A stretch of DNA of 64,000 bases, from assembly GCA_026392455.1 (NCBI GenBank), contig JAPLCB010000003.1:124001-188000 (forward strand), in the 5' to 3' direction. Source of the DNA: Propionibacteriales bacterium. GTDB lineage: Bacteria > Actinomycetota > Actinomycetes > Propionibacteriales > Nocardioidaceae. The stretch's first letter is position 1, and each line of letters begins with the position of its first letter. Below are positions 1 through 64,000 of the stretch, piece by piece. The notes beneath the pieces are model-generated. The model was not told where the DNA came from and did no database searches. It saw only the letters and a program-made list of their open reading frames with translations. The translations under genes were made by a program, and so were the position numbers.

Positions 1-485
1 CCGATCAACGCGGTGAGCCGGCCCAGCGCGTCCAGCATCACCCGGGCGACCTCGACGTCGTGGTGGACCGGGAGCTCGCCGGCTCCGACCACGTCGATGT
101 CCGCCTGGGTGAACTCGCGGTACCGGCCGTCCTGGGGGCGCTCCCCGCGCCAGACCTTCTGGATCTGGTAGCGGCGGAACGGGAACTCCAGCTTGCCGGC
201 GTTCTCCAGGACGTAGCGGGCGAAGGGAACGGTGAGATCGAAGTGCAGCCCGAGTCCTGCGTCGCCGGACCCGACCTCCTGCAACCGCCGCAGGACGTAG
301 ACCTCCTTGGAGGTGTCCCCCTTGCGGAGCAGCTGGTCCAGCGGCTCGACCGCGCGGGTCTCGACGTTCGCGAACCCGTGCAGCTCGAAGACCTCGGCCA
401 GGGTGTCCAGGACTGCGGACTCGACGAACCGTTGCGCCGGCAGCAGCTCGGGGAAGCCGCTCAACGGCGTGGGCTTGCCGGCCAT
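1..485 (-). CDS. hisS: Histidyl-tRNA synthetase, N-terminal part (cut by window edge)
   Basis: Class II aminoacyl-tRNA synthetase charging tRNA-His in the cytoplasm. The visible 161 residues begin MAGKPTPLSGFPELLP and contain the class II motif 1 region and the HisS substrate-binding stretch around LHFDLTVPFARYVLEN, followed by RRYQIQKVWRGERPQ (motif 2). The 3' two thirds lie beyond the left edge. Its ATG overlaps the stop codon of the upstream MBL-fold hydrolase by one base (TGATG), so the two are probably translationally coupled. The MBL-hydrolase/hisS pairing is common in actinobacteria. Confidence 0.95.
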   Translation of the reverse strand, partial: MAGKPTPLSGFPELLPAQRFVESAVLDTLAEVFELHGFANVETRAVEPLDQLLRKGDTSKEVYVLRRLQEVGSGDAGLGLHFDLTVPFARYVLENAGKLEFPFRRYQIQKVWRGERPQDGRYREFTQADIDVVGAGELPVHHDVEVARVMLDALGRLTALI

Positions 486-1201
486 CAGAGGCCTCGGGTG
501 ATCGGGGCAGTCGGGTGGGAATCGTCGTCGAGGAGGTCCGCCAGGAACGGGTTGGTGGCGCGCTCCTGACCGATCGAGGTCTGCTCCCCGTGGCCGGGCA
601 GGACGACGATGTTGTCGGCCAGCGGGAGCACCTTGGTACGCAGGCTCTCCAGCATCGTGGCGTGGTCGCCGCCCGGCAGGTCGGTCCTGCCGATGGAGCC
701 TGCGAAGAGCAGGTCGCCGGAGAACATCACCTCGGCGATGTCCTGCTCCCGGTAGGGGGTCCGGAACACGACCGAGCCCTCGGTGTGTCCCGGGGTGTGG
801 TCCACGACGAACTGCAGGCCCGCCAGCTCGAGCACCTGGGCGTCGGAGAGCTCCTCGACGCGGTCCGGCTCGGCGAACTCGTACTTGCCGCCCAGCAGCA
901 TCGCGGTCGTCTCCGCGGACATCCCCATCATCGGGTTGGCGAGGAGGTGCCGGTCCAATGGGTGGATGTACGCGGTGGCGTCGTAGGTCCCCGCGACCGG
1001 AGCCACGCACCACATGTGGTCGACGTGCCCGTGCGTGACCAGGACCGAGACGGGCTTGAGCTTGTGCTCGGCGATCACCGCCTCGACGCCTGCCGTCGCG
1101 TCCTTGCCGGGGTCGATGATCACGCACTCGGCACCGGGTCCGGTGGCGACGACGTAGCAGTTGGTACCCCACGGCCCGGCTGGGAAGCCTGCGATCAGCA
1201 C
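485..1201 (-). CDS. MBL-fold metallo-hydrolase (glyoxalase II-like)
   Basis: A 238-residue metallo-beta-lactamase fold protein. It shows the metal-binding motif THGHVDH at residues 56-62, a later HTPGHTEGS motif and a C-terminal LPGHGEQT segment, the usual set of Zn/Fe ligands. Proteins of this size and motif spacing next to hisS are commonly annotated as hydroxyacylglutathione hydrolase-like, but actinomycetes lack glutathione, so the true thioester substrate is unknown (inference: mycothiol or another thiol conjugate). It lies upstream of hisS with a 1-base overlap. No signal peptide is seen, so it is presumed cytoplasmic. Confidence 0.88.
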   Translation of the reverse strand: MLIAGFPAGPWGTNCYVVATGPGAECVIIDPGKDATAGVEAVIAEHKLKPVSVLVTHGHVDHMWCVAPVAGTYDATAYIHPLDRHLLANPMMGMSAETTAMLLGGKYEFAEPDRVEELSDAQVLELAGLQFVVDHTPGHTEGSVVFRTPYREQDIAEVMFSGDLLFAGSIGRTDLPGGDHATMLESLRTKVLPLADNIVVLPGHGEQTSIGQERATNPFLADLLDDDSHPTAPITRGL

Positions 1202-1352
1202 TGAGTTCTCTCCTGCTCGGGGTGTGGGGATGCGACGTCAAGCCTACTGTCCCGCACACCGACCTCGGTCATGGCTACGATGAAGCCCGCAGTGATGCTC
1301 CCCGGTGGGGCAACCTGCTGTACGTACGACCACGCCAGACGAAGGGGTCACA

Positions 1353-2594
1353 GTGACCGCGCAGGGCAACGACCACAGCAGTTTCGGGCGCGTCGAAGCG
1401 GACGGAACCGTCTATGTCCGGATCGGCGACGAGGAACGGGTCGTCGGTCAGTACCCCGAAGGCACGCCCGAAGAGGCACTCGCCTTCTACACCAAGCGAT
1501 ACGAAGGCCTCGCCTTCGAGGTCCAGCTCGTCGAGCAGCGGGTCCGTTCGGAGGCGATGAGCCCCGACGAGGCCACCGCCTCGATCGCCCGGATCTCCGA
1601 GCAGCTCGTCGAACCGCACGCGGTCGGCGACATCACCGCCCTGCTCGCGCGGCTGAACTCGCTGAAGCCGGTGATCGGCATCCAGCGGGAGAAGCGGCGC
1701 GCCGAGCGCTCCGCGAAGGTCGAGGAGTCCCGGACCCGCAAGAACGCCATCGTCACCGAGGCCGAGAAGATCGCCGCCGGGACCGACTGGCGCAACGGCG
1801 CCAACCGGCTCCGCGACCTGCTCGCCGAGTGGAAGGACCTCCCCCGCCTGGAGAAGGCCGCCGACGACGAGCTCTGGCACCGCTTCTCCGGCGCCCGGAC
1901 CACGTACACCCGCGCCCGCAAGGCGCACTTCGCCGTCGTCTCCGAGCAACGCGACGGTGCCCGGGTGATCAAGGAACGCCTGGTCACGGAGGCCGAGGCC
2001 CTCGCTGGCTCCACCGACTGGGGCGGTACCGCGACCCAGTACCGGAACCTGATGTCGGCGTGGAAGGCAGCCGGTCCGGCACCGAAGGACATCGACGACG
2101 CCCTGTGGAAGCGCTTCCGCGGGGCCCAGGACACGTTCTTCGGGGCCCGGGACGCCGACAACGCCAAGCTCGACGAGGAGTTCGCCGCCAACGCGGTGGT
2201 CAAGGAGGCCATCCTCGTCGAGGCCGAGGCGCTCCTCCCGATCACCGATCTCCCGGCTGCCAAGAAGGCCTTCCGGGACATCGCCGAGCGCTGGGAAGCA
2301 GCCGGCAAGGTCCCCCGCGACCAGATCAAGAGCCTCGAGGCCCGGATCCGCAAGGTCGAGACCGAGATCCGCGGCCTCGAAGAGGACCAGTGGAAGAAGT
2401 CCGACCCCGAGAAGTCCGCTCGCGCCGACGGCATGGTCGGCCAGCTGCAGGACGCCATCGTGAAGATCGAGGCCGACCTGGAGAAGGCCCGGGCTGCGGG
2501 CAATGCCAAGAAGGTCAAGGACCTCGAGGAGAACCTGGTGTCACGCCGGGCGTTCCTGGAGATGGCGAAGAAGACGGCTTCCGAGTTCAGCTGA
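1353..2594 (+). CDS. DUF349 repeat protein
   Basis: A 413-residue acidic, highly charged helical protein with three consecutive DUF349-type units. Each contains a W-[RK]-x4-RL-like core (for example TDWRNGANRLRDLLAEWK, then TDWGGTATQYRNLMSAWK), and a long coiled coil lies near the C terminus. The family is widespread in actinobacteria and related to the ProQ/FinO-interacting YicC/DUF349 group; no biochemical role is established. I chose the GTG at 1353 because GAAGGGG lies 6-10 bases upstream; an earlier in-frame GTG at 1305 has no ribosome-binding site. It is transcribed away from the MBL/hisS pair across a 150-bp divergent intergenic region. Confidence 0.85.
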   Translation: MTAQGNDHSSFGRVEADGTVYVRIGDEERVVGQYPEGTPEEALAFYTKRYEGLAFEVQLVEQRVRSEAMSPDEATASIARISEQLVEPHAVGDITALLARLNSLKPVIGIQREKRRAERSAKVEESRTRKNAIVTEAEKIAAGTDWRNGANRLRDLLAEWKDLPRLEKAADDELWHRFSGARTTYTRARKAHFAVVSEQRDGARVIKERLVTEAEALAGSTDWGGTATQYRNLMSAWKAAGPAPKDIDDALWKRFRGAQDTFFGARDADNAKLDEEFAANAVVKEAILVEAEALLPITDLPAAKKAFRDIAERWEAAGKVPRDQIKSLEARIRKVETEIRGLEEDQWKKSDPEKSARADGMVGQLQDAIVKIEADLEKARAAGNAKKVKDLEENLVSRRAFLEMAKKTASEFS

Positions 2595-2608
2595 TTCCCT
2601 TTTTCGTT

Positions 2609-2652
2609 GAGTAGGGCCCGCCGCGCGCTCGAGTAGGGCCCGCCGCGCGCTC
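2609..2652 (+). repeat. 22-bp tandem repeat, two perfect units (REP-like family, orientation A)
   Basis: The units at 2609-2630 and 2631-2652 are identical and read GAGTAGGGCCCGCC then GCGCGCTC. They match the reverse complement of the repeats at 2915-2958 and 25041-25106 at about 16 of 22 positions (GAGT-GGGCC--CCGCGC--T). The repeat starts 14 bases after the DUF349 stop codon. Repeats of the type TCGTTGAGTAG...TCGAGAC are a recurrent intergenic family in Nocardioides-like genomes (general knowledge, not checked). Confidence 0.75.
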
Positions 2653-2914
2653 GAGGCGAGACGGCGGTCCCTCGTACCTTCCGTCACGAGGTCGACGACT
2701 CGACCCGGTGCCGGAGACGCGAGGGGTGCACGGAGGCCTCTGCTGTCCGGGCCGAGCCGGTGGGTGGTTCGTTCCGGTCAGGTAACGGGCACGCGCGTTG
2801 TCGTCCGGCTGGACGGCGCCCGCACCCGGGCCGGTGCAGCTGAGCCGTCCCACAGCCTCGCCGCGGCAGATTTCCCAACGTCTCGCTCCCGCGCGCGTCA
2901 CACCACCCTCAACC

Positions 2915-2958
2915 GCGCGGGAGGCCCGACTCGACAGCGCGGGAGGCCCGACTCACCA
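2915..2958 (-). repeat. 22-bp tandem repeat, two units (REP-like family, orientation B)
   Basis: Units at 2915-2936 and 2937-2958 share GCGCGGGAGGCCCGACTC and differ only in the last four bases. They are inverted relative to the pair at 2609-2652, so the 384-bp intergenic region is flanked by inverted copies. The same sequence recurs three times at 25041-25106. The repeat ends 21 bases before the relA stop codon. Confidence 0.75.
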
Positions 2959-2978
2959 GTGACTGGGCATGAAATCCG

Positions 2979-5375
2979 CTAGTGGGTGACCCGGTACGCG
3001 TCGAAGACCCCGTCGATGCTCCGGACGGCCTTGAGGATCGCGCCCAGGTGCTTGGGGTCGCCCATCTCGAAGGTGAACTTGCTCTTCGCGACCCGGTCGC
3101 GCGAGGTGTTGAGCGACGCCGAGAGGATGTTGACGTGCTGGTCGCTGAGGACCAGGGTGATGTCGCTCAGCAGGCGGGCCCGGTCCAGGGCCTCGACCAT
3201 GATCTGGACCAGGAACGTGCTCGTCGAGGTGGGCGCCCACTCGACGTCGACGAGACGCTCGGGCTGGCCGAGGAGGTCCGTGGCGTTGGTGCAGTCGCGG
3301 CGGTGGACCGAGACTCCGGCGCCGCGGGTGACGAACCCGAGGATCTCGTCGCCCGGCACCGGCGTACAGCACTTGGCGAGCTTGACCAGGACGTCCGAGC
3401 CACCCATCCCGGGAACGATGATGCCCGAGTCGCCCGGTGCCTTCTGCGAGCGCCGCGGCCGGGTGATGGTGACCGCCTCGGCCATGTCCTCGGCAGCACC
3501 GTCGGCTCCCCCGAAGATCTCGAGCACCTTGCGGACCACGGCCTGGGCGCCGATGTTGCCCTCACCCACGGCCGCGTAGAGGGCGGAGACGTCAGCCAGC
3601 CTGAACTCGGTGGCGACCTGGCTCAGCGACTCGTGCGTCATCACCCGCTTGAGGGAGACGCCCTCCTTGCGCATCAGCCGCGCGATGTCGTCCTTGCCGT
3701 GCTCGATCGCTTCCTCGCGGCGCTCCTTGGTGTACCAGTGCCGGATCTTGCTGCGGGCCCGCGGGGACTTCACGAACTGCAGCCAGTCGCGACTGGGCCC
3801 GGCGTTCGGTGACTTCGAGGTGAAGACCTCGACGACGTCGCCGTGGTCCAGCGACGACTCCAACGGCACCAGTCGCCCGTTCACCCGGGCACCGATGGTG
3901 TGGTGGCCGACCTCGGTGTGGACCGCGTAGGCGAAGTCGATCGGGGTAGAGCCCGTGGGGAGGCCGATCACGTCGCCACGGGGCGTGAAGACGTAGACCT
4001 CGGCGGCGTTGATCTCGAAGCGCAACGACTCCAGGAACTCGCCCGGGTCCTCGACCTCGTTCTGCCAGTCCAGGAGCTGCCGGACCCAGGGCATGTCGTT
4101 CGAGGCGGTGTCGGCCAGGGACTTGTCGGTATCGACGCCCGAGCGGACGTCCTCCTTGTACTTCCAGTGGGCCGCGACGCCGTACTCGGCCCGGCGGTGC
4201 ATCGCGAAGGTGCGCACCTGCATCTCGACGGCCTTGCCCTCGGGCCCGATGACGGTGGTGTGCAAGGACTGGTACATGTTGAACTTCGGCATCGCCACGA
4301 AGTCCTTGAAGCGACCCGGGATCGGGTTCCAGCGGTTGTGCAGGACCCCCAGGACGCCGTAGCAGTCCGGGTCCTCCTCGACCAGGATCCGGATCCCGAC
4401 CAGGTCGTAGATGTCGGTGAACTCCCGGCCACCGTGGATCATCTTCTGGTAGATCGAGTAGTAGTGCTTCGGTCGTCCCGTCACCCGGGCCTTGATCTTG
4501 GCCGCCTTCAGGTCCGTCTCGACGACGTCGATGACCTGGCGCATGAACTGGTCACGCGACGGTGACCGCTCGGCCACCATCCGGACGATCTCGTCGTAGA
4601 TCTTCGGGTGCAGGGTCGCGAAGGCGAGGTCCTCGAGCTCCCACTTGATCGTGTTCATACCGAGGCGGTGGGCCAGCGGCGCGAAGATCTCCAGGGTCTC
4701 GCGGGACTTCCGTTCCTGGGTCTCCGCCTTGACGTAGCGCAGCGTGCGCATGTTGTGCAGCCGGTCGGCGAGCTTGATCACCAGGACGCGGATGTCCTGG
4801 CTCATCGCCACGATCATCTTGCGGATGGTCTCGGACTGGGCCGAGTCGCCGTACTTGACCTTGTCGAGCTTGGTGACGCCGTCGACCAGGATCGCGACCT
4901 CGTCGCCGTAGTCCTTGCGGAGCTGGTCGAGGGTGTACGGCGTGTCCTCGACCGTGTCGTGCAGCAAGGAGGCGACCAGGGTCGGCTCGGTCATACCGAT
5001 GTCGGCCAGGATGGTGGTGACTGCGAGCGGGTGCGTGATGTACGGATCGCCGCTCTTGCGCATCTGACCGCGGTGGTGGAACTCAGCGGTCGCGTACGCG
5101 CGTTCGAGCAGGGCGAGGTCTGCCTTGGGATGGTTGGCGCGAACAGCGCGGAACAGCGGCTCGAGCTCGGGGTTCCCGACCTGCTTGCTGGTGCCGATCC
5201 GGGCCAGCCGGGCCCGGACGCCGCGGCCGCCGCTGAGCAGCGGGGACCCGGTCGGGGTCGCCCGGGGGTACTCGGTGACCGGCGGCCGGGACGGCGGCGG
5301 GGACGCGGTCGAGGAGATCTGCGGCTCGGCGCTCGCAGGCACCTCGACCTCCGAGACCACCCGTTCCTCCGCCAT
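2979..5375 (-). CDS. relA: Bifunctional (p)ppGpp synthetase/hydrolase RelA/SpoT (Rsh)
   Basis: A 798-residue long RSH enzyme that makes and degrades (p)ppGpp in the stringent response. Visible in order: a proline-rich N terminus; an HD hydrolase domain with [13 protein letters not shown] and the HD pair at about residues 139-140 (LLHDTVEDT); the synthetase domain with [20 protein letters not shown] near residues 355-375; a TGS domain ([23 protein letters not shown]); a conserved-cysteine stretch ([14 protein letters not shown]); and a C-terminal ACT domain. Catalytic motifs of both activities look intact and the length is normal. It follows apt with a 60-bp gap, matching the conserved secDF-apt-relA order. 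Confidence 0.97.
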
Positions 5376-5435
5376 GGGGCGAGTCTAGGCGCAGACCCGG
5401 AGCTGCGGGGCCGGAGTCGGCCTCAGAACGTGGTC

Positions 5436-5981
5436 TCAGAGGGTGCGCAGGGCGTGCACCGGAGTACCTCCGACAACCTCGCGGCCGCCCAAGAAGCCCA
5501 GCTCCATCATCACGGCCAGCGCCGTGACGTGCGCGTCGGCGTACCGGACCAGCCGCTCGGTCGCCCTGGCGGTACCTCCGGTCGCGAGCACGTCGTCGAC
5601 CAGGAGCACCCGATCGCCCGGGGCCAGGGCGTCCATGTGCATCTCGACCGTGGCCTCGCCGTACTCGAGCTCGTAGCTGGTCGCGAACCGTTCGGACGGG
5701 AGCTTCCCGGCCTTGCGGACCGGAACGAACCCGACGCCCAGGGCCAGCGCGACCGGAGCCGCCAGGATGAACCCGCGCGCCTCCATCCCGATCACCTTGT
5801 CCACGACGGTGGCACCGGAACCGTCGCGGCCGGCCGCAGCCAGGGCAGCGATGACGGCCGTGAAGGCGTCGTGGTCGGCGAGCAGCGGGGTGATGTCCTT
5901 GAACAGCACCCCCGGCTTCGGGAAGTCCGGGACGTCCCGGATCAAGGTGTCGAAGTAGCCGTCGAGAGCCGAGCTGCCCAT
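5436..5981 (-). CDS. apt: Adenine phosphoribosyltransferase
   Basis: Salvages adenine to AMP using PRPP in the cytoplasm. The 181-residue protein begins MGSSALDGYFDTLIRDVPDF and carries the type I PRTase PRPP loop VLLVDDVLATGGTA and the Apt-typical DFPKPGVLFKDITPLL. I chose the ATG at 5981, 10 bases after the secF stop; a longer frame exists but would run through secF and has no family similarity. It lies in the yajC-secD-secF-apt-relA series, probably co-transcribed. Confidence 0.95.
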   Translation of the reverse strand: MGSSALDGYFDTLIRDVPDFPKPGVLFKDITPLLADHDAFTAVIAALAAAGRDGSGATVVDKVIGMEARGFILAAPVALALGVGFVPVRKAGKLPSERFATSYELEYGEATVEMHMDALAPGDRVLLVDDVLATGGTARATERLVRYADAHVTALAVMMELGFLGGREVVGGTPVHALRTL

Positions 5982-5991
5982 GACCGCGGGC

Positions 5992-7242
5992 CTACTTGCC
6001 GCGCTTGGACCGGGGCTGACGCGACGGCTGGGGTCGGTTCGCCGCACCAGACTGCTCCACCGGCGCCTTCGCCTCCGGCACGACCCGTCCGCTCCCGGAC
6101 GCGGTCGGCTTCGAGGTCGGGGCCTGGAACGGTGCCCGCTCCGCGAACTCGCCGGTCTCGTCCAGCTCGGACGGGATCCCGTCGCCGGTCGCTGCGACCG
6201 GCATGTCCTCGGTGAAGGCCGGCACGTCGGCGTAGCGGTCCGCGTCGCGGCGGGCACGCGCCTTGGCGCGACGGTCGGCTTCCTGGATCTTCGCCTCGCT
6301 GGACTTCATGTGGACCAGCACCCGCGGCGCCAGGAAGACCGAGGAGTACACCCCGACGGCCATGCCGACGAACTGCGCCAGGGCCAGGTCCTGCAGCGAG
6401 CTCTCCCCCAGCTTGATCGAGCTGACCACCAGGATCGATCCGATCGGGATCAGCGCCACGATCGAGGTGTTGATCGAGCGGACCAGGGTCTGGTTCACCG
6501 CGAGGTTGGTCGCAGCCGCGTACGAGAACCGGGTGCGTTGCAGCTCCTTGGCGGCGGTGTTCTCACGCACCTTGTCGAAGACGACCACGGTGTCGTACAT
6601 CGAGAACCCGAGGATCGCGAGCAGACCGGTGACCGCGGCGGGAGTCACCGGGAAGCCGGAGAGCGCGTAGATCCCGACGGTGACGGCGATGTCGTGGGCC
6701 AGCGCGACGAACGCGGCGACCGACATCTTCCACTCCCGGAAGTAGATCCAGATGAAGAGCACCACGAGCAGCAGGAAGACCGCGACGCCGAGGCCGGCCC
6801 GTTGGGCGACCTCGCGTCCCCAGCTGGCACCGATGTCGGACTCGGAGATGTCGGCTTCGGTGGCGCCGACGGTCTTCTCGATGGCCACGATGATCCGATC
6901 GGCATCTGCGCTGGAAACCGATTCCAGTTCCACGACCAGTGCAGTGTCCCCGGCCGTCGTCACGGTCGGGAGCCCACCTTCACCGATCTTGAGATCCACG
7001 ATGGCGGTACGCAGGTCGTCTGCGCGGGACTGTGCACTGGAGACCGCCGGAAGATCCTTGACCCGGAACTGGCTACCGCCGGTGAACTCGACCCCGAAGG
7101 CCAGACCCTTGAGGAAGATGATCGCCAGGCACACCAGGACCAGGACGGCCGAGAAGCTGTACCAGGGAGCCCGCCGGGTCACGAAGTCGATCGACTTCTT
7201 CCCGTTGTACAGGTCGTTGCCGAGACGAGAGAACTTGCCCAT
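5992..7242 (-). CDS. secF: Protein translocase subunit SecF
   Basis: Inner-membrane partner of SecD in the Sec translocon accessory complex, using the proton-motive force to complete export. The 416 residues show an N-terminal membrane segment, the periplasmic domain start GVEFTGGSQF, and five more C-terminal membrane segments of the RND/MMPL type. A hydrophilic tail of about 100 residues follows, ending basic (RQPRSKRGK). The tail is longer than in E. coli, as is usual in actinobacteria. Its start overlaps the secD stop by one base. Confidence 0.95.
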   Translation of the reverse strand: MGKFSRLGNDLYNGKKSIDFVTRRAPWYSFSAVLVLVCLAIIFLKGLAFGVEFTGGSQFRVKDLPAVSSAQSRADDLRTAIVDLKIGEGGLPTVTTAGDTALVVELESVSSADADRIIVAIEKTVGATEADISESDIGASWGREVAQRAGLGVAVFLLLVVLFIWIYFREWKMSVAAFVALAHDIAVTVGIYALSGFPVTPAAVTGLLAILGFSMYDTVVVFDKVRENTAAKELQRTRFSYAAATNLAVNQTLVRSINTSIVALIPIGSILVVSSIKLGESSLQDLALAQFVGMAVGVYSSVFLAPRVLVHMKSSEAKIQEADRRAKARARRDADRYADVPAFTEDMPVAATGDGIPSELDETGEFAERAPFQAPTSKPTASGSGRVVPEAKAPVEQSGAANRPQPSRQPRSKRGK

Positions 7243-9026
7243 CAGGCCCTACCTCCTGCAGTAATACCGGCTCCCGCAGGCGCACCGACGGCGTCCATGC
7301 CGAGGGTCTCGGCGCTCAGCCCGGACATCCGGCCGCCGCCGTTGAAGAACTTGAACCGGGCTAGCCAGGAGACCGCCGGCTTGGTGAACCAGAACAGCAC
7401 CGCGAGGTCGATCGCGGTCGACAGGCCGAGAGCGAATCCGAAGCCCTTCACGACGCCGGTGGCGAACGTGTAGAGCACCGCGGCCGAGAGCAGGGAGACG
7501 ACGTTGGCCGCCATCCGGGTCTGCCGGGCGCGCTTCCAGCCGGTCTCGACGGCCACGCGCATCGAGCGGCCTTCACGCATCTCGTCACGTATCCGTTCGA
7601 AGAAGATGACGAACGAGTCGGCGGTGACACCGACGCCGATGATCAGGCCCGCGATACCGGGCAGGGTCAAGGTGAACCCGGCGGTCTTGCTCAGCAGCAG
7701 CACGGAGCCGTAGGTGACCCCCGCAGCGATGGCCAACGAGGCCAGCACCACCAGGCCGAGGCCGCGGTAGTAGAACAGGCAGTAGAGCATCACGGCGAAC
7801 AGGCCGAGGGCACCCGCGAGCAGGCCGGTGCTGAGCTGGTCGCCGGCCAGTGACGGCCCGATGTTCTCCGTCGAGGGGTCGTCCTCGAACGCGACCGGGA
7901 GCGCACCGAACTTGAGCGCGTTCGCCAGCGAACGGGCGCTGGACTCGGTGAAGTTGCCCTCGATCTGGGAGTTGCCGTCGGTGATCGGCACGTTCAGGGT
8001 CGGGGCCGACAGGATCACGCCGTCCAGCACCATCGCGAACTGCTTGCCGGTGCCGGCGTACTCGGTGCTGATCTTGCCGAAGACGTCCGTCGGGTGCGAG
8101 AACTCGCTCGTCGGGTAGGTCTTGGTGAACTTGTCGTCGCCCTTGAGGTCGAGCGTCACGACCCACTGGACCTGCTTGTCCGGCACCACGGCTCCGGCGT
8201 CCTGCAGACCGGTGCCCTCGATAATGGACTTGGTGAGCAGGTAGGGCAGACCGTTGGCGTCACAGGTCAGCAGCGGCTCGTTCGGGTCGTCGTTGACCGG
8301 AGCCGCTCCCGGAGCCGGGCAGGTGAAGGCGTTGAACTTGGCGGTCCAGTCGGCCGGCGGGCTCGCCGCCCACTCCATCACCTGGTCCAGCGTCTGGCAC
8401 CGGGTCGAGGTCAGGCCGGTGGTCTGACTGATCCCGGGGTTGTCCGTGGGGCAGGGAGCAACGGGGGCCGCTGCGGTCGGCGCCGACGACGGCGTGCTGC
8501 TCGGAGCCGTGGTGGGGGTGGTCGTCGGGGTGCCCGGCGTCGGGTCGGCCAGCGGGACCGGACGCGGCCGGTTGGTTGCCGTGGCACCGGACGACGGCTT
8601 CTTGGTCGGCTTCGCGGTCGGCGAGGTCGACGGCTCGACCGTCGGCTGCTGGGCCGCGATCAGGTCCTGGGGCCCCTTGGAGACCAGCCGGAACCGTAGC
8701 TGCGCCTGACGCTTCACGACGTCGACCAGGTCCCGCTTGGTCTTGCCGGGGATCTCGACCACGATGAACTTGCTGCCCTGGACCACGACCTCGGACTCGG
8801 CAACACCGGAGGCGTTGACGCGCTTGTCGATGATCTTGCGCGCCTCGTTCAGGTTGCCCTTCGACGGGTTGTCCTTCGCGATCAGCGTGATCCGGGTGCC
8901 GCCCTGGAGGTCCAGGCCGAGCTCGGGCTTCCAGTTGCCACCCAGGGCGACGAGCCCGTAGAGCACGCCAACTCCCAGGAAGAAGATGACCAGGTTTCGT
9001 CCCGGTCGGTACGTCTTCTTAGCCAC
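7242..9026 (-). CDS. secD: Protein translocase subunit SecD
   Basis: Six-TM Sec accessory protein. The 594 residues include an N-terminal TM, the signature GLDLQGGTRITL, a low-complexity Pro/Thr/Ser/Ala-rich insert at roughly residues 150-200, the P1 head region, and the C-terminal membrane bundle with LPGIAGLIIGVGVTADSFVI and the FFERIRDE motif. The Pro/Thr-rich insert is absent from E. coli SecD but common in actinobacterial ones. It overlaps secF by one base and lies 14 bp downstream of yajC. Confidence 0.95.
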   Translation of the reverse strand: MAKKTYRPGRNLVIFFLGVGVLYGLVALGGNWKPELGLDLQGGTRITLIAKDNPSKGNLNEARKIIDKRVNASGVAESEVVVQGSKFIVVEIPGKTKRDLVDVVKRQAQLRFRLVSKGPQDLIAAQQPTVEPSTSPTAKPTKKPSSGATATNRPRPVPLADPTPGTPTTTPTTAPSSTPSSAPTAAAPVAPCPTDNPGISQTTGLTSTRCQTLDQVMEWAASPPADWTAKFNAFTCPAPGAAPVNDDPNEPLLTCDANGLPYLLTKSIIEGTGLQDAGAVVPDKQVQWVVTLDLKGDDKFTKTYPTSEFSHPTDVFGKISTEYAGTGKQFAMVLDGVILSAPTLNVPITDGNSQIEGNFTESSARSLANALKFGALPVAFEDDPSTENIGPSLAGDQLSTGLLAGALGLFAVMLYCLFYYRGLGLVVLASLAIAAGVTYGSVLLLSKTAGFTLTLPGIAGLIIGVGVTADSFVIFFERIRDEMREGRSMRVAVETGWKRARQTRMAANVVSLLSAAVLYTFATGVVKGFGFALGLSTAIDLAVLFWFTKPAVSWLARFKFFNGGGRMSGLSAETLGMDAVGAPAGAGITAGGRA

Positions 9027-9040
9027 GGTCCAGCGTCTCC

Positions 9041-9361
9041 TCAGTCTTCGGGGTGGTGCTCGTCGGTGGAGGCCCTACCTGCGCTACCGGCCTCGGGGCC
9101 TTCGGTCGGTACCGGGCGCACGACGACCTGGCGGGCCACGGTGATCACGGTCCCCTCGGCGATCTCCAGCTGCACCCGGTCATCGTCCACCGAACGAACG
9201 GTGCCGAAGATACCCGCGGTGATGATGACTTCGTCGCCGATCCCGATCTCCTGCTGGAATTCGGCGATCTGCCGTCGCTGCGCCCGCGCGTTGCGGGTCA
9301 GTACGAACCAGAGCGCCACCAGGGCAACCATGAACACCACGTACGACACAGCTGGGTTCAC
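9041..9361 (-). CDS. yajC: Preprotein translocase subunit YajC
   Basis: Small single-span membrane protein of the SecDF-YajC complex. From the GTG at 9361 it has 106 residues: an N-terminal TM helix (VSYVVFMVALVALWFVLT), then RNARAQRRQIAEFQQEIGIGDEV and the YajC core IITAGIFGTVRSVDDDRVQLEIAEG. The C-terminal tail is acidic. A longer open frame upstream (to 9601) has no similarity and would place 80 charged residues before the TM, so I rejected it. It is the first gene of the yajC-secD-secF-apt-relA run. Confidence 0.9.
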   Translation of the reverse strand: MNPAVSYVVFMVALVALWFVLTRNARAQRRQIAEFQQEIGIGDEVIITAGIFGTVRSVDDDRVQLEIAEGTVITVARQVVVRPVPTEGPEAGSAGRASTDEHHPED

Positions 9362-9492
9362 GGTGAGGACTCTCGGTTTCGGATCACGATCAAGGCGGAG
9401 GGCGGTACGTCGTGCCGCGCTGGACAACCGCCGCTGAAGTGTAACGGTCAGGTGAGGAGAAACGTGCCCCGCGTCCCACACGAAGAAACGCA

Positions 9493-9523
9493 GCCCGCTG
9501 CGGTCCAGATTCCGCAGACGGGC
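9493..9523 (-). terminator. Possible hairpin terminator between secreted protein gene and yajC
   Basis: GCCCG-CTGCGG, an 8-base loop, CCGCAG-A-CGGGC forms a two-part stem just downstream of the stop codon at 9549-9551. There is no T-run, so it may be a weak or Rho-assisted stop. Confidence 0.35.
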
Positions 9524-9548
9524 AGCGCTGATCGGACCCCCTCGATCT

Positions 9549-10031
9549 CTAGGCGTAGGGGTTGTAGCTCGTGACCTTTGTAATGCAGCCACTGTTGTCA
9601 CACACGCCGGAGCCGTCCTTCTCCTCTAGGGTCAGGTGGACGGTTTGGACCTTGTAGCCACCATTCGGAACCGTGACCGAGAAGGTCAGCGATCCGTTGC
9701 CACAACCGTTCGTGTCCTTGGCGAGCAACTGCGGGCCGATCGCATTGTTGGTAGTCGCACTTGTCTTACCTCGAAGCCAGAGGTACGCCCCGGCGCCATC
9801 GGCCGGACAAACATCCGTCACCGAACCTGAGATGACCACGCTGGTCGCGCTGTTCCACGTGATCTTGATCGCCGCCCGCGCCTGGCCGGCTGGGCTTCCA
9901 CCGGCGACGGTGCTCATCGAGAAACTCGACGTCGTTACTGCTTCACTGGCGGGGCCAGTAACCACGAGCGTGAGCACCGTTGCGGCAACGAAGCCCATCC
10001 GACGGCCAACTGTTGCTGGAGCAGAGACCAT
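9549..10031 (-). CDS. Small secreted protein of unknown function
   Basis: 160 residues with an N-terminal signal peptide (basic start GRRMGFVAATVLTLVV then ASEA), and a mature Thr/Ser/Gly-rich, probably beta-rich domain. Four cysteines (in DVCPADG, NGCGNG, GVCDNSGC) could form two disulfides. The start is supported by AGGAAAGG 9-15 bases upstream. Base composition is lower in GC than neighbouring genes, suggesting recent acquisition. It separates ruvB from yajC, a position that holds other genes in related genomes. I do not recognise the family; a role at the cell surface is inference only. Confidence 0.75.
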   Translation of the reverse strand: MVSAPATVGRRMGFVAATVLTLVVTGPASEAVTTSSFSMSTVAGGSPAGQARAAIKITWNSATSVVISGSVTDVCPADGAGAYLWLRGKTSATTNNAIGPQLLAKDTNGCGNGSLTFSVTVPNGGYKVQTVHLTLEEKDGSGVCDNSGCITKVTSYNPYA

Positions 10032-10147
10032 GTCAACACACCTTTCCTGGGGTAATCGCCTCGTTCGAAGCGTGCGTGGACACTCCCCAGCGAGAGTCAG
10101 GTCGACACGGCGCGAGTGCGATCTGTGGAAAAGTGGGGACGCGGTCC

Positions 10148-11257
10148 CTACGAACCGCCGAAGAGGGTCGCCTCGTCGGAGTACGGCGCCACGGCGGGCG
10201 CGCTGAGCCCGAGGTGTGCCCAGGCCGCCGCCGTAGCCACGCGGCCACGAGGCGTCCGGGCGAGCATTCCTTGACGGACCAGGAACGGCTCAGCGACCTC
10301 TTCGACGGTCTCGCGCTCCTCTCCCACAGCGACCGCGAGCGTACTGAGGCCGACCGGGCCCCCGCCGAACTTGAGGCAGAGCGCCTCGAGAACGGCACGG
10401 TCCAACCGGTCCAGGCCGGTCTCGTCGACCTCGAACAGGTCGAGCGCCCGTCGGGCGATGTCGCGGCTCACGACACCGTCGGACCGCACCTGGGCGTAGT
10501 CACGGACCCGGCGGAGCAACCGGTTGGCGATCCGCGGAGTACCGCGCGAGCGCAGCGCGATCTCGGCGGTTCCCTCCGCCAGGGTCTCGACCTCCAGGAG
10601 GCCGGCCGAACGCTTCACGATCAGGTCGAGCTCCGCGGCGGCGTAGAACTCCAGGTGGCCGGTGAACCCGAAGCGGTCACGCAGCGGTCCTGGCAGCAGA
10701 CCGGCCCGGGTGGTGGCACCGACCAGCGTGAACGGCGGGATCTCCAGCGGGATCGCGGTAGCTCCCGGGCCCTTGCCGATCACCACGTCGACCCGGAAGT
10801 CCTCCATCGCGAGGTAGAGCATCTCCTCGGCCGGCCGCGACATCCGGTGGATCTCGTCGACGAAGAGGACGTCGCCCTCGTTCAGCCCCGAGAGGATCGC
10901 CGCCAGGTCACCGGCGTGGGTGATCGCCGGGCCGCTGGTCAACCGCAGCGGCGCGGCCATCTCGGCCGCGATGATCATCGCGAGCGTCGTCTTGCCCAGG
11001 CCGGGCGGACCTGAGAGCAGGACGTGGTCGGAGGTCCGACCCCGGCTGCGGGCCGCCTCCAGTACCAACGAGAGCTGTTCGCGGACACGTTCCTGGCCGA
11101 TCACCTCGTCGAGCGTCCGCGGCCGCAGCGCCGACTCGATCACTCGTTCGTCGGCGTCCGCGTCCACCCCGGTGACCGTGGTGCGTTGTTCGAGGAACTC
11201 CAGCTCGGCGGCCTCCAGGGCTGCCTGGGCGGCTGCTGCCGCGCTCTCCTGCGCCAT
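10148..11257 (-). CDS. ruvB: Holliday junction branch migration helicase RuvB
   Basis: AAA+ motor of the RuvABC resolvasome. The 369 residues contain the Walker [10 protein letters not shown], Walker B DEIHR, sensor loop [18 protein letters not shown] and the C-terminal winged helix ending LFGGS. It is directly downstream of ruvA (1-base gap between genes), in the ruvC-ruvA-ruvB operon under a LexA-type box. Confidence 0.97.
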
Positions 11258-11258
11258 C

Positions 11259-11858
11259 TCAGGCCCTGCTCAAGGTCTGGAGCGCCAACCGCAGCAGGGT
11301 GCCGACGTCGGGGGTGTCACCGGCCTGCGGCGTGACCGCGGCGACCGCTCGGTCGGCCTCCTTGCCGGTCCACCCGAGCCCGACGAGACCCCCGTGCACC
11401 TGGCTGGCCCAGTCGTTCACCGGAGCCGAGCCGGTCGGGATGGACGACGGCGAGGTGGGCGCCCCAATCCGGTCGCGGAGCTCCAGGATGATCCGTTGCG
11501 CACCCTTCTGGCCGATCCCGGGCACGCTGGTGAGGGTCTTGACGTCATCGCTGCTGACCGCGCGCCTGATCGTCTCGGGCGGGAGCACGGCGAGCATCGC
11601 CTGGGCGACCTTCGGGCCGACGCCGCTCGCCGTCTGCACCAGCTCGAACATCTGCTTCTCGTCGTCGTCAGCGAACCCGAACAGGGTCAACGAGTCCTCC
11701 CGCACGACCATGCTGGTCGGGAGCGTGGCCATCGCACCCCGGCGCAGGTCCGCCAACGTGTTCGGGGTGCACTGCAGCTCGAGGCCGACGCCACCGACCT
11801 CGAGGACTGCTGAGGTGAGGCCGACGGCGGCCACCGTCCCTCGTACGAACGCGATCAC
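11259..11858 (-). CDS. ruvA: Holliday junction branch migration protein RuvA
   Basis: Junction-recognition subunit of RuvAB. From the GTG at 11858 it is 199 residues: the N-terminal OB fold [13 protein letters not shown], helix-hairpin-helix motifs ([16 protein letters not shown] and [18 protein letters not shown]) and the C-terminal domain III that contacts RuvB. AGGAGG lies 6 bases upstream of the GTG, and the start overlaps the ruvC stop by four bases (GTGA). A longer upstream reading frame runs through ruvC and was rejected. Confidence 0.95.
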
Positions 11859-12379
11859 GAAGGACCTCCTGCTTGCGCTGCTACCGCAGCCTGGATCCGG
11901 GTGCTGGCGGTCCCCCGCCAGAGGTGGCAGATGGCCAGGGCGAGGGCGTCGGCAGCGTCCGCCGGCTTCGGGGGCGCGTCCAGACGCAGGAGCCGGGTCA
12001 CCATCGCCCCGACCTGCGCCTTGTCGGCGCGACCGCTGCCGGTGACCGCGGCCTTGACCTCGCTGGGCGTGTGCATCGCCACCGGGATCCCCCGGCTCGA
12101 CGCGGCCACCAGTGCCAGCCCGCTGACCTGGGCGGTGCCCATCACGGTCCTGAGGTTCGCCTGCGCGAAGACCCGTTCGACAGCGACCGCGTCCGGCGAG
12201 GTCGCGTCGATCCAGGCCTCGATCCCCCGGGAGATCAGCAGCAGGCGGTGCTCGATCGGGAGGTCGGCCGACGTCTTGATCACGCCGACCTCGACCAGGG
12301 TCAGCGGTCGCCCCACGCGCCCGTCGACCACGCCGACCCCGCACCGGGTCAGCCCGGGGTCGATGCCGAGAACGCGCAT
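11855..12379 (-). CDS. ruvC: Crossover junction endodeoxyribonuclease RuvC
   Basis: Holliday junction resolvase, 174 residues. It begins [20 protein letters not shown] with the first catalytic Asp in IDPG, then [11 protein letters not shown] (second acidic residue), and ends with [13 protein letters not shown] (the third/fourth acidic cluster). It is the first gene of ruvCAB; the LexA-type palindrome at 12408-12421 lies 29 bases upstream of its start, consistent with SOS control. Confidence 0.96.
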
Positions 12380-12407
12380 GGCTGGTCACTCCTGGCTCAC
12401 TGTCGTA

Positions 12408-12421
12408 CGAACACCTGTTCG
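12408..12421. promoter_or_regulatory. LexA (SOS box) operator upstream of ruvCAB
   Basis: CGAACACCTGTTCG is a perfect CGAAC-N4-GTTCG palindrome, the actinobacterial/Gram-positive LexA box core. It is placed 29-42 bases before the ruvC start. The ruv genes are known LexA targets in many bacteria. Confidence 0.85.
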
Positions 12422-12489
12422 GACAAACCTAACCGGTGGACGGGCATCGAGCGCGAGCGACACTCCGGTCCGCGCTGGTCGAGGTCGGC

Positions 12490-13254
12490 TCAGGCGTCCA
12501 GGGCCGCCATGATCTCGTCAGAGATGTCGAAGTTCGCGAAGACGTTCTGGACGTCGTCGAGGTCCTCCAGCGCATCCACCAGCTTGAGCACCTTGGCCGC
12601 ACCGTCGGCGTCGAGCTCGACCTGCATCGAGGGCACGAAGTTCGCGTCAGCAGAGTCGTAGTCGATCCCGGCGGCCTGCAGCGCGGTCCGCACCTCGACC
12701 AGGTCGGTGGCCTGGCTGACGACCTCGAAGGCACCGTCCAGGTCGTTGACGTCCTCAGCACCGGCGTCCATGGTCGCCTCCAGGACGTCGTCCTCGGAGA
12801 CGTTCTTGCCGTCCTGCTCGACAGGGACGATCACGATGCCCATCCGGTGGAAGAGGTAGGCGACCGATCCCGGGTCGGCGAGCGAGCCGCCGTTGCGGGT
12901 CATCGCGGTACGGACCTCCATCGCGGCACGGTTCTTGTTGTCGGTCAGGCACTCGATCAGCACGGCGACACCGTTCGGGCCGTAGCCCTCGTACATGATC
13001 GTCGAGTAGTCGGCCCCGCCGGCCTCGGCACCCGAGCCACGCTTCACCGCGCGGTCGATGTTGTCCTTGGTGACCGAGGACTTCTTCGCCTTCTGGATGG
13101 CGTCGAACAGGGTCGGGTTGCCGGTCGGGTCGCCGCCGCCCATCCGGGCTGCGACCTCGATGTTCTTGATGAGCTTGGTGTTCATCTTGCTGCGCTTGGC
13201 GTCGACGATCGCCTTCTTGTGCTTGGTCGTCGCCCATTTGGAGTGGCCGGACAT
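12490..13254 (-). CDS. YebC/PmpR-family protein (TACO1-like)
   Basis: 254 residues starting [23 protein letters not shown], the strong YebC signature, with the three-domain length and the acidic C-terminal part. The family was long called a transcriptional regulator; recent work ties YebC to relief of ribosome stalling at proline-rich stretches (family knowledge). It lies between pdxT and ruvC as in other actinobacteria. Confidence 0.93.
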
Positions 13255-13286
13255 GAACCCGCCCTTTCTTGATCGCGGAGTCTTTC

Positions 13287-13898
13287 CTACTGCTGCAGTA
13301 CGAGGTCGACGAAGGACTGGTGGATCGACAGGTCCGACCCGACCTCCGGGTGGAAGGACGTCGCCATCACCTGTCCCTGACGGACGGCCACGATCCTACC
13401 GTCGGCGCGCGGATCGGCACCGGCACCACGGACCCGGGCCAGCACCTCGACAGCCGGACCGGCGCTCTCGACCCACGGAGCCCGGATGAAGACGGCGTGC
13501 ACCGGGGCCTCGACGCCGACGAAGTCCACGGTGGCCTCGAAGGAGTCGACCTGCCGACCGAACGCGTTGCGCCGCACCGTGATGTCGAGACCACCGAGCG
13601 TCTCCTGGTCGGCGGTACCGTCCTCGACACGGTCGGCGAGCATGATCATCCCGGCACAGGTGCCGAAGGCCGGCATCCCGTCGGCGATCCTCTTCTGGAG
13701 CGGCTCGAAGAGGTCGAAAGCCCGGGCCAGCTTGAACATCGTGGTGCTCTCACCGCCCGGGATGACCAGGCCCTGGCAGCGCTCCAGCTCCTCGGGGCGG
13801 CGTACGCCGACGGCGTCGACCCCGAGCGCGTGCAGCGCAGCAAGGTGCTCACGGACGTCGCCCTGGAGGGCGAAGACACCGATGGTGGGAGCAGTCAC
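13287..13898 (-). CDS. pdxT: Pyridoxal 5'-phosphate synthase glutaminase subunit PdxT
   Basis: Class I glutaminase that feeds ammonia to PdxS for PLP synthesis. 203 residues with the [13 protein letters not shown] start, the oxyanion GGESTTM motif, the nucleophile Cys in AFGTCAGMI and the His/Glu pair in SFHPEVG. It starts with GTG. Its partner pdxS is not adjacent but lies 11.8 kb away at 25661-26587. The gene immediately upstream on the same strand is a signal peptidase only 30 bases away, so pdxT may be co-transcribed with the exported-protein cluster. Confidence 0.95.
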
Positions 13899-13928
13899 CG
13901 GCCCATCATTCCAGGTACGCCGAGGGCC

Positions 13929-14798
13929 TCAGACCGGCACCGGGTGCGCGGGTACCGGGAAGCTACGCCGCCTGCGCAGGGAGGAAGTCAGGGCCGGCAC
14001 GAAGCACAGTCCGACCAGGACCACCCACCACGTGGTCGGAACCGCGGGACCGATGCTGACGGTGAAGCGGCGCGCCGAACGATCCGGGTCGGTGGCCGGG
14101 GCGACCACGGCGCCCACCTGGCCGTCGCGGAGCACGACGCTCTCGCCCCCGGGCGCGGAGATCCGAACCGGGAGCAGCCCGGTGGCGACGTACGTGGCTC
14201 GGGCCTGGTCCCCGTCGGGAACGAACGCCATCTGCTCGGCGCCGGTCAGCGGACGGTGCACCACCAACGCGGCCACGATCACCAGCGCCCCGCCGACGAC
14301 GGCCACCGGCAGTCGCAGCTCCCGGTCCCGGAGCCGGGTGCAGACACTCAGCACCAGCCCCCCACCCAGCAGCAGGATCGGCGCGGCCAGGACCAACCAG
14401 CCGGCGCCGGGCATCCGCAGGACGGTCTTGCCGACGACCTGCTCCGGCGAGATCCGCCACGGGTCCGGCGCACTGATCCGCCCCTGGGTGCTCAGGGTGC
14501 CGTCCGGGTTGATCGCACGGATCTCGTGGCTGTAGGTGATCCCCCTGGGGCCCACCGATCCCGGTGGCCGGAAGGTCACCAGGTCGCCGGGACGCAGCGA
14601 CTCGAACGCCACCGGCTTGACCCAGAGCAGCGTCCCGACCGGGGCGACCGTCCCCATCGACGGGGTCTCCACCCGGACCCAAGTACCTCCGTCGAGGCGC
14701 CAGAACGCGAGCACCGAGGTGAGCGCGACCAGCACGGCAACGCCGCACCACGGCAGCCAGCCGGAGAGCCGTACCCGGTCGCGGACCTGCGGCGTCAT
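13929..14798 (-). CDS. ER-type signal peptidase I (SipW-like), long C-terminal extension
   Basis: 289 residues. One N-terminal TM (about 14-33) precedes the catalytic Ser47 in ETPSMG. The general base position has His91 (ITYSHEIRAI) instead of Lys, the hallmark of SipW/archaeal/ER-type signal peptidases. A second hydrophobic stretch (WLVLAAPILLLGGGLVLSV) follows, then further membrane segments and a soluble domain of about 70 residues, ending in a last TM (TWWVVLVGLCFVPALTSS). This makes it longer than the usual SipW. ATG at 14798 overlaps the stop of the LamG protein gene by four bases. Inferred role: cleavage of the alternate signal peptides of the cluster cargo. Confidence 0.8.
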   Translation of the reverse strand: MTPQVRDRVRLSGWLPWCGVAVLVALTSVLAFWRLDGGTWVRVETPSMGTVAPVGTLLWVKPVAFESLRPGDLVTFRPPGSVGPRGITYSHEIRAINPDGTLSTQGRISAPDPWRISPEQVVGKTVLRMPGAGWLVLAAPILLLGGGLVLSVCTRLRDRELRLPVAVVGGALVIVAALVVHRPLTGAEQMAFVPDGDQARATYVATGLLPVRISAPGGESVVLRDGQVGAVVAPATDPDRSARRFTVSIGPAVPTTWWVVLVGLCFVPALTSSLRRRRSFPVPAHPVPV

Positions 14799-16180
14799 CC
14801 GAGCACCACCGCCCCCGAGCCGGTCCAGCTGAAGGTCGCCTGCCACGAGGATCCCGCGGGAGCGGCCTGGATCCGATGGGCCAGCGGTAGCAGCAGGCGG
14901 AGCCCGGCGATGTAGGCGTTCCAGGTGGCATCCCGCGACAGCGCGATCGTCGAGGTCTGGCTGCCGCCGACCGACGGCGCCGTCACAGCGTGCCAGGTCC
15001 CGTCGGCGAACGCCGAGAGCTTGGTTCCGGCACTCGCGACGGTGCCGGCCGGGGACGTCGTGGTCCAACCGAGATCGATCATCGTGCACGGCGACGTCGC
15101 CCCGATCACCGGCAGGGTCCCGGCGTACGTCGTCGTGCCGGCGTCGTCCAGCGGCCAGAAGTGCGCGATGCCGGAGAGCCCGAGCACCGCGGTCGCGTAG
15201 GCACTGCTCGAGGCCGCGCCCACCAGGGTGTTGCGGGTGGCCGAGCTGACCGTCGCCGTTGTCGTGAAGGCTCCCGCCAACGACCCGGGCAGTGTTGCTG
15301 CCGGCGCACTCCCGACCCCCGTGAAGTCTCCCCAACCGAGGTGCCAGTACGCACTCCCCCCGGTCAGCGCGGAGAGGCCCAGACCACTGACGCCGGCAGC
15401 ACTGTCGACGTACAGGGTCGGGGTCGAGAGGATCGTCGCGGCGACGCTGAGCACGGCCAGGTGCCAGGCGCCGTCGTTGTACGCCGAGGCGGAGACACCG
15501 CTGCTGGAGGTGCCGAGCGTGCCGGTCACGCGGAAGCGGACCTTGCCCGCCGTGTCCATCCACAGCAACGGGGAGCCGGCTGCCGACGACCCGTCGACCG
15601 GACTGGCGTCGAGGCTCATCAGCGGGCCCCCGGAGGCGTAGCCGTTGGCCACCTTGAACCAGACGCCGAGGGCGTAGCTGCCGCCCAGCAGCGTGCCCGT
15701 GTTGGTCGCCACCACGTCCGCGGCGTAGGCGCCGCCCGAGAGGGTGACAGCGCCGGCCCCGCCCCACGGGTCGGTCTGCTGGAAGGTGGTGGTGTAGCGG
15801 GGCAGCATCGGATCCGCAGCGGTCTTGCTGTTGGCGACCTGCACCGGCCCGCACGACGTGGACCGGAACTCCGAGACCAGTTGACTATCGGTCAGGGTGC
15901 CGGCGTTGGTGACGGTGTCGGCGGCGCTCTGCGTCGATCCGCTGGACGCTCCTCCCGGAGCCGGCGTGCCGGAGCAGGCGACGGTCCCCGCGTTCCGCGC
16001 AGACAGCGAGCACGACGAGGACGGATAGGTGTGGCTGAAGGCGAGCGCCGCACTGACCGCGTCGTTGGTCTGGTTCGCGACCGAGCCCGCCGACCAACCG
16101 CTGAACGTCGCCCCCGTCCCGGTCAGGAGCAACGCCACGGCCGCACCGGACAGGTAGGACGCCGCACGCAGAGGAGTCAT
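14795..16180 (-). CDS. Secreted LamG-like (concanavalin fold) protein with alternate signal peptide
   Basis: 461 residues. The N terminus (LSGAAVALLLTGTGATFSGWSAGS) resembles the SipW-type leader of its neighbours, with a small-residue TM and an FSGW motif just after it. The body at about 120-300 has a LamG/jelly-roll layout: ALGVWFKVANGY, LLWMDTAGKVRFRV, YNDGAWHLAVLSV, TLYVDSAAGVSGLG, AYWHLGWGDF. The C terminus is Ser/Thr/Ala-rich with two Cys. LamG domains bind glycans or proteins. There is no sorting motif, so it may be released or assembled with the other cargo. It is separated from the next upstream cargo gene by 4 bases. Confidence 0.72.
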   Translation of the reverse strand: MTPLRAASYLSGAAVALLLTGTGATFSGWSAGSVANQTNDAVSAALAFSHTYPSSSCSLSARNAGTVACSGTPAPGGASSGSTQSAADTVTNAGTLTDSQLVSEFRSTSCGPVQVANSKTAADPMLPRYTTTFQQTDPWGGAGAVTLSGGAYAADVVATNTGTLLGGSYALGVWFKVANGYASGGPLMSLDASPVDGSSAAGSPLLWMDTAGKVRFRVTGTLGTSSSGVSASAYNDGAWHLAVLSVAATILSTPTLYVDSAAGVSGLGLSALTGGSAYWHLGWGDFTGVGSAPAATLPGSLAGAFTTTATVSSATRNTLVGAASSSAYATAVLGLSGIAHFWPLDDAGTTTYAGTLPVIGATSPCTMIDLGWTTTSPAGTVASAGTKLSAFADGTWHAVTAPSVGGSQTSTIALSRDATWNAYIAGLRLLLPLAHRIQAAPAGSSWQATFSWTGSGAVVLG

Positions 16181-16184
16181 CAGC

Positions 16185-16856
16185 TCAGGCGTTGAGGGTC
16201 CACGTCAGCGGCTGGCTGGCGGTGATCCCCTGGGCCAGGACGGAGGCGCCGGAGATGAGCACGACCGTGAACCGGCAGGTGAACGAGGCCCCGGCCGCGA
16301 TCGTCGCGGTGTGCGTGAGCGTGGCCGGGATGCTCGACGGTGCTCCGGCCAGGTACTTGAGGTCCGACCACGCGGAACCCGCGGAGTAGGTGGCTCCGTC
16401 CGAGCAGCTGACCGCCACCGTCAGGTCACCGCTGGTGCACACGTTCGCTGCCGGCGGGGTCCCGGACCCTGCCGTCGGCGACTGCGAGCAGGATCCGGCC
16501 GTCAGCACGAACGTCGACGCCGCGGCCGACCCGACGTTGCTGAACACCACGTCGACGGCCTGGCTCCCACCCGGCGACAGCGGCGAGGAGGTCCCGCCGT
16601 ACTTGTTGATCGTGCTGCAGGTGTAGCTGTTGGCAGCGCCGCTGCTGGACAGGCAGGTCTGAGGGCCCGGGCCGACCTCGCGCAGGATCACGGCCGAGGC
16701 GGTCGCCACGGTGTTGGTGTCGTTGCTGATCACCGCGCTCGTCCACGACGACAACGTCCCGCTGACGCCGAGGGTGAGAATCACCGCCGCGATACCACCA
16801 CTGATCAGCGCGAGCCGAGTGGCCCGCGCCGATCCGGTACCCGCGCCGGTCGTCAT
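16185..16856 (-). CDS. TasA/SipW-dependent-type exported protein, paralog B
   Basis: 223 residues from the ATG at 16856. N-terminal leader LALISGGIAAVILTLGVSGTLSSWTSAVISND, then a Thr/Ser/Ala-rich beta domain with six Cys, the motif CSTINKYGG shared with its upstream neighbour, and a closing strand QPLTWTLNA. It is clearly a tandem paralog of the 16865-17530 product (same leader, same NKYGG motif, same C-terminal WTL strand). Family knowledge: small proteins with a leader followed by [FY/S]W[ST] are exported by SipW-type peptidases and may form fibres (TasA); polymerisation here is inference. Confidence 0.7.
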   Translation of the reverse strand: MTTGAGTGSARATRLALISGGIAAVILTLGVSGTLSSWTSAVISNDTNTVATASAVILREVGPGPQTCLSSSGAANSYTCSTINKYGGTSSPLSPGGSQAVDVVFSNVGSAAASTFVLTAGSCSQSPTAGSGTPPAANVCTSGDLTVAVSCSDGATYSAGSAWSDLKYLAGAPSSIPATLTHTATIAAGASFTCRFTVVLISGASVLAQGITASQPLTWTLNA

Positions 16857-16864
16857 GGTGCCCC

Positions 16865-17530
16865 TCAGACCGCGTCGAGGGTCCAGGTCACCGGCTGGGC
16901 GACCTGCGATCCGGAGTCGACCGGCGGCGAGTTCGCCGCCAGCAGGGTGGTGAACCGGCAGGTGATCGCTGATGCCGACGCTGCGGCCAACGCAGGGGCG
17001 GACGTCCAGGACTTGCCGACCAGCGAGCCCGGGGCGACGGCTGACTGACCCAGCGCGGCGACGAGCGCACCTGCGTTGTACGTCGCGCCGGTCGAGCACG
17101 AGACGCTCACCGTCAGGTCACCGTCGACGCAGAGGTCGATCCCGCCGGTTCCGTTGGTCGGGGTGCAGGTTCCTGGAAGGTAGGAGAAGGTGTTGCCGAC
17201 CGCGGTGCCCGGGTTGCTGAAGGTCACGTCGACAACCTCGTCGTCGCCGGGCGACATCGACCCGTTCCCGCCGTACTTGTTGATCGTCGAGCACGCCGAG
17301 TCGGTGTTGTTCTGGCTGCTGGTGGTGTCGCAGGTACTCACGCCGTCGGTCTCGACGAGGGCAAGGTAGGTCGCTGTCGCACCCGCGGTGTTGTCGTCGT
17401 TGGTGATCACGGCAGACGTCCAGGACGACAGCGTGCCGTTCACTCCCAGCACCAGGACGAGCGCAGCTGCTGCGCCGCTCCCCCAGAGCGCGAGGGTACG
17501 TCGGGTCGGTCGTGCGGTTGCGTTGTCCAT
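16865..17530 (-). CDS. TasA/SipW-dependent-type exported protein, paralog A
   Basis: 221 residues. Basic N terminus (ATARPTRRT), hydrophobic leader (LALWGSGAAAALVLVLGV), then NGTLSSWTSAVITND, the same post-leader motif as its downstream paralog. Contains CSTINKYGG and ends QPVTWTLDAV. Several paired cysteines suggest disulfides. A good ribosome-binding site (AAAGGGAG) lies about 8 bases before the ATG. The 80-bp gap upstream is the largest inside the cluster and could hold an internal promoter or processing site. Confidence 0.7.
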   Translation of the reverse strand: MDNATARPTRRTLALWGSGAAAALVLVLGVNGTLSSWTSAVITNDDNTAGATATYLALVETDGVSTCDTTSSQNNTDSACSTINKYGGNGSMSPGDDEVVDVTFSNPGTAVGNTFSYLPGTCTPTNGTGGIDLCVDGDLTVSVSCSTGATYNAGALVAALGQSAVAPGSLVGKSWTSAPALAAASASAITCRFTTLLAANSPPVDSGSQVAQPVTWTLDAV

Positions 17531-17610
17531 GATCGAGCTCCCTTTGGGGCCCGTCCGTGGACCCCGTCATGACCCTTATCGGGCTGTCGGGACCTCGACC
17601 TGAGGGAAAA

Positions 17611-18687
17611 TCAGAAAGTGCAGGTCTTGGAGTTGTTCTTGCCGGCGAAGCTGGCGACCTTCGCGGTCGACTCCACGCCCCCGGTCACGGCGACGAGGTT
17701 GATCTTGCCGGCCACGTCGTTGAACGGGGCGCTGACGCCGGTACGGGCGGTGCCCGCGAACACAGTCGGCGGCGGAACCGTGGTGTTGGACGGGACCAGG
17801 TTGGTGTAGGTCAGCTTGAAGCTGTCCGGATTACCTGTTCCGGACCAGGTCCAGGTCAGCGTGTAACCCGACTCGCCGTTCGCTGAAGCACAAGCCGTGA
17901 TCACCGGCGCGACGGGCGGCGCCACCACCCACGTACCCGAGGTGATCGTCGTACCGGACACATCGGCCGGGTCGGTCCAGTACGCCCACGTCGACTGGGC
18001 GAAGCCGGTCAGTCCGACCGCGGCGAGGCCGACGACGACTCCGGCGACCAGCGCACGCCGCGGCCCGCGACCACGAGGTTCCCGGGCAACGGTCATGCCC
18101 TCAGCCAGGATCGGCGGCCGGAGGTAGCCACGGGCCGGGGTCAGCGCGACGGCCGGTCCGCGGTCGCCCGACGGCGTTCCGCTCGACCCTCCGGTGTCCT
18201 TGCGACGCGCGATCAGCACGAGCATCAGGGCGACGTACCCGGCGAGCAGGTAGCTGCCCGGAGCGTGCGACAGCCAGTTGACGGCGTACCCCGCCTGCGG
18301 GACGGCGAACAGCAGCCGGGGCGCAGAGGTGACCTGGTAGAGGGTCTCGTCCGGTGTCGTGTTCGCGTCACCCTTCAGCTGCAGGGTGGCGGTGTCGACG
18401 TGGTGGGTGACGTTGACGACGCGGTGGGTGACCTTCTGGTCGGTCTTCGTGGTGACCGTCACGACGTCCCCGATGCGGATGTCCGGGGCATCGGTCGAGC
18501 GGGAGAACCCGAGCGAACCGGCGGTGACGTCCGGTCCCATCGATCCGGAGCGGAAGATCAGGGGCCGGATCCCGGTGACCAGAGCGAGGACCGTGAGCAG
18601 CGCGCACACCACACCCAGGACGGCGGTCACGCTCAGCGCTACCCGGCCCGCCCGGTGCAGCGCGCGTGCGACTCGAGGACTCATCAC
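17611..18687 (-). CDS. Signal peptidase (SipW-type) fused to a TasA-like cargo domain
   Basis: 358 residues in two parts. Residues 1-165: signal peptidase with TM1 (about 15-38), Ser49 in RSGSMGP, His88 in VTHRV, the GDANTTPDE acidic motif and a second TM (146-161). Residues 205-358: a basic stretch (RGRGPRR), a new hydrophobic leader (ALVAGVVVGLAAVGLTGF), then STWAYWTDPADVSGTTITSG, matching the post-leader motif of the neighbouring cargo, followed by a fibronectin-like domain ending SKTCTF. An in-frame ATG at 18096 with GAGGG four bases upstream could give a separate 161-residue cargo, so this may be a fusion or a two-start gene. Start overlaps the upstream stop by four bases. Confidence 0.72.
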   Translation of the reverse strand: MMSPRVARALHRAGRVALSVTAVLGVVCALLTVLALVTGIRPLIFRSGSMGPDVTAGSLGFSRSTDAPDIRIGDVVTVTTKTDQKVTHRVVNVTHHVDTATLQLKGDANTTPDETLYQVTSAPRLLFAVPQAGYAVNWLSHAPGSYLLAGYVALMLVLIARRKDTGGSSGTPSGDRGPAVALTPARGYLRPPILAEGMTVAREPRGRGPRRALVAGVVVGLAAVGLTGFAQSTWAYWTDPADVSGTTITSGTWVVAPPVAPVITACASANGESGYTLTWTWSGTGNPDSFKLTYTNLVPSNTTVPPPTVFAGTARTGVSAPFNDVAGKINLVAVTGGVESTAKVASFAGKNNSKTCTF

Positions 18688-19286
18688 GGAATGATCTGGC
18701 TCGCTGTGAACGCGAAGCTGATGTTCGTGGTCGCGTTCTGGAGGGTGGAGGCAGCACCGGTCGGCAGGCTCGCCTGGACGCAGAGCGTCTCGGAGGCTCC
18801 CGGGATCAGCTGCCGCTGGGTCGCCACCGTCGGCGAACCGACCAAGTTGGCCGCGAACGCCGTGCCGGTGTTCGCGAGGGCATTGCCGGCACAGGTGAAG
18901 CTGGTACCAGAGGTCGTACGGGTGGCGTCGCCGGTGACCTTGACGACCAGGGCCGCACCGAGTCCCTTGGTGTCGGCGTTCGAGGCCGCGCCGTTGACGT
19001 AGTAGGTCAGCGGGGAGAGCCCGTTGTTCTTCACCGTGATGACTCCGGCCGCACTCTGGCCCGGAACGATGTTGGTGAAGCTCAGCGACGTGAACGCGGT
19101 GTCGTTGTTCGCACCGTTGACGAACAGGTCGATCGAACCGCTGCTGATCGTCGTTCCGCTCACCGAGGCCGAGTCGGTCCAGTAGGCGTAGGTCCCGGTG
19201 GCAGCGGCAGCGAGCACCAGGCCGAGGCTGGCAGCAGCCTGGACCCGGGTGTCACGGAGCCGAGCAAGAATCGTCTGCTTACGCAT
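18684..19286 (-). CDS. Alternate-signal (SipW-dependent type) exported protein
   Basis: 200 residues from the ATG at 19286, chosen because GGAAAGG with a short spacer precedes it (a farther ATG adds eight residues). Leader SLGLVLAAAATGTYAYWTDSASVSGTTISSG is the textbook SipW-type signal region, with the cleavage zone before YWTDSA. The mature part is a beta-sandwich-like Thr/Ser/Asn-rich domain (ITVKNNGLSPLTYYVNG) similar to TasA/camelysin. It overlaps the LPGTG-protein gene by eight bases and the signal peptidase fusion gene by four, so all three are translated from one mRNA. Confidence 0.75.
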   Translation of the reverse strand: MRKQTILARLRDTRVQAAASLGLVLAAAATGTYAYWTDSASVSGTTISSGSIDLFVNGANNDTAFTSLSFTNIVPGQSAAGVITVKNNGLSPLTYYVNGAASNADTKGLGAALVVKVTGDATRTTSGTSFTCAGNALANTGTAFAANLVGSPTVATQRQLIPGASETLCVQASLPTGAASTLQNATTNISFAFTASQIIP

Positions 19287-20001
19287 GGAGGTGCCTTTCC
19301 TTGGAATCACGATCGCGGCGTCCGAGGCCGACGAGCCCGAGGCCGCCGGCGCAGAGGATCACTGCGAGAAGGAGAAGTCCGCGACTGATCGCCGAACCCG
19401 TCCCGGGGAGGTTTCCGTTGCCATTTCCGTTGCCGTTGCCGTCGACCGGTCCAGCGACGCCGCCGTCCCCGTCCCCGTCGCCGCCACCGTTGTCGACCGG
19501 CGGCAGCACCGAGGTGTCCTGGCTGAGGGTGAGGTCGAAGCGCAGGTCGAACTGCTGGGCCTGCGAGGTGTTCGGCGAGAGCGGGTCGAACGAGACCCGA
19601 ACGTCGACCCGACGGACCCCGCCAGCCGGGATCTGCTCGTCCTGAACCAGGTTCTGGGCTCCGGCCGACGTCACCGCGACGTACTCACCGGCACCGACGC
19701 GAGCTGCTACCTCGAGGTCACCGGTGTCCATCAGGGAGCGGACCGCGGTGTCGGCCATCACGACCTGGAGCAGGCCGGCCTGAGGGTCCTGGTTGCGGAC
19801 GAAGAAGGACGCTACCTCGACATCGCCGGGGACCCAGCGGAAGTCCGGGTCGAACAACGGCGCCGGGAGCGTGTCGGACCAGCTGGTGCCGTCGGCACTG
19901 AGCCCCAGCTCACCGGCAGCCGAGGCTGGAGCAGCCGGAAGGATCGCGGCCAGCAGCGCTCCGAGGAGACCGAGCATGCCCAGCAGGAGCCTGGTGCTCA
20001 C
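19279..20001 (-). CDS. Cell-wall-anchored surface protein with LPGTG sorting signal
   Basis: 240 residues. A classical Sec signal peptide (LLLGMLGLLGALLAAILPAAPASAA), a beta-rich ectodomain of about 130 residues, a Gly/Asp/Asn linker (GGGDGDGDGG and a GN repeat), LPGTG at residues 198-202, a TM (LLLLAVILCAGGLGLVGL) and a basic tail (GRRDRD). This is a complete sortase sorting signal, making it the only cluster member clearly fixed to peptidoglycan; it is the likely wall anchor for the exported cargo (inference). No sortase lies in this operon; the nearest is at 29155. Overlaps sipW by four bases. Confidence 0.82.
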   Translation of the reverse strand: MSTRLLLGMLGLLGALLAAILPAAPASAAGELGLSADGTSWSDTLPAPLFDPDFRWVPGDVEVASFFVRNQDPQAGLLQVVMADTAVRSLMDTGDLEVAARVGAGEYVAVTSAGAQNLVQDEQIPAGGVRRVDVRVSFDPLSPNTSQAQQFDLRFDLTLSQDTSVLPPVDNGGGDGDGDGGVAGPVDGNGNGNGNGNLPGTGSAISRGLLLLAVILCAGGLGLVGLGRRDRDSKERHLHA

Positions 20002-20609
20002 GAGTCCGCTCCTGTCAGTACTGGTTCGTTGTCGACGGCAGCAACCGTCCGGGAGGCCGCGTCCTGGTCCCGTCGGGTCCTCAATCGGTCACGAAGCGCT
20101 CCACCGAAGGAGAATGCCGCATATCCGGACAGCACCAGCACGGCACCCCCGACGACAAGCTTGCGAATGTCGCCGTTGACCGTGTGGGACGGGTAGCCCA
20201 CGTAGGGGATCTTGTACCAGAGCACGCCGCGGACCTGGACCGGTCGAACCGGGTTGGGGTCCGGGGCCTGGTTGGCATCGCCCTGGGTGACGAACCGCCG
20301 TTCGCCGTCCCCGGCAATCGTGACCGCCTTGACCCGGTGGGTCGCGACCGTCGGACTGCCGGAGTTGATCTGGTAGGTGACCACGTCGCCGACCCGGATC
20401 TTCTCCGGAGCGGTCGGCCGCATCACCACCACGGTGCCCGGCGGGAGCTCCGGCCTCATCGATCCGGTGAGGACCGTGTACGCGGTGGCCCCGCCGATCT
20501 TCGGCACCACGACCGTCAGTCCCAGGATGACGACGACGAGCCCCGCGACCAGCAGGGCGATCGCCCTGCCGGCCACGGTGCGCACGGTGCGCAGGCTCGT
20601 CATCGTCAT
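19998..20609 (-). CDS. SipW-type (ER-type) signal peptidase I
   Basis: 203 residues, the most canonical of the three peptidases here. TM1 at about 16-35, Ser50 in LTGSMRP, box PGTVVVMRP, GDVVTYQ, His91 in VATHRVK in place of Lys, and the acidic box QGDANQAPDPNPV (Asp111/Asp117). A C-terminal TM (KLVVGGAVLVLSGYAAFSF) precedes a basic tail. Sip peptidases of this type process TasA/camelysin-like precursors (family knowledge from Bacillus). It follows the first cargo gene by 19 bases and is second in the operon. Confidence 0.88.
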   Translation of the reverse strand: MTMTSLRTVRTVAGRAIALLVAGLVVVILGLTVVVPKIGGATAYTVLTGSMRPELPPGTVVVMRPTAPEKIRVGDVVTYQINSGSPTVATHRVKAVTIAGDGERRFVTQGDANQAPDPNPVRPVQVRGVLWYKIPYVGYPSHTVNGDIRKLVVGGAVLVLSGYAAFSFGGALRDRLRTRRDQDAASRTVAAVDNEPVLTGADS

Positions 20610-20628
20610 GTCTCCTGGAAGAGGCGGA

Positions 20629-21192
20629 TCAGGGAGTGACCGTGTGGTTGTCGGTCTGGGTGACGGTCAGCCCGATGGCGTCGTAGGTGACCGAGTCACC
20701 CTGCGAGGAGTTGTCGATCGCGGTCCCGTACGGGAAGTCGACCTTGAAGTCAGCCACGATCGTGTAGTCACCCTCGTCGAACTCCGAAGCCGTGCCAGGG
20801 GTCACGGTCACCGGTGCGCCGCCCGCCTTGGTGATGGTGAAGACCGAGGAGTTGGTCGAGAGCGCCGACTTCAGGTCGCCGCTCGAGGTCGGCAGGCCGA
20901 CGTCGAGCTTCGCGGCCAGGTGGTCACCGGTCGAGGAGATCGTGTACGTGCAGGTCTTGGTCAGCGAGTCGCCCGGGACCAGCAGACGACCGTTCAGGTC
21001 GCCGCCGGCGCCGCCGACGCCGTCGAGCTGCCAGTCACCACACGTGGTCAGGTTGAGGTCGAGGGTGCCGGCGGTGATCGTGGAACCGGCGATCGAGGCG
21101 TTGTCGGACCAGAACGCGAGGGTGCTGGCTCCGCCGAGCAGAAGGGAACCGGCAGCGGCCGCAGCGAGCGCGCCCTTGGTGGACTTCTTCAT
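20629..21192 (-). CDS. Alternate-signal-mediated exported protein (TasA/camelysin-like)
   Basis: 187 residues, first gene of the operon. Leader KSTKGALAAAAAGSLLLGG then ASTLAFWSDNASIAGSTITAG, typical of SipW substrates. The mature domain has two Cys (TTCGDW, KTCTYTI) and repeated beta strands such as DYTIVADFKVDFP, as in TasA-like fibre subunits. Strong ribosome-binding site GGAGGAG 6-12 bases upstream. Being promoter-proximal and next to sipW it is the best candidate for the major subunit (inference). Confidence 0.78.
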   Translation of the reverse strand: MKKSTKGALAAAAAGSLLLGGASTLAFWSDNASIAGSTITAGTLDLNLTTCGDWQLDGVGGAGGDLNGRLLVPGDSLTKTCTYTISSTGDHLAAKLDVGLPTSSGDLKSALSTNSSVFTITKAGGAPVTVTPGTASEFDEGDYTIVADFKVDFPYGTAIDNSSQGDSVTYDAIGLTVTQTDNHTVTP

Positions 21193-21265
21193 GGTGTCTC
21201 CTCCAGGAGATTTGTAATGGTTTGAGGTGGTACGCCCTCTTTAACGACGCATCCCCGAGTGAGTT

Positions 21266-21278
21266 ATCACCATGTGAT
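21266..21278. promoter_or_regulatory. Small palindrome in the promoter region of the exported-protein operon
   Basis: ATCAC-CAT-GTGAT, a perfect 5-bp-arm inverted repeat 74-86 bases upstream of the first cargo gene, in the most AT-rich part of this 224-bp intergenic region. On the minus strand it directly precedes GATAACT, a possible -10. Short enough to be chance; listed because it is the only symmetric site in the region. Confidence 0.3.
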
Positions 21279-21416
21279 GGATAAATCGGATTCACGAATT
21301 ACCGACCAGTTGAGACCGTTTTGGTCCAGACCGGAAATCCGGCGTATCGGACAATGATGGAAAACGGGCCTTGCTGGTTCAGCAATGCCTGTAGAACCCC
21401 TCGGGCCCCACCAGCC

Positions 21417-22133
21417 TCAGTCGCGGATGCTGCCGAGGATGAGCTCGTCCAGCGAGAGATCAGGGTCGAGCTCAGCACCGCGGTCGCGGGCGTGGCCCTC
21501 GATCTGGAACCAGACCGAACGGGCCAGGTGAGCCGCCAGGACGTCAGCAGCAGGCACCTGCTGCTCACGAGCCAACCAGAACCGGACGGTCCCGACCGCC
21601 TGACCGACGATGCCGAAGACCAACGGATCGAGAATGTGCCGGTCGTCGTCGGACAGCCGCACGGAGAGCAGGTTGGCGCCGGACGTCACCAGCATCGCGA
21701 TCAGGCTCCCGATCTGCTCGGTGACCTGGATGACGTCGCCGAGCCGATCGGCGTCCTGACTCTCGGCCGCGCCGATGCGGTGCAGGGCCGGGTGGGCAGC
21801 GGCCCAGGCGACGTAGGCGCCGACGATCCGCTCGATGATCTGCTGGATCGTTCCCGACAGCTCGAACTGCGGGACGAGCTCGGCCATCAGCAGCTCGAGG
21901 ATCCGCTTCTGGACGGCGCGGTCCAGGTCGGCCCGGTCGGTGAAGTGCCGGTATAGCACAGCCCGACCCAGTCCGGCCTCCTCGGCGATCTGGCGTACGT
22001 GGACCTCGGCCCCGACCGGCTCACGCTCGATCACCACCACGGCGGCGTCGAGGATCTGGGCCCGACGCTCCTCACGGTGTGCAGCCCACCGCTCGCCCCG
22101 ACCATCGGAGGCAGCGGCGGGTGTCGGGGTCAC
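21417..22133 (-). CDS. TetR-family transcriptional regulator
   Basis: 238 residues. N-terminal HTH: REERRAQILDAAVVVI, then VRQIAEEAGLGRAVLYRHF, the TetR recognition-helix pattern; the rest is a helical ligand-binding domain. Its start overlaps the stop of the fprB-like gene by four bases, so it is the last gene of the diiron oxygenase/FprB operon. Likely ligand and targets unknown; the palindromes at 24856-24901 before the operon are plausible operators (autoregulation, inference). Confidence 0.9.
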   Translation of the reverse strand: MTPTPAAASDGRGERWAAHREERRAQILDAAVVVIEREPVGAEVHVRQIAEEAGLGRAVLYRHFTDRADLDRAVQKRILELLMAELVPQFELSGTIQQIIERIVGAYVAWAAAHPALHRIGAAESQDADRLGDVIQVTEQIGSLIAMLVTSGANLLSVRLSDDDRHILDPLVFGIVGQAVGTVRFWLAREQQVPAADVLAAHLARSVWFQIEGHARDRGAELDPDLSLDELILGSIRD

Positions 22134-23791
22134 GCCCTCGAGCCTAGGGCTCTCCGTCCGCGTCCGCTTCCGCCGACACGACGGGTCGAGGAGGCTGCCT
22201 CGGCCACCGCGACCATCTCAGCGGTGTCCAGCATCTTGAGGCGACCGCGATCCGATGCCTCACCGCGCCTCAGCTCCTCGCGGTCGATCGCTCGCCACCC
22301 GGCCAGATCGACCACGTCGTAGGCCGCCAACCAGGCCTCCAGCTCGGCATCGGTCCCCGCCGCCGGCGTCAGCGCACCGGCATCGAGGTCGTCGAGCAGG
22401 GAGGTGACGGTCTCTTCCGAGCAGCTCTTGTTGGTGCCGATGAACCCGCTGGGACCACGCTTGATCCAGCCGGCGACGTACGTTCCCGGGACGACCCGGC
22501 CGTGGTCGTTCGGCACGGTCCCGGTGGCCTCGTCGAACGGCAGCCCGTCGACCGCCGTCCCCCGGTAGCCGACCGAGCGGAGCACCATCGAGGTCTCGAT
22601 GACCTCGACGTCACCGGTAGGCAGCGCCGACAGGACACCTCCCACGTCGGTGAGTCGGGTACGCGTGACCTCGATCGCCTCGACGTTCTCCTCGCCCAGG
22701 ATCCGCACCGGAGCCGTCTGGAACCGGAGCACGATCCGCCGACGACCCGGAACCGGGACGCGTTCGGCGAGCTCGGCCAGCAGTCGCGTCTTCGGGGTGT
22801 CGGCAGGGATCTCCTCGCCGCCGTTGTCGACGATCACGTCGACGTCGACGAGCCCGGCCAGCCCGATCAGCTCCGGCATCGTGAACGCCGCCTGGGCGGG
22901 ACCGCGACGACCGAGTACCAGCACCTCGCGGACGTTGCTCCCGCGCAAGGTGGCCAGGGGAAGTGCAGCGATGTCGGTGGGCTTCAACGAATCCGGGTCG
23001 GCCGTCAGGATCCGGGCCACGTCGAGAGCAACGTTGCCGTTGCCGACGATGACCACCCGCTCGCCCCCCAGGTCGACCGGTGCGTCCTGGCTCTCGGGGT
23101 GCCCGTTGTACCAGGCGACGACCTCGGTGGCCGAGGTGCTGCCGATCAGGTCCTCGCCGTCGATCCCCAGGGAACGGTCGGCCGACGCACCCACCGCGTA
23201 GATGACGCCGTCGTAGCGCGCCGCGAGGTCGTCGTGGGAGATCTGGTCGCCGACCTCGAGGTTGAGCCGGTACCGGAACCCGGGCTGCCCCTCGATGGCG
23301 GCGAACAGCCGGGTGACCTGCTTGGTGTGCTGGTGGTCCGGCGCGACACCGGCGCGGGCCAGGCCGTACGGCGTCGGGAGCCGGTCGAAGACGTCCACCC
23401 GGACCCCCGCGTGCTTGAGGAGCTCGTCGGCTGCGTACAGGCCTGCAGGACCGGCGCCCACGATCGCGACCCGGATCTCGCTGGAGACCGGCCGCAGCGG
23501 CGGGATCACCGCGAGCGGCGTCCGGTCCGCATGCGGCTGGCCCTCGAAGTAGAGCCGGTTCAGGTCGATGAACGGGAGCTCGGCATCGGTCAGCTTGGTG
23601 TGCGGCTTGATCGCGTCGACCGGGCACGCCGTCGTGCAGGCACCGCAGTCGACGCACGCCTTCGGGTCGACGTACAGCATCTCCGCCTCGGCGAAGCCGG
23701 GCTCGCCCGGCGCCGGGTGGATGCAGTTGACCGGGCAGGCGATGACGCAGGAGGCGTCGCTGCAACAGGACTGCGTGACGACGTACGGCAC
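22130..23791 (-). CDS. FprB-like ferredoxin-NADP+ reductase (ferredoxin domain fused to adrenodoxin reductase)
   Basis: 553 residues. The N-terminal ferredoxin domain (about 1-60) has two iron-sulfur motifs: CCSDASCVIACPVNC and ACVDCGACTTACP. It is followed by an adrenodoxin-reductase-type flavoprotein with the FAD motif VAIVGAGPAGLYAADELL, the NADP motif VVIVGNGNVALDVARIL and the C-terminal GWIKRGPSGFIGTNK signature. Same architecture as mycobacterial FprB. It transfers electrons from NADPH through its own Fe-S domain. It sits 3 bases downstream of the diiron oxygenase, its probable electron acceptor (inference). Confidence 0.9.
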   Translation of the reverse strand: MPYVVTQSCCSDASCVIACPVNCIHPAPGEPGFAEAEMLYVDPKACVDCGACTTACPVDAIKPHTKLTDAELPFIDLNRLYFEGQPHADRTPLAVIPPLRPVSSEIRVAIVGAGPAGLYAADELLKHAGVRVDVFDRLPTPYGLARAGVAPDHQHTKQVTRLFAAIEGQPGFRYRLNLEVGDQISHDDLAARYDGVIYAVGASADRSLGIDGEDLIGSTSATEVVAWYNGHPESQDAPVDLGGERVVIVGNGNVALDVARILTADPDSLKPTDIAALPLATLRGSNVREVLVLGRRGPAQAAFTMPELIGLAGLVDVDVIVDNGGEEIPADTPKTRLLAELAERVPVPGRRRIVLRFQTAPVRILGEENVEAIEVTRTRLTDVGGVLSALPTGDVEVIETSMVLRSVGYRGTAVDGLPFDEATGTVPNDHGRVVPGTYVAGWIKRGPSGFIGTNKSCSEETVTSLLDDLDAGALTPAAGTDAELEAWLAAYDVVDLAGWRAIDREELRRGEASDRGRLKMLDTAEMVAVAEAASSTRRVGGSGRGRRALGSRA

Positions 23792-23794
23792 GGC

Positions 23795-24793
23795 TCAGGC
23801 GGCCCGGCGGGCTGACGCCGCGGCCCGCTTGCGGGCGCTCGGCTTGACCGGCTCGCTGCGGTAGCGCGCGCCGTTGCCGTCGATCTTGAGCGCCTTCCAG
23901 ACCCGACGGGAGACCGGGTTCATCAGGTCGAGCTCGTCGGCCAGGGCGCGGACGTCGTAGAAGACGTCGCTGAGCATCTCGCGGGCCTCGGGGCTGTCCC
24001 AGAAGACCTCCTTGAGGACCTCCTTCGGAACGCCGACCTGCTCGGTCATCTCCTTGCCCGGCACCATGATCGCGTCGCCGAGGACCCGCATCACCACCGG
24101 GAGGACCACCGACAGCATGCCCTTGGAGACGCGGCCGACCTTGGGGACGTTGCGCTTGAGGTACTCGTGCGCGAACGAGATGTGCCGGGCCTCCTCGGCG
24201 ATGTGGATCTGCATGATCCGCTGCAGCAGCGGGTGCATCGCCTCCCCCTCGCGCAGGATCGCCTTCTGCAGGTGGTCGATCGGCTCCTCGCCGGCCAGGA
24301 CGCCCATGAAGAAGACGATCGAGAGCGGGCGCGCGGCCAGCGGCAGGAACGGGGCCACGGCGCGGAAGTAGCGCGGACCGCCGGGGACGTCGATCCCGGT
24401 GCGGTTCACGAACTCCTGGAACATCTGGGTGTGGTGGGTCTCCTCGGTCGCCTCGTGGGTGACGTACCGGTACTCCGGAGAGCCGTTCGGCAGACCCATC
24501 ACGTACTCCATGAGCCCGCGGATCAGGATGTTCTCGAACTGCAGGCCGACCTTGGTGACGTTGGCCTGGCGCCACAGACCGATCTCGATCTGGCGGTCCA
24601 GCGGGAGCGACTGGTACCAGGCGCTGCGACCGAGGGCGTCCGCCTTCGGGAGCACCCAGCGCGGGTCGTCACGCCTGATCGCGTAGTCCGGGTTGTCCCA
24701 GTCGATGTCGAGCCACGGGTCGAAGTGCTGGTGGACCGAACCCTCCGACAGGGTCTGCAGCTTCTCTTCGTACGTCTGGATCGCGGCGGTCAT
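23795..24793 (-). CDS. AurF-type diiron oxygenase
   Basis: 332 residues. A ferritin-like four-helix diiron protein: ligand motifs THEATEETHHTQMF and HIAEEARHISFAHEY provide paired Glu/His ligands, matching the AurF (p-aminobenzoate N-oxygenase) family. The C terminus is basic (KPSARKRAAASARR). The start has AGGAG 6-10 bases upstream. The pairing with an FprB-like reductase is known from mycobacteria, where the homologue is a conserved hypothetical. Substrate unknown; membrane-lipid or aromatic amine oxidation are possibilities only. Confidence 0.85.
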   Translation of the reverse strand: MTAAIQTYEEKLQTLSEGSVHQHFDPWLDIDWDNPDYAIRRDDPRWVLPKADALGRSAWYQSLPLDRQIEIGLWRQANVTKVGLQFENILIRGLMEYVMGLPNGSPEYRYVTHEATEETHHTQMFQEFVNRTGIDVPGGPRYFRAVAPFLPLAARPLSIVFFMGVLAGEEPIDHLQKAILREGEAMHPLLQRIMQIHIAEEARHISFAHEYLKRNVPKVGRVSKGMLSVVLPVVMRVLGDAIMVPGKEMTEQVGVPKEVLKEVFWDSPEAREMLSDVFYDVRALADELDLMNPVSRRVWKALKIDGNGARYRSEPVKPSARKRAAASARRAA

Positions 24794-24855
24794 GTTGAAC
24801 TCCTCGTGAAGACGCCATTGTCTGGTGGCACGGTTTCGACATCTCCGAGGTTAGT

Positions 24856-24901
24856 GTGACGCGGCGTCACATGTAAATAGGTATCTGTGACTTCGTGTCA
24901 C
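24856..24901. promoter_or_regulatory. Twin palindromic operators upstream of the diiron oxygenase operon
   Basis: GTGACG-CGG-CGTCAC at 24856-24870 (6-bp arms) and GTGAC-TTCGT-GTCAC at 24887-24901 (5-bp arms), centres 31 bases (three helical turns) apart, 63-108 bases upstream of the AurF-like gene start. Both share GTGAC-N5-GTCAC. The spacing is typical of a cooperatively binding TetR-type dimer pair; the operon's own TetR is the obvious candidate. Confidence 0.7.
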
Positions 24902-25040
24902 GGATACCTTCGGTCCGGCGAGTTCCCGCGCGAACGCCGAGGGTCGTGTGCGCCAGGTCACGGTGAAAGGGGCCTGACGCGCGCTTCACAAAGGCGTGGC
25001 GCACGCTCGGCCGGGACCGGATGGCCGCGAAGGTGAGCGA

Positions 25041-25106
25041 TTTCGGGAGGCCCGACTCAAGAGTGCGGGAGGCCCGACTCAACAGCGCGGGAGGCCCGAC
25101 TCAACA
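25041..25106 (-). repeat. 22-bp tandem repeat, three units (REP-like family, orientation B)
   Basis: Units at 25041-25062, 25063-25084 and 25085-25106, all containing CGGGAGGCCCGACTCAA, nearly identical to the pair at 2915-2958. The array overlaps the 3' end of the gene at 25079-25657 and supplies its stop codon. Confidence 0.8.
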
Positions 25107-25657
25107 GGCCGGCGACGCCAGTGGGCGGAGACCTCGATCCGGCCCTCGTCGAAGTGCGCCGCCAGCCCGGCGGTGGCGAAGACCGAGAGGGCAGCGTCCA
25201 GGAGCTCGTCCCCGGGGGCGGTGTTCGCCGTGCTCGGGTGCCACAGATTGACCTCGAGCATCCCCTCGTCGACCGCGTGCCAGACGTCCGGCGCGGTGAA
25301 CCAGGCGATGCCACGAGCCGCGGAGCCAGACCGGGCGAGCTCGTCCCGGGCGCTCCAGTGGTCCGGGCAGCCTTGCAGGACCACCACTCCCCTGGCCTCC
25401 AGCGCCGTGAAGGCCTCCTGCAGCCGGTCGTAGTCGGTCCGACCGGTCCAGCCGGCGGCTTCCTGCAGCCACTCCGACCGTGCGGTGGCGATCCAGGAGG
25501 CAGCCGTCTGCTCACCGTCGAGCGACGGGTGGTCGGCCCGCACGGCCTCGATCACCTGGGCGAGGACCTCGGCCGGACTACCGAGCCCCGAGCGCACCAG
25601 TACGTCGACCCAGGCACGGGTCTCCTCGGCGGCTCGCTCGGAGCGCCGACGCGGCAC
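25079..25657 (-). CDS. Conserved protein of unknown function (possibly DUF6891), 3' end inside repeat array
   Basis: 192 residues, GTG start 3 bases after the pdxS stop, so co-transcribed with pdxS. Soluble and acidic, with DYDRLQEAFTALEARGVVVLQG, GIAWFTAPDVWHAVDEGMLEVNLWH and a last strand IEVSAHWRRR. The layout resembles the DUF6891 family (tentative, from memory). The final nine residues (PVESGLPRC) are encoded by the 22-bp repeat, not by family sequence, so the natural C terminus ends at or near HWRRR. No function can be assigned. Confidence 0.7.
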   Translation of the reverse strand: MPRRRSERAAEETRAWVDVLVRSGLGSPAEVLAQVIEAVRADHPSLDGEQTAASWIATARSEWLQEAAGWTGRTDYDRLQEAFTALEARGVVVLQGCPDHWSARDELARSGSAARGIAWFTAPDVWHAVDEGMLEVNLWHPSTANTAPGDELLDAALSVFATAGLAAHFDEGRIEVSAHWRRRPVESGLPRC

Positions 25658-25660
25658 GGA

Positions 25661-26587
25661 CTACCAGCCGCGCTCGGCCAGCCGGTGCGGCTGCGGGATG
25701 TCCTCGACGTTAATCCCGACCATGGCCTCACCCAGACCGCGGGAGACCTTGGCCACCATGTCCGGATCGTCGTGGAAGGTGGTGGCCTTGACGATCGCCT
25801 CGGCGCGCTGGGCCGGGTTCCCGGACTTGAAGATGCCCGAGCCGACGAACACGCCCTCGGCGCCGAGCTGCATCATCATCGCGGCATCCGCCGGCGTGGC
25901 GATGCCGCCCGCGGTGAACAGCACCACCGGCAGCTTGCCGTTCTTGGCAACCTCGTGGACCAGCTCGTACGGCGCCTGGAGCTCCTTCGCCGCGACGTAC
26001 AGCTCGTCGTCGTGCAGGGCACCGAGGCGGCGGATCTCGCCCAGGATGGTGCGCATGTGGGTGACCGCGTTCGAGACGTCACCGGTGCCGGCCTCGCCCT
26101 TGGAGCGAATCATGGCGGCACCCTCGGTGATCCGGCGGAGCGCCTCACCGAGGTTGGTCGCACCGCAGACGAACGGCGCCGTGAAGACCCACTTGTCGAT
26201 GTGGTTCGCGTAGTCGGCCGGGGTCAGCACCTCGGACTCGTCGATGTAGTCGACCCCCAGCGACTGCAGGACCTGAGCCTCGGCGAAGTGCCCGATCCGG
26301 GCCTTGGCCATCACCGGGATCGAGACGGCCTCGATGATGCCGTCGATCATGTCCGGGTCGCTCATCCGGGAGACGCCACCCTGGGCGCGGATGTCGGCAG
26401 GAACCCGCTCGAGCGCCATCACGGCGACCGCGCCGGCGTCCTCGGCGATCTTCGCCTGCTCGGCGTTGACGACGTCCATGATCACGCCGCCCTTGAGCAT
26501 CTCGGCCATCCCGCGCTTCACGCGCGAGGTTCCGGTGCCGGTGGTTTCAGTCGCCGCTGCGGGTGAGTTGTTCTGCTCTGCTGACAT
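25661..26587 (-). CDS. pdxS: Pyridoxal 5'-phosphate synthase lyase subunit PdxS
   Basis: 308 residues. TIM-barrel synthase that condenses ribose 5-phosphate, glyceraldehyde 3-phosphate and PdxT-derived ammonia to PLP. Clear motifs: [35 protein letters not shown] (catalytic Lys), ESEVLTPAD and [18 protein letters not shown]. Preceded by pgsA on the same strand with a 42-bp gap. Its glutaminase partner pdxT, normally next gene, is 11.8 kb downstream. Confidence 0.97.
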
Positions 26588-26629
26588 GCTCCCAGCCTAC
26601 TTCTGGCCGGTGAGCACGTGACCGCCGGG

Positions 26630-27316
26630 TCAGCCCTCGGACGAGGGCGTCAGGCCCTCGTCCGCCTGTCCGGAAGGCGATTCTGCGGCAATCTCGGCCA
26701 CCACCTGCTGGTGCACGACCTGAACCCGTTGGAAGACGGTGATCGTGTTCGCCAGGGCGAGCAGCCCGAGGGCGATCGGGATCGCGATCAGCCAGTCCTC
26801 ACCGCCGCCGAGGATGTTGATCAGGTCGGCGAGGCCCGTCGTGACCAGGATGAAGACCAACCGGTCGGCGCGCTCGGCGATCCCGACCTTGGCCTGCAGC
26901 CCGAGCGACTCGGCGCGAGCGCGGGCGTAGGAGGTGACTGACCCCATGGACAGGCAGTAGATGGCCAGCGCTGCGTACCCGTCGTTGTCACCGGGCCCGA
27001 CGTAGTACATCGCCAGGGCGCCGAAGATGGCTGCATCGCCGATCCGGTCGAGCGTGGAGTCCCAGAACGCCCCGAACTTGGAGGTGTTCCCGGTCAGCCG
27101 GGCCATGTAGCCGTCCATGATGTCGCTGAAGACGAACGCAGTGATGACCAGCACACCGGCGAGCAGCTTCCCGGTCGGGAAGAAGATCACGGCACCGGCG
27201 ACGACCCCCACGGTGCCCACGAAGGTGACGGTGTTCGGGCTGATCCCCCACCGGATGAAGAGGTTGGCGAGGGGCGCCCAGATATTGGTCCAGAACTGAC
27301 GGAATCTCTCAAGCAT
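26630..27316 (-). CDS. pgsA: CDP-alcohol phosphatidyltransferase (phosphatidylinositol phosphate synthase-like)
   Basis: 228 residues, integral membrane. Contains the full CDP-alcohol transferase signature D-G-x2-A-R-x8-G-x3-D-x3-D in DIMDGYMAR...FWDSTLDR, several TM helices and a hydrophilic C terminus. By position (next to pdxS, near HIT/thrS) it corresponds to mycobacterial PgsA1, which makes phosphatidylinositol phosphate, the base of PI and PIM lipids. The PIM acyltransferase and mannosyltransferase that usually follow are absent here. Confidence 0.9.
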   Translation of the reverse strand: MLERFRQFWTNIWAPLANLFIRWGISPNTVTFVGTVGVVAGAVIFFPTGKLLAGVLVITAFVFSDIMDGYMARLTGNTSKFGAFWDSTLDRIGDAAIFGALAMYYVGPGDNDGYAALAIYCLSMGSVTSYARARAESLGLQAKVGIAERADRLVFILVTTGLADLINILGGGEDWLIAIPIALGLLALANTITVFQRVQVVHQQVVAEIAAESPSGQADEGLTPSSEG

Positions 27317-27352
27317 GATGTCAGCAGGCTACCGGGAATTCGTCCGGGAAAA

Positions 27353-27384
27353 GTTGCAAGGGTGGGGCCCTGCGGTGCTCCTAC
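27353..27384 (+). promoter_or_regulatory. ECF-type promoter P1 (sigma factor gene)
   Basis: GTTGCAAGG (27353-27361), 16-base spacer, CTCCTAC (27378-27384), followed by CTAGG. Identical boxes and spacing to P2 and P3 in this locus. Predicted start about 65 bases before the sigma factor GTG. Suggests positive autoregulation. Confidence 0.85.
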
Positions 27385-27454
27385 CTAGGTAACCACCCTG
27401 AGCAGGAGGACCGACCCGTGCCCGCAGACCCGAGCGTCTCAGTAGGATCCCAGC

Positions 27455-29119
27455 GTGGACGCGCTCTCGGGACCGACCGATGCCGAGCTGGTGGCACGCG
27501 TCCTGCAGGCCGACCGGGACGCCTTCGCGACCGTCTACGACCGGTACGGCCCTCGGCTCTACGACTTCGCCTACTCGATGCTGCGGCACCGCGAGGATGC
27601 CGCGGACGCGGTAGCCGACTCGTTCGTGACCTTGGCCGAGAAGCTCTCTCAGCTCCGCGAACCGGACCGGCTGCGCCCCTGGCTCTACGCCATCGTGCGC
27701 AGCGAGTGCCTGCGCCGGCTGAAGGCCCGGAAACGGGTCTCCTACGGCGACGACGAACAGCTGCTGGCGATGGCTGACGACGCAGCGACCCCGGAGCAGG
27801 CAGCCGAGCGAGCGATGCTGACCCAGCTCGTCTGGGACGCAGCCGCTGGTCTGGCCGACCGCGACCGCGCCCTGCTGGACCTGCACCTGCGCCAGGGGCT
27901 GGACGGCGCCGAGCTGGGTGAGGCGATGGGCGTCACCGCCGCCAACGCCTACGTGATGCTCAACCGGCTGCGTGCCCAGGTCGACCGCTCGCTGGGCGCG
28001 CTGATGATCGCGCGCCTGGGACGTGACGACTGCACCGAGCTCGACGTCCTGCTGGCCGACTGGGACGGCTCGTTCTCGCCGCTGATCCGGAAACGGGTCG
28101 CCCGCCACGTCGACGGGTGCGAGATCTGCGGCGAGCGCCGTACGAAGATCCTCAGCCCGTGGATGCTGCTGGCCGGCGTGCCGGTCTTCGTGGCGCCGCT
28201 CACGTTGCGCGATCGGGTCCTGGGCGACACCCAGCTGGTGGCCTACTCAGGTGCGCCGACCGCGTCGAGCGGCTGGAGCACCCGCGCCAAGGGTGCGGCC
28301 GCTGCGGCCGCACTGGTGGCCGCAGCCTCGGTCACCGCAGTGGTCTGGTCGAACGGCACGGACCCGACCACCGTCGCGGGCGCCCCGACCCCGTCGGTTC
28401 TGGACCCGTCATCAGCTTCTTCCGGGGGGGCGCTTCCGGGACTTCCCACCCCGGGCACGACCGCGGACCCGACGGGCGGGCCGGGCAGCGCGACCGCGTC
28501 GCCCTCGGCCCAGCCGTCCGTCGAGAGCACGCAGCTGCCCGGCACGCTCGCACTGTCCACCCGGTCGATCGACCTCGGACTGACCCGCACGAGCGGTTCG
28601 GTGCGGGTCAGCGGGAAGGGTGCCGTCCCGGTGACCTTCTTCGCGAGCTCGAACGCCGCCTGGCTCTCGGCGTCCCCGTCCTCGGACACCGTGACCGGGA
28701 CCTCGAGCACCACGATGGTCGTCACGGCGAATCGGGGCCGGGTCGCCGAAGGCACCTCGACCGGCCGGATCCAGCTGACCTGGAACGGCGGCTCGGCCAC
28801 GATCACGGTGACGCTGCGCCAGGAGAACGATCCGGTGGTCGGCAGGCCTGCGGCGCCCGCGGGCGCGTCGTGCTCGCTCCCGGTCGCCGTCGAGGCGTCC
28901 GACGACACCGGACTGGAGACGGTGAAGCTGCGCTGGTCCGGCCCCGACGGAACCGGCGGCACCCTGACGATGCAGCGGTCCGCGGGTCGCTGGGAGACCA
29001 CCATCGAACCGATCCAGCTCGGCGGCCCGTACACGCTGCGGGCGATAGCGACGGACAGCCGCGGAAACACCACCACCGGCCCGGCACTGACCCTGGACGT
29101 CAACCCCTGCCCGGGATAG
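27455..29119 (+). CDS. Membrane-spanning ECF sigma factor with zinc-finger, TM and extracellular BACON/Ig-like domains
   Basis: 554 residues. Sigma region 2 at about 12-85 (FATVYDRYGPRLYDFAYSM), sigma region 4 at about 125-182 (GLDGAELGEAMGVTAANAYVMLNRLR), an anti-sigma-like zinc motif (C193, H218, C222, C225, HVDGCEIC), one TM at about 280-298, a Pro/Ser/Thr linker, then a BACON-like beta domain at about 358-455 and an Ig-like domain at 465-554 with a Cys pair. So DNA-binding, regulator and sensor parts are in one polypeptide. Similar C-terminally extended ECF groups are described in actinobacteria. GTG start. Probably controls P1-P3 and thus the sortase and its neighbour. Confidence 0.85.
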   Translation: MDALSGPTDAELVARVLQADRDAFATVYDRYGPRLYDFAYSMLRHREDAADAVADSFVTLAEKLSQLREPDRLRPWLYAIVRSECLRRLKARKRVSYGDDEQLLAMADDAATPEQAAERAMLTQLVWDAAAGLADRDRALLDLHLRQGLDGAELGEAMGVTAANAYVMLNRLRAQVDRSLGALMIARLGRDDCTELDVLLADWDGSFSPLIRKRVARHVDGCEICGERRTKILSPWMLLAGVPVFVAPLTLRDRVLGDTQLVAYSGAPTASSGWSTRAKGAAAAAALVAAASVTAVVWSNGTDPTTVAGAPTPSVLDPSSASSGGALPGLPTPGTTADPTGGPGSATASPSAQPSVESTQLPGTLALSTRSIDLGLTRTSGSVRVSGKGAVPVTFFASSNAAWLSASPSSDTVTGTSSTTMVVTANRGRVAEGTSTGRIQLTWNGGSATITVTLRQENDPVVGRPAAPAGASCSLPVAVEASDDTGLETVKLRWSGPDGTGGTLTMQRSAGRWETTIEPIQLGGPYTLRAIATDSRGNTTTGPALTLDVNPCPG

Positions 29120-29150
29120 TTGCAAGGATCTAGCCACCCGGACCTCCTAC
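29119..29150 (+). promoter_or_regulatory. ECF-type promoter P2 (sortase gene)
   Basis: GTTGCAAGG (29119-29127), 16-base spacer, CTCCTAC (29144-29150). The -35 box begins in the last base of the sigma factor stop codon. The sortase GTG starts only 4 bases after the -10 box, implying a leaderless mRNA. Confidence 0.85.
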
Positions 29151-29154
29151 TCGT

Positions 29155-29766
29155 GTGAGAACACGAGAGCACGCAACGCGGACCGCCACGGTCTCGAAGA
29201 CCCTCGGCATCGCCCTGAGCGCCCTGAGCGCCCTGAGCGCCCTGACAGCGTGCTCGGGTGCTGGTCCGGCACCGGCGGTCCCGCCTCAGCCGGTGACGGT
29301 CGTCGCGACGGGTCCGGCGCCGCGGCACGTCGGCCGCCCGACGCGGGTCCAGATCCCTGCCATCGGGGTCGACGAAGCGCTGCACGGCGTCGGGCTGACG
29401 TCCGCGGGTGCGATGCAGACCCCCGACTTCGGCGATGCCGGCTGGTACGACCTCGGCCCACGCCCCGGCGCCCGGGGACCGGCCGTGATCGTCGCCCACG
29501 TCCACGGCCCGGCCGGGGACGACGTCTTCGCCGAGCTCGACGAGCTGGAGCCAGGCGACCGGGTGACCGTACGGCGCACCGACGGGACCACGGTCTTCAT
29601 CGTCGACGCCGTCGAGCAGACCAGGAAGGAAACGCTGCCGACCCGACGGATCTGGAACGAGACCGACCAGGCCGTCCTGCGGCTGATCACCTGCGGCGGC
29701 GAGCCCGACCCGGTCACCCGGATGTACCCCGACAACACGGTCGTCTACGCGCACGCGGTCGGCTGA
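29155..29766 (+). CDS. Sortase, class F-like, predicted lipoprotein
   Basis: 203 residues. N terminus has a signal peptide with lipobox LTAC (Cys33), so it is likely lipid-anchored instead of TM-anchored. Sortase core: PTRVQIPAIGVDEALHGVGL, catalytic His115 in VIVAHVHG, Cys180 in LRLITCGG, Arg189 in VTRMYPDNTVVYA. This matches actinobacterial class F sortases. The h-region is encoded by four 9-bp tandem units (29212-29247) giving an ALSALSALSAL core. The GTG at 29155 is the only upstream in-frame start. Likely substrate is the next gene product or other LPXTG proteins such as 19279-20001 (inference). Confidence 0.85.
   Translation: MRTREHATRTATVSKTLGIALSALSALSALTACSGAGPAPAVPPQPVTVVATGPAPRHVGRPTRVQIPAIGVDEALHGVGLTSAGAMQTPDFGDAGWYDLGPRPGARGPAVIVAHVHGPAGDDVFAELDELEPGDRVTVRRTDGTTVFIVDAVEQTRKETLPTRRIWNETDQAVLRLITCGGEPDPVTRMYPDNTVVYAHAVG
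29212..29247 (+). repeat. 9-bp tandem repeat in the sortase signal peptide
   Basis: GCCCTGAGC repeated three times exactly, with a fourth copy ending ACA. It encodes the Ala-Leu-Ser hydrophobic core; unit gain or loss would keep frame but alter h-region length. Confidence 0.85.
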
Positions 29767-29794
29767 AACGGTTCCAAAAAGTCTTGCCGAAAAA

Positions 29795-29826
29795 GTTGCA
29801 AGGACTTCTGGTCCCGGTGCTCCTAC
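29795..29826 (+). promoter_or_regulatory. ECF-type promoter P3 (secreted anchored protein gene)
   Basis: GTTGCAAGG (29795-29803), 16-base spacer, CTCCTAC (29820-29826), preceded by A-rich sequence as in P1. Expected 5' leader of about 60 bases before the ATG at 29894, with GAGGAG as ribosome-binding site. Confidence 0.85.
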
Positions 29827-29893
29827 CTACAGCAAGCCGAGAACTTCACAGCACGACACCCAACTGAGAACCACCACACCTGAGGAGAACATC

Positions 29894-30496
29894 ATGAACC
29901 GCACCATCCGCACCCTGATCATCGCCGGCCCGCTCGCTGCCGCCGCCCTGACCTTGACCCCCGGCGTCGCCAGCGCCGAGACCCCGGCACCCCACCCCGG
30001 TCCGGTCATCGTGATGCCGGCCGAGCCGGGCGACCCCGCGCCGAAGGACATCGCGATCCCCGAGCCGCAGCCGGAGCCGGGCCCGCAGGTCCCGGACGAC
30101 AAGGCCCCGGTCCCGCCGAAGGACACCGAGCCCGACCCGGCCCCCGAGGTTCCCGACCACAACGACGACATCACCGACGTCCCCAACTGCACCCACGGTT
30201 GCGGCGACGACGAGACCCCGGACTTCCCGCTCGACAGCGGCTGCTTCGAGGACTGCGACCTGCCCGAGGAGCCCCAGGACGAAACCCCGAAGGGCACCCA
30301 GGGTGCGCCCGAAGCCCCGCAGAACCAGGACACCGGGATCGTCACGCCGACCCGCGTCGACGCCGGCCTCGGTAGCCCGCTCGCCGAGAACGACGGCAGC
30401 GGCCTGGACCTGTCGTTCGTCCTGATCGGCGGTGCGCTGGTGACCGCAACGGGTGCGGCGTACGCCGCTCGCGCCCGCAACCGGCGTACCGCGTGA
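29894..30496 (+). CDS. Secreted Pro/Asp/Glu-rich protein with C-terminal membrane anchor (candidate sortase substrate)
   Basis: 200 residues. Signal peptide (IIAGPLAAAALTLTPGVASA), a long acidic proline-rich stretch (about 30-150) with two CxxxC pairs (C99/C103 and C117/C121), then TPTRVDAGLG at 151-160, a TM at about 172-192 and a basic tail ARARNRR. The tail has the tripartite shape of a sorting signal but no LPXTG; TPTRVDAG is the only conserved-looking motif before the TM. Strongly biased composition suggests an extended wall-spanning stalk. Third gene of the sigma-controlled locus. Confidence 0.8.
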   Translation: MNRTIRTLIIAGPLAAAALTLTPGVASAETPAPHPGPVIVMPAEPGDPAPKDIAIPEPQPEPGPQVPDDKAPVPPKDTEPDPAPEVPDHNDDITDVPNCTHGCGDDETPDFPLDSGCFEDCDLPEEPQDETPKGTQGAPEAPQNQDTGIVTPTRVDAGLGSPLAENDGSGLDLSFVLIGGALVTATGAAYAARARNRRTA

Positions 30497-30517
30497 CCCC
30501 CAGCTCCTGCTGGGGGT
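30496..30517 (+). terminator. Hairpin terminator after the secreted protein gene
   Basis: ACCCCCAGC-TCCT-GCTGGGGGT, a perfect 9-bp stem with 4-base loop starting at the last base of the stop codon. Confidence 0.75.
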
Positions 30518-30537
30518 AGGAGCTGATCTCGGGGGAA

Positions 30538-30569
30538 CAGGGCCTCGCACCTCCGGGTGCGGGGCCCTG
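30538..30569. terminator. Bidirectional hairpin between convergent genes
   Basis: CAGGGCC-T-CGCACC-TCCG-GGTGCG-G-GGCCCTG, a 13-bp interrupted stem 9 bases beyond the HIT gene stop on the minus strand. Confidence 0.75.
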
Positions 30570-30577
30570 ACTCGTCC

Positions 30578-31141
30578 CTAGAGTTCGACCGGCCAGGCGT
30601 CCGCCAGCAGCGACCGGGTCTCGGTCAGCAGCTGGGGCAACGGCTTCGTCCGTCCGATGACCGGCATGAAGTTGGCGTCGCCGGACCACCGCGGGACGAC
30701 GTGCTGGTGCAGGTGGGCGGCGATCCCGGCGCCCGCGATCGGCCCCTGGTTCATCCCGAGGTTGAAACCCTGGGCGCCGCTGACCGCTCGGATCGTCCGC
30801 ATCGCGGACTGGGTGAGCGCGGCGACCTCGTGGGTCTCGTCCTCGGTCAGGTCGGTGTAGTCCGCGACGTGCCGGAACGGGCAGACCAGCAGGTGCCCGG
30901 AGTTGTACGGGAACAGGTTCAGCACCACGTACGCCGAGACGCCCCGGTGCACGACCAGTCCCGCCTCGTCGTCGAGCGCCGGGATCCGGCAGAACGGGCA
31001 CTCCGCCTCGGAGTCGTCGGCCGGTTTGCTCTCACCCCGGATGTAGGCCATCCGGTGCGGGGTCCAGAGCCGCTCGAGCTGGTCGGGCTGGCCCAGACCG
31101 TCTTGATGCAGCCCGTCCTGGTGGAAGCTCTCCTCGGTCAC
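30578..31141 (-). CDS. HIT-family protein (nucleotide hydrolase/phosphorylase)
   Basis: 187 residues. HIT triad HLHQHVVPRW with a Zn-type Cys pair earlier (ECPFCRI), RGVSAYVVLNLFPYNSGHLL typical of the Ap4A-phosphorylase-like branch; the mycobacterial homologue next to thrS has Ap4A phosphorylase activity (family knowledge). GTG start 6 bases after thrS. In other actinobacteria pgsA follows directly; here a 3.2-kb sigma/sortase insert intervenes. Confidence 0.92.
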   Translation of the reverse strand: MTEESFHQDGLHQDGLGQPDQLERLWTPHRMAYIRGESKPADDSEAECPFCRIPALDDEAGLVVHRGVSAYVVLNLFPYNSGHLLVCPFRHVADYTDLTEDETHEVAALTQSAMRTIRAVSGAQGFNLGMNQGPIAGAGIAAHLHQHVVPRWSGDANFMPVIGRTKPLPQLLTETRSLLADAWPVEL

Positions 31142-31147
31142 GGGCGG

Positions 31148-33067
31148 TCAGACCTGGACGCGATCGGCGACTGCCTGCGCGACCCGGGCGATGGCCTCGT
31201 CGATCGGCACACCGTTGTCCTGGCGCCCGTCGCGGTAGCGGAACGAGACCGCGCCGGCTTCGACGTCGTCGGCGCCGGCGATCAGCATGAACGGAACCTT
31301 CTGGAGCTGGGCGTTGCGGATCTTCTTCTGCATCCGGTCGTCGGAGTCGTCGACCTCGACCCGGAGCCCCGCAGCCTTCATCTTCGCGGCGACGTCGTAC
31401 AGGTAGTCGGCGAAGGTGTCGGCGACCGGGATCGCTTGGACCTGAACCGGCGCCAGCCACGGCGGGAACGCCCCGGCGTAGTGCTCGACCAGGACGCCGA
31501 AGAACCGCTCCAGCGAACCGAACTTCGCCGAGTGGATCATCACCGGCTGGTGCTTCTGGCCGTCCGCGCCGTTGTACTCCAGCTCGAAGCGCGCTGGCTG
31601 GTTGAAGTCGTACTGGATGGTCGACATCTGCCAGGTACGGCCGATCGCGTCGCGGCACTGCACCGAGACCTTCGGACCGTAGAACGCCGCGCCGCCCGGG
31701 TCCGGGACCAGGTCGAGGCCGGACTCGATACAGACGTCCTCGAGCACCTTGGTCGCGATCGCCCAGTCCTCGTCGGAGCCGACGAACTTGTCGGGCTTGG
31801 AGTCGTCGCGGGTGGAGAGCTCGAGGTAGAAGTCGTCGAGCCCGAAGTCCTTGAGCAGGCCGAGCACGAAGTTCAGCAGGTGCTTGATCTCACCGGGTGC
31901 CTGCTCGGCAGTCACGTAGGAGTGCGAGTCGTCCTGGGTCAGACCGCGCACGCGGGTCAGACCGTGCACGACGCCGGACTTCTCGTAGCGGTAGACCGAG
32001 CCGAACTCGAAGAGCCGCAGCGGGAGCTCACGGTAGGAGCGTCCGCGGGAGCGGTAGATCAGGTTGTGCATCGGGCAGTTCATCGGCTTGACCATGTAGT
32101 TCGAGCCTTCGAACTCCATCGGCGGGAACATGGTGTCGGCGTAGTACGGCAGGTGGCCCGAGGTGTAGAAGAGCTGGTCCTTGGTGATGTGCGGCGTGCC
32201 GACGTACTCGAAGCCCTCCTCGATGTGGCGCTGGCGGACGTAGTCCTCCATCACCCGCTTGAGGACGCCGCCCTTGGGGTGGAAGACCGCCAGCCCCGAG
32301 CCGATCTCGTCGGGGAAGCTGAACAGGTCGAGGTCGCGTCCGAGCTTGCGGTGGTCGCGGCGCTCGGCCTCCTCGATCCGGAACAGGTGCTCGTCGAGGG
32401 CTTCCTTGGTCTCCCACGCGGTGCCGTAGATCCGCTGGAGCTGCTTGTTCTTCTCGTTGCCGCGCCAGTACGCCGCGGCGCTGCGCATCAGCTTGAACGC
32501 GGGGATCCGCTTGGTGGTCGGCAGGTGCGGACCGCGGCAGAGGTCCTTCCAGGCGATCTCACCGTTGCGGTCGAGGTTGTCGTAGATGGTCAGCTCGCCG
32601 GCGCCCACCTCGGCCGAGGCGCCCTCGGCGGCTTCCCCGGCGTTGCCCTTGAGGCCGATCAGCTCGAGCTTGTAGGGCTCGTCGGCCAGCTCGATCCGGG
32701 CGTCGTCGTCGTTGGTGACCCGGCGGGAGAACTTCTGGTTCTCCTTGATGATCTTGCGCATCCGGGTCTCGATCTTGACCAGGTCGTCGGGGACGAACGG
32801 GGTCTCGACGTCGAAGTCGTAGTAGAAGCCGTTCTCGACCGGCGGCCCGATCCCGAGCTTCGCGTCCGGGTAGAGGTCCTGGACGGCCTGCGCCAGCACG
32901 TGCGCGGTCGAGTGCCGCAGGATGTCGCGGCCGTCGGCGCTACCGATCAGGACGCCCTCGACGTCGTCGCCCTCCGCGACCTCGTAGGAGAGGTCCTTCA
33001 GGACGCCTCCGACCCGCGCAGCGATGACATCCGGCTCGTCCTTGAACAACTCCCAGGCTTTGGTCAC
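31148..33067 (-). CDS. thrS: Threonyl-tRNA synthetase
   Basis: 639 residues. A short TGS region, the editing domain with [16 protein letters not shown], then class II core motifs ([23 protein letters not shown], motif 2/3 region) and the anticodon-binding C terminus with [11 protein letters not shown]-like sequence. GTG start. It heads the thrS-HIT pair. No T-box leader is seen in the 41 bases before it that separate it from the next gene. Confidence 0.96.
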
Positions 33068-33108
33068 CCGATGATGCTAGCGACGCGGCCCCACCACTGC
33101 CGAACGGG

Positions 33109-33804
33109 TTACAGGTCGCGGTACCGCTGGGCCGCAGCAAGCTTCTCGGCCAGCAGGTCGGCATCGACGCGCCGGGCCTTCTCGGGCGGCCAGGCACTCG
33201 GGTCCCCGTCGTTGTAGAGCCCCGCGTAGGCGGCGGTGTCCCGCTGGAAGCGCCAGCCCTCGGCCAACGGACCGACGTCGTAGGCGTCGTACCCGATCGC
33301 GTCGAAGAACCGGGTCACCGCCTGCTTGGCGGCCGCGTCGTCACCGGCGATCGCCAGCACGCTGCGATCCGGGGAACCCGTCGGCCGGGCCAGGTCTCCG
33401 AGGAACGCGAAGTAGATGTTGTTGAAGCCCTTGACCACCTGCGACTCCGGCAGGTGAGCCTGGAGCAGCTCCGAGGTCGTGGTCGACTCGTCGTCGAGCG
33501 CGGCGATGTTCCCGTCACGCTGCGGGTAGTAGTTGTTGGTGTCGATCACGACCTTGCCGCGCAGCGGCTCGACCGGCACCTCGGGTACCGCCTTGAGCGG
33601 GACGGTCACCACGACCAGGTCCCCGGCTTCGGCCGCTTCGGCGGGGGTCGCCGCCCGGGCTGGATCGCCGAGCTCGGCGACCAGGTCCGCCAGGGTCTCC
33701 GGGCCCCGACTGTTGCTCAGCACCACCTCGAAACCGGCGGCGACCGCCAGTCGTGCGACGGTGCTGCCGATGTTGCCGCTGCCGATCAATCCGATTGTCG
33801 TCAT
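33109..33804 (-). CDS. NADPH-dependent F420 reductase-like protein
   Basis: 231 residues. Rossmann start MTTIGLIGSGNIGSTVARLA with the phosphate-binding loop, SNSRGPETL (NADP-type 2'-phosphate pocket), and VIDTNNYYPQRDG, as in the F420-dependent NADP oxidoreductase/reductase family (pfam F420_oxidored). Actual use of F420 cannot be read from the sequence. Single gene between thrS and an SDR, all on the minus strand. Confidence 0.82.
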   Translation of the reverse strand: MTTIGLIGSGNIGSTVARLAVAAGFEVVLSNSRGPETLADLVAELGDPARAATPAEAAEAGDLVVVTVPLKAVPEVPVEPLRGKVVIDTNNYYPQRDGNIAALDDESTTTSELLQAHLPESQVVKGFNNIYFAFLGDLARPTGSPDRSVLAIAGDDAAAKQAVTRFFDAIGYDAYDVGPLAEGWRFQRDTAAYAGLYNDGDPSAWPPEKARRVDADLLAEKLAAAQRYRDL

Positions 33805-33863
33805 ACCTGGCCGAACCCGTCAGCGCGGCCCGGCATTCCTGACGACGGCGGTCGAGCAGGGGT

Positions 33864-34664
33864 TCAGCGCCGACGGTCGGGGTGCGGGTCGGCATCCAGG
33901 TCGGGCGCCCACGCGACCCCGTTGATGTGCGAGCCGCCGTCGACGAAGAGCGTGTTGCCGGTCAGGTAGCGGGACCCGTCGGAGGCGAGGAAGACCGCGA
34001 CGGGTGCGATGTCGTCGTACGGGTCGCCCATCCGGCCCATCGGATTGGCGGCGTCCGCGAGGGCGACCAGCTCGGGGTACTCCCCGATCGCACGCAGGAA
34101 GGCCTGGCTCTTGGCAGCCGGGGCGATCGCGTTGACCGTGACGCCGGTCGGCGCCCACTCCCGGGCCGCCGTCCGGGTCAAGGCCCGGAGGGCTTCCTTG
34201 GCGGCGTTGTACTCCAGCGAGCCGACGTGGGCGTTGACGCCGTTGAGGCTGACCATGTTGATGATCCGGCCCCAGCCGCGTTCCACCATGTACGGGTACG
34301 CGGCCTTCATCGCCCAGAACGGGCCGAGGTAGCCGACCGCCATCCCGGCGTTCAAGGCCTCCCCGGTCTTGTCCTCGACACGCCCGATCGACCCGCCGCC
34401 CCAGGCGTTGTTGACCACGACGTCGATCGACCCGTAGGTCTCGACGGCAGCGGTCACGGCTCCTTCGACGTCCATCCGGCGGGCGACGTCGCACTTGACG
34501 AACAGCCCGTCGACCGCGGTCGCGACCTGGTGACCCTGGACCTCGTCGACGTCGGCCACGACGACCTTGGCGCCCTCCTCGGCGAACCGTTTCACCAGGC
34601 CGGCCCCGATCCCGGCGCCACCCCCGGTGATCAGCGCGACGCGCCCCTCGAGCTGCCGGCTCAC
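33864..34664 (-). CDS. SDR-family oxidoreductase
   Basis: 266 residues from the GTG at 34664, which overlaps the stop of the SnoaL-like gene by four bases. Classical SDR: TGGGAGIGAG cofactor loop, NNAWGGG in place of NNAG, catalytic Ser-Tyr-Lys around MVSLNGVNAHVGSLEYNAAKE, and C-terminal GNTLFVDGGSHINGV. A longer frame upstream was rejected. With the SnoaL-like protein it forms a two-gene operon opposite a second SDR; a lipid, steroid or xenobiotic catabolic role is inferred from context. Confidence 0.9.
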   Translation of the reverse strand: MSRQLEGRVALITGGGAGIGAGLVKRFAEEGAKVVVADVDEVQGHQVATAVDGLFVKCDVARRMDVEGAVTAAVETYGSIDVVVNNAWGGGSIGRVEDKTGEALNAGMAVGYLGPFWAMKAAYPYMVERGWGRIINMVSLNGVNAHVGSLEYNAAKEALRALTRTAAREWAPTGVTVNAIAPAAKSQAFLRAIGEYPELVALADAANPMGRMGDPYDDIAPVAVFLASDGSRYLTGNTLFVDGGSHINGVAWAPDLDADPHPDRRR

Positions 34665-35155
34665 GGCCGCGCCGCTTCGGATGCGCCCACCAGCAGGTCG
34701 CGGGCCTCGGTGCTCCCGGTCAGGGCGCGGGTCGTGCGGTGCACGATCTCCCAACGGGTGCGATCGGCCACGGATCTGCGGAGCCGCACCTGGTTGGCAC
34801 CGGCACGTCGGACGCTGAACGCGCCGTCACGGTGTCGCACCAGCAACGACTCGCACACAGCGATCGCCTCGTCGCCGTCGATCCGGATGTGCGCCGGCCC
34901 GAGGAAGTGCGAGCAGCCGCCGTTGATGAGGTGCTGGTGCGCCTCGGAGCGGACCATGGCGTCGACGTCGGCGCGGCTGCGCATCTGCCAGCCCTCGACG
35001 TCGTACTGGCCGTCGACCGCCCAGAGTGCGGCTACGGCGGACGCGTCGCCAGCATCGACGAGCGGCCCGTACGACGCCATCAGACGGGTGATCGCGAGCT
35101 CGTCCTCGATGCGGGCGAGCCTGATCTCGAGCGCTGCAAGCCTGTCCTCGGTCAT
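34661..35155 (-). CDS. SnoaL-like (NTF2 fold) protein
   Basis: 164 residues from the ATG at 35155. Shows the typical N-terminal coiled segment (RLAALEIRLARIEDELAITRLMASYGPLVDAGD) followed by the NTF2-like cone (DGQYDVEGW, SHFLGPAHIRIDGDEA, RRSVADRTRWEIVHRTTRAL). Members often act as isomerases or dehydratases in aromatic or steroid catabolism. It lies 12 bases from the palindrome 35167-35180 and is transcribed divergently from the SDR at 35200. Confidence 0.85.
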   Translation of the reverse strand: MTEDRLAALEIRLARIEDELAITRLMASYGPLVDAGDASAVAALWAVDGQYDVEGWQMRSRADVDAMVRSEAHQHLINGGCSHFLGPAHIRIDGDEAIAVCESLLVRHRDGAFSVRRAGANQVRLRRSVADRTRWEIVHRTTRALTGSTEARDLLVGASEAARP

Positions 35156-35166
35156 GCCGGTTAGAT

Positions 35167-35180
35167 TAGAATGAATTCTA
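35167..35180. promoter_or_regulatory. Palindromic operator in divergent promoter
   Basis: TAGAAT-GA-ATTCTA, a perfect 14-bp palindrome between divergently transcribed genes (starts 35155 minus, 35200 plus). Resembles the KstR-type TnnAACnnGTTnnA pattern with A/T substitutions. The TetR gene at 36003 is a candidate regulator. Confidence 0.7.
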
Positions 35181-35199
35181 AGAATCTGGAAGGGCGACC

Positions 35200-36000
35200 A
35201 TGACTGATCCACACCGCTACGGACCCTGGGCGCTGGTTGCCGGGGGTTCCGAGGGCGTCGGCTCCGCGTTCGCGATGCAGCTGGCGGCCGACGGTTTCAA
35301 CCTGGTGCTGCTGGCCCGCAAACCGGTCCCGCTCGAGGAGACCGCAGCCGCCTGCCGGGCTCTCGGTGTCCAGGTCCGGCCCCTGGCCGTGGATCTCACC
35401 GACCCGGGCGCCGTTGCCAAGGTCGTCGCCGAGACCGACGACGTCGAGGTCGGCCTGCTGATCTACAACGCCGGCGCCAACACCCACAGCCTCGAGTTCC
35501 TGGACGGTGACCTGGACGCGTTCGGCGAGGTCGTCACCCTCAACGTGACCACGATGACGGCGCTGGTCCACCACTACGGGAACGCGATGCGCGGCCGTCG
35601 ACGCGGTGGCATCGTCCTGGTCGGGTCGATGGCCAGCTACCTGGGTTCGACCCGCCACACGGTCTACGGCGGGGTGAAGGCCTTCAGCCGGATCTTCGCC
35701 GAGAGCCTGTGGCTGGAGCTGCGCGAGCACGGGGTCGACGTCGTCGAGCTCGTCCTCGGCGTGACCCGGACCCCGGCGATGGCGCGCGCCGGACTGGACT
35801 TCGAGGTCCCGGGCATGAAGGTTGCCGACCCCGCCGACGTCGCCCGCGAGGGACTGGCCAACATTGCGAACGGTCCGGTCCACATCGCGGCCGGGAACGA
35901 CGAGTACCTGGCGATGCGGACCCATCCCGACCGGGCGAAGGTCGTGCTCGGAGCGCACGAGTTCATCAGCAAGCTGATGGGCCTGGACCGGAAGCGCTGA
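35200..36000 (+). CDS. SDR-family NAD(P)-dependent oxidoreductase
   Basis: 266 residues. Atypical glycine loop VAGGSEGVGSA, NAGANTH, GSMASYLGS and the YGGVKAF catalytic Tyr/Lys. A good ribosome-binding site (GGAAGGG) precedes the ATG. Next gene (TetR) starts 2 bases after its stop, so they are co-transcribed and probably autoregulated from the palindrome at 35167. Confidence 0.9.
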   Translation: MTDPHRYGPWALVAGGSEGVGSAFAMQLAADGFNLVLLARKPVPLEETAAACRALGVQVRPLAVDLTDPGAVAKVVAETDDVEVGLLIYNAGANTHSLEFLDGDLDAFGEVVTLNVTTMTALVHHYGNAMRGRRRGGIVLVGSMASYLGSTRHTVYGGVKAFSRIFAESLWLELREHGVDVVELVLGVTRTPAMARAGLDFEVPGMKVADPADVAREGLANIANGPVHIAAGNDEYLAMRTHPDRAKVVLGAHEFISKLMGLDRKR

Positions 36001-36002
36001 GG

Positions 36003-36593
36003 ATGCCCCGGATCGCCGAGAACCGGCAGCCCGCAGAGCCGACGACCCCGGTGCAGCGGGACCGGTGCGACCGCGCCCTGGCCGCGGCGGCCCGACTCGG
36101 GGCCGTGCACGGTCTGGAGCACGTCCAGATGACCGAGGTCGCCGCCGAGGCCGGTCTGGCCGTCGGCACGCTCTACCGCTACTACCCCTCCAAGCACCAC
36201 CTGTTCGCCGGCGTGCTGAGTCGCAACGTTGCCGCGCTGCGACCCGCCCGGTCAACGACTCCCCCGTCCGATCCGGCTGTGGCGGTCGCCGACCTGATGG
36301 CCGCGGCCTGCCGTTCCATGCTGCGGCACCCGAAGCTGGCCCGGGCGATGATGAACTCGGTCAACGCGGTGCGCTCGGAGACCCGCGCCTGGCCCGACAC
36401 CACGATGCGCGACCGGATCGTCGAGGCCGCGGGCATCAGGGTGCCGAGCGACTCCGACCTGAGGCTCGCGCGTCTGGTCGAGCAGTGTGCCTACGGCGTG
36501 CTGACCTGGGCGGTTGCCGGCGAGTCGACCGCCGCCGAGGCCGAGGCCGACCTGCGCCGGGCGTGCCTGCTGCTGTGCGCCGGGTGGCGCTAG
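36003..36593 (+). CDS. TetR-family regulator (KstR-like N-terminal domain)
   Basis: 196 residues from the ATG at 36003. HTH sequence LEHVQMTEVAAEAGLAVGTLYRYYPSKHHLF closely resembles actinobacterial lipid/steroid regulators of the KstR group. C-terminal ligand domain with several Arg/Trp. It converges with the DapB-like gene, overlapping its 3' end by 4 bases. Likely targets: the palindromes at 35167-35180 and 37674-37687 (inference). Confidence 0.87.
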   Translation: MPRIAENRQPAEPTTPVQRDRCDRALAAAARLGAVHGLEHVQMTEVAAEAGLAVGTLYRYYPSKHHLFAGVLSRNVAALRPARSTTPPSDPAVAVADLMAAACRSMLRHPKLARAMMNSVNAVRSETRAWPDTTMRDRIVEAAGIRVPSDSDLRLARLVEQCAYGVLTWAVAGESTAAEAEADLRRACLLLCAGWR

Positions 36594-37651
36594 CTCAACG
36601 TGCCGTAGGCCAGCGGAACGTCCAGCGCGTCGTACAGACCGGGCTCGGCGACCGCCAACCACGGGATGGCCGCGACCAGGCGCCCCACCGCGGTGGCGTT
36701 GCCGCCCTCGGCTCGGTTCCCGAGGGCGTCCGTCGCCTCGACGCTGACCTCGATCCGCGGGTCCCCCTCGATGATCACCCGGTGAGCGCCGTCGCCGGTC
36801 GGAGGGACCGGCCAGTCCGGAGCGCACGAGGCGTGGATCCGGGTGACGTGCTCGCAGATGATCCTCGGCTCGCCGCCGACGATCCCCTGCACCTCGAAGC
36901 GGATGGCTCCCTGGGTACCGGCCCCGAACGTTCCCATGGTGGTGGTCGCGACGGTCTGGTCGAGCGGGCGCCGTTCGACGACCTCCCGGATCTCCTCGAG
37001 CTCGACGCCGAGGCCGCGCGCGATCATCCGGACCTGACCACCCCAGACCATGGTCGGGACGGTGGCCGCGATCATCGGGGCGTCGTACTCCATCGGCTGG
37101 CCCATGCCGACCAGGTACCGGACCGAGTCCTCCTGGTCGTAGGTGGTGTAGTCGAAGATCTCCTGGCAGCGGATCACCTGGACGTCGGTTCCCAGACCGC
37201 TGATCAGCAACGGCAGCACGTCGTTGCCCCAGCCGGGATCGACACCGTTCGCGAACAACGCGCCACGGCCGGCTTCGACCGCGGCCGCGACCGGGTCGCG
37301 GACCTCGGCCGGGGCGTTGCGCTGGTCGTACAGCGCGTACAGCGCCGGGGTGACCACCACGGCTCCGGCGGTGATCGCGCGGACCACGTCGGCCAGGGCG
37401 CCGTCAGGTCGGACGTCTCCGGACGCGGCGTAGACGACCGCACCAGGAGCAGCGGCCAGGACGGCCGCAACGTCGTCTGTGGCGGGCACACCGAGCACCC
37501 GGTCCATCCCCGCGAGCTCTCCCGCGTCACGGCCGACCTTGTCCGGGTTGTGCACGATCACCGCCGTGAGCTCCAGGGCGGGGTGGGCGTCGACAGCCTT
37601 GATGGCCAGGCGACCGACGTTGCCGGTCCCCCAGACGATGGTGGAGATCAT
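36590..37651 (-). CDS. DapB-like NAD(P)H-dependent dehydrogenase
   Basis: 353 residues. Rossmann start MISTIVWGTGNVGRLAIKAV, then VVYAASGDVRPDG and VDPGWGNDVLPLL, as in the dihydrodipicolinate reductase-like/2,4-diaminopentanoate dehydrogenase group common in mycobacteria and relatives. Too divergent from true DapB to be the lysine enzyme. Substrate unknown; context suggests fatty acid/steroid-type catabolism. The KstR-like site lies 23 bases before its start. Confidence 0.85.
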   Translation of the reverse strand: MISTIVWGTGNVGRLAIKAVDAHPALELTAVIVHNPDKVGRDAGELAGMDRVLGVPATDDVAAVLAAAPGAVVYAASGDVRPDGALADVVRAITAGAVVVTPALYALYDQRNAPAEVRDPVAAAVEAGRGALFANGVDPGWGNDVLPLLISGLGTDVQVIRCQEIFDYTTYDQEDSVRYLVGMGQPMEYDAPMIAATVPTMVWGGQVRMIARGLGVELEEIREVVERRPLDQTVATTTMGTFGAGTQGAIRFEVQGIVGGEPRIICEHVTRIHASCAPDWPVPPTGDGAHRVIIEGDPRIEVSVEATDALGNRAEGGNATAVGRLVAAIPWLAVAEPGLYDALDVPLAYGTLS

Positions 37652-37673
37652 GGGACCGACCCTAGAGCCAAAC

Positions 37674-37687
37674 TGAAACGTGTTCTA
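37674..37687. promoter_or_regulatory. KstR-like operator upstream of DapB-like gene
   Basis: The reverse strand reads TAGAACACGTTTCA, matching TnnAACnnGTTnnA exactly, 23-36 bases upstream of the DapB-like start and in the divergent region with the lipoprotein gene at 37781. Confidence 0.7.
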
Positions 37688-37780
37688 GCCCACCAGCCGG
37701 ACCTTCCGTCCAGCACGTGGAACACTTCGACTAGCCCCGGGGTCACCGCCGGACCTCGGGACGGACGTGAAGGAAACTCG

Positions 37781-38398
37781 ATGACCCACCGCCGCACGAT
37801 TCTCGGGCCGCTCGCGGCCGTTGCGCTGCTGTTGTCCGTGGCCGGCTGCTCGGACGATGCCCCGCAAGGGGTGGGCACGCCCGCGGCCGGTTCGGCAACG
37901 ACGACGCCCCCGGCCCCGAGCGCGAGCAGTACTCCGACCGCGACCGCGACCGCGACCGCGACCAAGGTGGCCAACCAGCCGCTGACCTGTCCCGAGACGA
38001 TGGCCGTGATCGCCGCGACCCGGGCCGTGCTCAACGAGCAGGGTGAGAGCTCGCCGACGATGTGCACGTTCGGCAGCTCGAACACCAGCGCCACTGGCTC
38101 CATCCAGAGCGAGGAGGCGTTCGGCAGCAGGTCGCTGCAGGGTTACCGCACAGCGATGCGTGCCGCCAACGGGAAGATCAAGGGGATCAGGACCGCGGTC
38201 AAGGACCGCCCCGATTTCGGGATCGGCGCCTTCCAGGTCACCTTCACCGGGGGCCGTTCCGGCGCCATCACCAATCTGGTCGTCCCTCGACCCAACGGGC
38301 AGTTCGCCAGCGTGAGCGCCAGCCGCGTCAAGGACGGGAAGTTCCTCTCCGACCTGGCACTCACCGAGGGACTGGCCCGGGCGTTCCTCGACGGGTAG
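37781..38398 (+). CDS. Lipoprotein of unknown function
   Basis: 205 residues. Signal peptide with lipobox VAGC (ILGPLAAVALLLSVAGCS), a Thr/Ala/Pro-rich linker containing a (TA) repeat encoded by a 6-bp ACCGCG tandem, then a globular domain with two Cys (LTCPETM, TMCTFG) probably in a disulfide. AAGGA lies 7-11 bases before the ATG. Domain resembles small actinobacterial DUF3558-like lipoproteins (tentative). Anchored on the outer face of the membrane. Confidence 0.8.
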   Translation: MTHRRTILGPLAAVALLLSVAGCSDDAPQGVGTPAAGSATTTPPAPSASSTPTATATATATKVANQPLTCPETMAVIAATRAVLNEQGESSPTMCTFGSSNTSATGSIQSEEAFGSRSLQGYRTAMRAANGKIKGIRTAVKDRPDFGIGAFQVTFTGGRSGAITNLVVPRPNGQFASVSASRVKDGKFLSDLALTEGLARAFLDG

Positions 38399-38410
38399 GC
38401 AGGGCCGGAA

Positions 38411-38449
38411 AGCAGTGGAGCCCGACCGCTGACGCGGCCGGGCCCTGCT
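38411..38449 (+). terminator. Hairpin terminator after lipoprotein gene
   Basis: GCCCG-A-CCGC-TGAC-GCGG-C-CGGGC core with outer AGCAG/CTGCT pairing, 13 bases after the stop codon and just before the oppositely oriented tRNA-Val. Confidence 0.65.
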
Positions 38450-38455
38450 GATCGG

Positions 38456-38527
38456 TGGGCGATACTGGGTTCGAACCAGTGACCTCTTCGGTGTGAACGA
38501 AGCGCGCTACCACTGCGCCAATCGCCC
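38456..38527 (-). tRNA. tRNA-Val (anticodon CAC)
   Basis: 72 nt. Acceptor stem GGGCGAT/ATCGCCC, anticodon stem CTTCG/CGAAG with loop TTCACAC giving anticodon CAC, T-arm with GGTTCGAACC. Nearly identical in body to the tRNA-Val(GAC) at 40858. CCA is not encoded. Confidence 0.95.
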
Positions 38528-38582
38528 GATCTTTGTGCGACGAGAACCTTAGCCCATCCCGCCTGCGGAGTTCACATCCGGC

Positions 38583-39041
38583 CTACATGCCGGGGAGCTC
38601 GGGCAGGAAGCCGAAGACAGATTGGGCCTTGTTCCACAGCGTGATCGACCATCCGGGCCAGTCCCGGACAGCGATGTAGGTCGCGGCCGCACCGGCGGCC
38701 AGGAGTCCGCCTCCGAAGGTGAGGATGATCCGCCGCCGGCGGACCTCGGGGTCCATCGCCATCGCGACTTCCTTGGCCTCGTCGAGCTTGCGACGCGCCG
38801 ACTGCAGCCAACGGTCGGCCCAGGCGTACTCGGTAGCCAGGATCGCCAGGCCCGCCACGATCGCCACCAGTCCCGGACCGGGGGCGACCAGCATCACGAC
38901 CCCCGCGCCGATGACCAGGACGCCGATCAGGGTGACCACGATCTTGGTGGTCGCAGCGACCGCGCGGTTCCGGTGCAGGTGTCCGTGCCACCGGTGGTAG
39001 CGCGACTGGGGGCTGGGTTCGGCTGCGTCGGGCACTGTCAT
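38583..39041 (-). CDS. PGPGW-family membrane protein
   Basis: 152 residues. Two TM segments around TKIVVTLIGVLVIGAGVVMLVAPGPGLVAIVAGLAIL carry the APGPG motif of the putative transmembrane protein PGPGW family, then an amphipathic charged helix (RRKLDEAKEVAMAMDPEVRRRR) and a third TM (IILTFGGGLLAAGAAATYIAV). Function unknown in any organism. Confidence 0.85.
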   Translation of the reverse strand: MTVPDAAEPSPQSRYHRWHGHLHRNRAVAATTKIVVTLIGVLVIGAGVVMLVAPGPGLVAIVAGLAILATEYAWADRWLQSARRKLDEAKEVAMAMDPEVRRRRIILTFGGGLLAAGAAATYIAVRDWPGWSITLWNKAQSVFGFLPELPGM

Positions 39042-39091
39042 GGGCCCAGCCTGCCAAACCGGTGTCTGACAGCCGGTGCGAGCTCTTGTTG

Positions 39092-39170
39092 AACCGGTAC
39101 AACCGGTCTAGCCCAATTGACCCCCAAATTAGACCAGACGCTTGATTTTGCTAGACCACTACCCCCAAAA
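39092..39170 (+). promoter_or_regulatory. AT-rich promoter region with repeated motifs before the SsgA-family gene
   Basis: AACCGGT occurs twice at 39092 and 39101 (9-bp period), and TAGACCA twice further on (39130-39136 and 39151-39157), in the most AT-rich stretch near here. ACCCCCAAA-like blocks also recur. Suggests a regulated promoter; no known operator consensus recognised. Confidence 0.4.
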
Positions 39171-39292
39171 CGGTCCTAAAACCCCCTGAAGGACTTGCCA
39201 AGGCGTGAGCACTGACACACCCTCAGATTGTCGCGCTGGGAGCTTGCGGGAGGGCTTGCTCCATCAGATGGGACCAGGTGAAAGGCAAGACC

Positions 39293-39715
39293 ATGCAGAA
39301 AGTTACGACGCAAGCGATCACCGAAGCCATGCAGATGGAATTCGTCGACACCGAGGGAATCTCGACGCCGCTGCGGGCCTCGTTCGAGTACACGACCGCC
39401 GACCCGTACGCGGTCAGCATCCTGTTCCAGGGTGAGCCGGTTCCGGTGCGCTGGACGTTTGCTCGTGACCTGCTGATCGAGGGCTTCTACGAGCCCACCG
39501 GCGACGGTGACGTCCACGTGTGGCCCTGCCTGAGTGCCGAGGGATGCGCCGTGGTCATCCTGGAGCTCAACTCCCCCAGCGGCGAGGTCCTGATCCAGGT
39601 CAGCTCGCGCACCCTGGCCGCCTTCATCCACCAGATGCTGGCCAAGGTCGCTGTCGGTGCCGAAGAAGACCTGATCGACTTCGACGACGAGCTCGTCGAG
39701 CTGCTCAGCGCGTAG
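39293..39715 (+). CDS. SsgA/SsgB-family cell division regulator
   Basis: 140 residues from the ATG at 39293 (GAAAGGC 8-14 bases upstream; a GTG 15 bases earlier lacks a ribosome-binding site). The sequence STPLRASFEYTTADPYAVSILFQ, VRWTFARDLLIEG and GEVLIQVSSRTLAAFIHQ are classic SsgB features. In Streptomyces SsgB recruits FtsZ to septa (family knowledge); in non-sporulating actinomycetes the role is unclear. Confidence 0.9.
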   Translation: MQKVTTQAITEAMQMEFVDTEGISTPLRASFEYTTADPYAVSILFQGEPVPVRWTFARDLLIEGFYEPTGDGDVHVWPCLSAEGCAVVILELNSPSGEVLIQVSSRTLAAFIHQMLAKVAVGAEEDLIDFDDELVELLSA

Positions 39716-39726
39716 CCCCGGCCGAC

Positions 39727-40548
39727 CTACGGGTCGATGCCGGCGGCCTCGCGCTGGGCCCAGGTCTCCATGGCCTGGAGCGTCAGCGGTCCCGGGGTCG
39801 GGAGCTCGCGGTCGTCGAGCCGGCGCAGCGGTTGCACGTCGCGCGTCGTCGAGACCAGGAAGAGCTCAGCTGCCTGACCGAGCACCGCGAGTGGCTCGTC
39901 GACCTCACGAATGTCGCACCACTCCAGGACCAGAGCCCGAGTCACTCCCGCCAGGCAGCCGGACGCCAGGGTCGGCGTCCGTATCTCTCCGTCGATGACG
40001 TAGCAGAGGTTCGACCCGGTGCCCTCGCAGACGTTCCCCAGGGTGTTGCCGAAGATAGCCTCGGTAGCCCCGCGCTCGTGCGCGTAGGACAGCGCGACGA
40101 CGTTCTCGGCGTACGACGTGGTCTTCAGGCCGGCGACCGCGCTCCGCTCGTTGCGCACCCACGGCACCACCACCGCATCGGTGAACGGCGCCGCCGGCTG
40201 CATCGGCACGGCGGCCACCACCAAGCTTGGCGGCCCGCCCCCGCGACCGGAACCCATCGCGGCCGGTCCAGCCGTCCAGGTGATCCGCAGCCGACCCAGG
40301 GGCAGGTCCTGCTCGCCCAGGACGGCGTCGATCGCGTCGCGCACCTGCGCGAGGTCCGGTGCCAGCAACCCGAGACCAGCCGCCGAGACCAGGAGTCGGT
40401 CGAGGTGCCGGGTCAACGCGAACGGTCTGCTTCCGACGATCTTGACGGCCTCGAAGACCCCGTCACCCACCGTGAACCCGTGGTCGTCGACCCGGATCAC
40501 CGCCGTCTCGGAGTCCGTCAGCACCACACCGTTGAACCAAACCCGCAT
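39727..40548 (-). CDS. Aminotransferase class IV (aminodeoxychorismate lyase/BCAT-like)
   Basis: 273 residues. Fold-type IV PLP enzyme: VDDHGFTVGDGVFEAVKI, catalytic Lys in GLKTTSYAENVVAL, and EGTGSNLCYVIDGEIRTPTL for PLP binding. Size fits 4-amino-4-deoxychorismate lyase (PabC) but branched-chain or D-amino acid activity cannot be excluded. Converges on the SsgB-like gene with 11 bases between stops. Confidence 0.88.
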   Translation of the reverse strand: MRVWFNGVVLTDSETAVIRVDDHGFTVGDGVFEAVKIVGSRPFALTRHLDRLLVSAAGLGLLAPDLAQVRDAIDAVLGEQDLPLGRLRITWTAGPAAMGSGRGGGPPSLVVAAVPMQPAAPFTDAVVVPWVRNERSAVAGLKTTSYAENVVALSYAHERGATEAIFGNTLGNVCEGTGSNLCYVIDGEIRTPTLASGCLAGVTRALVLEWCDIREVDEPLAVLGQAAELFLVSTTRDVQPLRRLDDRELPTPGPLTLQAMETWAQREAAGIDP

Positions 40549-40663
40549 GGCTCGAGCCTAGGCTGTCGCCCGGCTCAACACGCCTAACCAGGGGGTCGAA
40601 TTGGACCATCGGTACGCATCCGCTACTGTTCTCTTCGCGCCTCCGACCAGTCGGAGTTCGCAG

Positions 40664-40736
40664 GCGGACATAGCTCAGTTGGTAGAGCGCAACCTTGCCA
40701 AGGTTGAGGTCGCGAGTTCGAGTCTCGTTGTCCGCT
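40664..40736 (+). tRNA. tRNA-Gly (anticodon GCC)
   Basis: 73 nt. Acceptor GCGGACA/TGTCCGC, anticodon stem CAACC/GGTTG with loop TTGCCAA, T-arm GAGTTCGAGTCTC. First of three clustered tRNAs. Confidence 0.96.
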
Positions 40737-40762
40737 CGGAGTAGTAACAGCCGAACCTCCAC

Positions 40763-40833
40763 GGTGGGTTGGCCGAGAGGCGAGGCAACGGACTGCAAAT
40801 CCGTCTACACGGGTTCAAATCCCGTACCCACCT
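40763..40833 (+). tRNA. tRNA-Cys (anticodon GCA)
   Basis: 71 nt. Acceptor GGTGGGT/ACCCACC, anticodon stem ACGGA/TCCGT with loop CTGCAAA, T-arm GGGTTCAAATCCC. Confidence 0.96.
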
Positions 40834-40857
40834 CAACACAACTAAACGTTTCATCCC

Positions 40858-40929
40858 GGGCGATTGGCGCAGCGGTAGCGCGCTTCCCTGACACGGAAGA
40901 GGTCACTGGTTCAAACCCAGTATCGCCCA
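40858..40929 (+). tRNA. tRNA-Val (anticodon GAC)
   Basis: 72 nt. Acceptor GGGCGAT/ATCGCCC, anticodon stem CTTCC/GGAAG with loop CTGACAC, T-arm TGGTTCAAACCCA. Confidence 0.96.
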
Positions 40930-40936
40930 CAGTGAA

Positions 40937-40980
40937 GAAACAGCCCCTGACCTGCGGAAACGCAGATCAGGGGCTGTTTC
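40937..40980 (+). terminator. Strong hairpin terminator of the tRNA cluster
   Basis: GAAACAGCCCCTGA-C-CTGCG-GAAA-CGCAG-A-TCAGGGGCTGTTTC: a 44-nt near-perfect stem-loop with GAAA tetraloop, starting 8 bases after tRNA-Val. Confidence 0.92.
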
Positions 40981-41673
40981 GTCCCTGCTGGAGCAGCCTG
41001 AGCCTGCAGGACAGCCTCTCAACGAGAGGAACCGCCCGTGAGTACCAAAGGGACCGTCCTCGTCCGAAGCTGCGTGCAGTCCGGGCTTGGCGCTACTCCG
41101 ACTCGTCCGAGGTCTGAGGGATGCCGACGCCGTACCCGCGGTGTGCTCGTTCGGCCATCGTGAAGTCCGCAATCGTGAGGTTGATCCGGGCCGCCCTCAA
41201 GGCTCGCCGCCGGGCTATCCCCGGCGGGGGAAGGTCGGCTATCAAGGGGTACGCGCCCGGAACCGCGTTGTCATCCATTCCTTCGTGGTGCCCGAATCTG
41301 GCTCAGCCCAATCTGTCGGGGCCAGGGCCCGTTCCTCGTCGGATCGGCCACTCGCCAGCGCTTGCTACCTCGACACGCGGTCGGTGATGAGAAAGTCAGT
41401 GGTCGCCCGGCTGAACCCGGGGGGGGCAACGCTGCCAGGCGACCAGGCCCCGGTCTGGTGTGATCGTCGCGGGACCATGCCCCGTCGCGCGAGAGCAACG
41501 TTCTGGGGTTGCCCTCGCCAGGAGTGACGAAGCGCGACGATCATCGAACATTCAACGACTTTCCACCAAGGCCGGCGAGAGGCATGACTAGACATCGGTC
41601 CACACCCCCGAACCTGGCGGGTCCTACGCTTCGCGACGCACGTCTGCCGGGGTGAGATCGTCCGCGGTCCCCC
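40981..41673. other. Region without a recognisable gene
   Basis: About 690 bases after the tRNA terminator. Short frames exist on both strands but none has a ribosome-binding site with a plausible protein; codon composition is irregular and several frames are equally open. No tRNA 3'-end duplicate (attachment site) was found. It may be degraded sequence of a former insertion next to the tRNAs. Confidence 0.6.
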
Positions 41674-41976
41674 TCAGGACCGTGGGTTCCGCTCGTGCAA
41701 CCGCGCGACTGCCTGGTCGAGGAACTCCAGGCAGTCCGCGGTCGCGTCGAGGTGCTTCTGCGACAGGTGGATCGTCCAGCGGTCCATCGCGGCCAGGAAG
41801 TCGTTCTCCGCACCCTTGCGGTACGTCGCCCACGGGACGCCGGGCCGGCCCTCGCAGCGACGGCACCGGATCTTGTAGACGAGCCCGTCGTCGGGGCCGA
41901 CCTCCACGCTGACCTTGGCCAGCTCCCCGGCCTGGCCTTGCGCTCGTCGCTCGCGGGCTGCTCGGCTCGCTGTCAT
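41674..41976 (-). CDS. Small conserved-looking protein with CxxC motif, unknown function
   Basis: 100 residues. Basic N terminus (TASRAARERRAQ), central YKIRCRRCEGRPGVPWATYRKG with a CxxC, then a helical stretch (DRWTIHLSQKHLDATADCLEFLDQAVARLHERN). The ATG is preceded by AGGAGGGTAG, a strong ribosome-binding site, which supports a real gene. I do not recognise the family. Confidence 0.68.
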   Translation of the reverse strand: MTASRAARERRAQGQAGELAKVSVEVGPDDGLVYKIRCRRCEGRPGVPWATYRKGAENDFLAAMDRWTIHLSQKHLDATADCLEFLDQAVARLHERNPRS

Positions 41977-42039
41977 CTACCCTCCTGGGTGTCGGCGCCC
42001 CACCCTACGGAGGTTTGTACCTTCGGCCATGATCGACAG

Positions 42040-42342
42040 GTGACCGATGAGACCGTTCCGTTCCGGGCCGACCTGTTCCGCTGGGGCGAGGGCAGCTGGT
42101 TCTTCGTCAGGCTGCCTGCGGACGCCGCGGAGGAGTTGCGCGATCTCGTCACCGCTCCCCCGCGCGGGTTCGGCTCGATCCGGGTCGGCGTCGAAGTCGG
42201 GGCGTCCTCGTGGTCGACGTCGGTCTTCCCCGAGAAGGAGACCGGATCGTTCGTCCTGCCGATGAAGAAGGCGATCCGGACGGCCGAGGGCCTCGACGAG
42301 GGTGACCCGGTCGAGGTGGTGCTGACGGTCCAGGTGGACTGA
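42040..42342 (+). CDS. DUF1905-family protein
   Basis: 100 residues from a GTG at 42040. Pattern FRADLFRWGEGSWFFVRLP, then GFGSIRVGVEVGASSWSTSVFP and KAIRTAEGLDEGDPVEVVLTV matches DUF1905 beta-barrels. Its stop abuts the stop of the convergent downstream gene. Function of the family is unknown. Confidence 0.8.
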   Translation: MTDETVPFRADLFRWGEGSWFFVRLPADAAEELRDLVTAPPRGFGSIRVGVEVGASSWSTSVFPEKETGSFVLPMKKAIRTAEGLDEGDPVEVVLTVQVD

Positions 42343-42894
42343 TCAGGAACGCGGCGTGATCGCGAGCAGCCGCAGCCCGTCGCGGAACATCTGGATCAAC
42401 GGGATGTGCTCCGGGTGCACGACACCCGGCCGGAACCCCGGGCAGTACGTCGGGCCCTCCGCGCTCAGACCCAGACCGGAGTTTCCAGCGCCGCAACCGG
42501 AGTCCAGCAGCGCGGGATCGATCCAGTGGAACTGGGTCCAGTGCTCCGCGTGGCACTTGCGCTCGTGCTTGCGCAGCCAGTTCGACGACTTCGGGCCGGT
42601 GGGCTCGTGGCCGTGGACCTGGCCGAACCAACCGTCGTCCAGGATCGCGAACTGCCCGATCAACCAGACCGAGTGCTGGTGCTTGGCTCCCCCACTGCTC
42701 TGGGCCACGAGGTAGCCGCTGGGCTGCAGGTCGTCACGCCGGATGATCATCAAGGCGTTGTCGACCAGCTCGACCAGCGACGGGGCTCGGTGCCGACGTC
42801 CCAGCCCAGGCTCCTGCCGCTGCTCAGGAACGTAGCCACCGGTAGCCAGGGGCGCGTGCGTCGACCCTGACGCCGCCATCGTGCTGTCGACCAT
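42343..42894 (-). CDS. Hypothetical protein, unknown
   Basis: 183 residues from the ATG at 42894 (starts at 42903 TTG or 42879 ATG are alternatives; none has a good ribosome-binding site). Soluble, His/Trp-rich (HQHSVWLIGQFAILDDGWFGQVHGH, HWTQFHWIDPALLDSG), with a Gly/Cys loop (DSGCGAGNSGLGLS). No recognised domain. Convergent with the DUF1905 gene with no gap between stops. Confidence 0.6.
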   Translation of the reverse strand: MVDSTMAASGSTHAPLATGGYVPEQRQEPGLGRRHRAPSLVELVDNALMIIRRDDLQPSGYLVAQSSGGAKHQHSVWLIGQFAILDDGWFGQVHGHEPTGPKSSNWLRKHERKCHAEHWTQFHWIDPALLDSGCGAGNSGLGLSAEGPTYCPGFRPGVVHPEHIPLIQMFRDGLRLLAITPRS

Positions 42895-43036
42895 GCGGCC
42901 CAACGTACGAGCAATTGGTCCCGACGAGCCCTCGGCTATCGAAACTCGTCAGTCCGGAGTAAACGCACGGGACGCAGAGTGACTCGTGAGGCTCCTGAGA
43001 CAACGGTGGTCCAGCCCACCCGATGTGATCGCCGTC

Positions 43037-44131
43037 TCAGGCGATGGCGGCAACGGTGCCCAGGTCCTCGACCGCGGCGACCGCACGGCGCAGACCGGTA
43101 TCGGCGATCTCCGCCCCCTGAAGGCCGCCGAGCCCGCTGGTGAAGATCGTCGAGACGTAGACGTAGGCCACCATCCGCCGGTAGCCGGCCCAAGCAGCGT
43201 CGCCGGGGATCCGCGGTCCCCCTGCGCTGGCCAGGGCCGAGCAGTAGTGCTCCAGCAGGTCGCGCTCGAGGCGACGTCGTACCTCGACGTCGAGCCCCAG
43301 CACCAGGGCGTACGCCGCGTCGCGGAGTCCGTGGCCGCGACGTACCGCTTGCCAGTCGAGCAGCCCGACGCGATCCCCGAGCAGGTAGAGGTTGCCCGGG
43401 TGCGGGTCGCCGTGCAGGACGCAGAAGGCGTCGTCGTCCAGCTGCTGCGCCCACCGCCGGTACGTCCGGAGCAACCGGTCTCCGCCGAGCGCCGTCAGGG
43501 TGCGGTCGCGATCGGCCACGGCGCGTCCCAACCGTGGCAGTACCGCGGTGACGAGCGGCAGCAAGGCGTCCGCGGAGTTCGTCGACAACCAGCGCGGGCG
43601 ATCGGCTCGACCGCTGGTGGCCCCGTGCAACGCTGCCAACGTGCTCAACGCCGCGGCCACCTGGTCCGGGTCCAGCGGTGTCCGGGTATCGACGAACTCG
43701 GCTCCGCGGGCGGCGAGGTCCTCCAGGACGATCACGAATCGACCAGTACGCCGCTCGAACCGCGACCCGAGGATCGCCGGAGCCTCCAGGTCCAGCTGGG
43801 GCCGCAGGTCGCGGTAGAACCCCACCTCGACCTCGCCGAGCCGCGCCAGACCACCGAAGAGCCGGGTCCCGGGATCGGTCGCCGCCGCCTTCACGAAGAC
43901 GGTGCGCGGAGCAGCATCCCCGACGAGCTCCAGGACGCAGCGGTCGGTCGTGCCGGTGGTGGTGCCGAGCGGGGTGCACGAGACCACCTGGTGCCCGAGG
44001 AGTGCCGACATTGCGGCTGCGTCGAACCCGGAGGCGTGCCGCGGCAGCGCCGTGGCCGAGGGAAGCAGGTCGAGGCCCGTTCGGGCGAGCTCGAGGCCGA
44101 GTCGTCCCGCCGTACGCAGCACCAACGGCAT
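43037..44131 (-). CDS. Phosphotransferase, aminoglycoside phosphotransferase/choline kinase-like fold
   Basis: 364 residues. Kinase motifs: FVIVLEDLAARG, Brenner motif VLHGDPHPGNLYLL and metal-binding VGLLDWQAVRRG. The N terminus has a short amphipathic region. Belongs to the APH superfamily as found in acyl-CoA-dehydrogenase-associated or ecdysteroid-kinase-like groups; substrate unknown and resistance should not be assumed. Eight bases downstream of the K+ channel gene. Confidence 0.85.
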   Translation of the reverse strand: MPLVLRTAGRLGLELARTGLDLLPSATALPRHASGFDAAAMSALLGHQVVSCTPLGTTTGTTDRCVLELVGDAAPRTVFVKAAATDPGTRLFGGLARLGEVEVGFYRDLRPQLDLEAPAILGSRFERRTGRFVIVLEDLAARGAEFVDTRTPLDPDQVAAALSTLAALHGATSGRADRPRWLSTNSADALLPLVTAVLPRLGRAVADRDRTLTALGGDRLLRTYRRWAQQLDDDAFCVLHGDPHPGNLYLLGDRVGLLDWQAVRRGHGLRDAAYALVLGLDVEVRRRLERDLLEHYCSALASAGGPRIPGDAAWAGYRRMVAYVYVSTIFTSGLGGLQGAEIADTGLRRAVAAVEDLGTVAAIA

Positions 44132-44139
44132 CGCGGGTC

Positions 44140-45225
44140 CTACTCGTCGGCCACGGCTTCACCGTGGGTCCCCGGACGGGGCGCCCAGGGCAGCTCCTTG
44201 GACGGGCGGACCACGACCAGCTTGTCGCCCCGGGCCAGCTGGGTCACCGTCGGGTCGAAGTAGCGGTAGACCTTCTCGTCGCGCAGCACCGCGATGACCT
44301 GGTCCGGCAGGCTCTGCGGGGCCTTGCCGACCTCGGTGACCAGCAGGTCGCGCTCGGCCACCTCGAGTCCCTCCCCGTAGGTCAGCAGGTCCTCCAGCAC
44401 CGAGGCCAGCGGCGGGGAGATCGAGGAGAGGCCCACCAGCCGCCCGACGGCGTCCGAGGAGGTCACCACTGCGTCAGCGCCGCTCTGGCGGACCAGCGGC
44501 ACGTTGTCCTGCTCCCGGACCGCCGCGACGATGTAGGCCTGGGGGTTCAGCTGCCGGACGGTCAGGGTGGCGAGCACCGTGGTGTCGTCGCGCGGGGTGG
44601 TGATGATCACCTGCCGCGCCTGCTCGACGCCCGCCCGGCGCAGCACCTCCCGCCGGCTCGCATCCCCGGTGACCACCGCGAGCCCGTTGGAGTGCGCCTC
44701 ACCGAGAGCAACGCTGCTCGGGTCCACGATCACGATGTGGTCCTTGTCGATCCCGTTGTTGACCAAGGTGTCGACGGCGCTGCGGCCCTTGGTGCCGTAG
44801 CCGATGACGACGATGTGCTGCTCCATGTGCTTCCTCCAACGGGCGTTCCGGATGATCTCGCGCCCTTGGTTGGCGAGCACTTCGAGGGTGGTGCCGATCA
44901 GCAGCACCAGGAACGCGATGCGCAACGGGGTGATCACGAAGGCGTTGATGAGCCGGGCGTGCGGCGTGATCGGCGCGATGTCGCCGTAGCCGGTCGTGCT
45001 GAGGGTGACGGTCGTGTAGTAGATCGAGTCGATCAGGGTGATGCCGTCGTTCGTCGGGTGCGCGTTGTCCCGGTAGTTGTGACGGTCGACGTAGACCAGC
45101 AGCACGGTGAAGCCCAGGATCGCGATCGCCAGCAGCAACCGACGACCCAGCTGCCACCACGGGGAACGCGTCGAGACCGGGAGCTTGAGCACCCCGGGGA
45201 CGACCTTCGACTCGATGTCGTGCAC
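44140..45225 (-). CDS. Two-TM potassium channel with TrkA-N/TrkA-C regulatory domains
   Basis: 361 residues. TM1 (LLLAIAILGFTVLLVYV), pore helix and selectivity filter TTGYGD at residues 77-82, TM2 (ITPLRIAFLVLLIGTTLEVL), then a RCK/TrkA-N domain starting HIVVIGYGTKGRSAVDTL and a TrkA-C domain at the C terminus. A KtrA-gated prokaryotic K+ channel of the MthK layout. GTG start. Upstream small gene is 18 bases away. Confidence 0.92.
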   Translation of the reverse strand: MHDIESKVVPGVLKLPVSTRSPWWQLGRRLLLAIAILGFTVLLVYVDRHNYRDNAHPTNDGITLIDSIYYTTVTLSTTGYGDIAPITPHARLINAFVITPLRIAFLVLLIGTTLEVLANQGREIIRNARWRKHMEQHIVVIGYGTKGRSAVDTLVNNGIDKDHIVIVDPSSVALGEAHSNGLAVVTGDASRREVLRRAGVEQARQVIITTPRDDTTVLATLTVRQLNPQAYIVAAVREQDNVPLVRQSGADAVVTSSDAVGRLVGLSSISPPLASVLEDLLTYGEGLEVAERDLLVTEVGKAPQSLPDQVIAVLRDEKVYRYFDPTVTQLARGDKLVVVRPSKELPWAPRPGTHGEAVADE

Positions 45226-45243
45226 TTCGCGGATCCCGTCTGA

Positions 45244-45597
45244 CTACTTGATCACGTTGCCGTAGATGATCACCTTGATCAGCGGGTCGGCGTCGCCGGC
45301 CCCTGTGGTGTCCATCGCGACGAACCGGAACTTGTCACCCTTGGTCGGCGTCCTGGTCAGACCTTGGGCCGGCTTCCAGAGCCCGCAGAGCTCGCCCTCG
45401 TCGTTCACCGAGCGCTCGTCCTTGACGGAATCACCCTCCAGGCAGATCGTCGAGCTGCTGCTGTCGAAGCTCGCCACCGTGGCAACCGAACGCTCCGGCT
45501 TCTCCGGACCCGCCACGGTGCCGACCAGGTAGCCGGCCAGGAGGCAGAGCGCGCCACCAGCGACGAACACCGGCGTCGGAAGAGTCACGTTTCCCAC
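45244..45597 (-). CDS. Membrane-anchored or secreted small protein, unknown
   Basis: 117 residues. N-terminal hydrophobic segment (PVFVAGGALCLLAGYLVGTVAG) followed by a soluble domain with two Cys (TICLEG, ELCGLW) and a closing DPLIKVIIYGNVIK. Not recognised. Same strand and spacing as the channel gene, suggesting one operon. Confidence 0.68.
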   Translation of the reverse strand: MGNVTLPTPVFVAGGALCLLAGYLVGTVAGPEKPERSVATVASFDSSSSTICLEGDSVKDERSVNDEGELCGLWKPAQGLTRTPTKGDKFRFVAMDTTGAGDADPLIKVIIYGNVIK

Positions 45598-45647
45598 CCG
45601 GAGAGCATGTCACGAGGCCGGTCGGCCCCGACGCTCCGGCTCGCGGG

Positions 45648-45971
45648 TCAGTGGCGACGCAGCTCGATGACGTCGGCAGTACGGGCGACCGCCCGGCTGA
45701 CGTCCTCGATTGTGGCCTTCCCGTCCGGCCACCAGCGGAGCGCCACCGTGTCACCGGCGGTGGCTGCGCAGGACCGGTCGCGCGCGATCCGGCCGAGCAT
45801 CCGGCCCGAGTACGTCGCCCGGACCTGACCGCTCGCGGTAGCGACAACGGCGACGCCGGAGTCGCAGGCCACGACCGTGCCCCGCCACGGAGCGGATCGG
45901 GTCTCGGGAACGGCTGCGGTCACCGCCTCAATGTACGGCGGTTCGGGGCGTCCCGGCACCGGTTTAATCAC
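45648..45971 (-). CDS. Small hypothetical protein, possibly OB-fold
   Basis: 107 residues from a GTG at 45971 that overlaps the yihY stop by 8 bases; a GTG at 45923 (91 residues) is an alternative and would fit a compact domain better. Core: WRGTVVACDSGVAVVATASGQVRATYSGRMLGRIA, then VALRWWPDGKATIEDV, reminiscent of RsgA/IF-1-like OB folds. Function unknown. Confidence 0.6.
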   Translation of the reverse strand: MIKPVPGRPEPPYIEAVTAAVPETRSAPWRGTVVACDSGVAVVATASGQVRATYSGRMLGRIARDRSCAATAGDTVALRWWPDGKATIEDVSRAVARTADVIELRRH

Positions 45972-46887
45972 CCGCGACCCGGGCCCGGGTCGTCGCCTTC
46001 TGCGGCCAGGTCTGGTCGAAGGCCGCGTTCAGCGCTGCCCCGATCAGGACCGCGATGGAGAGGACGTAGAGCCAGAGCAGGATGGCGATCGGGGCCGCGA
46101 GCGGCCCGTAGATCGAGGTCGAGCCCTGGGCGGTGCTCACCAGGAAGATCCGCAGCAGGGCCGACCCGACGATCCAGACGAAGAGGGTGAACACCGCCCC
46201 CGGAAGGTTGTAGCGCCAGGCCGTCCGGACCGGCACCGACACGTGGTAGAGCGTCGCGAGGAAGCAGACCCCGAGCACGATGACCGTCGGCCAGTAGAGC
46301 ATCGTCAGCAGGTCGAAGCGCTCGGGCAGCACCCGGTCGACCAGGTGCGGGCCCGCGACCACCAGCGGGATCGTCACGACCCCGATCAGCATCCCGAGCA
46401 CGTAGAGCAGGAAGGCCAGCGCCCGAGTCCGGATGATCCCGCGCTGCCCGCCCAGGCCGTACATGATCGTGATCGTGTCGACGAAGACGTTGAGCGCCCG
46501 GGACCCGGACCACAGCGCCAGGATGAAACCGATCGAGATCACGTCGTAGCGGCCACCGGAGAGCACGTCGTCCAAGGTCGGCCGGATGATGTCGTCGACC
46601 GTCTCCGGCGTCAGCGCCTGCAGCGCCAGGTCGATCACGCTCTGCTTGATCTGGATGATCTGGGAGCTGCTGAACCGCTCGATGATGAACCCGACCGAGC
46701 CGGCCAGCGCGAAGATCAGCGGGGGCAGCGACAGGATCGCGAAGAACGCTGCTTCCGCTGCCAACCCGGTGACCCGGTGCTGCATGCAGGTGTCCACCGT
46801 CGAGACGGTGACCCGCCACGACGCCTGGGCAACGCTGTCGGGCGTCCACCGCCGAGCAGGCACCGGGGTGCTGCTCTCGGAGGCCAT
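45964..46887 (-). CDS. YihY/virulence factor BrkB family membrane protein
   Basis: 307 residues, six predicted TM helices. Family marks: HRVTGLAAEAAFFAILSLPPLIFALAG near the N terminus and SIYGPLAAPIAILLWLYVLSIAVLIGAALNAAFD at the C terminus. Formerly misnamed RNase BN; function is unclear, perhaps transport or lipid handling. Confidence 0.9.
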   Translation of the reverse strand: MASESSTPVPARRWTPDSVAQASWRVTVSTVDTCMQHRVTGLAAEAAFFAILSLPPLIFALAGSVGFIIERFSSSQIIQIKQSVIDLALQALTPETVDDIIRPTLDDVLSGGRYDVISIGFILALWSGSRALNVFVDTITIMYGLGGQRGIIRTRALAFLLYVLGMLIGVVTIPLVVAGPHLVDRVLPERFDLLTMLYWPTVIVLGVCFLATLYHVSVPVRTAWRYNLPGAVFTLFVWIVGSALLRIFLVSTAQGSTSIYGPLAAPIAILLWLYVLSIAVLIGAALNAAFDQTWPQKATTRARVAGD

Positions 46888-46934
46888 GGGGTCAACCGTA
46901 GAGGCTGGACCGGCCCGGACCGCGCAGGTGGGCG

Positions 46935-48383
46935 TCAGCTCAGGACGAGCCCGGGGTACAGCGGGTACTTGTCCAGCATCTCGGCCGACTGCGAGCGGAC
47001 CCGGTCAGCGACACCGTCGCCGAGCTTGTACGTCGCCTTCGACGGCGCGCCGGCCTTGTTCGTCCCGGCCTCGGTGTTCGTCAGGACGTCGACGATCAGC
47101 TCGGCGACCTTGTCGAACTCGGGAGCGCCGAAGCCACGGGTCGTCAGCGCCGGCGTGCCGAAGCGGATACCGGAGGTGTACCAGGCCCCGTTGGGGTCGC
47201 CGGGGACCGAGTTGCGGTTGGTCACGACACCGGCGTCGAGCAGCGCCGACTCCGCCTGCCGACCGGTCAGGCCGAAGGACGTGACGTCGAGCAGGACGAT
47301 GTGGTTGTCGGTGCCGCCGGTGACCAGGTTCGCGCCGCGGGTCAGGAAGCCCTCGGCCAGCGACTTGGCGTTGTCGGCGATGTTCTGCGCGTAGGTCTGG
47401 AACGACGGCTGGCGCGCCTCGGCGAAGGCGACGGCCTTGGCCGCCATCACGTGCGAGAGCGGGCCGCCCAGCACCATCGGGCAACCGCGGTCGACGTCGG
47501 CAGCGAACTCCTCCTGCGCCAGCACCAGGCCACCGCGCGGGCCGCGCAGGGACTTGTGGGTGGTCGAGGTGGTGATGTGCGCGAACGGCACCGGGTTCTC
47601 GTCCCCGGTGAAGACCTTGCCGGCGACCAGACCGGCGAAGTGCGCCATGTCGACCATCAGGGTGGCGCCGACCTCGTCGGCGATCTCGCGCATCTTCGCG
47701 AAGTTCACCCGGCGCGGGTAGGCCGAGTAACCGGCCACCAGGATCGCGGGCTTGAACTCGCGGGCCTTGGCCGCGACCGCGTCGTAGTCCAGGAGCCCGG
47801 TGACCGGGTCGGTGCCGTACTGCTGCTGGTGGAACATCTTCCCGCTGATGTTCGGCCGGAAGCCGTGCGTCAGGTGACCGCCCGCGTCCAGCGACATCCC
47901 GAGGAGGCGCTGGTTGCCGAACTCGTGGCGCAGCTGCTCCCAGTCCGCCTCGGAGAGCTCGTTGATGTTCTTGACGTCGTACTTCGCCAGCGCCGGCGTC
48001 TCCACCCGGTGGGCGAGGATCGACCAGAAGGCGACCAGGTTCGCGTCGATCCCCGAGTGCGGCTGCACGTAGGCGTACGGCGCACCGAAGAGCTCCCGGG
48101 CGTGCTCGGCCGCCAGCGACTCGACCGTGTCGACGTTCTGGCAGGCCGCGTAGAAGCGGTGACCGACCGTTCCCTCGGCGTACTTGTCGGAGAACCAGGT
48201 GCCCATCGTCATCAGCGTCGCGGGCGAGGCGTAGTTCTCCGAGGCGATCAGCTTGAGGGAGGAGCGCTGATCGGCCAGCTCCTTGCGTGTGGCCTCCGCC
48301 ACACGGGGCTCGACTGAGGCGATCACCTCCAGCATGGCGTCGTACGCTGCGGAAGTCGTCTTGGCGAGGGATTCAGCGCTCAT
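46935..48383 (-). CDS. glyA: Serine hydroxymethyltransferase
   Basis: 482 residues from the ATG at 48383. Interconverts serine and glycine with tetrahydrofolate. Recognised by [45 protein letters not shown], the PLP-lysine motif [15 protein letters not shown] and [11 protein letters not shown]. Divergent from the sulfite reductase gene across a region with a 15-bp palindrome. The length fits the longer actinobacterial GlyA type with an insertion around [19 protein letters not shown]. Confidence 0.95.
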
Positions 48384-48453
48384 GGGCACAGCCTAAAGGT
48401 GCCTTCCGGTCAGGCCGGGGCCGCCCACGGGTGTACCAAATGGCGGACAGGCG

Positions 48454-48468
48454 TCTCATGACATGAGA
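48454..48468. promoter_or_regulatory. Perfect 15-bp palindrome between glyA and the sulfite reductase leader
   Basis: TCTCATG-A-CATGAGA, 7-bp arms, about 45 bases upstream of the leader-peptide ATG and 70 bases upstream of glyA. Position suits a repressor of the sulfur operon or of glyA. Not the McbR TAGAC-N6-GTCTA motif. Confidence 0.6.
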
Positions 48469-48512
48469 TCTAGGTTTGTGGAACAGGTGTCCGAAACCTG
48501 AGACTAGTCCCC

Positions 48513-48602
48513 ATGATCAGTGCTGCCACCTCGACCTGGCTCGTGACGCGTCGTCACGTGGACCTCGGTCGTACCGGCAGCATGATGTGTTGGGCCCGCT
48601 GA
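48513..48602 (+). CDS. Cysteine-attenuator-type leader peptide upstream of sulfite reductase
   Basis: A 29-codon frame, ATG at 48513 to TGA at 48602, whose C-terminal part reads RRHVDLGRTGSMMCWAR (GTG at 48543 would give 19 residues). The RR-H/Y-VDLGR...C pattern is characteristic of putative cis-acting leader peptides found before cysteine/sulfur assimilation genes in Streptomyces and relatives (family knowledge); cysteine-responsive short ORFs are proven in mycobacteria. Here the Cys codon is fourth from the end, 49 bases before the sulfite reductase ATG. GACTAGT 5-11 bases before the ATG may be the -10, implying a leaderless start. Confidence 0.78.
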   Translation: MISAATSTWLVTRRHVDLGRTGSMMCWAR

Positions 48603-48651
48603 GCTTCCGCCCAAGCCGCCCCCTTTCTTCTTCGAAGGACCTGTCGCACAC

Positions 48652-50379
48652 ATGCCTGACCAGCGCTTCGACTCCCAGCCACCTCGCCTCACCGAGATCC
48701 CCCGCCCCAAGAGGGCCGAGGGCCAGTGGGCCTTGGGGCAGCGCGAGCCGCTCAACAAGAACGAGCAGTCCAAGAAGGACGACGACCCGCTCAACGTCCG
48801 GGACCGGATCCTCTACACCTACTCCAAGAAGGGGTTCGACTCGATCGACCCCGCCGACCTCCGCGGACGGTTCCGCTGGATGGGGCTCTACACCCAGCGC
48901 AAGCCGGGCATCGACGGGTTCCACACCGGGTCGATGGAGGAAGAAGAGCTGGACGCCCGTTTCTTCATGATGCGGGTCCGCAGCGACGGTGAGCTGCTGG
49001 GCGCACCGCAGCTGCGGGCGCTGGGCAGCATCGGCACCGACTTCGCCCAGAACACCGCCGACATCAGCGACCGGCAGAACATCCAGTACCACTGGATCCG
49101 GATCGAGGACGTGCCCGCCATCTGGGAGCGTCTGGACGCTGTCGGGATGAGCAGCCTGGAAGCGTGCGGCGACAGCCCGCGACCGTTCCTCGGCTCGCCG
49201 GTCGCCGGTGTCGCCGCCGACGAGATCATCGACGGCAGCTCCGCGCTCGAGGAGATCAAGCGCCGCTACCTGAACAACAAGGACTTCTCGAACTTCCCCC
49301 GCAAGTTCAAGACCTCGCTGACCGGACACCCGAGCCTGGACACGGTGCCGGCGGTCAACGACGTCTCCTTCGTCGGCGTCGTCCACCCCGAGCACGGGCC
49401 CGGCTTCGATCTCTGGGTCGGCGGCGGTCTGTCCACCAACCCGATGTTCGCCCAGAAGCTGGGGGTCTGGATCCCGTTGGACGAGGTCCCCGACGCCTGG
49501 GCCGGGGTCGCCGGGATCTTCCGTGACTACGGTTACCGCCGCCTGCGCGCCCGGGCCCGGCTGAAGTTCCTGGTCGCCGACTGGGGCGTCGAGAAGTTCC
49601 GCGAGGTCCTCGAGAACGAGTACCTCGGCAAGAAGCTCGTCTCGGTCGACTCCCCCGCCGTCTCCACCGAGAGCGGCGACCACGTCGGCGTCCACGCCCA
49701 GAAGGACGGCAACTTCTACATCGGTGCCGCTCCGGTCGTGGGCCGGGTCAACGGTGAGACCCTGACCGGCCTGGGTGACCTGGTCGAGAAGTTCGGGGTC
49801 GACGGAGTCCGGCTGACGGCGCAGCAGAAGCTGGTCGTCCTCGGCGTCAAGCCCGGCGACGTCGACGCGGTCGTCGAGGCACTGCTGGCCCTGGGCCTCG
49901 AGGCGAACCCGTCCAACTGGCGCCGCAACACGATGGCGTGCACCGGCATCGAGTACTGCAAGCTGGCGATCGTCGACACCAAGGAGCGCGCCCGCGCCCT
50001 GATCGGCGAGCTCGAGAAGCGGTTCCCCGAGCTGGACACCCCGATCACGATCAACGTCAACGGGTGCCCGAACGCCTGCGCCCGGACGCAGACCGCTGAC
50101 ATCGGGCTCAAGGGCATGGTCGCCCTGGATGCCGACGGTAACCAGGTCGAGGGCTTCCAGGTCCACCTCGGCGGCGGCATCGGGATGCACGACACGTTCG
50201 GCAAGAAGCTGCGCGCCCACAAGGTGACCAGTCAGGGTCTCGACGACTACGTCACCAACGTGGTCACCGCCTACCTCGGCGACCGCACCGACGGCGAGAG
50301 CTTCGCCGCCTGGGTCGTCCGGGCCGACGAGGTCCTGCTGCGCGGCGAGTCCGCTCCGGTCCTGGAGCCGATCGCATGA
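48652..50379 (+). CDS. Assimilatory sulfite/nitrite reductase, ferredoxin-type (SirA-like)
   Basis: 575 residues. Siroheme-Fe4S4 enzyme with cluster ligands C430, C436 (ACTGIEYCKLAI), C472 and C476 (NVNGCPNACARTQ), and two ferrodoxin-like half-domains. Operon context with cysH and a sirohydrochlorin chelatase indicates sulfite reduction to sulfide, not nitrite reduction. The ribosome-binding site GAAGGA is at 48632. Directly preceded by the leader peptide; overlaps the next small gene by four bases. Confidence 0.93.
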   Translation: MPDQRFDSQPPRLTEIPRPKRAEGQWALGQREPLNKNEQSKKDDDPLNVRDRILYTYSKKGFDSIDPADLRGRFRWMGLYTQRKPGIDGFHTGSMEEEELDARFFMMRVRSDGELLGAPQLRALGSIGTDFAQNTADISDRQNIQYHWIRIEDVPAIWERLDAVGMSSLEACGDSPRPFLGSPVAGVAADEIIDGSSALEEIKRRYLNNKDFSNFPRKFKTSLTGHPSLDTVPAVNDVSFVGVVHPEHGPGFDLWVGGGLSTNPMFAQKLGVWIPLDEVPDAWAGVAGIFRDYGYRRLRARARLKFLVADWGVEKFREVLENEYLGKKLVSVDSPAVSTESGDHVGVHAQKDGNFYIGAAPVVGRVNGETLTGLGDLVEKFGVDGVRLTAQQKLVVLGVKPGDVDAVVEALLALGLEANPSNWRRNTMACTGIEYCKLAIVDTKERARALIGELEKRFPELDTPITINVNGCPNACARTQTADIGLKGMVALDADGNQVEGFQVHLGGGIGMHDTFGKKLRAHKVTSQGLDDYVTNVVTAYLGDRTDGESFAAWVVRADEVLLRGESAPVLEPIA

Positions 50380-50567
50380 CGTCGCGCGCGGTGCCGTACC
50401 ACTGCCCCTTCTGCGGTGACGAGGACCTGTGGCCCCACGAGGCCGAGACCGGTTCTTCTCACGGCGCCTGGGAATGCCGGTCCTGCCTGCGCGCGTTCAC
50501 CCTCTCGATGATCAAGCAGCTCCCGCGACCCGCGCTGGGGACTGCCACATCCGGAGGCACACGATGA
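50376..50567 (+). CDS. Small zinc-ribbon protein in the sulfate assimilation operon
   Basis: 63 residues with two CxxC pairs (CPFCGDEDLWPHEAE and ECRSCLRAF) forming a zinc ribbon. Starts inside the sir stop (ATGA) and its own stop overlaps the cysH start, so it is firmly in the operon. Similar small proteins occur at the same place in Streptomyces sulfur operons. Function unknown; electron-transfer helper or metal chaperone are guesses. Confidence 0.85.
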   Translation: MTSRAVPYHCPFCGDEDLWPHEAETGSSHGAWECRSCLRAFTLSMIKQLPRPALGTATSGGTR

Positions 50568-51310
50568 CCGCACCCACCACCCTGGCAGCCCGCGCTGCGC
50601 GTGGCTCTCGCACCGAGGGCCGCAGCATCGAGGAGCTCAAGGACATCGTCTTCCAGGTCGGCGCCGAGCTCGAGCTCGCCCCGGCCGGGGACATCATCGA
50701 ATGGGCTGCGGCCACCTTCGGCCCCCGGTTCTGCGTCACCTCCTCGATGGGCGACGCGGTCCTGGCCCACGTCGCCTCCCAGGTCGCCCCGGGGATCGAC
50801 GTGGTGTTCCTCGACACCGGTTACCACTTCGTGGAGACCATCGGGACCGCCGACGCGGTCGCCGCGACCATGCCGGTGAACCTGTTGACGATCACCCCGG
50901 TCCAGTCCGTGGCCGAGCAGGACGCCCAGTACGGCCGTGACCTCTACAAGACCGACCCGGACCTGTGCTGCAAGCTGCGCAAGGTCCAGCCGCTGGCGAC
51001 CTCCCTGTCCGGGTACGACGCGTGGGCGACCGGGCTCCGGCGGGCTGAGACCCACAACCGGGTGATCGCTCCGGTCGTCGGTTGGGACGAGAAGAAGCAG
51101 AAGGTCAAGGTCTCTCCGTTGGCCCGCTGGACCGACGAGGACATCGACAAGTACATCCTCGAGAACGGCGTCCTGGTCAACCCGTTGCAGTACGACGGGT
51201 ACCCCTCCATCGGTTGCTGGCCGTGCACCTCGCGGGTTGCTCCCGGTGAAGACCCCCGCAGCGGACGCTGGGCGGGCCAGAACAAGACCGAGTGCGGTAT
51301 CCACCAGTAG
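50564..51310 (+). CDS. cysH: Phosphoadenylyl/adenylyl-sulfate reductase
   Basis: 248 residues from the ATG at 50564. Reduces APS (or PAPS) to sulfite. It carries the Fe-S cysteines C135-C136 (DLCCKLRK) and C218/C221 (GCWPCTSRV), indicating the APS-using [4Fe-4S] type, and the catalytic C-terminal C244 (KTECGIHQ). PP-loop motif around SSMGDAVLAH. The ATP sulfurylase genes (cysD/cysN) often next to it are not within this window. Confidence 0.95.
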   Translation: MTAPTTLAARAARGSRTEGRSIEELKDIVFQVGAELELAPAGDIIEWAAATFGPRFCVTSSMGDAVLAHVASQVAPGIDVVFLDTGYHFVETIGTADAVAATMPVNLLTITPVQSVAEQDAQYGRDLYKTDPDLCCKLRKVQPLATSLSGYDAWATGLRRAETHNRVIAPVVGWDEKKQKVKVSPLARWTDEDIDKYILENGVLVNPLQYDGYPSIGCWPCTSRVAPGEDPRSGRWAGQNKTECGIHQ

Positions 51311-51389
51311 TCAGCACCATCCCCACGCAGCGACAACGACGTCACGGCGCACATGAGAAGCGACGATCGAAGAGAAGGGAGGCCGGTCC

Positions 51390-52133
51390 ATGACCGCCCC
51401 AGCCCTCATCGCCCTTGCCCACGGCAGCCGTGACCCGCGCTCCAAGGCCACGATCAACGCCCTCGTGGAACAGACCCGCGCACTGCGCCCGGACCTGCGG
51501 ATCGAGGTCGCCTTCCTCGACCACGTCCGGCCGTCCTTCGAGACGACGGTCAACAAGCTGGTGCGGGCCCGGTTCGACGAGATCGTGGTGGTGCCGCTGC
51601 TGCTCAGCGAGGCGTTCCACGCCAAGGTGGACGTCCCCGCGGCGATCGCCGACGCCACCGAGCGTCACCCCGGCCTGCGGATCCGAGCCACCAAGGTGCT
51701 CGGGCTCGAGCACTCCTTCCTCGAGGTCCTCGACAAGCGTCTGCGTGAAGCCCTCAGCGCCGCGCGGGTGCGCGAGCTCGACGCGCTGGTCCTGGCCGCC
51801 GCTGGTTCCTCCGACCCGCTGGCCAACCAGGCTGTCGCCCGGCTCGCCCGGGTCTGGGGCGCCCACCACAAGCTTCCGGTGACCGCGGCCTTCGCCTCGG
51901 CCAGCCCGCCGGCCACCGGGGAGGCTGTCCGGGCCTTCCGCGCCGAGGGGCGCCGTCACGTCGCCGTGGCCTCCATGTTCCTCGCTCCGGGCTTCCTGCC
52001 TGACCGGGCTGCCGAGCTCGCCTTCGAAGCTGGCGCCGTGGCCGTCTCGGAGCCCCTGGGGGCCGATCCCGAGGTGGCCCGCACGATCCTCGCCCGGTAC
52101 GCCGTGGGTGCGGTCGAGCTCGTCCCGGTCTGA
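51390..52133 (+). CDS. Sirohydrochlorin chelatase-like (CbiX) protein
   Basis: 247 residues, two CbiX-type halves. Begins LIALAHGSRDPRSKATI (metal-binding HGS) with a second AAGSSDPLANQAV half and FLAPGFLPDRAAEL. Inserts Fe2+ into sirohydrochlorin to supply siroheme to the sulfite reductase encoded upstream (inference from context; cobalt use possible). It has AGAAGGGAG upstream and ends the operon. Confidence 0.9.
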   Translation: MTAPALIALAHGSRDPRSKATINALVEQTRALRPDLRIEVAFLDHVRPSFETTVNKLVRARFDEIVVVPLLLSEAFHAKVDVPAAIADATERHPGLRIRATKVLGLEHSFLEVLDKRLREALSAARVRELDALVLAAAGSSDPLANQAVARLARVWGAHHKLPVTAAFASASPPATGEAVRAFRAEGRRHVAVASMFLAPGFLPDRAAELAFEAGAVAVSEPLGADPEVARTILARYAVGAVELVPV

Positions 52134-52198
52134 CCCGATAGCGGTCGGGAGAGGCACCCGCCCGGGTTCGCGGTGGTCCGATCAGGCCCGGCCCAGGA

Positions 52199-53512
52199 TC
52201 ACCGGGCGTCGTACCCAGCGAGAACGGTGCGAGCGCGAGCGACCTGCCAGGGTGAGTAGCCGGGGTCGTAGGAGATCCCGCGGCGTAGGTGGGCCGCGGC
52301 TTCAGGCTTGTCCAGGGCGGCCTCGATCAGCCCGCGATGGATCCAGAAGCGAGCGCTCTTGGTCCCCAACGACGTGGCGTACCGGGAGTACTTCAACGCC
52401 GCGGCATCGTTGCCGGACTGGTGCAGCGCCCAGGCCAGCGCGTCGGCCACGTGGAGGCTCTTGCGCCTCCCCCATTCGGCCTTGGCTGCCGTCAGCGCCG
52501 CCGTCCGCGAACCGTGCTCCGCTCCGTGGGCGGCGATCTCGAGGGACATGTTCACCCGGTGCTTGGTCTCGGCGTCAATCGAGTCCTGGACCCTGGCGAA
52601 CTGCGCGTTCGCCTCGGCGGTGCGACCGAGGAAGAGGTACAGCTCGCCCAGCTCGGTGAGGGTGTCGAGAGTCGCCGCACGCTCGACGACCGCCTCCCAG
52701 GTCTTCAAGGCCGTGGTCAGGTCACCGCGGGCGACCAGGAGTCGCGCCCGGCTCACCATCGCCGCCAGGTATCCCGGCACCTCGGTGAGCGCGCGGGTGA
52801 GGTGCGCGTCGGAGCGGTCGAGGTTCCCCTGGAGCCGCTCGACGTCAGCGAGCAGGGTCAACAGGTAGGCCCGGTCCAGCCGGGCGCTTCCGTCGGCGGC
52901 GGAGGTCAGCACTCGCGCCGCTGCCGGCAGGTCGCCCCGGAGCTCGAAGGCGTAGCCGTAGCGTGCGGCCACGGCGACACTGGGTTGCTGGCGGTCTGCC
53001 TCCTTGAGCGCCTGCAGCTGTTCGGGGAATCGTCCGAGCTCGGTCAGTGCGTCGATCTTGATCGACAGGGCGGGCAGGTCGCGCGGGTTGATGGCGAGTG
53101 CGGCGTTCGCGTCGCGGAGCGCGGGAGTGAAGTCGTGGCGGGCGCCGAAGAGCGTGGCCCGGGCGGAGAGCGCTGTGAAGTTGTCCGTCGGACCGACCTC
53201 GAAGGCCTTGGCCACTGCTTCGTCCGCGCGGTCGTACAGGGACGGGTCCCCTCCCGTGCGCACTTCGTCCACGTAGGCAATCGCAAGAGCGGCCCAGCTC
53301 CGGTGATCCTTGGGCAGCTTCCGGGTGGTGTCCTGGAGCGTGATCACTGCGGTGCTCAGACCGTCCTGGGGGGTCCGAGCGGTCGCCTCCGCGCTCGGGA
53401 CGGAACCGTCGACGGTGCTAGCCGTGGGACGGTCGTCCCGGGTAGCGAGCCCGATGGCGCCGGCGACGGTGAGCACCAGGGCCAACCCGAGAGCAGTGAC
53501 GTACTTGGTCAT
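52199..53512 (-). CDS. Secreted/membrane-anchored TPR-repeat protein
   Basis: 437 residues from the ATG at 53512. N-terminal signal or anchor (VTALGLALVLTVAGAIGLA), a disordered linker, then many helical TPR units (for example SVAVAARYGYAFELRGDLPAAARVL and SDAHLTRALTEVPGYLAAMVSRARLL). Downstream partner of the DUF4331 protein; the same pair is seen in other actinomycetes (from general knowledge). Separated from it by a very strong hairpin, so the two may be expressed at different levels. Role presumably protein scaffolding at the cell envelope. Confidence 0.8.
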   Translation of the reverse strand: MTKYVTALGLALVLTVAGAIGLATRDDRPTASTVDGSVPSAEATARTPQDGLSTAVITLQDTTRKLPKDHRSWAALAIAYVDEVRTGGDPSLYDRADEAVAKAFEVGPTDNFTALSARATLFGARHDFTPALRDANAALAINPRDLPALSIKIDALTELGRFPEQLQALKEADRQQPSVAVAARYGYAFELRGDLPAAARVLTSAADGSARLDRAYLLTLLADVERLQGNLDRSDAHLTRALTEVPGYLAAMVSRARLLVARGDLTTALKTWEAVVERAATLDTLTELGELYLFLGRTAEANAQFARVQDSIDAETKHRVNMSLEIAAHGAEHGSRTAALTAAKAEWGRRKSLHVADALAWALHQSGNDAAALKYSRYATSLGTKSARFWIHRGLIEAALDKPEAAAHLRRGISYDPGYSPWQVARARTVLAGYDAR

Positions 53513-53538
53513 GGTCGAGGTTCTCCGTTCGTGGCCCA

Positions 53539-53575
53539 GGTTTGGCGGTGCGTCGAGGCGACGCACCGCCAAACC
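53539..53575 (-). terminator. Perfect 17-bp-stem hairpin between DUF4331 and TPR genes
   Basis: GGTTTGGCGGTGCGTCG-AGG-CGACGCACCGCCAAACC, no mismatches, 3-base loop, starting 27 bases before the TPR gene ATG and ending 18 bases after the DUF4331 stop. Either a terminator/attenuator or an mRNA processing/stabilising element. Confidence 0.8.
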
Positions 53576-53592
53576 CGGATCTAGGGGTTGGT

Positions 53593-55113
53593 TCAGGCAG
53601 CGCTGGTGTTGAGCGCGCGGCGCCTGGTCCGGACGAGCATGAAGCCGCCGAGCAGGAGACCACCGCCACCGATGCCGGTCAGAGCACCGGCAACCGCCCC
53701 GCTCTGGAGCTGGTCAACAGCCCGTTCCAGCAACGACTGCTCCTTGGCCGAGGCTGAAGCCGGGGCAGCACCGGGGTGCGGCGCAGCGTCGCTGCCCCGG
53801 AACGGCAGGGCCAGGTACGGGAACGTCGTCCCGAAGGCCTTGTCGTTCGCATCGACCCCGTCACCGAGATCGTTCGCTGCACCACGCAGCTCGCCCTCGA
53901 CCACCTGCAGAGCGATGTCGACCACGTCGTCGCCGAGACGTCGACCGTTGGGGAAGCCCTGGGTGTCGCCACCGAGAACGCCCAACCGGTTCGGCGTTCC
54001 GGTGACCGGTGTGTTCATGTTCAGCCGCAGCTGCTCGCTGGGCACCACACCGCGGGGCTGGTTGAGCCCCGCGACCCCGGTCAGGAAGACCGAGACCAGG
54101 TCATCGCGAGGCTCTGCCGGAGCAGGCACGTTGTAAACGGCCTTGATCAGCTTCGGCAGCTCGGGTCGGGTCACGTACTTCAGGAACTGCGCGTCGTTGG
54201 TCGATGCCGAGGCGTTGAAGCGGTCCTTGTCCTTCAACGGGATCACGACCTCGTTGACCAACGGCATGCCCAGACGGGAAACCTGGGAGTAGCTGCCGTT
54301 GACTCCGCGGCGGTCCGTGGTCGACCAGACGCCGATCACCGGGTTCGCAGCAGGGTTCCGCTTGCTAGCCAGCAGGTACCGGGGTACCTGGAGGGCGACG
54401 GAGTTCACGTTGAACCCGGCCAGGGTGTCGTCCCCGACCTCGGAGAAGTCTCCGCCGTACAGCAGGTCGAACACCCGGAGGTCGAGGAAGAACGGGTCCT
54501 CGGCCTGACCGACGAAGGATCGGTAGACCCCGTTCGGGCCGTCCGACGTGATTCCGCGGTCCCGCAGAGCCCCGTAGTCCGGCATCGACCCCTTGCCCAC
54601 GTCCGACGGAACTACCCGTCGGCTCTTGACCAGGATCTGCTCCTTGCCGTTCTGGATCCGCACCAGACGGTAGGTCTGGTACGTGTTCAAGTTCGGGTCG
54701 TTCAGGTAGGTGACCGGCCCGTTGGCGTAGAGGAAGCTGTTCGGGTTGACGTAGTTGGTCTTGAACGTCCAACGGAAGATGATGTCGGCCTTGGAGTCGC
54801 CGTTGTTGTCGATCTTGATGTTGTACCGAGCGTCAGGCGCGAAGGTGTAGAAGTTCGGGCCCCCGCCCGGCTCCGAGAACGGCAACCAGTTCGCGATCAA
54901 GGTGACCGAGTTCTGACGCTCCGGGCTGCGGAAGGCGTAGACGTCCGTCGTGTCGTACTGCGGAAGTCCCGCGACCAGCGGCGCCTCACGGTGGCTCGAG
55001 GCCTGGGCCACGTTCGTTCCCGCCCCCGCCAGCACCGCTGCCGCGGCCAGCCCGATCGTGCTAGCGACCAACGCCGTCCTCGCCGGTCCGGCGCGCTTGC
55101 TTCGTTTGAACAT
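53593..55113 (-). CDS. DUF4331-family surface protein with C-terminal membrane anchor
   Basis: 506 residues from the ATG at 55113 (AAGGG 8-12 bases upstream). Signal peptide (LVASTIGLAAAAVLAGAGTNVAQA), then SSHREAPLVAGLPQYDTTDVYAF, the DUF4331 start, and a large beta domain. C terminus: Ala-rich linker, GGGGLLLGGFMLV TM and RTRRR. No LPXTG motif, so it is membrane-held. DUF4331 proteins are widespread and of unknown function, sometimes tied to ECF sigma regulation. Confidence 0.88.
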   Translation of the reverse strand: MFKRSKRAGPARTALVASTIGLAAAAVLAGAGTNVAQASSHREAPLVAGLPQYDTTDVYAFRSPERQNSVTLIANWLPFSEPGGGPNFYTFAPDARYNIKIDNNGDSKADIIFRWTFKTNYVNPNSFLYANGPVTYLNDPNLNTYQTYRLVRIQNGKEQILVKSRRVVPSDVGKGSMPDYGALRDRGITSDGPNGVYRSFVGQAEDPFFLDLRVFDLLYGGDFSEVGDDTLAGFNVNSVALQVPRYLLASKRNPAANPVIGVWSTTDRRGVNGSYSQVSRLGMPLVNEVVIPLKDKDRFNASASTNDAQFLKYVTRPELPKLIKAVYNVPAPAEPRDDLVSVFLTGVAGLNQPRGVVPSEQLRLNMNTPVTGTPNRLGVLGGDTQGFPNGRRLGDDVVDIALQVVEGELRGAANDLGDGVDANDKAFGTTFPYLALPFRGSDAAPHPGAAPASASAKEQSLLERAVDQLQSGAVAGALTGIGGGGLLLGGFMLVRTRRRALNTSAA

Positions 55114-55260
55114 TCGAAATCCCTTCGGTCGAGGCGCGGTCCGCATGTGAGCCACGCCACAACTCGTTCGCTACCGGAGGGAAGAGAGATTGAAATGGGT
55201 GGAAATTCCGCTTCGACACGCGCTTTTGTCCGCTTATCGCCCGCGAGGCGGCGTAGCCGT

Positions 55261-55647
55261 TCACCCGGGGTGGTGGACCAGCAGCTCCAGCAACCGGCGT
55301 AGCTCAGCCGATGGGTCGGTCGTCGTACCTCCGTGGACCGGGCCTGGTTGGACCACCGTGGAGCGTGGGGCCTTCAGGAAGCCGAACCGGGTCCCGAGGT
55401 CTCCGACCGCCGCGGCGCCGACCGAGGCGTCACCCCGACAGACGCTGTCGACGAACCTGAGGGCGGACGTCACCGCGGCCAGGTCGAGACCAGGAGCCAG
55501 TGCTCGGAGCCGCTCCTGCTCCAGGTGGCAGGCTGCCGCCAGGAACTCCGCCTCCTGGCAGTACGCCACCACCCCGACGTTGACGAACTCCTCGCGGTCC
55601 ACCCGGGGCACGCACCGCAGGATCACGTACTGGTAGGCGAGCCTCAT
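55261..55647 (-). CDS. DUF3037-family protein
   Basis: 128 residues from the ATG at 55647, overlapping the stop of the HipA-like gene by four bases. YQYVILRCVPRVDREEFVNVGVVAYC is the DUF3037 signature. The DUF3037/HipA-like kinase pairing is recurrent in bacteria; function unknown, possibly a partner or antitoxin-like cofactor (inference). Confidence 0.88.
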   Translation of the reverse strand: MRLAYQYVILRCVPRVDREEFVNVGVVAYCQEAEFLAAACHLEQERLRALAPGLDLAAVTSALRFVDSVCRGDASVGAAAVGDLGTRFGFLKAPRSTVVQPGPVHGGTTTDPSAELRRLLELLVHHPG

Positions 55648-56408
55648 GCGGCACGCACTGTCGGCAGCCAGCCCTGCGGACCGTCCAACCGCGCCCGCAG
55701 GAAGCCCTGGTACGCCTTCCGCATCTCGGCCGGCGGGACCGGTCCGACCAGCCACTCGTCGGGGACCCGGGCGGTGATCGCGGCGAGGGCCTCGTCGGTG
55801 ACCAGGTCCGCGAGTGCGTCCGCCACGCCCGGGAGCCGGTCGACGTACCGGGCCATCACGTGGTCCTCGACCGACCACGGCTGGTTCGCGAAGCGTTCTG
55901 GGTCGGTGAGGCCAGCCGACCAGGCGTGGTGGAAGTACAGCGCAGCCCCGTGGTCGATCGCCCAGACGTCACCGTGCCAGACCAGCAGGTTCGGGTTGCG
56001 CCAGCTCCGGTCGACGTTCGCGGTGAACGCGTCCAGCCAGAGGACCTTGGCCCCGAGCTCGGCAGGAAACTCGACGGACGCGTCGAAGCCGAACGACCCG
56101 GGGAGGAAGTCCACCCCGAGGTTCAGCCCCAGACTCGCGTTGAGCAGGTCCTGGACCTCCTCGTCAGCCTCGTAGCGAGCGATCGGCTCGGTCAGCTGCA
56201 CCTGGACCAGCCGCGGCGTCCGCAGGCCGATCAGGTCGGCGAGCCCGCTGACGATGACCTCCGCCACCAGCACACCCAGGCCCTGGCCCGCGCCGCGGAA
56301 CTTGCAGACGTAGGTACCCAGGTCGTCGGCCTCGATGATGCCGGGCAGCGAACCGCCTTCGCGCAGGGGCGCGATGAACCGGGTGGCGGTGACCTCGGGC
56401 AGGCTCAC
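55644..56408 (-). CDS. HipA-like kinase
   Basis: 254 residues from the GTG at 56408 (overlaps the PPK2 stop by four bases). TRFIAPLREGGSLPGIIEADDLGTYVCKFRGAGQG (N-lobe Lys), ALYFHH and NRSWRNPN / DVWAIDHGAALYF (catalytic DxxxxN and DHG in place of DFG) fit the HipA-like/phosphatidylinositol 3/4-kinase superfamily. It lacks the HipA N-terminal domain of the persistence toxin and no HipB gene is adjacent, so it is not a standard toxin-antitoxin pair. Confidence 0.82.
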   Translation of the reverse strand: MSLPEVTATRFIAPLREGGSLPGIIEADDLGTYVCKFRGAGQGLGVLVAEVIVSGLADLIGLRTPRLVQVQLTEPIARYEADEEVQDLLNASLGLNLGVDFLPGSFGFDASVEFPAELGAKVLWLDAFTANVDRSWRNPNLLVWHGDVWAIDHGAALYFHHAWSAGLTDPERFANQPWSVEDHVMARYVDRLPGVADALADLVTDEALAAITARVPDEWLVGPVPPAEMRKAYQGFLRARLDGPQGWLPTVRAA

Positions 56409-57247
56409 TTCTCGTTCTCCAGGCGCGCCCGCTGCTCGGCGACGTCGTAGTCCGGGGCCGGCCAGTCCAGGTCGAGCGCACCGAGGTGCTCGCGGAGCAG
56501 CTGGCCGATGGCCCAGTTCCGGTACCACTTGCGGTCACTGGGAACGACGTACCACGGGGCACTCGCCGTGCTGCACCGCTCCAGGAGGGTTTCGTACGCC
56601 TCCTGGTAGGCGTCCCAGTGACCTCGCTCGTCGATGTCCTCGGGCTTGAACTTCCACTGCTTCGTCCGGTCGTCCAGACGGGCCAGCAGACGTTCCTTCT
56701 GGGTCTCCGGCGAGATGTGCAGCATGCACTTGACGATCGTGGTGCCCGCGGCGGTCAGCTTCGCCTCGAACTCGTTGATGGCGCCGTACCGGCGCTCGAT
56801 CTCGGCCGCGTCGGTGATCTGGTGGACCTTGACCACCAGCACGTCCTCGTAGTGCGACCGGTCGAAGATCGCGATCTCCCCCGGTCCGGGGAGCTCCCGC
56901 TCGATCCGCCAGAGGAAGTCGTGCGAGAGCTCCTCGGAGGTCGGCTTCTTGAACGCCTTCAGGTGCATCCCGCCCGGGTCGAGCAGGCCCACCGCGTGTC
57001 GCAGGATGCCGCCCTTGCCGGCCGTGTCCATGCCCTGGAGGATCAGCAGCAGCCGGCGCTGGGAGCCGGTGTATCCCGCGGCGAAGAGCCTCTCCTGGAG
57101 GTTGGCCATCTCGGGCGCGAGCTCGGGCAGGGCCGCCTCGGCGTCCTTCTTGTCCCCGTCGAAACCGGGCGTCGCCTGGGTGTCGATGTCGGCGAGCCGG
57201 GTGCCGGCCCGGTAGCGAAGGGCAGCCGAGATCGGGGTCGACGTCAT
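56405..57247 (-). CDS. Polyphosphate kinase 2 family protein
   Basis: 280 residues. Walker A LQGMDTAGKGG at about 70-80, lid/Asp motif FDRSHYEDVLV, and RRYGAINEFEAKL of PPK2. Uses polyphosphate to phosphorylate nucleotides (ADP/AMP or GDP class cannot be told here). First gene of the PPK2-HipA-like-DUF3037 run, all with 4-base overlaps, hence translationally coupled. Confidence 0.92.
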   Translation of the reverse strand: MTSTPISAALRYRAGTRLADIDTQATPGFDGDKKDAEAALPELAPEMANLQERLFAAGYTGSQRRLLLILQGMDTAGKGGILRHAVGLLDPGGMHLKAFKKPTSEELSHDFLWRIERELPGPGEIAIFDRSHYEDVLVVKVHQITDAAEIERRYGAINEFEAKLTAAGTTIVKCMLHISPETQKERLLARLDDRTKQWKFKPEDIDERGHWDAYQEAYETLLERCSTASAPWYVVPSDRKWYRNWAIGQLLREHLGALDLDWPAPDYDVAEQRARLENEK

Positions 57248-57285
57248 GGGTCGAGCCTAGATGAGTGCGTGACTAGGCTGCAGAC

Positions 57286-58392
57286 ATGGACCTCCCGGTG
57301 ATGCCGCCCGTTCAGCCGATGCTCGCCAAATCGGTGAAGGGCATCCCCGACCCGGCCAAGTTCGAGGGCGGGCTGAGCTTCGAGCCCAAGTGGGACGGCT
57401 TCCGGTGCCTGGTCTTCAAGGACGGCGACGAGGTCGAGCTGACCTCGCGGAACACCAAGCCGTTGACCCGTTACTTCCCCGAGGTCGTCGAGGCCCTGCA
57501 GCGCCAGCTCCCCGACCGGTGCGTGCTGGACGGTGAGCTCTTCGTCGCCGTGGGACCACGCCTGGAGTTCGAGGTGCTCCAGGAACGGATCCACCCGGCC
57601 GCGTCCCGGATCACGATGCTGGCCGAGACCACGCCGGCCAGCTTCGTGGCGTTCGACCTGCTCGCCCTGGGCGACGAGGACCTGACGTCGCGGCCGTTCG
57701 CGGAACGCAGGGCGCTGATGGAGCAGCACCTCACCGGGCTCGACGGTCCGACCTACCTGACCCGGACGACCCGGGACCCGGCCGAGGCCGAGGCCTGGTT
57801 CGAGCAGTACGAGGGCGCCGGGCTCGACGGGGTAATCGCCAAGCCGATGGCGGCGCCGTACCTGCCCAACGCCCGGACGATGCTGAAGATCAAGCACGCC
57901 CGGACCGCGGACGTCGTGGTCGCCGGCTACCGCGAGCACAAGAACTCCACCCCGGAGCGGCCGTTGCTGGGTTCCCTGCTGCTCGGCCTGTACGCCGACG
58001 GCAAGCTCCAGCACGTCGGGGTTGCCGCGTCCTTCACCGAGGTCCGGCGGGCCGAGCTCATCGAGGAGCTCCAGCCCCTGGTGTGCGACATCGCCGACCA
58101 CCCGTGGGGCGAGTGGAACGAGTTCCTCACCGCCAACCCTGATCGGGTACCCGGCACCCAGAGCCGGTGGAGCACCGGCAAGGACCTGTCGTTCACCCCG
58201 TTGCGCCCCGAGCGGGTCCTGGAGGTCGGGTACGAGCACATGGAGGGCCGCCGCTTCCGGCACACCGCCCAGTTCAAGCACTGGCGACCCGACCGCGACC
58301 CGGACTCCTGCGGTTACGAGCAGTTGGAGGAGCCGGTCGGCTACGACCTGGCTAGTGTGTTGGGGGTGAACACGACACGGGAGGCACGATGA
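57286..58392 (+). CDS. ATP-dependent DNA ligase (LigC-type)
   Basis: 368 residues. Adenylation motif EPKWDGFR with nucleophile Lys35, then ELTSRNTKPL, VLDGELFV, FVAFDLLALG and GLDGVIAKP; C-terminal OB domain with RYGYEHMEGRRFRHTAQFKHW-like sequence. In mycobacteria LigC works with the Prim-PolC in base-excision/end-joining repair (family knowledge); the primase at 59415-60515 is its probable partner. ATG at 57286, 38 bases from the divergent PPK2 gene. Confidence 0.92.
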   Translation: MDLPVMPPVQPMLAKSVKGIPDPAKFEGGLSFEPKWDGFRCLVFKDGDEVELTSRNTKPLTRYFPEVVEALQRQLPDRCVLDGELFVAVGPRLEFEVLQERIHPAASRITMLAETTPASFVAFDLLALGDEDLTSRPFAERRALMEQHLTGLDGPTYLTRTTRDPAEAEAWFEQYEGAGLDGVIAKPMAAPYLPNARTMLKIKHARTADVVVAGYREHKNSTPERPLLGSLLLGLYADGKLQHVGVAASFTEVRRAELIEELQPLVCDIADHPWGEWNEFLTANPDRVPGTQSRWSTGKDLSFTPLRPERVLEVGYEHMEGRRFRHTAQFKHWRPDRDPDSCGYEQLEEPVGYDLASVLGVNTTREAR

Positions 58393-58925
58393 GCGACTAC
58401 GACGTAGCGCTGTTGGTTGAGCAAGCCCTGACCGCGCAGGACGCGGCCCAGATCCGCAGCCTGCACGACGGGATCGAGGATCCGGTCCTCTACCACGTGC
58501 TCGTCCCGGTCGAGGAGAGCGCCAGCCGGATCGAGGCCGGTATGGGCTCGTTGGCGACCGGCGAGGTGCTGGTCGCGCCGGCGCTGCTCAGCGACCCCGA
58601 GAGCCTGGCCGACCTCCAGAAGGACCTGCTCGAGATCGCCCGTGAGGCGGTCCGTACGTCGGTCGCCGCGCTCGAGGCAGCCGGGGGCCAGGCCGTGGGC
58701 GACATCGTCACCGCCGACCCGATCGAGGCACTGGCAGGCAAGGTCGCCCAGGTGGACGCCCGCGAGGCGATCATCCTGACGCGGCCGCACGTGGTCAGCG
58801 AGTTCTTCCACCTCGACTGGACCTCACGGGCGCGGCGCAAGATCGGCGTTCCGGTGCTGCACCTGCTGGAGCAGGAGACCTTCGACGAGCAGGCAGGTGA
58901 CGGCGAAGGTATCTCCGGCTTCTGA
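58389..58925 (+). CDS. Conserved actinobacterial protein of unknown function (universal-stress-like fold)
   Basis: 178 residues, translationally coupled to ligC (4-base overlap). Alpha/beta, with VLYHVLVPVEESASRIEAGMGSLA and VGDIVTADPIEALAGKVAQVDAREAIIL, which looks like a UspA-type nucleotide-binding fold though the classic GxxG loop is weak. No catalytic motif recognised. Co-expression with LigC is inferred. Confidence 0.72.
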   Translation: MSDYDVALLVEQALTAQDAAQIRSLHDGIEDPVLYHVLVPVEESASRIEAGMGSLATGEVLVAPALLSDPESLADLQKDLLEIAREAVRTSVAALEAAGGQAVGDIVTADPIEALAGKVAQVDAREAIILTRPHVVSEFFHLDWTSRARRKIGVPVLHLLEQETFDEQAGDGEGISGF

Positions 58926-58946
58926 GGCGGGCCGGCCTGAGTCAGG

Positions 58947-59396
58947 TCAGCCCAGCACGCGCAGCTGGTAGAAACCGTGGGTCCTGGCGACGACGGTGCC
59001 GTCCTCGCCGGTGACCTCGGTCAGCAGCTCGAAGTTCGACTTCCCGTTCGCCGTGGCCTCCGCCTGGACCCGCGCTTGCTCGTCCTCGGACAGCGTGGTC
59101 CGGGCCGTCGCGGCCGTCGTCGCCGGACGGGTGAAGTCGATCTCCATCCGCTTCACCAGCGGCACGGCCCCGGGGACGTCGAAGAAGCCCCCGATGATCC
59201 CGCCGAGCATCTCGGCCACCGAGAACAACGATCCCGCGTACGCCACCCCGAAGTGGTTCACGTTCGGGCCGGACGGGATCCGGGCTGCGGCGCGACCGGG
59301 AGCTGCTTCGACGACCTCCAGTCCCATGGCACCCAGGATCGGGACGACGGCGTGGACTCCTGCGGTGGCTTCGGCGAGATCCGGCTGATCAGTCAT
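58947..59396 (-). CDS. Hotdog-fold thioesterase (YiiD/PaaI-like)
   Basis: 149 residues. Hotdog core: PNVNHFGVAYAGSLFSVAEMLGGI, MEIDFTRPATT, ELLTEVTGEDGTVVARTHGFYQL. Fits YiiD C-terminal-type or DUF4442-like thioesterases; acyl substrate unknown. Adjacent to the primase gene, 18 bases downstream of it on the same strand. Confidence 0.82.
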   Translation of the reverse strand: MTDQPDLAEATAGVHAVVPILGAMGLEVVEAAPGRAAARIPSGPNVNHFGVAYAGSLFSVAEMLGGIIGGFFDVPGAVPLVKRMEIDFTRPATTAATARTTLSEDEQARVQAEATANGKSNFELLTEVTGEDGTVVARTHGFYQLRVLG

Positions 59397-59414
59397 GGGT
59401 CGAAAGATAGCGGG

Positions 59415-60515
59415 TCAGTCGGCGATCCGGTTCCCTGCGGAGTCCCAGTGCTCGGCGACCTTCTTGCTCGGCTGCACCCGCGGCGGCTCGCCGGGCATCT
59501 TGGGATAGTCCGGCGGGTAGTTGAGCTCCACGGCCCCTTGCTCCTCGAACGCATCGAGCAACGGCTGCAAGGAGCAGGCCACGTCGTCGATCGTGGCCCA
59601 CGGGTCACCGTCAGCCAGTCGTTCGGGAACCGTGAACAGGTTGTACACCTTCGGGTCGGTGACGCCGGCGAGCTCGTCCCAGGTCATCGGCGTGGAGACC
59701 GGAGCTCCGGCGATCGGGCGCAGCGAGTAGGCCGACGCGATCGTCCGGTCCCGGGAGTTCTGGTTGAAGTCGACGAAGATCCGCTCGCCGCGCTCCTCCT
59801 TCCACCAGGCCGTGGTGACACCGTCGTCACGTTTCTCGAGCTCGCGGCCGAACGCGATCGCCGCGTGCCGCACATCGACGAAGTCCCACCGCGGCTCGAT
59901 CCGTACGTAGATGTGGATCCCGCGGTTGCCCGAGGTCTTGGGGAAGCCCACCAGCCCGAGATCGTCGAGCAGCTCGCGGGCGACACCCGCCACCCGGACC
60001 GCGTCCGCAAAAGTGGTGCCGGGTTGGGGGTCGAGGTCGATCCTGAGCTCGTCGGGACGGTCGCCCCAGGAAGCGACCGCAGGGTCACGGCGTACCGGCC
60101 ACGGGTGAAAGGTCAGGGTGCCCATCTGGGCGCACCAGACCGGTACCGCGATCTCGGTCGGGCAGACCTCGTTCGCGGTCCTGCCCGACGGGAAGGTCAC
60201 CTCGCAGGCCTCGACGTAGTCGGGGGCACCCATCGGGACACGCTTCTGGTAGAACGCGTCGGACTTCTCCCCCGGCCGACCGGTCCCGAGCGTGATCCCC
60301 GGGAGCACCCCCTTCGGCCACCGCTCCAGAGCAGTGGGCCGGTGCCGCAGCGCGCGCATCAGGGGTTCCCCGACGGAGGCGAAGAACTGCGTGACCATCA
60401 GCTTGGTGACCTCGGGAGTCGATGCTGTCGCCGGGTAGATCACGCGATCGGGGCTGGAGACCCGTACGGCCCGGTCCCCGGCGATCACCTCTGCAGCAGG
60501 AGTTGCCTTCGCCAT
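59415..60515 (-). CDS. Archaeo-eukaryotic primase-polymerase (Prim-PolC/LigD PolDom-like)
   Basis: 366 residues from the ATG at 60515. Polymerase-domain motifs of LigD/Prim-PolC: ELRIDLDPQPG (catalytic Asp pair), SGNRGIHIYVRI (His), and ERIFVDFNQN (third acidic). Stand-alone, without ligase or nuclease domains. With LigC nearby this reproduces the mycobacterial Prim-PolC/LigC repair pair. Confidence 0.9.
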   Translation of the reverse strand: MAKATPAAEVIAGDRAVRVSSPDRVIYPATASTPEVTKLMVTQFFASVGEPLMRALRHRPTALERWPKGVLPGITLGTGRPGEKSDAFYQKRVPMGAPDYVEACEVTFPSGRTANEVCPTEIAVPVWCAQMGTLTFHPWPVRRDPAVASWGDRPDELRIDLDPQPGTTFADAVRVAGVARELLDDLGLVGFPKTSGNRGIHIYVRIEPRWDFVDVRHAAIAFGRELEKRDDGVTTAWWKEERGERIFVDFNQNSRDRTIASAYSLRPIAGAPVSTPMTWDELAGVTDPKVYNLFTVPERLADGDPWATIDDVACSLQPLLDAFEEQGAVELNYPPDYPKMPGEPPRVQPSKKVAEHWDSAGNRIAD

Positions 60516-60594
60516 GGCACCAACGTAGTGGCCCGTCACGGTTTCGTAAGCGCGCACCGCTCGCGGCGCTGGTGCTGCTCAGTAGGCTTGGCGC

Positions 60595-60996
60595 ATGGGT
60601 TACCAGGTCGAGAAGTCCGACGCCGAGTGGCGTGAGCAGCTGTCGAAGAAGGAGTACGAGGTGCTCCGCAAGGCCGGCACCGAACGCGCCTTCACCGGCG
60701 AGTACACCGACACCAAGACCGTCGGTGTCTACAAGTGCCGCGCCTGCCAGGCCGAGCTCTTCCGCAGCAACACCAAGTTCGACTCGCACTGCGGCTGGCC
60801 GTCGTTCTACGCGCCGCTCGCGGGCGACAGCGTGGAGTACGTCGAGGACCGGTCCTTCGGCAGCGTCCGGACCGAGGTCCGCTGTGCGAACTGCGGGTCG
60901 CACCTCGGGCACGTCTTCGACGGCGAGGGGTACGGCACCCCGACCGACCAGCGCTACTGCATCAACTCGATCAGCCTCACCTTGCAGCCCGAGTAG
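60595..60996 (+). CDS. msrB: Peptide-methionine (R)-S-oxide reductase MsrB
   Basis: 133 residues. Repairs oxidised methionine R-sulfoxides. Zinc ligands C48/C51 and C97/C100, catalytic C122 in QRYCINS, and C66 in SHCGWPSF as a possible resolving residue. ATG preceded by GGCTTGG-type weak ribosome-binding site. Confidence 0.95.
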   Translation: MGYQVEKSDAEWREQLSKKEYEVLRKAGTERAFTGEYTDTKTVGVYKCRACQAELFRSNTKFDSHCGWPSFYAPLAGDSVEYVEDRSFGSVRTEVRCANCGSHLGHVFDGEGYGTPTDQRYCINSISLTLQPE

Positions 60997-60997
60997 C

Positions 60998-61462
60998 TCA
61001 CCCGCCTGGGACGTGCTCGGCTCCGGCCGGCGCCGCCTCGTGCCCGGGCTCCCCCGGCGTCCGTCGCCGGATCTTCAGCCCGGCCTCGTAGAGGTGCTCG
61101 TGCCCGCCCACCAGTGCTCGCGCCTCAGCATCGAAGCGCTGGAAGGGCCGGTAGTAGCTGCCTGCGTACTCCTCCACTACCTGGAAGGTCCACCGACCAG
61201 GTAGGACGTTGCGTCCGACCAGCTCCCGGTCGATCCGGTCAGCAAGCTCACGGTGACCGGCTTCGCGCAGCAGGTCGACCGCCTCCCCGACCTGGAAGTC
61301 GGCGTGACCGCTGAGCTGGTGAAATGCGTAGAGGTGGCCGCGGGCGACCTCGACGGTCTCCATCGCCTCGGAGAGCTTGCCGACGGCCTCCACGGTGGCC
61401 GCGTCGAAGTCGTGGGAGGCCAGGAAATCGGGGTCGAGCCGGGGGTCGGAGATCGAGTCCAT
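60998..61462 (-). CDS. Conserved hypothetical protein (actinobacterial)
   Basis: 154 residues, all-helical and charged: AVGKLSEAMETVEVARGHLYAFHQLSGHADFQVGEAVDLL, then GRWTFQVVEEYAGSYYRPFQRFDAEARALVGGHEHLYEAGLKIRRR. Strongly conserved-looking His/Trp/Tyr residues suggest a binding domain, but I do not recognise a named family. Convergent with msrB with one base between the stops. Confidence 0.72.
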   Translation of the reverse strand: MDSISDPRLDPDFLASHDFDAATVEAVGKLSEAMETVEVARGHLYAFHQLSGHADFQVGEAVDLLREAGHRELADRIDRELVGRNVLPGRWTFQVVEEYAGSYYRPFQRFDAEARALVGGHEHLYEAGLKIRRRTPGEPGHEAAPAGAEHVPGG

Positions 61463-61717
61463 ACACCGGGGTTACCCACCGAGACCGAGTTGAAGCCACG
61501 CTTCCCGGCCGAGGAGGGCCCGATTCGGGCACTGGTTCACCCGGGCCGTCGTCGCCGTGTGCACCCGCGGCCCCGCCGTCGGGGCACGGACGACAGTGAC
61601 AAAAGATGCGGCGAGATCGCTTCGGCTCACCGGCGTTTGGACCAGGTCGGAACGGGCACTACTGAATCCGAACAACACCCCAACGCGCTCGGGTCGCGGC
61701 CTACGGAAGGAACGAAG

Positions 61718-61939
61718 ATGTACATCGGACTTGGAATCGTCCTGCTGGTCCTGGGAGCAATCCTCAGCTTCGACGTGATCACCGTGGACCTGGACTACAT
61801 CAACGACGGAGCCCTGGGCGCCATCCTGATCGTCGCCGGCCTCCTCGCGATCCTGCTCTCGCTGGTCTTCCGTGACCGGTACCGCCGCGACACCGTGGTC
61901 GAGTCGGCCCCCGTGGTCGAAGAACGGCGCCTCCGGTGA
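61718..61939 (+). CDS. Small membrane protein (DUF6458-like)
   Basis: 73 residues from the ATG at 61718 with GGAAGGAACGAAG upstream. Two TM segments (MYIGLGIVLLVLGAILSF and LGAILIVAGLLAILLSLVF) around VDLDYINDGALG, as in DUF6458 proteins, and a basic then acidic tail. Function unknown. Followed by a four-base overlapping small gene. Confidence 0.8.
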   Translation: MYIGLGIVLLVLGAILSFDVITVDLDYINDGALGAILIVAGLLAILLSLVFRDRYRRDTVVESAPVVEERRLR

Positions 61940-62106
61940 CCGCGGTGCTGGACACCGCGCTGACGGCTCCGGCCGCGGCGCGGCCCAGCACCCCGGCACC
62001 CCCAGCGCACCACCACGTCTGGGAGCTCCACGAAACGGTGGACGCCTTCACCGGCGTCCCCCTCAGCTGGTTCGAGTGCGAGGCGTGCGGCACGCCGTAC
62101 GCCTGA
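61936..62106 (+). CDS. Very small CxxC-containing protein
   Basis: 56 residues, GTG at 61936 overlapping the previous stop (GTGA). Low-complexity Ala/Pro N-terminal half (AAARPSTPAPPAHHH), then HVWELHETVDAFTGVPLSWFECEACGTPYA with a terminal CxxC. Overlap with a membrane protein gene and a His-rich stretch suggest metal binding. Not recognised. Confidence 0.55.
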   Translation: MTAVLDTALTAPAAARPSTPAPPAHHHVWELHETVDAFTGVPLSWFECEACGTPYA

Positions 62107-62155
62107 GCACCACTACGTCCGCGTCGTCCGCGGCGCACAACACAAGGAGATCGTC

Positions 62156-62311
62156 ATGGGAACTATTTTGTGGCTTCTGTCCGTCGTTCTGGTGATCGTC
62201 GGCATCGTCGAGCTGATCCAGGGCGCCCTGCTCGTCGGCATCGTGCTGATCGTGCTGGGTCTGCTCGTCGGGCCCGGCGGCGTCTCGGTCTTCAACGGGC
62301 GACGCGCCTAG
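62156..62311 (+). CDS. GPGG-motif small membrane protein
   Basis: 51 residues, ATG with AAGGAGA 6-12 bases upstream. Two TM stretches (ILWLLSVVLVIVGIVELI, ALLVGIVLIVLGLLV) and the terminal GPGGVSVFNGRR, the mark of the GPGG-motif small membrane protein family. Function unknown; followed by a strong terminator. Confidence 0.85.
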   Translation: MGTILWLLSVVLVIVGIVELIQGALLVGIVLIVLGLLVGPGGVSVFNGRRA

Positions 62312-62328
62312 CAGCACTCTTCACCTGC

Positions 62329-62363
62329 GTACGGACCCCGGCAGCAGCTGCCGGGGTCCGTAC
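62329..62363 (+). terminator. Rho-independent terminator after the GPGG gene
   Basis: GTACGGACCCCGGCAG-CAG-CTGCCGGGGTCCGTAC, a perfect 16-bp stem followed by CGGTTTT. Also sits before the convergent gene at 62370. Confidence 0.93.
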
Positions 62364-62369
62364 CGGTTT

Positions 62370-62777
62370 TCAGCCGCTCCGCGAGAGAATTGCCGTGACC
62401 AGTCCGGCGGCCGCCGCCAGGCACCGGACCCGGTCGACCACCACCAGGGTCCGCAGCCGTTCTGCTGTCGGACCGACCCTGCCGAGGACCCCGTGGAGGG
62501 GAGCAGCCAGGGTGGCGGTCACCAGGAGTGCTGCTCCCTGGCAGCCGACGGCCGCCCAGAGCGCGACCGACCCGGGCTCCTCGTGGACAGCGAGACCGCA
62601 CGCCACCAGGATCGCGAGGTAGAGCGGCCCGACCAGGTAGGTGATCCGACGGCTGTGGGCCGCGTGCGCGACCGCCCAGCGGTCGGTCGGCACCTCGCTG
62701 AGCGCGGGATAGACCAGCACAGTCACCACGGCCTGGAACCCGGCGTGCAGGGCAGCGACCACCAGGAGCAGGGTCAT
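62370..62777 (-). CDS. Small multi-pass membrane protein, unknown
   Basis: 135 residues from the ATG at 62777, overlapping the DUF2071 gene stop by four bases. About four TM helices (TLLLVVAALHAGFQAVVTVLVYP, ITYLVGPLYLAILVACGLAV, VALWAAVGCQGAALLVTATLAAPLHGVL, and a C-terminal segment). Layout is like DUF1772 (anthrone oxygenase-like) membrane proteins, tentative. Coupled to the DUF2071 gene. Confidence 0.7.
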   Translation of the reverse strand: MTLLLVVAALHAGFQAVVTVLVYPALSEVPTDRWAVAHAAHSRRITYLVGPLYLAILVACGLAVHEEPGSVALWAAVGCQGAALLVTATLAAPLHGVLGRVGPTAERLRTLVVVDRVRCLAAAAGLVTAILSRSG

Positions 62778-63529
62778 GCTGCGCGCCGACGCAGCCCGGA
62801 GGTCGGCAGCCCGAACTCGGCGTGCACCCCTGGGGAGAACGCCACCTGGTCGGGCTCCCGGTCGAGCAGGTCCGCGAACCCGGAAGCTGCCAGCAGGCTG
62901 CCCTCCAGCGAGGTCACCTCGGCCCGCCGCATCGGCCACGGTTCGTGCTGGTTCGGGATGTACGCCGTCCGACCGGCCAGCCGGGTGTGCAGTCCCCAGC
63001 GTGCCGACAGGAAGTGGTCGAGCTCGTTGGGCTCGGTCGCCGGACCCACCTCGACGGTGAGGTCCAGCGTCGCCGACGTCCCGCGGCCGCGGGTCTCGTG
63101 GCGGTAGCGGTGCGACGTGCTGCCCGCCGCGACGACGGTGTCGTGGCGCATCCGCGCCCACCGGTAGTGCGTCCCGAACCCGAGGCGTGCACCCGCGACG
63201 ACCGCAGCTCGTTCGCAGTCGAGCGTCAGGAAGACCACCCCGCGTCGACCGGTCGGGTCGACCGAGTACAGCCGCAGGTTCGTCTCCAGGAAGTCGCCGA
63301 AGTACGGCACCCGACCTCGGCGCCCGAACCCGGCACCCGACATCCGGAACGGAACCAGACCCAGGTAGGTGACCCCGTCCAGCACGTCGGGGACCACGCC
63401 GGCGGGCATCAGCGCTGCCACCCGCTCCGGGGGCAGCGACCAGTGCACGTAGGTCAGGTCCAGCCAGTCCTGGTTCATCAGGACACGACCGGTGAGCGGC
63501 GGCGCCTGGGGCGTGATCGCATCGATCAC
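62774..63529 (-). CDS. DUF2071 (YqjF-like) protein
   Basis: 251 residues. MNQDWLDLTYVHWSLPPERVAALMPAG, VPYFGDFLETNLRLYSVDPTG and WGLHTRLAGRTAYIPNQHEPWP are DUF2071 features. The fold resembles acetoacetate decarboxylase-like YqjF; function unknown. Forms a two-gene unit with the membrane protein at 62370. Confidence 0.88.
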   Translation of the reverse strand: MIDAITPQAPPLTGRVLMNQDWLDLTYVHWSLPPERVAALMPAGVVPDVLDGVTYLGLVPFRMSGAGFGRRGRVPYFGDFLETNLRLYSVDPTGRRGVVFLTLDCERAAVVAGARLGFGTHYRWARMRHDTVVAAGSTSHRYRHETRGRGTSATLDLTVEVGPATEPNELDHFLSARWGLHTRLAGRTAYIPNQHEPWPMRRAEVTSLEGSLLAASGFADLLDREPDQVAFSPGVHAEFGLPTSGLRRRAA

Positions 63530-63536
63530 CGGAACG

Positions 63537-64000
63537 TCAGATCATCGGGCGCATGTGGCCGGGGGCCTCGACATCGATCATCGACAGCGCGGACGCGTGG
63601 TTGACGACGCCGGGGACGTTGATCGCGTGGGTCAGGCCCATGTGCGCGTCCCGCCAGAACCGCTGCAGCGGGTGGTCCATCCGCATCCCGTTGCCGCCGG
63701 ACCGGGCCACGATCTCGTCGACGGCCCGGACCGCGCGCCAGGACGCGGCGACCTGGTCGCGGCGACCCAGCGAACGCTCCGCGAACGCGTACTCCTTGCC
63801 GGCAGCGACCCCGTCGTACACCCGACTGACGTTGTCCAGGAGCACCACCCGGGAGGCCTGGATCTCCGCAGCAGCGGCGGCCACCGAGCTCATCACGTAC
63901 GGGTCGTCCTTGACCTTGCGTCCGGTGATCTGGACCCGGGTGCGCTGGTAGGCCAGGTGATGGGCGAGCGCGCCCTCGCAGATCCCGATGATCGCCGAGG
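63537..64000 (-). CDS. Acyl-CoA dehydrogenase-like flavin monooxygenase, C-terminal part (cut by window edge)
   Basis: 154 residues of the C-terminal domain visible: ICEGALAHHLAYQRTRVQITG, then SSVAAAAAEIQASRVVLLDNVSRVYDG and PLQRFWRDAHMGLTHAINVPGV. The RFWRD-x-H motif and length of the tail fit group D flavin monooxygenases (HsaA/HpaB-like) more than true acyl-CoA dehydrogenases. The N-terminal two thirds lie to the right of the window. Confidence 0.85.
   Translation of the reverse strand, partial: SAIIGICEGALAHHLAYQRTRVQITGRKVKDDPYVMSSVAAAAAEIQASRVVLLDNVSRVYDGVAAGKEYAFAERSLGRRDQVAASWRAVRAVDEIVARSGGNGMRMDHPLQRFWRDAHMGLTHAINVPGVVNHASALSMIDVEAPGHMRPMI

Follow-up and report, generated by a model that had tools for sequence, protein, structure and literature searches.

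The window (the whole stretch of DNA that was analysed, 64 kb) contains a locus of three genes on the + strand, encoding an ECF sigma factor with a long C-terminal extension, a sortase and a secreted surface protein, and each gene is preceded by a copy of the same two-box site. The features are as follows.

27353..27384, + strand: promoter 1, before the sigma gene; exact GTTGCAAGG-N16-CTCCTAC match
27455..29119, + strand: 554-aa ECF sigma factor; membrane-tethering and outer domains at the C-terminus (TIGR02937, Pfam)
27479..28018, + strand: sigma regions 2 and 4, aa 9–188 (AlphaFold model, ECF structure matches)
28031..28129, + strand: zinc-ligand pattern C193, H218-x3-C222-x2-C225, anti-sigma-like (alignment)
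28292..28348, + strand: likely membrane span, aa 280–298 (hydropathy; low AlphaFold confidence here)
28544..28822, + strand: outer Ig-like domain 1, about aa 364–456, with the BACON_2 match (Pfam, model, fold search)
28832..29110, + strand: outer Ig-like domain 2, about aa 460–552 (model, alignment)
29119..29150, + strand: promoter 2, before the sortase gene; exact match, overlapping the sigma stop codon by 1 base
29155..29766, + strand: class F-like sortase, 203 aa (Pfam Sortase, NCBIfam class F)
29795..29826, + strand: promoter 3, before the surface-protein gene; exact match
29894..30496, + strand: secreted, Pro-rich surface protein of 200 aa and likely substrate of the sortase (signal-like N-terminus, C-terminal hydrophobic stretch)
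30347..30367, + strand: candidate sorting tag PTRVDAG (C-terminal place; only match to the tag pattern in the genome)
30410..30466, + strand: C-terminal span of the surface protein, aa 173–191, followed by a basic tail (hydropathy, sequence)

The three exact matches to GTTGCAAGG-N16-CTCCTAC were found where the original prediction had placed them, each before a gene. When up to 3 mismatches were allowed, the window contained 4 matches; the shuffled sequences averaged 0.26, and none of 100 shuffles gave 4. Because the spacers of the three sites agree pairwise at only 5–7 of 16 bases, a recent duplication of the promoter region can be ruled out, in agreement with the original prediction. The CTCCTAC box lies 70 nt from the start codon of the sigma gene, 67 nt from that of the surface-protein gene and 4 nt from that of the sortase gene. 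The final base of the sigma gene's TAG stop is also the first base of site 2 and, since GTG at 29155 is the only in-frame start of the sortase gene, the sortase mRNA would have little or no leader. The sites have the layout of ECF-type promoters, i.e. two boxes about 16–17 bases apart, in sense direction and 5' of a gene. The sequence AAC, a common feature of the -35 box of such promoters, is absent from the -35 box here, which reads AAAGTTGCAAGG.

In the genome to which the window belongs (3,552,019 bases), the three window sites were the only exact matches. Allowing up to 2 mismatches added one match (G000:C3:602188), giving a total of 4, the same as in the backwards control, whereas the stricter motif TGNAAGG-N16-CTCCTAC gave 4 sites against 0 in the control. 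The motif is thus not common in the genome without relation to surface genes, in line with the original prediction. The fourth, weaker site precedes the gene for another secreted, membrane-tailed protein. Two additional matches to GCAAGG-N15–18-CTCCTAC on contig C6 both lay within long coding-like frames and were rejected as sites.

The product of the first gene, predicted earlier to be an ECF sigma factor with a transmembrane segment, scored 77.5 bits with TIGR02937 (cut-off 42.9); among the Pfam families, Sigma70_r2 and BACON_2 were above their cut-offs, and sigma region 4 and Big_13 below. In the AlphaFold model, region 2 has pLDDT values mostly above 85 and region 4 mostly between 70 and 80, and ECF structures, e.g. 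SigH and SigW, match aa 6–185 of the sigma profile. All 25 aligned relatives share the four putative zinc ligands (C193, H218, C222 and C225), and conservation is also strong in the segment that follows. Pfam zf-HC2 was not listed for the protein of the window and reached 13.9 bits, below the cut-off, in a Gordonia homologue. Hydropathy predicts the membrane span at aa 280–298 and a second hydrophobic stretch, with conserved prolines, at aa 232–250. Of the BACON/Ig-like outer part proposed at the outset, the BACON match held; the part as a whole consists of two generic Ig-like sandwiches, for which the fold search returned many unrelated Ig-like folds, and no carbohydrate-binding family was listed for it by Pfam, the model or the fold search. 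Residues C473 and C552 of the second domain are invariant in the aligned relatives. In some homologues from Mycobacterium and Gordonia, the outer domains are replaced by Pro-rich tails.

The second gene encodes a sortase by Pfam (75.6 bits, cut-off 26.6). Among nine NCBIfam families, the best match was class F (NF033748), with 156 bits (E value 5.7e-46), 10 bits below the cut-off of 166, and the class E model gave only 26.3 bits against a cut-off of 160. The catalytic His and Cys are kept in 25 of 25 aligned relatives; the alignment has no invariant Arg after the Cys and a conserved D-N near the end. The hydrophobic N-terminus is followed by LTAC, which we take to be lipobox-like. The enzyme had been described as a lipoprotein sortase: its assignment as a sortase stands, while a lipobox-like sequence is present in the sortases of only some relatives. 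A search of solved structures with the single sortase sequence gave no match, a profile search aligned distant sortases, and a scan of a contig collection (genome_contigs) with the sortase found no relative. In nine sortase loci taken from large genomes, an ECF gene adjoins the sortase gene in one, and none of the best two matches to the promoter matrix exceeded 3 bits.

The third gene product, for which no Pfam family was found, has the signal-like N-terminus and C-terminal hydrophobic stretch expected of the anchored secreted protein predicted for this position. In the likely substrates of the group, the layout of a sorting signal (signal peptide, C-terminal span and basic tail, by hydropathy and sequence) is accompanied by the pattern P-x-R-[IV]-D-A-G, and an LPXTG-like pentapeptide or LPXTG core is absent. 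This unusual tag was not part of the original prediction. All 20 sortase-bearing loci of the group have a tagged protein, which is encoded within the locus in 18 cases and at another place in the genome in 2. When the DNA pattern of the tag was searched in 24 genomes of the genus, the matches were C-terminal anchors in 4 of 4 cases from genomes with a close sortase orthologue and in 0 of 5 cases from the others. A second protein of genome G019, found by its tag alone, has its own promoter site, whose spacer is 17 nt long. A 640-aa secreted protein of the relatives was not found in the own genome in a search run without a positive control, and two of its members had no Pfam family above the cut-off.

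Orthologues of the sigma factor are present in Nocardioides, Aeromicrobium and relatives. The sites themselves, with their conservation, orientation and co-occurrence with the sigma gene, are results of computation, and so are the arrangement of domains and the link between tag and sortase. A matrix of the boxes only was trained on five close genomes and then tested on 75 of the 80 loci, with L134, L140, L147, L150 and L155 excluded because they belong to the training clade (three of them, L134, L140 and L150, supplied training genomes; L147 nevertheless has a site with a 17-nt spacer and 22.6 bits). In these hold-out loci, 89 matches scored above 15 bits, where five shuffled sets averaged 2.8. 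The highest shuffled score was exceeded by 50 matches, of which 49 lie on the strand of the sigma gene, and the spacers were 16 or 17 nt. Chance origin of the sites is rejected by these shuffles together with those of the window and the control for the strict motif. In the Nocardioides-Aeromicrobium-like group, 23 of 26 loci have a site before the sigma gene; the remaining three (L151, L159 and L160) scored 12.2–14.8 bits, below the 15-bit threshold. In some Nocardioides, the -10 box of the sigma gene's own promoter has drifted to CTCACAC, CTCTCAC or CTCGTAC. Sites also precede the sortase gene in 19 of 19 loci and the gene for a tag-bearing surface protein in 18 of 19 (the sites of L135, L148, L151, L157 and L158 being read from the hold-out scan), the single miss, L162, having a run of N upstream. 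Homologous loci therefore keep the motif before the same three kinds of gene, and the regulon predicted for the locus is supported, although it is wider than three genes, with a fourth site in this genome and more in the relatives.

Among 197 genomes of the family, the sigma gene was found in 25, the strict motif in 20 and both in 14 (Fisher p = 1.3e-10). At least two strict sites were present in 10 genomes, all sigma-positive, versus 0 of 172 sigma-negative genomes (p = 1.7e-10). No strict match was found in 11 of the 25 sigma-bearing genomes, and six sigma-negative genomes (G040, G105, G145, G171, G201 and G211) had one match each, which is counted as background. Two matches in sigma-positive genomes may not be real sites, since that of G146 has nearly the same sequence as that of G201 and that of G150 was not linked to a surface gene. 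As many of the loci are from close relatives, the independent events are fewer than the counts suggest. Because the hold-out sites are conserved and the multi-site genomes are all sigma-positive, the sites are very probably promoters of the membrane-tethered sigma factor, and co-regulation of the sigma, sortase and substrate genes is, at the sequence level, well supported.

A different ECF sigma factor could read these promoters, the membrane-tethered factor being merely one of its targets; the genome has further ECF-like genes, the sigma query giving 6 matches. We consider this improbable, since possession of multiple sites follows the presence of this sigma gene (10/10 against 0/172) and since the sites lie before the gene itself in nearly all loci of the group (23/26). 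It appears highly improbable that a separate DNA-binding regulator uses the sites as operators and that they are not sigma promoters: two boxes at a fixed spacing would also fit an operator, but almost all of the strongest hold-out matches (49/50) are on the sense strand, pointing at the gene, their spacers of 16 or 17 nt are as expected of promoters, and an unsystematic look at the loci inspected revealed no recurring second regulator gene.

The regulon could be real and P-x-R-[IV]-D-A-G nevertheless not be cut by this sortase, serving as a spacer before the anchor or as the target of another sortase or protease. The protein behind the fourth site of the genome lacks the tag, surface proteins with the promoter are retained in loci L137, L140 and L156, which have neither tag nor sortase, and the tested class F enzyme uses LPXTG according to the part of PMC13257024 cited here; however, the tag accompanies the sortase in 20/20 loci and is a C-terminal anchor only where a close sortase orthologue exists (4/4 vs 0/5), so that we regard this explanation as unlikely, if worth keeping in mind. 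Somewhat less probable is that the outer domains are no sensor, the C-terminal part only holding the factor at the membrane or stabilizing it, with control exerted by expression. The generic nature of the Ig-like folds and the Pro-rich tails of some homologues agree with such a role, whereas the strong conservation of the zinc-ligand residues and the following segment speaks against it, as does the activation of its own gene by a truncated SCO4117 lacking the zinc finger, span and binding module, as described in the relevant section of PMC5826349.

SCO4117, an ECF52 factor of Streptomyces coelicolor, and also ECF48 and ECF53 factors are described in the portions cited (PMC5826349, PMC8999054) as having an ECF sigma domain, a zinc-finger-like segment, a span, a Pro-rich stretch and an outer domain, all of which have predicted counterparts in the factor studied here; the resemblance rests on domain layout (sigma regions, zinc-ligand pattern, span and outer domains). 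Autoregulation is proposed in both cases, and the review excerpt expects proteolytic activation of C-terminally extended ECF factors (PMC8999054). As far as the description in PMC5826349 goes, SCO4117 differs in having a carbohydrate-binding domain in place of the two Ig-like domains, a promoter of the form CSGYN-17-SRHA rather than AAAGTTGCAAGG-N16-CTCCTAC, and a regulon of 29 developmental and antibiotic operons rather than a sortase with its likely substrates. A similar juxtaposition of ECF sigma, lipoprotein/sortase and membrane protein genes is reported for sco3736-sco3738 of S. coelicolor, whose expression rose jointly in a ppm1 mutant (13-, 37- and 32-fold), according to the data cited from PMC5882110. 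In the comparable locus L298, from a Streptomyces-like genome and standing in for sco3736-sco3738, the genes stand in another order, the ECF factor is a short one of 171 aa, and no site was found with the promoter matrix.

With the class F sortases of Cutibacterium acnes (PMC13257024) and Actinoplanes missouriensis (SrtF1-4, PMC13251363), insofar as these are covered in the sections cited, the enzyme shares the best NCBIfam class and the catalytic His and Cys. It differs in falling 10 bits below the class cut-off, in its likely tag, R-[IV]-D-A-G instead of LPXTG, and in that no Arg behind the Cys is invariant in the alignment. Class E sortases, as outlined in the excerpt from PMC5148588, are likewise actinobacterial enzymes with a non-standard signal, but their LAXTG keeps X-T-G, which the present tag does not, and the class E score is far below the cut-off (26.3 vs 160).

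Membrane-tethered ECF factors are already known, SCO4117 being named the best understood of the kind in the cited part of the review (PMC8999054). New here are the regulon of a class F-like sortase with its likely substrates and their tag; our literature searches found no paper on either. In this soil bacterium, one membrane-spanning protein seems to serve as the gene switch for itself, the sortase and the anchored proteins, as the matching start signals kept in many relatives suggest. We infer that the sites are read by this factor and that sensing of a signal, a release step and cleavage of the tag would follow. Its own C-terminal part, with the zinc-ligand pattern, one likely span and two Ig-like domains, would keep the factor at the membrane until a signal from the envelope releases or exposes the sigma part, most likely via regulated proteolysis. 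The freed factor would then recognise AAAGTTGCAAGG-N16/17-CTCCTAC-like promoters before its own, the sortase and the substrate genes, and the sortase would cleave the C-terminal tag of the substrates, which precedes the span and basic tail, and link the substrates to the wall. With a probability of about 0.72, the whole can be read as a small self-amplifying surface-anchoring regulon run by a membrane-held sigma factor.

We give even odds to a broader proposal, namely that the class F-like sortases of the group cleave a new signal, P-x-R-[IV]-D-A-G without an L-P-x-T core (in Gordonia and Williamsia, the signal may be R-[IV]-x-F-[DN]-T-G), and that a transmembrane sigma factor consisting of a single protein operates them as a closed circuit, its -10 box CTCCTAC being kept from Nocardioides to Mycobacterium relatives. 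The sigma factor itself may monitor how well the wall is decorated. The physiological roles of class F sortases are stated to remain unknown in the passage cited from a 2026 paper (PMC13251363), and the sole tested class F signal given in the cited part of PMC13257024 is LPXTG. The locus joins both questions in one compact regulon, whose promoter is simple, whose sortase is definite and for whose tag there is a candidate, and the soil bacteria that carry it include named cultured strains. The full locus is present, for example, in Nocardioides marmoriginsengisoli and Aeromicrobium ginsengisoli, the box before the sortase gene of the latter reading CTCCCAC. What a class F sortase anchors, and when, is thereby made directly testable.

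The original prediction of three GTTGCAAGG-N16-CTCCTAC copies, one before each gene of a three-gene module, was confirmed: there are exactly three in the window, all exact matches and all on the gene strand, and none of 100 shuffles equalled the near-match count of the window. The sites (candidate promoters with a -35 box, a spacer and a -10 box) and the genes that they precede are as follows.

27353–27384, forward strand: site 1
27455–29119, forward strand: ECF sigma factor, 554 aa, probably membrane-tethered
29119–29150, forward strand: site 2
29155–29766, forward strand: class F-like sortase, 203 aa
29795–29826, forward strand: site 3
29894–30496, forward strand: secreted surface protein, 200 aa, with a C-terminal span and a basic tail

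A CDP-alcohol phosphatidyltransferase gene and a HIT-domain gene encoded on the opposite strand flank the module. The first base of site 2 is the final base of the sigma stop codon. The sole in-frame start of the sortase gene, a GTG, lies 4 nt past the -10 box (29150–29157), compared with about 28–36 nt in most relatives, so that a leaderless or nearly leaderless message is possible.

In the 3.55-Mb genome of the organism, exact matches were confined to the three window sites. Allowing two mismatches added one match (C3:602188, on another contig), and a backwards control at the same tolerance also gave 4 matches. The strict motif TGNAAGG-N16-CTCCTAC found 4 sites versus none in the control, and the fourth precedes a gene whose 200-aa product begins with a signal-like segment, has a Pro-rich body and ends in a membrane span followed by a basic tail, in agreement with the proposed genome-wide tie of the motif to surface genes.

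Full-length sigma orthologues (51–68% identity) were found in four genomes of the same genus (G019, G015, G007 and G018) and in one of another genus (G028); the sigma gene of G001 is divided between two contigs. A contig scan for relatives, from which 80 of 95 loci were taken, covered Nocardioides, Aeromicrobium, Pseudolysinimonas, Mycobacterium, Gordonia, Williamsia, Micromonospora and other genera. A first matrix built from 20 sites gave 79 matches above 12 bits across 2.36 million positions; the 66 in loci L134–L164 all read in the sense direction, each ahead of an open frame that matches the sigma factor, sortase or surface protein, with the caveat that the training set included some of these sites. 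A hold-out matrix (16 sites from five close genomes, boxes only, spacers of 15–17) was used to scan 75 loci from elsewhere and yielded 89 matches above 15 bits, whereas five shuffled sets averaged 2.8; 50 exceeded the shuffled maximum, 49 of them on the sense strand. As had been predicted, the motif is kept in homologous loci: within the Nocardioides-Aeromicrobium-like group, hold-out sites precede the sigma gene in 23 of 26 loci, the sortase gene in 19 of 19 and the tag-bearing surface protein gene in 18 of 19, although the number of independent events is smaller since these loci include close relatives. Counting against the prediction, the -10 box of the sigma gene itself has drifted to CTCACAC, CTCTCAC or CTCGTAC in some Nocardioides, but CTCCTAC is retained at most of the sortase and substrate sites detected in these loci. 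In six Nocardioides/Pimelobacter loci it reads CTCACAC (L151, L161–L164) or CTCACAT (L160), with CTCCTAC retained at the sortase and substrate sites detected there; self-activation may be weakened in these loci.

Among 197 family genomes, the sigma gene occurred in 25 and the strict motif in 20 (both in 14, sigma gene alone in 11, motif alone in 6 with a single match each), and all 10 genomes with at least two strict matches were sigma-positive (Fisher p = 1.3e-10 for any match and 1.7e-10 for two or more), strict matches not necessarily all being genuine sites. The -35 box often ends in AAGA at the Aeromicrobium sites examined, which the strict pattern misses. Sites distant from the sigma gene stand before genes for tag-bearing surface proteins (G015, G204), for tailed relatives (G007, G018) or for a secreted family of about 640 aa (G019, G015, G007, G028, G213, G198). 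Members of this family (L116:6078–8003, L118, L119, L122, two in L126, and L128) share a C-terminal domain, with no Pfam family above cut-off for the two members searched; none was found in the organism's own genome by a search run without a positive control.

Four Gordonia/Williamsia loci with a sortase (L170, L183, L186 and L200; 28–32% identity) carry a GTTGTTGCA- or GTGTTGCA-type box plus CTCCTAC (CTCCCAC in L186) with a spacer of 17 (15.0–22.2 bits), and such sites precede surface-protein genes in L183 and L200. AAAGTGTCCGA...CTCCTAC occurs in several Mycobacterium loci, in some of which it stands ahead of a small Pro-rich gene close to that for the sigma factor. These sites suggest that the -10 box may be older than its link to the sortase. 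In the Mycobacterium locus L185 (7351–10711), a small Pro-rich gene is followed by two tandem sigma-like genes, with CTCCTAC sites on both sides.

Class F is the nearest class for the sortase, which scores 10 bits under the NCBI cut-off. All 25 aligned relatives keep the catalytic His and Cys; after the Cys they have no invariant Arg but a nearly or fully conserved D-N. A lipobox-like Cys follows the hydrophobic N-terminus in the window's sortase and in some relatives but not in others. At L298 (reverse strand, about 2914–5170), genes for an anchored protein, a lipoprotein-like sortase, an ECF factor of short length and another small protein stand in a row resembling S. coelicolor sco3736–3738; the promoter matrix did not find the conserved promoter there. 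In S. coelicolor itself, neighbouring genes for an ECF sigma factor, a lipoprotein/sortase and a membrane protein were jointly induced (13-, 37- and 32-fold) in a ppm1 mutant (PMC5882110).

Ahead of the span, the surface proteins carry a common tag, P-[TNSK]-R-[IV]-D-A-G (PTRVDAG in the window). Each of the group's 20 loci with a sortase has a tagged protein, in the locus itself for 18 and elsewhere in the same genome for L134 and L154. The tag is missing from the surface proteins of L137, L156 and G018 (the genome of L140), whose sigma loci have no sortase, and PTRVHAG stands in its place in G007, which likewise has no close orthologue of the sortase. The DNA pattern of the tag had 9 matches in 24 genus genomes: 4/4 were C-terminal anchors in the three genomes with a close sortase orthologue (the organism's own, 82% and 81%), versus 0/5 in the others (Fisher p = 0.008). 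One of the four, a second G019 protein found by the tag alone, has its own promoter site with a 17-nt spacer. Counting against the tag, the second regulon protein of the organism's own genome lacks it. The tag is probably the signal of the sortase. It differs from the LPXTG signal of the first class F enzyme (PMC13257024) and, according to PMC5148588, the sortases characterised so far all recognise PXT-core signals, with LAXTG reported for class E. RVRFNTG (L183:10573–11448) and RITFDTG (L200, near 9384) precede the span in Gordonia/Williamsia surface proteins and are perhaps a local form of the tag. In L294–L297, from large genomes, genes for small anchored proteins lie ahead of the sortase gene; the stretch next to the span in these proteins resembles VKTGVGG or VDAGFGG and may represent a broader class F tag. 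A non-exhaustive literature search, judged partly from titles and abstracts, returned no published description of this regulon or tag.

Structure prediction of the sigma factor gave high confidence for region 2, moderate for region 4 and low for the zinc-ligand segment and membrane span, and modelled the C-terminal part as two Ig-like sandwiches (pLDDT mostly >90). Across the 25 aligned relatives, C193, H218, C222 and C225 are invariant, as are two Cys of the outer domains, C473 and C552. A fold search of these domains found many Ig-like proteins, such as RbmA and pilus chaperones, and the fold does not point to a ligand. This kind of layout is already known from SCO4117 (ECF52), in which the sigma part is followed by a zinc finger, a membrane region, a Pro-rich stretch and a carbohydrate-binding domain, and a truncated form of which activates its own gene (PMC5826349); proteolytic activation is expected for ECF48, ECF52 and ECF53 in a review (PMC8999054). 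Co-regulation of the module genes through the conserved promoter is well supported, and the sites are probably read by the window's sigma factor. We infer that the outer domains would sense a signal and the sigma factor would be released, most likely through proteolysis freeing the sigma part from the membrane.
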